From NCBI GenBank assembly GCA_027064745.1, contig JAMOPD010000143.1:1-14660 (forward strand): DNA of 14,660 bases, in the 5' to 3' direction. The notes beneath the pieces were generated by a model. The model ran no database searches and was not told where the DNA came from. It worked only from the letters and a program-made list of their open reading frames with translations. The position numbers and the translations under genes are program-made. This document shows positions 1 through 14,660 of this stretch, piece by piece; the first letter of the stretch is position 1; each line of letters begins with the position of its first letter. The stretch comes from Thermococcaceae archaeon. Lineage in GTDB: Archaea; Methanobacteriota_B; Thermococci; Thermococcales; Thermococcaceae.

Positions 1-1101
1 AATTTCAAGGCTGCTCCTAAGTTCTTTCTCACTCAAGGGATTATCTTTGTGGGTAATATACATGATGTAATAAATCGTGTGTATCTGAAGGACTTCAAGG
101 TTCATATCATCTATGAGGATTTTACCGCCTAGGACAGTGTCTTCGATTCTATTGTATGTGAATATCCTGTCAGCGAGCTGAGAATAACCCAGGGCATTCA
201 ACACATGAGCTATCTCAGATTCATCCATGCCAACGCTATCAACAAGAGGGAAGAGATTGTAAATGACCTTCTTCCTGAGTTCGCGGTTTTGGATTGAGGC
301 AAATTCGAGATGAACCTTGACATCTCGATTTCTTTTAAGCAGCATTATATCCTCCTTTGCCCTCTTGAGGTAGTAGTTGGCATCTTTTCCATCGGAATAG
401 CGTAGCTTTATGCCTTGATAACCAGAAAGTATTGCCCCATCAATATTTTCACCTATCTCGGGAAGGAAGGGCCTAAGATCATCTCTAGTCTCAATCTTTA
501 TGCTCTCAAAGCGGGATGAGAGGATGAATCTACCAGAGAATGGCACCTCTATTAACTCATTGCCAAGTTTGAATTTCATGCCTTTTCTGAACTCAAAGAT
601 GCGATTGATTTTTATGGGGTCGCCTTCGCGATATGCCTCACTGGGATGTTTAAACACTAAATTCTCATCCTCAACAAGTGGATATATTAGGTTAGGTTTA
701 TTTACAAACATTCTTGCCTGTTTTTCTGCGAGGATTGGAGAATAGACAATCACCCTTCTGAAATCAAGACTTGCCAGAAGATTACTTATTATTCCCGCCT
801 GTCCTCCCATTCTCTCAAGGTCGTATTCAAAACGCGAATCGAACCATGCATGGAGCTCCTCATTTACAAGCGGAACCGCCGTTGGTTTCCCTGTCTTAAG
901 AGCAAGGATAAGACGGGCGACAAAGTCCAGAGGCTCGTTAACTTCCCTGGGATATTCGTCCATTCTTTTCCTGATGGTATCTTCTCCAAATTCACTCACG
1001 AGCTTTTTGATATGCTCCTCCTTTAGGTAAACAATTGCATCAACGTTTATGTTATATGCTGTGTAAATACTCAGCTCCCTGGCCTTTTCCAGCAGCTCCA
1101 T
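1..1101 (-). CDS. pfkC: ADP-dependent phosphofructokinase, partial (3' end outside window)
   Basis: Cytoplasmic kinase of the modified Embden-Meyerhof pathway, using ADP rather than ATP to phosphorylate fructose 6-phosphate. The reading frame stays open from ATG 1101 to base 1, giving 367 residues; family members have about 450, so roughly the last fifth is missing, including the GxGD catalytic segment. Visible motifs are YNINVDA near residue 16, the long conserved stretch PREVNEPLDFVAR near 51, the GGQAG substrate-binding loop at 99-103, and FEFRKG and HLEFAS further on. The similarity is to ADP-phosphofructokinases (short N-terminus, NEPLDFVARL) rather than to the sister ADP-glucokinases. 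The start is supported by GGTGAT six bases upstream. It is transcribed alone from its own promoter, with a glycolytic operator between TATA box and start. Confidence 0.96.
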   Translation of the reverse strand, partial: MELLEKARELSIYTAYNINVDAIVYLKEEHIKKLVSEFGEDTIRKRMDEYPREVNEPLDFVARLILALKTGKPTAVPLVNEELHAWFDSRFEYDLERMGGQAGIISNLLASLDFRRVIVYSPILAEKQARMFVNKPNLIYPLVEDENLVFKHPSEAYREGDPIKINRIFEFRKGMKFKLGNELIEVPFSGRFILSSRFESIKIETRDDLRPFLPEIGENIDGAILSGYQGIKLRYSDGKDANYYLKRAKEDIMLLKRNRDVKVHLEFASIQNRELRKKVIYNLFPLVDSVGMDESEIAHVLNALGYSQLADRIFTYNRIEDTVLGGKILIDDMNLEVLQIHTIYYIMYITHKDNPLSEKELRSSLEI

Positions 1102-1105
1102 TTGT

Positions 1106-1122
1106 TATCACCCTTGGTGAGT
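1106..1122. promoter_or_regulatory. Thermococcales glycolytic motif (TGM) operator of pfkC
   Basis: The sequence TATCAC-CCTTG-GTGAGT matches the known TGM consensus TATCAC-N5-GTGATA at 11 of 12 fixed positions. It lies downstream of the TATA box, around the expected transcription start, and runs into the Shine-Dalgarno of pfkC. In this family TGM placed downstream of TATA in glycolytic genes is bound by the sugar-responsive regulator TrmBL1/Tgr, which represses without sugar. The motif is seen; binding is inferred. Confidence 0.8.
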
Positions 1123-1146
1123 ACTGGATGGAAAATAGCAAAACGA

Positions 1147-1162
1147 CTTAAAAGAATTTCGG
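1147..1162 (-). promoter_or_regulatory. pfkC promoter (BRE/TATA)
   Basis: On the minus strand CCGAAATT (BRE-like) is followed by CTTTTAAG (TATA-like). Initiation about 25 bases downstream would fall near 1125, just at the edge of the TGM operator. Confidence 0.6.
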
Positions 1163-1174
1163 AAATGGAGTGAG

Positions 1175-1888
1175 TTAAAATTCCGTGAAAAGCCTTCCGA
1201 GACCTGGAATTTTCTCCATTATATCGAGCTCTCTAAGAGTTAGCCACAGTGAGGCCTGATTGCTCGTAACGACAGGAATGCCAAGATCATCCTCCAACAT
1301 CTCTATTATCTCAAAGGTTCTGAAGTTCGTGCAGCTGATGAATATAGCATCAGCTTCATCTATAAATGTGGCCTTAGCCAGACGGTATGCTTCATAAGGC
1401 TCAAGCCTGCCAATCTTTGTGTTTTCTTCGATTCCAAGCCCTCTAATGTCAAGAACTTCAAAGTCATTTACTTCGAGAAAATCCTTTTCCCTCAGGTTGA
1501 TCTCATCAGTATAGGGGGTTATAACAAGAATATCCCTTGCATCGAGTATCTTTAGTGCTTCAATTACGGCGGTTGATGTTGTTACAACAGGTATATTCAC
1601 AGCATCTTCTATCTTTCCCTCCAGTTCTTTCTCAAAGTCCTTACCACCGATAAAGGAACCGCTTGTGCATCCATAGAGGATAATATCCACGTTTGCATCC
1701 CTGAGGAGCCTAGCACTCTCAACTGCCAACGCACTCATCTTCACCAGTTCCTCTTCATTCACATTTCTCAAGGGCATTCGAGATGTATGAAGCGATACTC
1801 CCTCAGGTAGAGCAGAATGAAGCTCCATCTCCATTGTGGTGTTTGAAGAAGGAACTATAAGGCCTATTCTACCTCTCCATCCGTACAT
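1175..1888 (-). CDS. Maleate cis-trans isomerase / Asp-Glu racemase superfamily protein
   Basis: 237 residues, full length for the maleate isomerase/arylmalonate decarboxylase branch of the Asp/Glu racemase superfamily. The two catalytic cysteines are present in typical settings: Cys74 in YGCTSGS and Cys186 in SCTNFRT. Other family features are the N-terminal GLIVPSSNTTME segment with Asn16 and a tyrosine at 126 in TPYTDE. Having both cysteines favours an isomerase or racemase over a decarboxylase, which keeps only one. The true substrate is unknown. The start ATG is preceded by GGTGA at the right spacing, and a TATA-like box lies upstream. It is transcribed toward pfkC, but pfkC has its own promoter in the 73-base gap. 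Confidence 0.85.
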   Translation of the reverse strand: MYGWRGRIGLIVPSSNTTMEMELHSALPEGVSLHTSRMPLRNVNEEELVKMSALAVESARLLRDANVDIILYGCTSGSFIGGKDFEKELEGKIEDAVNIPVVTTSTAVIEALKILDARDILVITPYTDEINLREKDFLEVNDFEVLDIRGLGIEENTKIGRLEPYEAYRLAKATFIDEADAIFISCTNFRTFEIIEMLEDDLGIPVVTSNQASLWLTLRELDIMEKIPGLGRLFTEF

Positions 1889-1919
1889 GTTTTCACCTAA
1901 AAATGAATATCCGGGAGAG

Positions 1920-1935
1920 ATAATAAACCTTTGGT
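1920..1935 (-). promoter_or_regulatory. Promoter of the racemase-family gene
   Basis: Minus-strand CCAAAGG followed by TTTATTA resembles BRE plus TATA. Initiation about 25 bases downstream gives a leader of roughly 10 bases containing GGTGA. Confidence 0.5.
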
Positions 1936-1940
1936 TCTGG

Positions 1941-1954
1941 AAAGATTAATTAAA
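1941..1954 (+). promoter_or_regulatory. Displaced promoter of the nitroreductase pseudogene
   Basis: The AT-rich stretch AAAGATTAATTAAA looks like a BRE/TATA element. Removing the adjacent insertion and one copy of its target duplication puts it about 24 bases before the ATG, the spacing of a leaderless archaeal gene. Today the ATG is 60 bases farther away. Confidence 0.4.
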
Positions 1955-2022
1955 CTTAAATCCATACTGTCAGTGCGAGGGCGCCTGATAATAAATCCGG
2001 TATAGACCAGTATCCTTAAATC
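1955..2022. repeat. 8-bp target site duplication around element A
   Basis: CTTAAATC occurs at 1955-1962 and again at 2015-2022, immediately outside both ends of the palindromic element. Perfect flanking repeats of this length are the usual footprint of transposase-mediated insertion. Confidence 0.75.
1963..2014. mobile_element. MITE-like palindromic element, copy A (52 bp)
   Basis: Starts CATACTGTCAG and ends CAGTATC, so the outermost bases form an imperfect inverted repeat. The interior has GCGAGGGCGCCTGATAAT, shared with copy B (GGCGCCTGATAAT) and partly with copy C (GAGAGCGCCTG). Relative to copy C the left arm lacks GATAACCG and the right arm is degenerate. It encodes nothing. It sits between the likely old promoter and the ATG of the nitroreductase pseudogene. 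Confidence 0.75.
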
Positions 2023-2032
2023 AAACGTTAAT

Positions 2033-2532
2033 ATGGAACTTGATGAAGCCATTCAATGGAGAACTTCTATATCTTATACTCCAAAGGATACTCTAAGGGA
2101 ATTGATCAAAGCTGCTATAAGAGCTCCAACTGCAAGCGGGTTGTTTGTTGCATACATGGGTGAAGAAGCTAAAGAGAGGATATACAAACTTCTCGTAGAT
2201 GGCCACATTGAATACTTCGAGGAAAGAGGACTTCCAGAAGAAAAAATACAGAAGCTCATTAAAAGATTTGAGAAAGGAATGTACAGAGCTCCTCTTTATC
2301 TGGGAGTATTCATAAATAAAGAGGTTAAAGCCCTCAAAGATGAAAGCTGGAATTTTACTGGGCACTGGAGAGTGCCGCAATGGCAATTGAAAATCTGATG
2401 CTCAAAGCTGTTGAGCTCGGTTTAGGAACATGCTACATTGGTGTCGCATGTTTTGAGGAGATAGAGAGGGAGCTTAGGAAAATGGCCAAGCTTGGTGATG
2501 AATACTGCCTGGCAGGGTTAATAGCCCTGTAG
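2033..2532 (+). pseudogene. Nitroreductase-family flavoprotein, frameshifted
   Basis: FMN-dependent nitroreductase/NADH oxidase family. The first frame opens at ATG 2033 and carries the N-terminal half, with AIRAPTASG, the FMN phosphate-binding segment. Homology leaves this frame at about 2350: after ESW the original frame reads NFTGHWRV and stops at 2396-2398. The frame one base back continues EFYWALESAAMAIENLMLKAVELG and then GTCYIGV, the classic C-terminal family motif, to a TAG at 2530-2532. A single-base deletion explains this. After the TAG, a third frame from 2529 reads VEETKPGTS to 2558, which looks like more of a nitroreductase tail and suggests a second lesion. There is no Shine-Dalgarno, and an insertion sits between promoter and start. 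A sequencing error could mimic one frameshift, but the combined defects favour a dead gene. Confidence 0.8.
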
Positions 2533-2583
2533 AGGAAACAAAACCGGGGACATCTTAATCTCCATGTGACTTATCCCGCAACC

Positions 2584-2599
2584 AGAAATGTTTTTATTA
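2584..2599 (+). promoter_or_regulatory. Promoter of the small membrane protein / thiI unit
   Basis: AGAAAT (BRE-like) followed by TTTTTATTA (TATA-like), with the start codon at 2628. Initiation is expected near 2618, directly before the GGTGAG ribosome site. Confidence 0.55.
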
Positions 2600-2627
2600 A
2601 TGATGTATAAAAAAGTGCGGTGAGACT

Positions 2628-2948
2628 GTGATAGAGTTTGTCATACTCCTTGGTCTTATAGGGGGCTGGATAATATTGGCTTCCACATTATTTCTGATGC
2701 TGGCCTTGGGTAAGATGTGGGGTCTTTTAGGGGTTCTGTTTATGGTATTCTCTATCCAGCTGAATCAAACTTTAAAAAGGAAGTATATGCAAGCAGTTGT
2801 CGATTATTCTCCCAGAGCAAAGGAAATAGCCCTTCATATCTTCGAGATGAATGAACTCATCTTGCTCTCATCATATCTGGCTTCTATAGCCCTGTACGAA
2901 GTTATCCAAAAATATGTTGAGATAACAATAAACTTCCCTCATACTTGA
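2628..2948 (+). CDS. Small integral membrane protein of unknown function
   Basis: 106 residues, not recognised as a named family. There is a strongly hydrophobic N-terminal region (about residues 3-28), a second hydrophobic stretch (about 30-45), and a third near 76-95, separated by a basic, polar segment containing LKRKY. This suggests two or three membrane passes. The GTG start is preceded by GGTGAG four bases upstream. It ends 12 bases before the ThiI ATG, so the two are probably co-transcribed, but nothing in the protein points to a role in tRNA thiolation. Confidence 0.7.
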   Translation: MIEFVILLGLIGGWIILASTLFLMLALGKMWGLLGVLFMVFSIQLNQTLKRKYMQAVVDYSPRAKEIALHIFEMNELILLSSYLASIALYEVIQKYVEITINFPHT

Positions 2949-2960
2949 CTGGTGAGGCTC

Positions 2961-4106
2961 ATGTTCAACGTTGTCATCATTAGGTATGGTGAAATTGGAA
3001 CGAAATCGAGGCAGACTAGGAGATGGTTTGAGAGCATTCTGACTAACAACATCCGAGAGGCTTTAGTCAGCGAAGGTATTGAATATAAGAAAATCGAGGC
3101 CAAGCATGGAAGAATCCTCGTGAGGACTAACAAAGCGAAGGAAGCCGTTGACGTTCTCAGACGGGTTTTTGGAATAGTATCGCTCTCTCCAGCGATGGAA
3201 ATCGACGCCGAGCTGGATAAGATTAACAGAACGGCTCTAAAGCTCTTCAGGGGGAAGAAGAGGGAGCTCGGCCTGGAAAGGCCGCGCTTTAGGGTCACGG
3301 CGAGGAGAATCACCAAGGAGTTCCCGCTGAAGAGCCCAGAAATACAAGCCAAGGTTGGAGAGTACATCCTTGAAAACGAGGAGAGCGAGGTTGATCTGCA
3401 CAACTACGACATCGAAGTCGGCGTCGAGCTGATGGAGGGTAAAGCCTACGTCTTCGTTGACAAAATCTACGCCTGGGGCGGTCTTCCGATAGGAACGCAG
3501 GGCAAGGTTGTTGCACTCCTCAGCGGGGGCATAGACTCGCCGGTCGCTGCCTTCCTTATGATGAAGCGCGGTGTCGAAGTCATTCCCGTCCACATGTACA
3601 TGGGCGAGAAGACCCTTGAGAAGGTGCGCAAGATATGGAACCAGCTCAAACGGTACCACTACGGCGGGAAGGCCGAGCTTATAGTTGTGAAACCCAAAGA
3701 GCGCGAGAGAATACTCAAAAAGCTGAGGGAGCTTGGGAAAGAAAAATACACATGCGTATTCTGCAAGTACATGATGGTGAGGCACGCGGATAAAATCGCG
3801 AAGGAGTTCGGGGCGAAGGGCATCGTCATGGGCGATTCCCTCGGGCAAGTGGCAAGCCAGACCCTTGAGAACATGTACATAGTCAGCCAGGCGAGCGATT
3901 TGCCAATTTACAGACCGCTAATAGGCATGGACAAGGAGGAAATCGTCAGGATAGCAAAGGAGATAGGAACCTTCGAGCTCTCAACCCTGCCTGAGGATGA
4001 GATTCCGCTCATAGCGAAGCATCCCGTTATACGGGGCTCCTGGGAGGAGTTCAGGAAACTCTATCGGGCGGTTTTTGGGGAGGAACCCAAGTGGAAGAAA
4101 TGCTAA
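2961..4106 (+). CDS. thiI: tRNA 4-thiouridine synthase ThiI (THUMP + PP-loop)
   Basis: Cytoplasmic tRNA sulfurtransferase that adenylates U8 and replaces oxygen with sulfur; the family also acts in thiazole synthesis. ATG 2961 gives 381 residues and has GGTGAGG at ideal spacing. An upstream GTG at 2952 lies inside that Shine-Dalgarno and is less likely. Domains: N-terminal ferredoxin-like (1-60, VVIIRYGEIGTKS), THUMP (about 60-165), PP-loop ATP pyrophosphatase (180-381) with SGGIDSP at 188-194 and GDSLGQVASQTLEN at 291-304. A Cys265-x2-Cys268 pair (CVFC) matches the archaeal CxxC shown in a methanogen to be required for thiolation. As in other archaea there is no rhodanese domain. At the position of the bacterial persulfide-accepting Cys (E. 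coli Cys344) it reads DEIPLIA, without cysteine. GC rises within the gene and falls abruptly at its stop. Confidence 0.95.
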   Translation: MFNVVIIRYGEIGTKSRQTRRWFESILTNNIREALVSEGIEYKKIEAKHGRILVRTNKAKEAVDVLRRVFGIVSLSPAMEIDAELDKINRTALKLFRGKKRELGLERPRFRVTARRITKEFPLKSPEIQAKVGEYILENEESEVDLHNYDIEVGVELMEGKAYVFVDKIYAWGGLPIGTQGKVVALLSGGIDSPVAAFLMMKRGVEVIPVHMYMGEKTLEKVRKIWNQLKRYHYGGKAELIVVKPKERERILKKLRELGKEKYTCVFCKYMMVRHADKIAKEFGAKGIVMGDSLGQVASQTLENMYIVSQASDLPIYRPLIGMDKEEIVRIAKEIGTFELSTLPEDEIPLIAKHPVIRGSWEEFRKLYRAVFGEEPKWKKC

Positions 4107-4118
4107 GCGTTAAATATT
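4106..4118 (+). promoter_or_regulatory. Possible promoter of the toxin-antitoxin pair
   Basis: TTAAATATT just after the thiI stop resembles a TATA box about 30 bases before the antitoxin ribosome site. The upstream BRE match is weak. Confidence 0.35.
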
Positions 4119-4147
4119 TCCGTGAAGAAAAGTGAAATGGTGAGAAT

Positions 4148-4321
4148 ATGGGGATAGTGGTTGAGGCAATCTATGAGGATGGAGTATTTAAGCCCCTGAA
4201 AAAGCTCAATCTCCCCGATAAAACAAGAGTAATAATTAGAGTTGAGATTTTTGGCCTGCTTAAAGGATGGGAGGTCAACGCCCAGGAGATAAAGGACGAG
4301 TTGAGGGAGATTCATGGGTAA
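4148..4321 (+). CDS. VapB-type antitoxin, AF2212-like (DUF104) family
   Basis: 57 residues. The N-terminal half has the pattern of the AF2212/DUF104 antitoxin family: VVEAIYEDGVFKPLKKL, then a short turn (NLPDKTRV) and a hydrophobic strand (IIRVEI), the fold of small swapped-hairpin antitoxins. The C-terminal part (NAQEIKDELREIHG) is a charged helix that would bind the toxin. The start ATG has GGTGAG four bases upstream. Its last eight bases overlap the start of the PIN-domain gene, typical of co-translated toxin-antitoxin pairs. The protein would bind and inhibit the toxin and probably autoregulate the operon. Confidence 0.8.
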   Translation: MGIVVEAIYEDGVFKPLKKLNLPDKTRVIIRVEIFGLLKGWEVNAQEIKDELREIHG

Positions 4322-4691
4322 ATTCTTCGCCGACACCTATGCCCTCATTGAGATACTGAGGGGAAATCCGAATTATTCAAAGTATGCTGATGGGGAACTG
4401 TATTCCACAGAGTTCAATCTTCTTGAGCTTTCGTATGCTCTCACGAGGGATTTTGGACCTGAAACTGCAGAGAATATATTAAACATTGTAAGGACAACCC
4501 TCGTTATAGTCTCCCCTACCATGAAACAGTATGTAAAGGCCTCTGAGATACGACTTAGGGAGAGAGACAAAGGCAAAAAGCTATCTTTGATAGACTGCTT
4601 AGGTTATGTTGTGGCGAAGGAACTTGGCATGAAGTTCCTAACTGGAGATAGAGAATTCAAAAGCATGAATAATGTAGAATTCGTCAAGTGA
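4314..4691 (+). CDS. PIN-domain ribonuclease toxin (VapC family)
   Basis: 125 residues, the usual size for a VapC toxin. PIN-domain metal-binding acids are in place: Asp7 (FFADTYALIE), Glu38 (STEFNLLEL), Asp94 (SLIDCLGY) and Asp112 (LTGDREF). These four form the Mg/Mn site that cleaves RNA in this family. The start overlaps the antitoxin stop by eight bases. All catalytic acids are intact, so the toxin should be active when released. The pair is AT-rich while the genes on both sides are GC-rich, suggesting a separate insertion. The RNA target cannot be read from sequence. Confidence 0.88.
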   Translation: MGKFFADTYALIEILRGNPNYSKYADGELYSTEFNLLELSYALTRDFGPETAENILNIVRTTLVIVSPTMKQYVKASEIRLRERDKGKKLSLIDCLGYVVAKELGMKFLTGDREFKSMNNVEFVK

Positions 4692-4700
4692 GGTGCCCAG

Positions 4701-5255
4701 ATGGAGCTGGAAAGGCTTTTGGCGTATATCTCTCTCTTCCTACCACTCGTATTTTTTATTGGTCTTATCATCGTCCTGAGCCGGAATCCCTGGTTCTCTT
4801 TCACGGGAAACGCCCTGAGCGACATGGGCTCCATACAGAATCCGGTGAACTACTACTTCAACGGCTTCCTGATGGTCTCCGCTGTCATCGGCTTCATAGC
4901 CGCCATCGGCGCTCTGAGAAATGGGCTGTCCTACTTAATGCCCCTCGCGATGGTTCTCCTGTTCCTCGTGGGGGTTTTTCCAGAGGAGTACACCCCTCAC
5001 GCCCCAGCCGCTGTTTTCTTCTACGTCCTCGCCCTTGCTGATATAATGATCATCGGTCTGAAACTTGGGCGGAGGGGGTTCCCGGCCGGCTACATCTGGA
5101 GCATCTTAGGGATTCTCACCTTCGCCCTGATGCTCTACCTTGTGAAGGTTAGGCTCTTCAAGGGGCTCGCGATTCCGGAGCTGGTCGGAGCCGCCACGAT
5201 ACTGGCGTGGTTCGCCTACATCGGCCTGCTCCAGCTCAGAGGTTTCAAACTCTAA
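4701..5255 (+). CDS. DUF998 family integral membrane protein
   Basis: 184 residues with about six hydrophobic segments, near residues 8-27, 52-71, 78-92, 104-119, 132-148 and 160-177. Two family signatures are visible: NALSDMGS after the first helix, and FPEEYTPHAPAAVFFY between helices 3 and 4, where an acidic/His cluster precedes a helix. The molecular function of DUF998 proteins is not established. AGGTG lies five bases before the ATG and starts at the vapC stop, so the gene is probably read through from upstream. Its GC content (about 57-62% in sampled lines) is far above that of the vapBC pair before it, suggesting a different origin or a recombination patch. Confidence 0.85.
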   Translation: MELERLLAYISLFLPLVFFIGLIIVLSRNPWFSFTGNALSDMGSIQNPVNYYFNGFLMVSAVIGFIAAIGALRNGLSYLMPLAMVLLFLVGVFPEEYTPHAPAAVFFYVLALADIMIIGLKLGRRGFPAGYIWSILGILTFALMLYLVKVRLFKGLAIPELVGAATILAWFAYIGLLQLRGFKL

Positions 5256-5260
5256 GTTGA

Positions 5261-5277
5261 GGAAAGCTTCATATATG
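5261..5277 (+). promoter_or_regulatory. Promoter of the ThiI-like gene, probably giving a leaderless mRNA
   Basis: GGAAAGC (BRE-like) then TTCATATATG (TATA-like). The ATG at 5298 is about 26 bases from the TATA centre, where transcription should start, and no Shine-Dalgarno precedes it. A leaderless transcript is the simplest reading. Confidence 0.6.
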
Positions 5278-5297
5278 CCTTCTCCTTCCTTTTAAAC

Positions 5298-5885
5298 ATG
5301 AAGGCCGTTGCACTACTAAGCTCGGGCATAGACTCGCCGGTGGCAATATACCTCATGCTCAGAAAGGGAATGGAGATAACGCCAGTCCACTTCAGGCAGA
5401 GTGATAAGAAGGAATCAAAGGTTCTGGAGCTCTGTAAAGTCCTGAGTAAATATGGAAAGCTCAATGAACCCGTAATTGTCGATGCCTACGAAGAACAGGC
5501 GCCAATTTTTTCCCAACTGATTGAAATAGGAAAGGCCAAGTGGATATGCCTTTTCTGTAAGTACACGATGCTGAGAAAGGCCTGTAGAATTGGGCATAAA
5601 ATAGGGGCAAAAGCCATAATTACCGGTGATTCTCTGGGTCAAGTAGCTAGTCAAACTCTCGATAACCTGCTCATCATAAGCACCGCGAGCGACCTTCCGA
5701 TTCTGCGGCCTCTCATAGGCCTTGACAAGGAGGAGATAGTCAGAATAGCCAAGGAGATAGGGACGTTCGAGATAAGCATCGAGCAGGAGGAGCCGTGCCC
5801 CTTTGTTCCGAGGTATCCTATAGTGAGGGGCTCCCTTGGGGAGTTTCTGAAGCTAGAAATACTAATGAATAAAGGCACGCTCTAA
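5298..5885 (+). CDS. ThiI-like PP-loop sulfurtransferase lacking the THUMP domain
   Basis: 195 residues corresponding only to the C-terminal PP-loop domain of ThiI. Motifs: SSGIDSP at 8-14 (SGGIDSP in ThiI), CLFC with Cys84 and Cys87, GDSLGQVASQTLDN at 110-123, and a long stretch nearly identical to the upstream ThiI (SDLPI, RPLIG, DKEEIVRIAKEIGTFE). Where that ThiI lacks the bacterial catalytic cysteine, this protein has one: Cys167 in EEPCPFVPRYP. Without the ferredoxin-like and THUMP domains it cannot bind tRNA in the usual ThiI way, so it may work with the full-length protein, thiolate another substrate, or act in thiazole sulfur transfer. These roles are inference. The frame has its own promoter and start, so it is not a simple truncation. 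Confidence 0.85.
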   Translation: MKAVALLSSGIDSPVAIYLMLRKGMEITPVHFRQSDKKESKVLELCKVLSKYGKLNEPVIVDAYEEQAPIFSQLIEIGKAKWICLFCKYTMLRKACRIGHKIGAKAIITGDSLGQVASQTLDNLLIISTASDLPILRPLIGLDKEEIVRIAKEIGTFEISIEQEEPCPFVPRYPIVRGSLGEFLKLEILMNKGTL

Positions 5886-5913
5886 TTACCCAATTCTCCA
5901 TAATTGTTCGTCA

Positions 5914-5980
5914 TGTCAGGATAAGCTGTGAAGGCGCCTGATAATCCAGACTATTAAGCCTGACTTATCCTGACAGTATC
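5914..5980. mobile_element. MITE-like palindromic element, copy B (degraded, about 67 bp)
   Basis: TGTCAGGATAAG at 5914-5925 and CTTATCCTGACA at 5964-5975 form a perfect 12-bp inverted repeat, and the right end continues GTATC as in the other copies. The interior holds GTGAAGGCGCCTGATAATCC, shared with copy A. The outermost five bases on the left (CGTCA in place of GATAC) are altered and no flanking 8-bp duplication is seen, so this is an older copy. It lies between the ThiI-like gene and the small membrane protein gene. Confidence 0.7.
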
Positions 5981-6051
5981 GTTAAAGCATATGAAAAACA
6001 TCGGAGGAATTTGGAGAGAAGACTTATATCCTGATCTTCCCAGACGATGGG

Positions 6052-6060
6052 TTTAAATAT
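6052..6060 (+). promoter_or_regulatory. Promoter of the small membrane protein / MFS operon
   Basis: TTTAAATAT preceded by GATGGG. Initiation about 25 bases on (near 6082) leaves just the GGGGGAG ribosome site before ATG 6093. The BRE is poor, so confidence is moderate. Confidence 0.5.
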
Positions 6061-6092
6061 GTGGAGGTTTTTGAAAAATATCTGGGGGAGAA

Positions 6093-6419
6093 ATGCAGAA
6101 ATTAAGGCTTTCCATGTACCTTCTTTTTCTTCAGGGGATCTTTCTACTTTATTTTGCATATAAAAGCGGTTATTACACAGTTTATGTAATTTTTGCCATT
6201 CTGAATTTTACACTTGTTTTTGGGCTAGGCAGAAAGAATAAAACCGCAGTAAAAACGGCTCTCGTCTACAAAGGAATAGATCTGTTCCTCTCTATGCTGT
6301 ACCTGATAGCAGGTGACATTTTTTCAGGAATAAGTGCCGCAATTGATTTAGTAATAGTCCATGACATTATTGGATATATCCAAGAAGTGACCAGTGTTGA
6401 TGAAAATGAAGAAGCATGA
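6093..6419 (+). CDS. Small hydrophobic membrane protein of unknown function
   Basis: 108 residues with about four membrane segments, near residues 7-24, 26-46, 56-75 and 79-95, and an acidic tail (SVDENEEA). No named family is recognised. GGGGGAG lies just before the ATG. Its 3' end overlaps the start of the MFS transporter gene, so the two are co-transcribed and probably translationally coupled. It could be an accessory membrane subunit, but the sequence alone does not show this. Confidence 0.7.
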   Translation: MQKLRLSMYLLFLQGIFLLYFAYKSGYYTVYVIFAILNFTLVFGLGRKNKTAVKTALVYKGIDLFLSMLYLIAGDIFSGISAAIDLVIVHDIIGYIQEVTSVDENEEA

Positions 6420-7512
6420 AAATGCACTCTTCGTCCTACTTCTTGCAGGTTTCTTTGCAATCCTTGGTTCAACGATGAGTAAATCGCCTACCCTTCCTCT
6501 CTACGCCCAGAGCCTCGGATTGGGAAAGGAAGAGATAGGCCTTGTGGCTGCCGCTTCAACTGTCACAGGAATAATTGTAAACTTCTCTTCAGGGCTTCTC
6601 AGCGATCTCTATGGTCGTAGAAAACTTCTGAAAATTTCTGGCTTTGTATTTCTCAGTGCACCCCTCCTTTACTTCCTTGCAAATGATGCCTTGACTTTGG
6701 CTCTCATTAGAGTGTATTATGGGATCGCCACAGCTATATTTGTCCCAGTCTCTCTCGCCCTTGTAAGCGATCTCTATCCTGATAGAAAAGGAACGTTCAT
6801 GGGCTTTCTCAGTTCTGCAACGTTAGTTGGCAGAGCCTTAGCACCCCTTCTGGCAGGTAGCATCATTTATCTCCTAGGCTTTTCAGTAGTGTTTATACTT
6901 TGCTCTCTAACCGGTCTAGTCGTTTTCATCCTAACTTTCAAGTTTCCAGATACAGGAAAAGAACTGCAGAGATTTGAATTCTCCTTCAGCCGCGAAATTT
7001 TCTTAATAGGACTTCTCGATGCCGCTGTGTATATGGCATATCAGGGGATAGAAACATTTTTACCCCTGTTCTACTATCTGCAGGGCAGGGCATGGCTCTC
7101 AGGGCTGATTTTAACCGTGGAAATTTCTATAATGGCAGCATTAAAACCCTATGCCGGTTATCTAAGCGATAGAATTGGAAGAATAAAACCCATAATAGCT
7201 GGAATGGGGCTTGTGGGGTTAGCTATGCTCCTTCTGGCATTCTCATCATCCCTATTCCTGATAGTCCTAGGTGCAGTGGCATTTTCAGTTGGTGGTTCCC
7301 TGAGTGAGGCTTCAACAAAGCCATTAGCCGCTGAAATTTCAAGACTCCGCGGAACAGCCCTTGGTTTCCTTGAGAGCATAAAAGACATCGGGCAGGCACT
7401 GGGTCCAGTTATCATAGGTTTTCTTGGCTTCAGAATAGGCTTTCTCGGCATTGGCCTGTTTGGACTTTCTATCCTTACCCTCTTTCTGATATACAGGCAT
7501 TCCTCCAAGTGA
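6400..7512 (+). CDS. Major facilitator superfamily transporter
   Basis: About 370 residues with the 12-helix pattern of an MFS permease in two halves. The loop 2-3 signature appears twice: GLLSDLYGRRK in the N-terminal half and GYLSDRIGRIK in the C-terminal half. DLYPDRKGTFMG after helix 4 is typical of drug or sugar-efflux subfamilies. Substrate is unknown; an efflux role is a reasonable guess. The start is ambiguous among GTG 6394, ATG 6400 and ATG 6406. GTGA at 6387-6390 fits 6400 best, overlapping the preceding gene by 20 bases. It converges on acdB with a 37-base gap. Confidence 0.9.
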   Translation: MKMKKHENALFVLLLAGFFAILGSTMSKSPTLPLYAQSLGLGKEEIGLVAAASTVTGIIVNFSSGLLSDLYGRRKLLKISGFVFLSAPLLYFLANDALTLALIRVYYGIATAIFVPVSLALVSDLYPDRKGTFMGFLSSATLVGRALAPLLAGSIIYLLGFSVVFILCSLTGLVVFILTFKFPDTGKELQRFEFSFSREIFLIGLLDAAVYMAYQGIETFLPLFYYLQGRAWLSGLILTVEISIMAALKPYAGYLSDRIGRIKPIIAGMGLVGLAMLLLAFSSSLFLIVLGAVAFSVGGSLSEASTKPLAAEISRLRGTALGFLESIKDIGQALGPVIIGFLGFRIGFLGIGLFGLSILTLFLIYRHSSK

Positions 7513-7531
7513 GCACATACTCAGATTAAAA

Positions 7532-7549
7532 TGGAGAAAAGAAAAGATT
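7532..7549 (-). terminator. T-rich terminator candidate after acdB
   Basis: Directly after the acdB stop the minus strand reads a pyrimidine-rich run with several T clusters (AAATCTTTTCTTTTCTCC). Archaeal terminators are T tracts without an obligatory hairpin, so this fits, but weakly. Confidence 0.35.
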
Positions 7550-8257
7550 TCACTTCAGGATTATTCTTGCATCGACTATAACTGCACCCTCGCCTTCGGG
7601 ATATACGAAGACAGGGTTTAAATCCATCTCCTTGATGTAGTCCCTAAGGTCGTCAATGAGTTTTGAGACCTTGAGCATCAAGTCAACTATGGCCTTCATG
7701 TCCGCAGGAGGCTCTCCTCTAGCTCCTGCCAGAATGGGGTAGCTCTTTATTTCCTTAAGCATCTTCCATGCATCTTTCTCTTCTATTGGGATTATTCTGA
7801 ACGTAACATCCTTGAGAACCTCTACGAAAATTCCACCAAGGCCAAACATCAGTGCATGCCCGAACTGTGGATCTTCAGTTACACCTATAATGATCTCCCT
7901 TCCTGGTTTGAGCATTGGAGCAACGAGAACGCCGAGTATCTCGGCATCCGGCTTATATCTGCGGGCATTCTCATGTATCTCCTCCCACTTCTGTCTGAGC
8001 TCCTCAGGAGTCTTTATGTTCAGGAGAACAACTTTAGCATCGCTCTTGTGAAGAATCTGCGGCGACATCAACTTCAGAACGACCGGATAGCCTATTTCCT
8101 CCGCGTACTTAAGTGCCTCATCAAAGGTCTTTGCCAGCTTTTCCTTTGGGACTGGCAGACCGTAAGCTTTTAAAATCTCCTTAGCTTCGAATTCAACCAG
8201 AGCCTTCCTATCTTGGGCCAAAACCCCTTCAATTATTTTCAGAGCTTTTTCCTTCAT
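7550..8257 (-). CDS. acdB: ADP-forming acyl-CoA synthetase, beta subunit
   Basis: Beta subunit of the archaeal acyl-CoA synthetase (NDP-forming), which converts acyl-CoA, ADP and phosphate to acid, CoA and ATP. ATG 8257 gives 235 residues, matching known beta subunits of about 232; GGGGGGAAGG lies just upstream. A TTG 15 bases earlier is unlikely because it sits in the ribosome site. ATP-grasp fold: FEAKEILKAYGLPVP (residues 23-37), His70 in LHKSDAK, equivalent to the beta-subunit histidine that relays phosphate to ADP, then DPQFGHALMFGLGG at 129-142 and LAGARGE at 176-182. The family's usual SDAGG is SDAKV here. It follows acdA with an ATGA overlap, so the two subunits are made in step. Confidence 0.93.
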   Translation of the reverse strand: MKEKALKIIEGVLAQDRKALVEFEAKEILKAYGLPVPKEKLAKTFDEALKYAEEIGYPVVLKLMSPQILHKSDAKVVLLNIKTPEELRQKWEEIHENARRYKPDAEILGVLVAPMLKPGREIIIGVTEDPQFGHALMFGLGGIFVEVLKDVTFRIIPIEEKDAWKMLKEIKSYPILAGARGEPPADMKAIVDLMLKVSKLIDDLRDYIKEMDLNPVFVYPEGEGAVIVDARIILK

Positions 8258-9699
8258 TTTCCTTCCCCCCAACAGATGGGTAAAAAAGAAAGATTTTCAA
8301 GATATTTAGCATATTGAACAAGTCCAGCCATAGCCCTGACACCCCTCTCAGGTGTCGGATAGACTGGAACTCCCTTATCCTCAAGAATCTTTGCATAATG
8401 CTCAGTTTTCTTGCCGCCCATTGCGACAGCAACTATTGGCTTATTGCTCTTTTTAGCATAGTCAGCCAGTATATCAATCAGCTCCATCTCATCAAGTAGC
8501 GGCACTTGGAACAGGGTTATGATGACTATAGCATCTACATTTGGATCGTTTATAAATGCCTCAATTGCCACCTTGTATCTCTGGGCGTCTGTATCTCCAA
8601 CGACATCTGTTGGATTTCCAGCAACTGCATGTGGTGGAAAGTTCTCTTTGAGATATTTAATAGTCTCCTCGCTCAGTTCGGCCATTTTAAGGCCAAATTT
8701 TGCAACTGCATCACTTGCCATAACTCCAGCTCCACCGCCATCTGTGATAATGCCTATTCTATCGCCCTTTGGAAGTTCGCACTTTGCAAAGGCCTTAGCT
8801 ATGTCAAACATATGTTCAAAATCCTCAGCCCTTATGATACCAGTCTGCTTAAAAACAGCATCATATATCCTGTCAGCTCCTGCCAGCGAACCCGTGTGTG
8901 ATGATGCCGCTTTTGCTCCATATTCTGTTCTTCCACTCTTAAGGGCTATAACGGGCTTAACGGCAGTTATCCTCTTTGCCGCCTCTATGAACTTCCTGCC
9001 CTCATTAACACCTTCAATATAAAACGTAACAACCCTAATCTCGTCATCATGAATAAAGTAGTCCATCAAATCCGCATCATCAACATCAAGCTTGTTACCA
9101 TAGCTAACCATTTTCCCTATTCCTATCCCAGCTCCTGCTGCCCAATCCAGCATTGCTGCTGCAAATGCTCCGCTCTGAGTTACAAAAGCTATAGGCCCGC
9201 TCTTCGGCCTATCCATCTTGTTTTCAGGCAGGAATACTGTATCAACTCCTGTATCGGGAACATACACACCAACACAGTTGGGCCCTATAACTCTTATGCC
9301 ATTTGCCTTTGCTATTTCATAAATCTCCCTTTCCATTCTCTTTCCTTCTTCGCCAAGCTCTCCGAATCCGCCTGTAATGATGACAACAGCTTTTATTCCT
9401 TTTTCGGCAATGTCTCGCATTGTTGCCGGCACAAACTTAGCGGGAATTGATATCACCGCGAGATCGGCGTCATCAGGTACCTCCTTTACATTGTGATAGC
9501 ATCTATAGCCTTCAATCTCATCAAGTTTTGGATTAACGGGATAAATATTTCCTTTGAAGATACCGCGTTCCTTGTTCATCTTGAAGTTTTCAAAGATGAC
9601 ATTTCCAACCTTTCCCTTCTTGTCAGTAGCACCGATAATAGCAACGGCCTTTGGATTAAAAAAAGGTCTTAATTCTTCGGCGATTTTTGACTTTTCCAT
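8254..9699 (-). CDS. acdA: ADP-forming acyl-CoA synthetase, alpha subunit
   Basis: 481 residues; characterised alpha subunits have about 460. The N-terminal CoA-binding Rossmann domain runs to about residue 145 (AVAIIGATDKKGKVGN, then IGPNCVGV at 138-145). Next is a succinyl-CoA-ligase-like domain with TQSGAFAAAMLDW at 174-186 and the phosphohistidine loop SSHTGSLAG, His268 being the phosphorylated residue. A third domain begins at GIITDGGGAGVMASD. Alpha and beta form a heterotetramer in the cytoplasm. Thermococcales have several alpha paralogues with different acid preferences (acetate, aryl or branched-chain acids, succinate), and the substrate here cannot be assigned. Adjacent alpha and beta genes fit loci other than the classic acetate enzyme, whose subunits are often unlinked. 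GGTGGT precedes the ATG. Confidence 0.93.
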   Translation of the reverse strand: MEKSKIAEELRPFFNPKAVAIIGATDKKGKVGNVIFENFKMNKERGIFKGNIYPVNPKLDEIEGYRCYHNVKEVPDDADLAVISIPAKFVPATMRDIAEKGIKAVVIITGGFGELGEEGKRMEREIYEIAKANGIRVIGPNCVGVYVPDTGVDTVFLPENKMDRPKSGPIAFVTQSGAFAAAMLDWAAGAGIGIGKMVSYGNKLDVDDADLMDYFIHDDEIRVVTFYIEGVNEGRKFIEAAKRITAVKPVIALKSGRTEYGAKAASSHTGSLAGADRIYDAVFKQTGIIRAEDFEHMFDIAKAFAKCELPKGDRIGIITDGGGAGVMASDAVAKFGLKMAELSEETIKYLKENFPPHAVAGNPTDVVGDTDAQRYKVAIEAFINDPNVDAIVIITLFQVPLLDEMELIDILADYAKKSNKPIVAVAMGGKKTEHYAKILEDKGVPVYPTPERGVRAMAGLVQYAKYLENLSFLPICWGEGK

Positions 9700-9761
9700 G
9701 ATACCACCCTCTCTAAAAATTTTGGCTAAATTCAGCTTCTTTCAAAGCTTTCTTCGGTTAT

Positions 9762-9775
9762 CTTTTTATTTCGTC
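9762..9775 (-). promoter_or_regulatory. acdAB promoter candidate
   Basis: Minus-strand GACGA followed by AATAAAAAG resembles BRE and TATA, about 65 bases before the acdA ATG. A second TATA-like run (CCTTTTATA) lies just upstream at 9779-9787. Which one is used cannot be decided by eye. Confidence 0.4.
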
Positions 9776-9850
9776 TGTATAAAAGGTTTATGTCTGTCAA
9801 ATACGTGCCTTAATGAATTCAAAAATACATTGATGAATATGATTTCAGAT

Positions 9851-10615
9851 TTAGATGTGCGTCTTAATGAATCTCAGGCTCTCCCTGACAGCATCCAAGC
9901 TTCCAAGCTCAAGGCTCCAGCTCGCCTTTCTGGGCAGAAGCTTAAAGACATCATTCCACGGCACATTACCCTTTCCAAGGCTCAAATGGGAGTCATTCTT
10001 CCCGTTATTGTCATGTAGATGCACATGTATTATTCTATCTCCCAGAAGCTCGATGAATTCATCGAAGTTCTGTGTTACAGTGTTTAGGTGACCAACGTCA
10101 AAAGTCACATAAAGTTCTGTCCCATCTATAAGCTCCCGGATTCTTTCACATGTCCTGCCATCGAGAGTTGGGAAGGCGGGCATATTCTCAAGGGCTACTC
10201 TAATGCCGAGCTTTCTGGAATATCTGTCAATCTCCTTAAGGGAGCGTCTATGTATCTTTTCATAAGCCTTAGGAAATCTCATACCCGCGGGGGATAGATG
10301 ACCGGGATGAATCACCACAAGAAGCGCACCCATAAGCCGGGCAATTTCAAATGCCTCAAAAAGTATATCCAATGAAGCTCGCCTTATCCTTTCATTCAAG
10401 GAGGCTATGTTTATATCGCTGAATGGAGCATGTATCACACTTTTCAGTCCGTTCTCCTCAAGGGTCTCCATATGAGAGTGGTAATTGTACCGGTCAAGCA
10501 TGTGATAGTTCTCGCTAACTATCTCTACGAAATCTATTCCCTTTACCCTGCTTATTTTGTATAGTGCAGTTCCCAGACTGACATCAGAGCAGCATATCGT
10601 TGATATGCCAAGCAT
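9851..10615 (-). CDS. Xylose-isomerase-like TIM-barrel protein (sugar isomerase/epimerase family)
   Basis: 254 residues of the AP endonuclease 2/xylose isomerase-like TIM-barrel superfamily. Probable metal ligands follow the family order: His62 (VIHAPF), His103 (VIHPGHL), Glu143 (ALENMP), Asp173 and His176 (TFDVGHLN), the HVHLHDN cluster at 197-203, His210, and Glu236 (SLELGS). This metal site fits either a sugar isomerase/epimerase or an endonuclease IV-like enzyme; the short length and absence of endonuclease IV signatures favour the former. The ATG abuts the stop of the upstream transporter gene (TAAATG) and has GGTGGG before it, so it is in an operon with the MgtE-like transporter. Why a cation transporter is linked to this enzyme is unclear. 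Confidence 0.85.
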   Translation of the reverse strand: MLGISTICCSDVSLGTALYKISRVKGIDFVEIVSENYHMLDRYNYHSHMETLEENGLKSVIHAPFSDINIASLNERIRRASLDILFEAFEIARLMGALLVVIHPGHLSPAGMRFPKAYEKIHRRSLKEIDRYSRKLGIRVALENMPAFPTLDGRTCERIRELIDGTELYVTFDVGHLNTVTQNFDEFIELLGDRIIHVHLHDNNGKNDSHLSLGKGNVPWNDVFKLLPRKASWSLELGSLDAVRESLRFIKTHI

Positions 10616-11779
10616 TTATCCCACCATGAGCTTTGCTATTAGGACAGTATATATCGTCCCAAATATATCACTATTGTTTGATATGAAGGGTATCGCAACA
10701 TGATCCGGATCAATATTCTTCTGGAAAAGAACATATGACACTGTGTATGCATAGAGCATGATGAAGAGAGCCATGAGAGGATAAGTTAGTATCAGCAGTT
10801 CCATATGCTCACCATGAATTCCCAGTAAACATTTAGCAATAATAAAAGCAAGAAAATTAATTAATATCCCTATTATCGGAGCTGTTGTGAAGAGGGCAAG
10901 TATTTCAAGAAACATTTCACCACTAAAGTAATCTTCAATTTCGCCGAGATGAAGCCTTGTGGAGGTTTTTGCCGCTATAATAGAACCGTAATTTCCAAAA
11001 CTACTCAAAAGAGCAGGATATGCAATGCTCAGCTTTTGGATAAGAGGACTGTACCTCTCCAAGAGGGAACCGGATATCACAGATAGGATGGCTAGAAGGA
11101 TCACCGTCGTAAAGAGACTTTTTAGGCTTAGAAATTCCTTTTTCTTTACCTTTCCTATTAAGGCCAAAGCGACAAAAACTGTTACGAGAAATGCATTCAT
11201 CATCCAGAATCCTGTTTTTGCCTGTTCGAGGAGAAGTATAAACGCGATCAATGAGGGAATCGTCAGTAAATCTCCCATTGAAGCTACAAGTGGAGCCGCT
11301 ACATTATCGGGATCACTCCCCCGTCTGAAGGTGAATATGGTAACAAATGCAGTAAAATATCCGAGTATCAAAGAAACAAGAATCGTAGAACTTATGACTA
11401 TTAAGAGGATGTCAAATGCATTTTCCCGTATTCCTCCAAGTATCCCTATACTCCAAAGAAGGCTTACTGGAATCAGTGAAAGGGCAATTCCAAGTACAAC
11501 ATTTTTTAAGACTTTTTTCTCCCTTAAACTCGGCTCCAGATCACCCAGATATAGCATCGTGGAAAATCGTGAAGCCATTGAACCAAATACGTTGCCTCTC
11601 AATCCCATCATTCCAGGAAGGATTACAAGTAATCCAGGATAGGAAAAGCGTATCTTCTCAAAATACTTCCCCAGAAATGTGCCCCCAAATAACCCTATGA
11701 TTAATGAAACAATCAGAGATGTCAGTGTGGTTGTGTGTGCTTCTTTGACCTTTGCTTTTATTTCTAAGAAAGTTATCAC
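10616..11779 (-). CDS. MgtE/SLC41-like divalent cation transporter with two membrane domains
   Basis: About 387 residues, almost entirely hydrophobic, built of two MgtE membrane domains in tandem. The halves carry matching motifs: PGMMGLRGNVFGSMASR in the first and PALLSSFGNYGSIIAAKTSTR in the second, then SDPDNVAAPLVASMGDLLTIP and IDPDHVAIPFISNNSDIFGT. The conserved DPD/xP/D residues resemble the Mg2+-coordinating pore of MgtE. Unlike bacterial MgtE it has no N-terminal domain and no CBS domains, the cytoplasmic Mg2+ gate. The arrangement resembles eukaryotic SLC41 proteins. Two GTG codons could start it; GTGAT spaced four bases before GTG 11779 favours that one over GTG 11788. Mg2+ is the likely substrate. 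Transcription diverges from the PhoU/TrkA_C pair. Confidence 0.88.
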   Translation of the reverse strand: MITFLEIKAKVKEAHTTTLTSLIVSLIIGLFGGTFLGKYFEKIRFSYPGLLVILPGMMGLRGNVFGSMASRFSTMLYLGDLEPSLREKKVLKNVVLGIALSLIPVSLLWSIGILGGIRENAFDILLIVISSTILVSLILGYFTAFVTIFTFRRGSDPDNVAAPLVASMGDLLTIPSLIAFILLLEQAKTGFWMMNAFLVTVFVALALIGKVKKKEFLSLKSLFTTVILLAILSVISGSLLERYSPLIQKLSIAYPALLSSFGNYGSIIAAKTSTRLHLGEIEDYFSGEMFLEILALFTTAPIIGILINFLAFIIAKCLLGIHGEHMELLILTYPLMALFIMLYAYTVSYVLFQKNIDPDHVAIPFISNNSDIFGTIYTVLIAKLMVG

Positions 11780-11830
11780 TGCAATCACTCTCCATTAATG
11801 ACACCCCTGTCTTTTTGAATCAGCTCCCAG

Positions 11831-11846
11831 TTATATATAAGCTTTC
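11831..11846 (-). promoter_or_regulatory. Promoter of the MgtE-like transporter operon
   Basis: Minus-strand GAAAGC followed by TTATATATAA is the clearest BRE/TATA pair in the window. Initiation about 25 bases downstream gives a leader of about 30 bases. Confidence 0.75.
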
Positions 11847-11851
11847 TTATG

Positions 11852-11923
11852 CTTGGTCAGATACTGTCAGGATAACCGGTGAGAGCGCCTGGCAGGCTGT
11901 TATCCTGACAGTATCCTTGGTCA
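11852..11923. repeat. 8-bp target site duplication around element C
   Basis: CTTGGTCA occurs at 11852-11859 and 11916-11923, immediately outside both ends of the perfect inverted repeat element. Same length and position as the duplication around copy A. Confidence 0.8.
11860..11915. mobile_element. MITE-like palindromic element, copy C (56 bp, intact)
   Basis: A perfect 17-bp terminal inverted repeat, GATACTGTCAGGATAAC at 11860-11876 and GTTATCCTGACAGTATC at 11899-11915, encloses 22 bases that contain GTGAGAGCGCCTG and a smaller nested palindrome GCCTG-G-CAGGC. It has no coding capacity. It lies between the divergent promoters of the MgtE operon and the PhoU/TrkA_C pair, about 14 bases upstream of the MgtE BRE. 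The perfect ends and perfect target duplication mark it as the youngest of the three copies. As RNA or a cruciform it would fold into a very stable hairpin. Confidence 0.85.
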
Positions 11924-11979
11924 TATTGTCTGACAGTCCTACTTAGATGCATAATACGCCCAGGAGCATATAGTATCTG

Positions 11980-11997
11980 GCGAAAACTAAATAAATT
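11980..11997 (+). promoter_or_regulatory. Promoter of the PhoU/TrkA_C pair
   Basis: GCGAAAAC (BRE-like) followed by TAAATAAATT (TATA-like). Initiation near 12017 would give a leader of only a dozen bases, carrying GGTGG before the GTG at 12030. Confidence 0.6.
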
Positions 11998-12029
11998 AGA
12001 GGAAGATTTTCTCAATTGGTGGAAGCAAG

Positions 12030-12641
12030 GTGGAAGAATGGGAGGAATACGAGTATAAGCCAAAAAGTGTAAAGGAGATTTTCGTTGAAATGAAGAATAC
12101 TGCAGAGTTTATGGTAGATTTGGCATATTCTTCTGTGCTGTTTGGGGAAAAAGAATTGGCCGAAGAAGTTATTGAGCTTGAGGAATACCTTGATATGCTA
12201 AACTACCACCTCATGGTGCATGCAGTTTTAGCAGCAAGAAGTCCCAAGGAAGCAGAGCAGATTACGTCAATCCTACACATGGCCCACTCAATAGATGACA
12301 TTTCAAACGCCGCGGCAGATCTTGCAAAGATGATCCTTGAGGAGGTCGAGCTTCATCCTATTATAAAGCAAGTTATTCTTGAGAGCGAGGAGGTTATTGG
12401 AAGATTTATAGTGACCCCAGATTCAATCCTCGTCGGAAAAACACTGGAAGAACTTAAACTCGCCAGCAACACAGGAGTCTGGATTTTGGCTGTCAGAAGA
12501 GGAAAGCGATGGCTCTTTGATCCAGATGGTGATTTTAAAATTCTTGCTGGGGATGTTCTCATCGGGAGGGGAACACAGACATCAATAGACTATCTCAAGG
12601 AAATTGCAAGAGGTGTAATAAAGGTGATAGGAAATGAGTGA
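12030..12641 (+). CDS. PhoU-like / TrkA_C domain protein (COG3273 type), first of tandem pair
   Basis: 203 residues with a GTG start preceded by GGTGG. The N-terminal part (about 10-125) is an alpha-helical PhoU-like domain with EMKNTAEFMVDLAYSSVLF and an acidic helix AEEVIELEEYLDML. The C-terminal part (about 126-200) is a TrkA_C/RCK_C domain: GRFIVTPDSILVGKTLEEL, then WILAVRRGKRW and ILAGDVLIGRG. TrkA_C domains bind small ligands and gate cation channels and transporters. It has no membrane segment, so it is soluble. Proteins of this architecture are known in Thermococcales beside cation transporters; divergence from the MgtE-like gene suggests it regulates that transporter. The last eight bases overlap the next gene. 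Confidence 0.85.
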   Translation: MEEWEEYEYKPKSVKEIFVEMKNTAEFMVDLAYSSVLFGEKELAEEVIELEEYLDMLNYHLMVHAVLAARSPKEAEQITSILHMAHSIDDISNAAADLAKMILEEVELHPIIKQVILESEEVIGRFIVTPDSILVGKTLEELKLASNTGVWILAVRRGKRWLFDPDGDFKILAGDVLIGRGTQTSIDYLKEIARGVIKVIGNE

Positions 12642-13209
12642 GCTTGAAGAGATTAAAAGCTGTCTAATTGAGATGAAAGATATTTCATCGCTCATGGTTG
12701 ACCTAGCGTTTTCATCAGTTATGTATAACAGCGAGGACATAGCAGAGGAAGTATACCTCCTTGAGGAGAGAATGGATGAGCTAACTCTTAAGGTGAAAAA
12801 GCTTGCTCTCAAAGCTGCCAAAGAAGAGGAAAAGCCCACAAAGCTTCTCAGCATAATCGAAATGGCAAGCATAAACGAAGCAATCTCAGATGCAGCCTAT
12901 AAAATAGCAGATTTGGTTCTTAGAGATGTTGAGCCGCACCCGATAATCCAGAGAATTATGGAGGATACAGAGGAGGAACTCGGCAGGATAACCGTCAGAA
13001 AGGGGTCTGTTCTAATAGGCCAGACACTAAAGCAGCTTAAGCTCCCCAGCAAAATTGGAACAAGGATAATTGCAATAAAAAGAGGAACAAGGTACATTTA
13101 CAATCCTGGGAAGGATGACACAATTGAAGAGGGAGATGTTTTAATAGCTGTTGGCTCTGATCTTGACAGACTCAGAGAGCTGGCAGGGGAAGAAGTGGAG
13201 GAGGAATGA
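12634..13209 (+). CDS. PhoU-like / TrkA_C domain protein (COG3273 type), second of tandem pair
   Basis: 191 residues, same domain order as the preceding gene: a PhoU-like helical part with MKDISSLMVDLAFSSVMY and DIAEEVYLLEERMDEL (the first protein has MVDLAYSSVLF and LAEEVIELEEYLDML at the same places), then TrkA_C with GRITVRKGSVLIGQTLKQL, RIIAIKRGTRYIYNP and EEGDVLIAVG. The two are clearly paralogues from a tandem duplication, now well diverged. The eight-base overlap with the first gene implies translational coupling and probably a heteromeric complex. The C-terminus is very acidic (EEVEEE). A soluble regulatory subunit for the divergent cation transporter is the best guess. Confidence 0.85.
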   Translation: MSELEEIKSCLIEMKDISSLMVDLAFSSVMYNSEDIAEEVYLLEERMDELTLKVKKLALKAAKEEEKPTKLLSIIEMASINEAISDAAYKIADLVLRDVEPHPIIQRIMEDTEEELGRITVRKGSVLIGQTLKQLKLPSKIGTRIIAIKRGTRYIYNPGKDDTIEEGDVLIAVGSDLDRLRELAGEEVEEE

Positions 13210-13220
13210 CTTTCCTCATT

Positions 13221-13235
13221 CGAAAACTTTTTATC
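13221..13235 (+). promoter_or_regulatory. Promoter of the membrane-anchored unknown gene
   Basis: CGAAAAC followed by TTTTTATC resembles BRE/TATA. Initiation near 13257 would coincide with the ATG at 13258, so the mRNA may be leaderless. Confidence 0.5.
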
Positions 13236-13257
13236 ATCTTAGGTGGTTTTAGCTCTG

Positions 13258-13983
13258 ATGCCGATGCGAAAGTTCTTAATTGGACTGCTGGTACTTGTGT
13301 TGCTGGCGTACTCGACATCCTGGCTCCATGAGAGGACTGTTTCCTCATCTGGATGGATAAGTGACGCCAAGCTGAGCCTTTGGACTTTTGATGCTAACGC
13401 GAGCGATCTTTCCTGCATTGCAGAACACTGGAAACCGGTGGGCTTCTACTCCTTTAGAAACTGGAGCGACATTTTCATAGAGCTCTCCTACTCTCCAAAG
13501 GCCATGAGGAACACAGGATGTGACGATTTTCTGATAACAGGCCGCTTTGACCTGTACCTTCGGCCAATGAACGATTCAATAGCGATAAGGCGGGTTCTCT
13601 TTGTGGCGGAGAACGTGAGCAACGTCTCCGTTGACCCCATATTTCCCAAACAGGTAGGGGTCATGTACTTCAAAACCCCGGACGGTAATTTCGAGGTAAC
13701 CGAGGCCCATGTGCCCGGTCTTGAAATATGGCAGGCCATCAGGGCTGAGGCATTGAAACCAACGTGGGGCGAGCCCCTTGACCTAACACCTCTTATCCCC
13801 CTCGACATCAGAAAGGGTGAAGAGATAGCCACTATCGAGGCGAGGATGAGGTTCAGGGTGGAGGTTGAATACCTCGTGAGAACCGGCTTCTTTAAATCTG
13901 AGAAGAGAAAGCTTGAGATAGAGATACCCGCTGTTTACCGTCTGTACGGACTTGAGAACTGTTCCTACGAGTGCGAACCCTGA
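13258..13983 (+). CDS. Unknown membrane-anchored extracellular protein
   Basis: About 241 residues, not recognised as a named family. A basic start (MPMRK) is followed by a single hydrophobic helix (FLIGLLVLVLLAY), so it is a signal peptide or N-terminal anchor with the rest outside the cell. The outer part has aromatic and beta-strand-rich sequence, several N-x-S/T sites (NAS, NWS, NDS, NVS, NCS) and four cysteines, two close together near the end (NCSYEC), which could form disulfides. The start is uncertain: GTG 13243 has an overlapping AGGTGG, ATG 13258 fits AGGTGG at 11 bases and also the expected transcription start, ATG 13264 is possible. It is GC-richer than its neighbours. Its 3' end overlaps that of the endonuclease III gene by 19 bases, tail to tail. 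Confidence 0.65.
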   Translation: MPMRKFLIGLLVLVLLAYSTSWLHERTVSSSGWISDAKLSLWTFDANASDLSCIAEHWKPVGFYSFRNWSDIFIELSYSPKAMRNTGCDDFLITGRFDLYLRPMNDSIAIRRVLFVAENVSNVSVDPIFPKQVGVMYFKTPDGNFEVTEAHVPGLEIWQAIRAEALKPTWGEPLDLTPLIPLDIRKGEEIATIEARMRFRVEVEYLVRTGFFKSEKRKLEIEIPAVYRLYGLENCSYECEP

Positions 13984-14660
13984 GCCTTCCCCTTTATGTC
14001 CTCATCCGTTACCAATCCCTTTGCATAGGGGCACAGCTCCCTCAGCGGGCACTCGTTACACTTCGGCCTTATCGGGCGACAGATTTTCTTTCCATGATCG
14101 ACCATTGCATGGTTGACGTAGATCCATAGATCTCTAGGAATGAGCTCACTTAAATACTCCTCCACCTTCTCCGGAGCGACACGCGGGGGAGCCAGTCCAA
14201 GGCGCTTGCTTATTCTATTAACGTGTGTATCGACAGGAATTGCCTGTCTTCCAAAGCCATAAGCTAAGACGATGTTCGCGCACTTTCTCCCTATGCCCGG
14301 CAACTTCATCAGCTCATCTATGTGATCTGGTACTTTTCCTCCATACTTCTCAAGGAGAATTCTCGATGCTTCCACAATCCACCTACCCTTGGTTTTCCAT
14401 AAGCCAACCCCATTCTCCTTCAGTAACTTCTGGATTTCTTCCACACTGGCATCTGCCAGAGCTTTCATCGTCGGATAATGTTTGAAAAGAACTTCACTGG
14501 CTCTGTCAGTTGTTTCATCCTTTGTTCTCTGGGATATTATACATCGAATTAATGTGAAATAAGGCTCACCCTGCAGGATTTCCCCCATGCTTTTCCGGGG
14601 ATACATCTCCATCAGCTTTCTGACGATCTTAACAGCTCTCTCCTTCTTTTCTTCCCAACT
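13965..14660 (-). CDS. nth: Endonuclease III (DNA glycosylase/AP lyase), partial (5' end outside window)
   Basis: Base-excision repair enzyme that removes oxidised pyrimidines and cleaves the abasic site. The frame is open to base 14660, so the protein starts upstream; an internal ATG at 14612 is not the start, because family-like sequence (SWEEKKERAVKIVRKL) precedes it. Visible features: PYFTLIRCIISQRTKDETTD near the start, the helix-hairpin-helix LPGIGRKCANIVLAYGFG with the catalytic lysine in GRK, IPVDTHVNRISKRLGL with the catalytic aspartate, and the C-terminal [4Fe-4S] motif Cys-x6-Cys-x2-Cys-x5-Cys (CRPIRPKCNECPLRELC). All catalytic and cluster residues are present. Only about 20 N-terminal residues should be missing. 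Confidence 0.96.
   Translation of the reverse strand, partial: SWEEKKERAVKIVRKLMEMYPRKSMGEILQGEPYFTLIRCIISQRTKDETTDRASEVLFKHYPTMKALADASVEEIQKLLKENGVGLWKTKGRWIVEASRILLEKYGGKVPDHIDELMKLPGIGRKCANIVLAYGFGRQAIPVDTHVNRISKRLGLAPPRVAPEKVEEYLSELIPRDLWIYVNHAMVDHGKKICRPIRPKCNECPLRELCPYAKGLVTDEDIKGKAQGSHS

Follow-up and report, generated by a model that had tools for sequence, protein, structure and literature searches.

A family of palindromic archaeal MITEs with IS6-type ends and its putative placement at a fixed distance upstream of promoters

Between two divergent genes of a Thermococcaceae archaeon (assembly GCA_027064745.1, contig JAMOPD010000143.1, of which we analysed a stretch of 14,660 nucleotides, hereafter the window) lies a short perfect palindrome flanked by a direct repeat. 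This locus raises two questions, i.e., what kind of element the palindrome is and how it came to stand next to what looks like the promoter of one of these genes. A sequence-only reading had described a 56-bp palindrome with an 8-bp duplication, and this was exact to the base: CTTGGTCA stands on both sides, and the perfect 17-bp arms enclose a centre of 22 bases. Its placement between divergent genes was equally accurate: From the Pfam domains, the gene on the minus strand encodes an MgtE-type transporter and its neighbour on the plus strand a PhoU/TrkA_C protein (Table 1). The fold of the palindrome is strong (z -6.2). With up to three mismatches allowed, the 16-mer end has four matches in the window (three exact, all in elements) compared with 0.14 expected, and a count of four was reached by 0 of 200 shuffles.

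Table 1. Coordinates of the palindromic elements, their duplications, and neighbouring features in the window.
Feature	Positions	Strand	Details
MITE copy, 56 bp	11860..11915		perfect 17-bp inverted arms at 11860-11876 and 11899-11915, separated by 22 bases
Target-site duplication, left, CTTGGTCA	11852..11859		sequence
Target-site duplication, right, CTTGGTCA	11916..11923		sequence
MgtE-type divalent cation transporter gene, insertion in its upstream region	10616..11788	-	Pfam PF01769, 1.7e-35
PhoU/TrkA_C domain gene, other side of the insertion	12030..12641	+	Pfam PF01895 and PF02080
TATA-like box TTATATATAA of the MgtE-type gene	11831..11840	-	starts 11 nt beyond the duplication; putative promoter function, judged from sequence
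BRE-like stretch AAGAAAGC, on the MITE side of the TATA-like box	11841..11848	-	predicted from sequence
Second MITE copy (1963-2014), 52 bp, with duplications	1955..2022		perfect 8-bp CTTAAATC at 1955-1962 and 2015-2022
Third, older MITE copy, 72 bp	5909..5980		left tip decayed; duplication not recognisable

Two more copies had been proposed in the window. The one at 1963-2014 was borne out and also carries a perfect 8-bp duplication, CTTAAATC, that the earlier description had missed. The one at 5914-5980 is real as well, but its extent needed correction to about 5909-5980, with a decayed left tip and no visible duplication. Elsewhere in the window, a full ThiI gene (2952-4106) and a shorter second protein with the ThiI C-terminal domain alone (5298-5885) were identified with Pfam. 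A reading frame at 2033-2530, which by eye we take to be nitroreductase-like, appears broken near position 2395 and resumes in another frame, and its first part is without a Pfam match.

Across the whole genome, the terminal 15-mer ATACTGTCAGGATAA gave 223 matches with up to two mismatches (114 forward, 109 reverse), compared with five (2 forward, 3 reverse) for a reversed-control 15-mer in the same genome and at the same limit. Halving the former number gives about 110 MITE copies. From 79 fetched stretches we parsed 69 end pairs and, after dropping nine pairs of more than 90 bp (the limit was ≤90 bp between tips), counted 60 copies. Together with a holdout of 21, this makes 81 paired copies with lengths of 42-88 bp, counting one outer base per side. 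These copies align to an 85-base consensus and carry many internal deletions in varied combinations; full-length copies measure 86-88 bp including the outer bases, and the 56-bp copy of the window is an internally shortened form. The base just outside the 15-mer is G or C in 57 of 60 copies on each side. In kind, the palindrome family is an ordinary MITE: The elements are short and multicopy, are devoid of a transposase gene, and have terminal inverted repeats of 15-17 bp as well as target-site duplications of constant length (8 bp).

These duplications are perfect and at the expected place in 30 of the 81 parsed copies (22/60 in the first set and 8/21 in the holdout) when one outer base per side is taken as part of the element. 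For the first 60 copies, shuffling of left against right flanks produces identical 8-mers in 0.04% of cases. The earlier proposal of a non-autonomous miniature transposon with a partner that makes 8-bp duplications is well matched by the roughly 110 scattered copies, their duplications, and the IS6 partner described below. Signs of inversion or cointegrate products were sought by comparing the duplications among all 60 copies, and matches across copies were confined to two adjacent copies on contig C63. The within-copy duplications form a pattern that fits simple insertions, although cointegrates resolved by recombination may also have produced it. For bacterial IS6 elements, cointegrate formation followed by resolution through homologous recombination is described in PMC7986276. 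Two 42-bp elements retain perfect duplications, and such short copies with matched duplications make the family relevant to the question of simple insertion by archaeal IS6 elements. Among the 60 copies (L049-L126), the internal deletions combine left and right parts variably, as if copies had recombined or as if deletion were recurrent at the hairpin.

At the corresponding locus of relatives the palindrome is missing. A DNA query comprising the starts of both flanking genes had matches in 56 of the 61 genomes of the genus, the window's own genome counted, and both neighbouring genes were syntenic in 24 of the 29 relatives' loci that we fetched. The palindrome is present in 0 of these 24 loci, where the best end match has 6-7 mismatches per 15, and the spacer between the two genes measures 62-141 bp in these relatives compared with 239 bp here. 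Retention of the palindrome at the same place in orthologous spacers, which the sequence-only reading had named as an observation that would speak against a transposon, is seen at none of them. The longer alignments of relatives are at best about 77% identical, so that an exact empty site is not demonstrable.

The family as a whole has a similarly narrow distribution. When the 61 genomes of the genus were searched with the 87-base consensus at an E-value of 0.001, it matched the window's own genome alone. The end 15-mer (up to two mismatches) is present in 57 of the 61 genomes, mostly with few matches and near the reversed control, and the highest counts belong to the window's genome (223), followed by G083 (25), G007 (17), and G030 (13). 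Scans of named genomes and viral contigs for a pattern with both ends exact gave no match in this set, outside of which the own or very near records may lie, and a plasmid search for the element gave no match either.

An autonomous partner should share the ends of the MITE, and a full-length insertion sequence with the ends of the palindrome, as the earlier reading had envisaged, does exist in two relatives (at least one copy being intact), but in the window's own draft genome we found just two remnants. In G024 and G083, MITE-type ends enclose 779 bp between tips. The transposase of the G024 copy is frameshifted and its duplication is AAACTTAC, while the G083 copy has a 264-aa open transposase frame and the duplication GATCAAAG on both sides. 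From an internal ATG of this frame, a start that we chose ourselves, we took a 233-aa transposase that scores 183.4 bits with NCBIfam NF033587 (cut-off 125) and 49.6 bits with Pfam PF13610 (cut-off 27). With 779 bp and the 8-bp GATCAAAG, the G083 element lies within the length range of IS6 elements (about 700-890 bp) and has their 8-bp duplication. The IS6 end motif is given as cTGT with G at position 7 (PMC7986276, PMC6807381), and GATACTGTCAGG has both CTGT and G7; it begins with GA instead of GG, and ISPfu ends are listed as starting with GA (PMC6807381 Table 5). By these features, the partner of the MITE belongs to the IS6 family and is probably of the ISPfu type. The interior of the MITE was compared with the insertion sequence in six ways, and the mean alignment scores did not clearly exceed those of shuffles (in the best case, 26 of 400 shuffles scored equally high). 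We therefore rejected derivation of the interior from the IS ends, and shared sequence of MITE and IS is claimed for the ends alone.

In the genus, PF13610 matched in three of 61 genomes (one above the cut-off) and had no match in the window's own genome. This draft is 85% complete, and the search for an intact insertion sequence in it yielded two transposase remnants alone, i.e., a 361-bp piece on contig C33 and a C-terminal fragment on contig C376. Among 23 ends from the 20 stretches of the genome that had not resolved into simple short pairs and could have hidden an intact copy, three were IS-like, all of them in these two known remnants. Given the completeness of the draft, an intact copy may be missing from it, and with no intact partner found there, present activity of the MITE family is no more than a possibility. 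On C376 (L188/L105 of G000), a MITE adjoins the C-terminal piece of an IS6 transposase, and an imperfect TTGAGGA repeat flanks the left MITE end and the right IS end, as if a chimeric element had moved. In another genome (G022), two contigs (L170 and L171) stop ca. 100 bp inside one IS sequence, as expected for a multicopy insertion sequence collapsed by the assembly.

The position of the copies is far from random with respect to TATA-like boxes. In a first scan, 34 of 60 copies had such a box 10-19 nt past the duplication vs 193 of 4000 control points (4.8%). In 41/60 copies, the box has its start 9-13 bp past the duplication, compared with 287/6000 random non-ORF points (4.8%) and, within the same loci, 436/5520 points that were slid by 15-60 nt (7.9%), and 17 of the 22 copies with a perfect duplication have this spacing. 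The starts peak at +10, +11, and +12 with 26, 16, and 13 of 120 sides vs ca. 0.8 expected at each position (overlapping matches counted). Both the motif pattern and the 9-13 window had been fixed after inspection of the first 60 copies; with the pattern unchanged, 11 of the 21 holdout copies, which are new ones from this genome, had a hit (p about 7e-10). This holdout was composed of 23 unfetched places and two others, with four of the 25 stretches lacking a parsable pair and a slightly looser pairing limit, and the stricter limit gave 10/18. In relatives and other Thermococci, the flanks of complete and incomplete IS copies likewise had the spacing in 14/38 cases vs 2.6% of random non-ORF sides in the same loci (p about 4e-13), although commonly just one side of an insertion sequence would face a promoter. 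For this count, one of 39 flanks was dropped at a contig end, both sides of one insertion may be included, and some of the relatives' flanks had been seen before the counted test. From the holdout and the IS flanks together, the spacing appears to be a property of the IS6 transposase and not of the MITE alone.

Not all copies follow this pattern. A TATA-like match at 9-13 is lacking in 19/60 copies of the first set and in 10/21 of the holdout; in the window, the copies at 1963-2014 and 5909-5980 are without such a box, and the copy at 11860-11915 alone fits. At two haloarchaeal IS6 copies with perfect duplications, a clear promoter at that spacing was not seen (n=2). Across the 47 sides with a hit, the commonest bases from the edge of the duplication are A-A-A-C-G-A-A-A-A-A-T-T-T-T-T-A-A-A (the first three weak), a consensus in which a predicted BRE-like stretch precedes a TATA box. 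In 32 of these 47 cases the A-rich, BRE-like side is nearer to the element, in four it is farther, and 11 are tied; the orientation of the element itself is unbiased (22 vs 25). A gene start follows within 110 nt beyond the box at 36/47 hit sides vs 44/73 other sides, a measure that discriminates poorly. With the element and one duplication removed, two of 60 insertion points fall into a frame open over 300 nt, compared with 58% of random points in the window and 55% in L001-L030. We infer that the TATA-like boxes at this spacing are working promoters. The fixed distance at which many MITE copies and their parent transposons stand before them suggests that the target is found by promoter recognition.

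Taken as a whole, an IS6 (ISPfu-type) origin of the MITE combined with insertion targeted to the edge of promoters is very probably the best explanation of these data. The ends (G/C)ATACTGTCAGGATAA were recognised by an IS6 transposase that was produced in another place or at an earlier time, and the MITE was inserted with an 8-bp duplication, as the ends, the duplications, and the partner show. In most copies examined, the edge of the duplication stands ca. 10-12 bp upstream of a TATA-like box and just outside the BRE-like stretch in either orientation, as the spacing statistics show. Either this transposase or its complex with the element would be guided to the upstream edge of promoters bound by TBP and TFB, the target being marked by these host general transcription factors or by the promoter DNA itself. 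Gene and core promoter would be spared, and all sequence upstream of the BRE would be swapped for one palindrome at many promoters. We hold the more specific version, in which Thermococcales IS6 elements home on TBP/TFB and a burst of the MITE put one palindrome directly before the BRE of perhaps 60-80 promoters, with slightly less than even confidence, and it is speculative that the transposase follows TBP/TFB and not simply the promoter DNA.

The transposase might instead read the promoter DNA directly, i.e., an A-rich stretch followed by a TATA-like bend, without any host factor. IS6 transposases are described as having a helix-turn-helix of their own (PMC6807381), an HTH_23 match lies just under the cut-off, and the BRE-TATA consensus at the sites is strong; however, the preference for the BRE side (32 vs 4 of 47) comes naturally to a TFB-TBP complex, though direct reading could also produce it. 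We regard direct reading as a genuine possibility while leaning against it. Random insertion followed by selection, which would have purged copies from genes and core promoters so that the survivors stand in spacers immediately before the BRE, appears improbable. It can draw on the harm done by insertion into genes, on the 58 of 60 sites outside long open frames, and on spacers that are short and often contain promoters, but within the same loci the spacing is seen at just 7.9% of points displaced by 15-60 bp, the peak is just 3 bp wide (+10 to +12), and the same spacing recurs at IS copies of other species (14/38 flanks). From the narrow peak and the slid control, we infer that integration and not later selection sets the spacing.

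That the palindrome is no transposon at all but an operator, terminator, or structured RNA kept by selection is hardly credible to us. Its fold is strong, and its site, immediately before the BRE, is also the binding position of the archaeal regulator CopR (PMC7830388), yet the 8-bp duplications contradict such an origin, both orientations occur (22 vs 25 of 47 hit sides), an insertion sequence with identical ends exists, and the element is missing from 24/24 syntenic loci of relatives. The RNA or terminator variant was rejected despite the fold, with no Rfam match in the window and with the duplications and the scatter of copies against it. The palindrome may still have been co-opted later at single promoters. 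In P. furiosus, the motif of CopR lies directly upstream of the BRE (PMC7830388), and the MITE copies could therefore matter for regulation.

If promoter-edge insertion is true, integration guided by promoters extends to archaea and to the IS6 family, a group of clinical importance through its member IS26. A mobile element would have rewritten the upstream regions of many promoters in one genome, at the position of a CopR-type regulator, and these promoters would share a ready-made control site. The target choice of a small and probably thermostable DDE transposase would become testable in vitro with TBP and TFB. The system would be an archaeal counterpart of the targeting of Ty3 or TnGBS. Yeast Ty3 is targeted via the TBP-containing promoter complex; it is a retrotransposon at Pol III genes and serves as an analogy for the proposed mechanism without any claim of homology.

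Among the matches listed for the open-licence literature, the titles and openings of abstracts give no account of this MITE family or of transposon targeting by TATA, TBP, or TFB in archaea. The known elements most like the partner are ISPfu1, ISPfu2, and ISPfu5, IS6 elements of Pyrococcus furiosus tabulated with 779-782 bp, a 233-aa transposase, 15/16-bp ends, and duplications of 8 bp, or 9 bp for ISPfu5 (PMC6807381 Table 5). The G083 element resembles them in its 779 bp, 233 aa from the chosen ATG, GA ends, and 8-bp duplication, and this likeness is one to the tabulated descriptions. For these three elements, the passages among the matches listed, including those of PMC6807381, PMC7986276, and PMC6640164, report no promoter spacing.

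As non-autonomous elements with IS6 ends, the copies described here resemble MITEBth2 and MITEHarch3, which are named as IS6-family MITEs in PMC6807381. Two IS6-family MITEs of 227 and 336 bp are mentioned in PMC7986276; unlike these, the present family measures 42-88 bp, has about 110 copies in one genome, and has an interior that is not significantly IS-like. Many insertion sequences including IS6 elements are reported to lie within 50-100 bp of a neighbouring gene (PMC9208149), whereas a fixed distance to a promoter element and the specifics of archaeal IS6 elements are absent from that account as excerpted. For the archaeal ISH6, PMC3942029 suggests a possible preference for promoter or intergenic DNA, without giving a fixed spacing. 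The same source describes TnGBS, ISLre2, and some elements of the ISKra4 group, all with Mutator-like DDE transposases, as inserting upstream of sigma-A promoters with constant spacing, 15-17 bp before the -35 element, and those among them with nearly symmetrical ends as occurring in both orientations or with promoters on either side (PMC3942029). The family studied here is like them in its apparent fixed-distance insertion upstream of promoters, but it differs in that an IS6 transposase would act at archaeal BRE/TATA promoters, while theirs belong to an unrelated transposase family and target bacterial sigma-A promoters.
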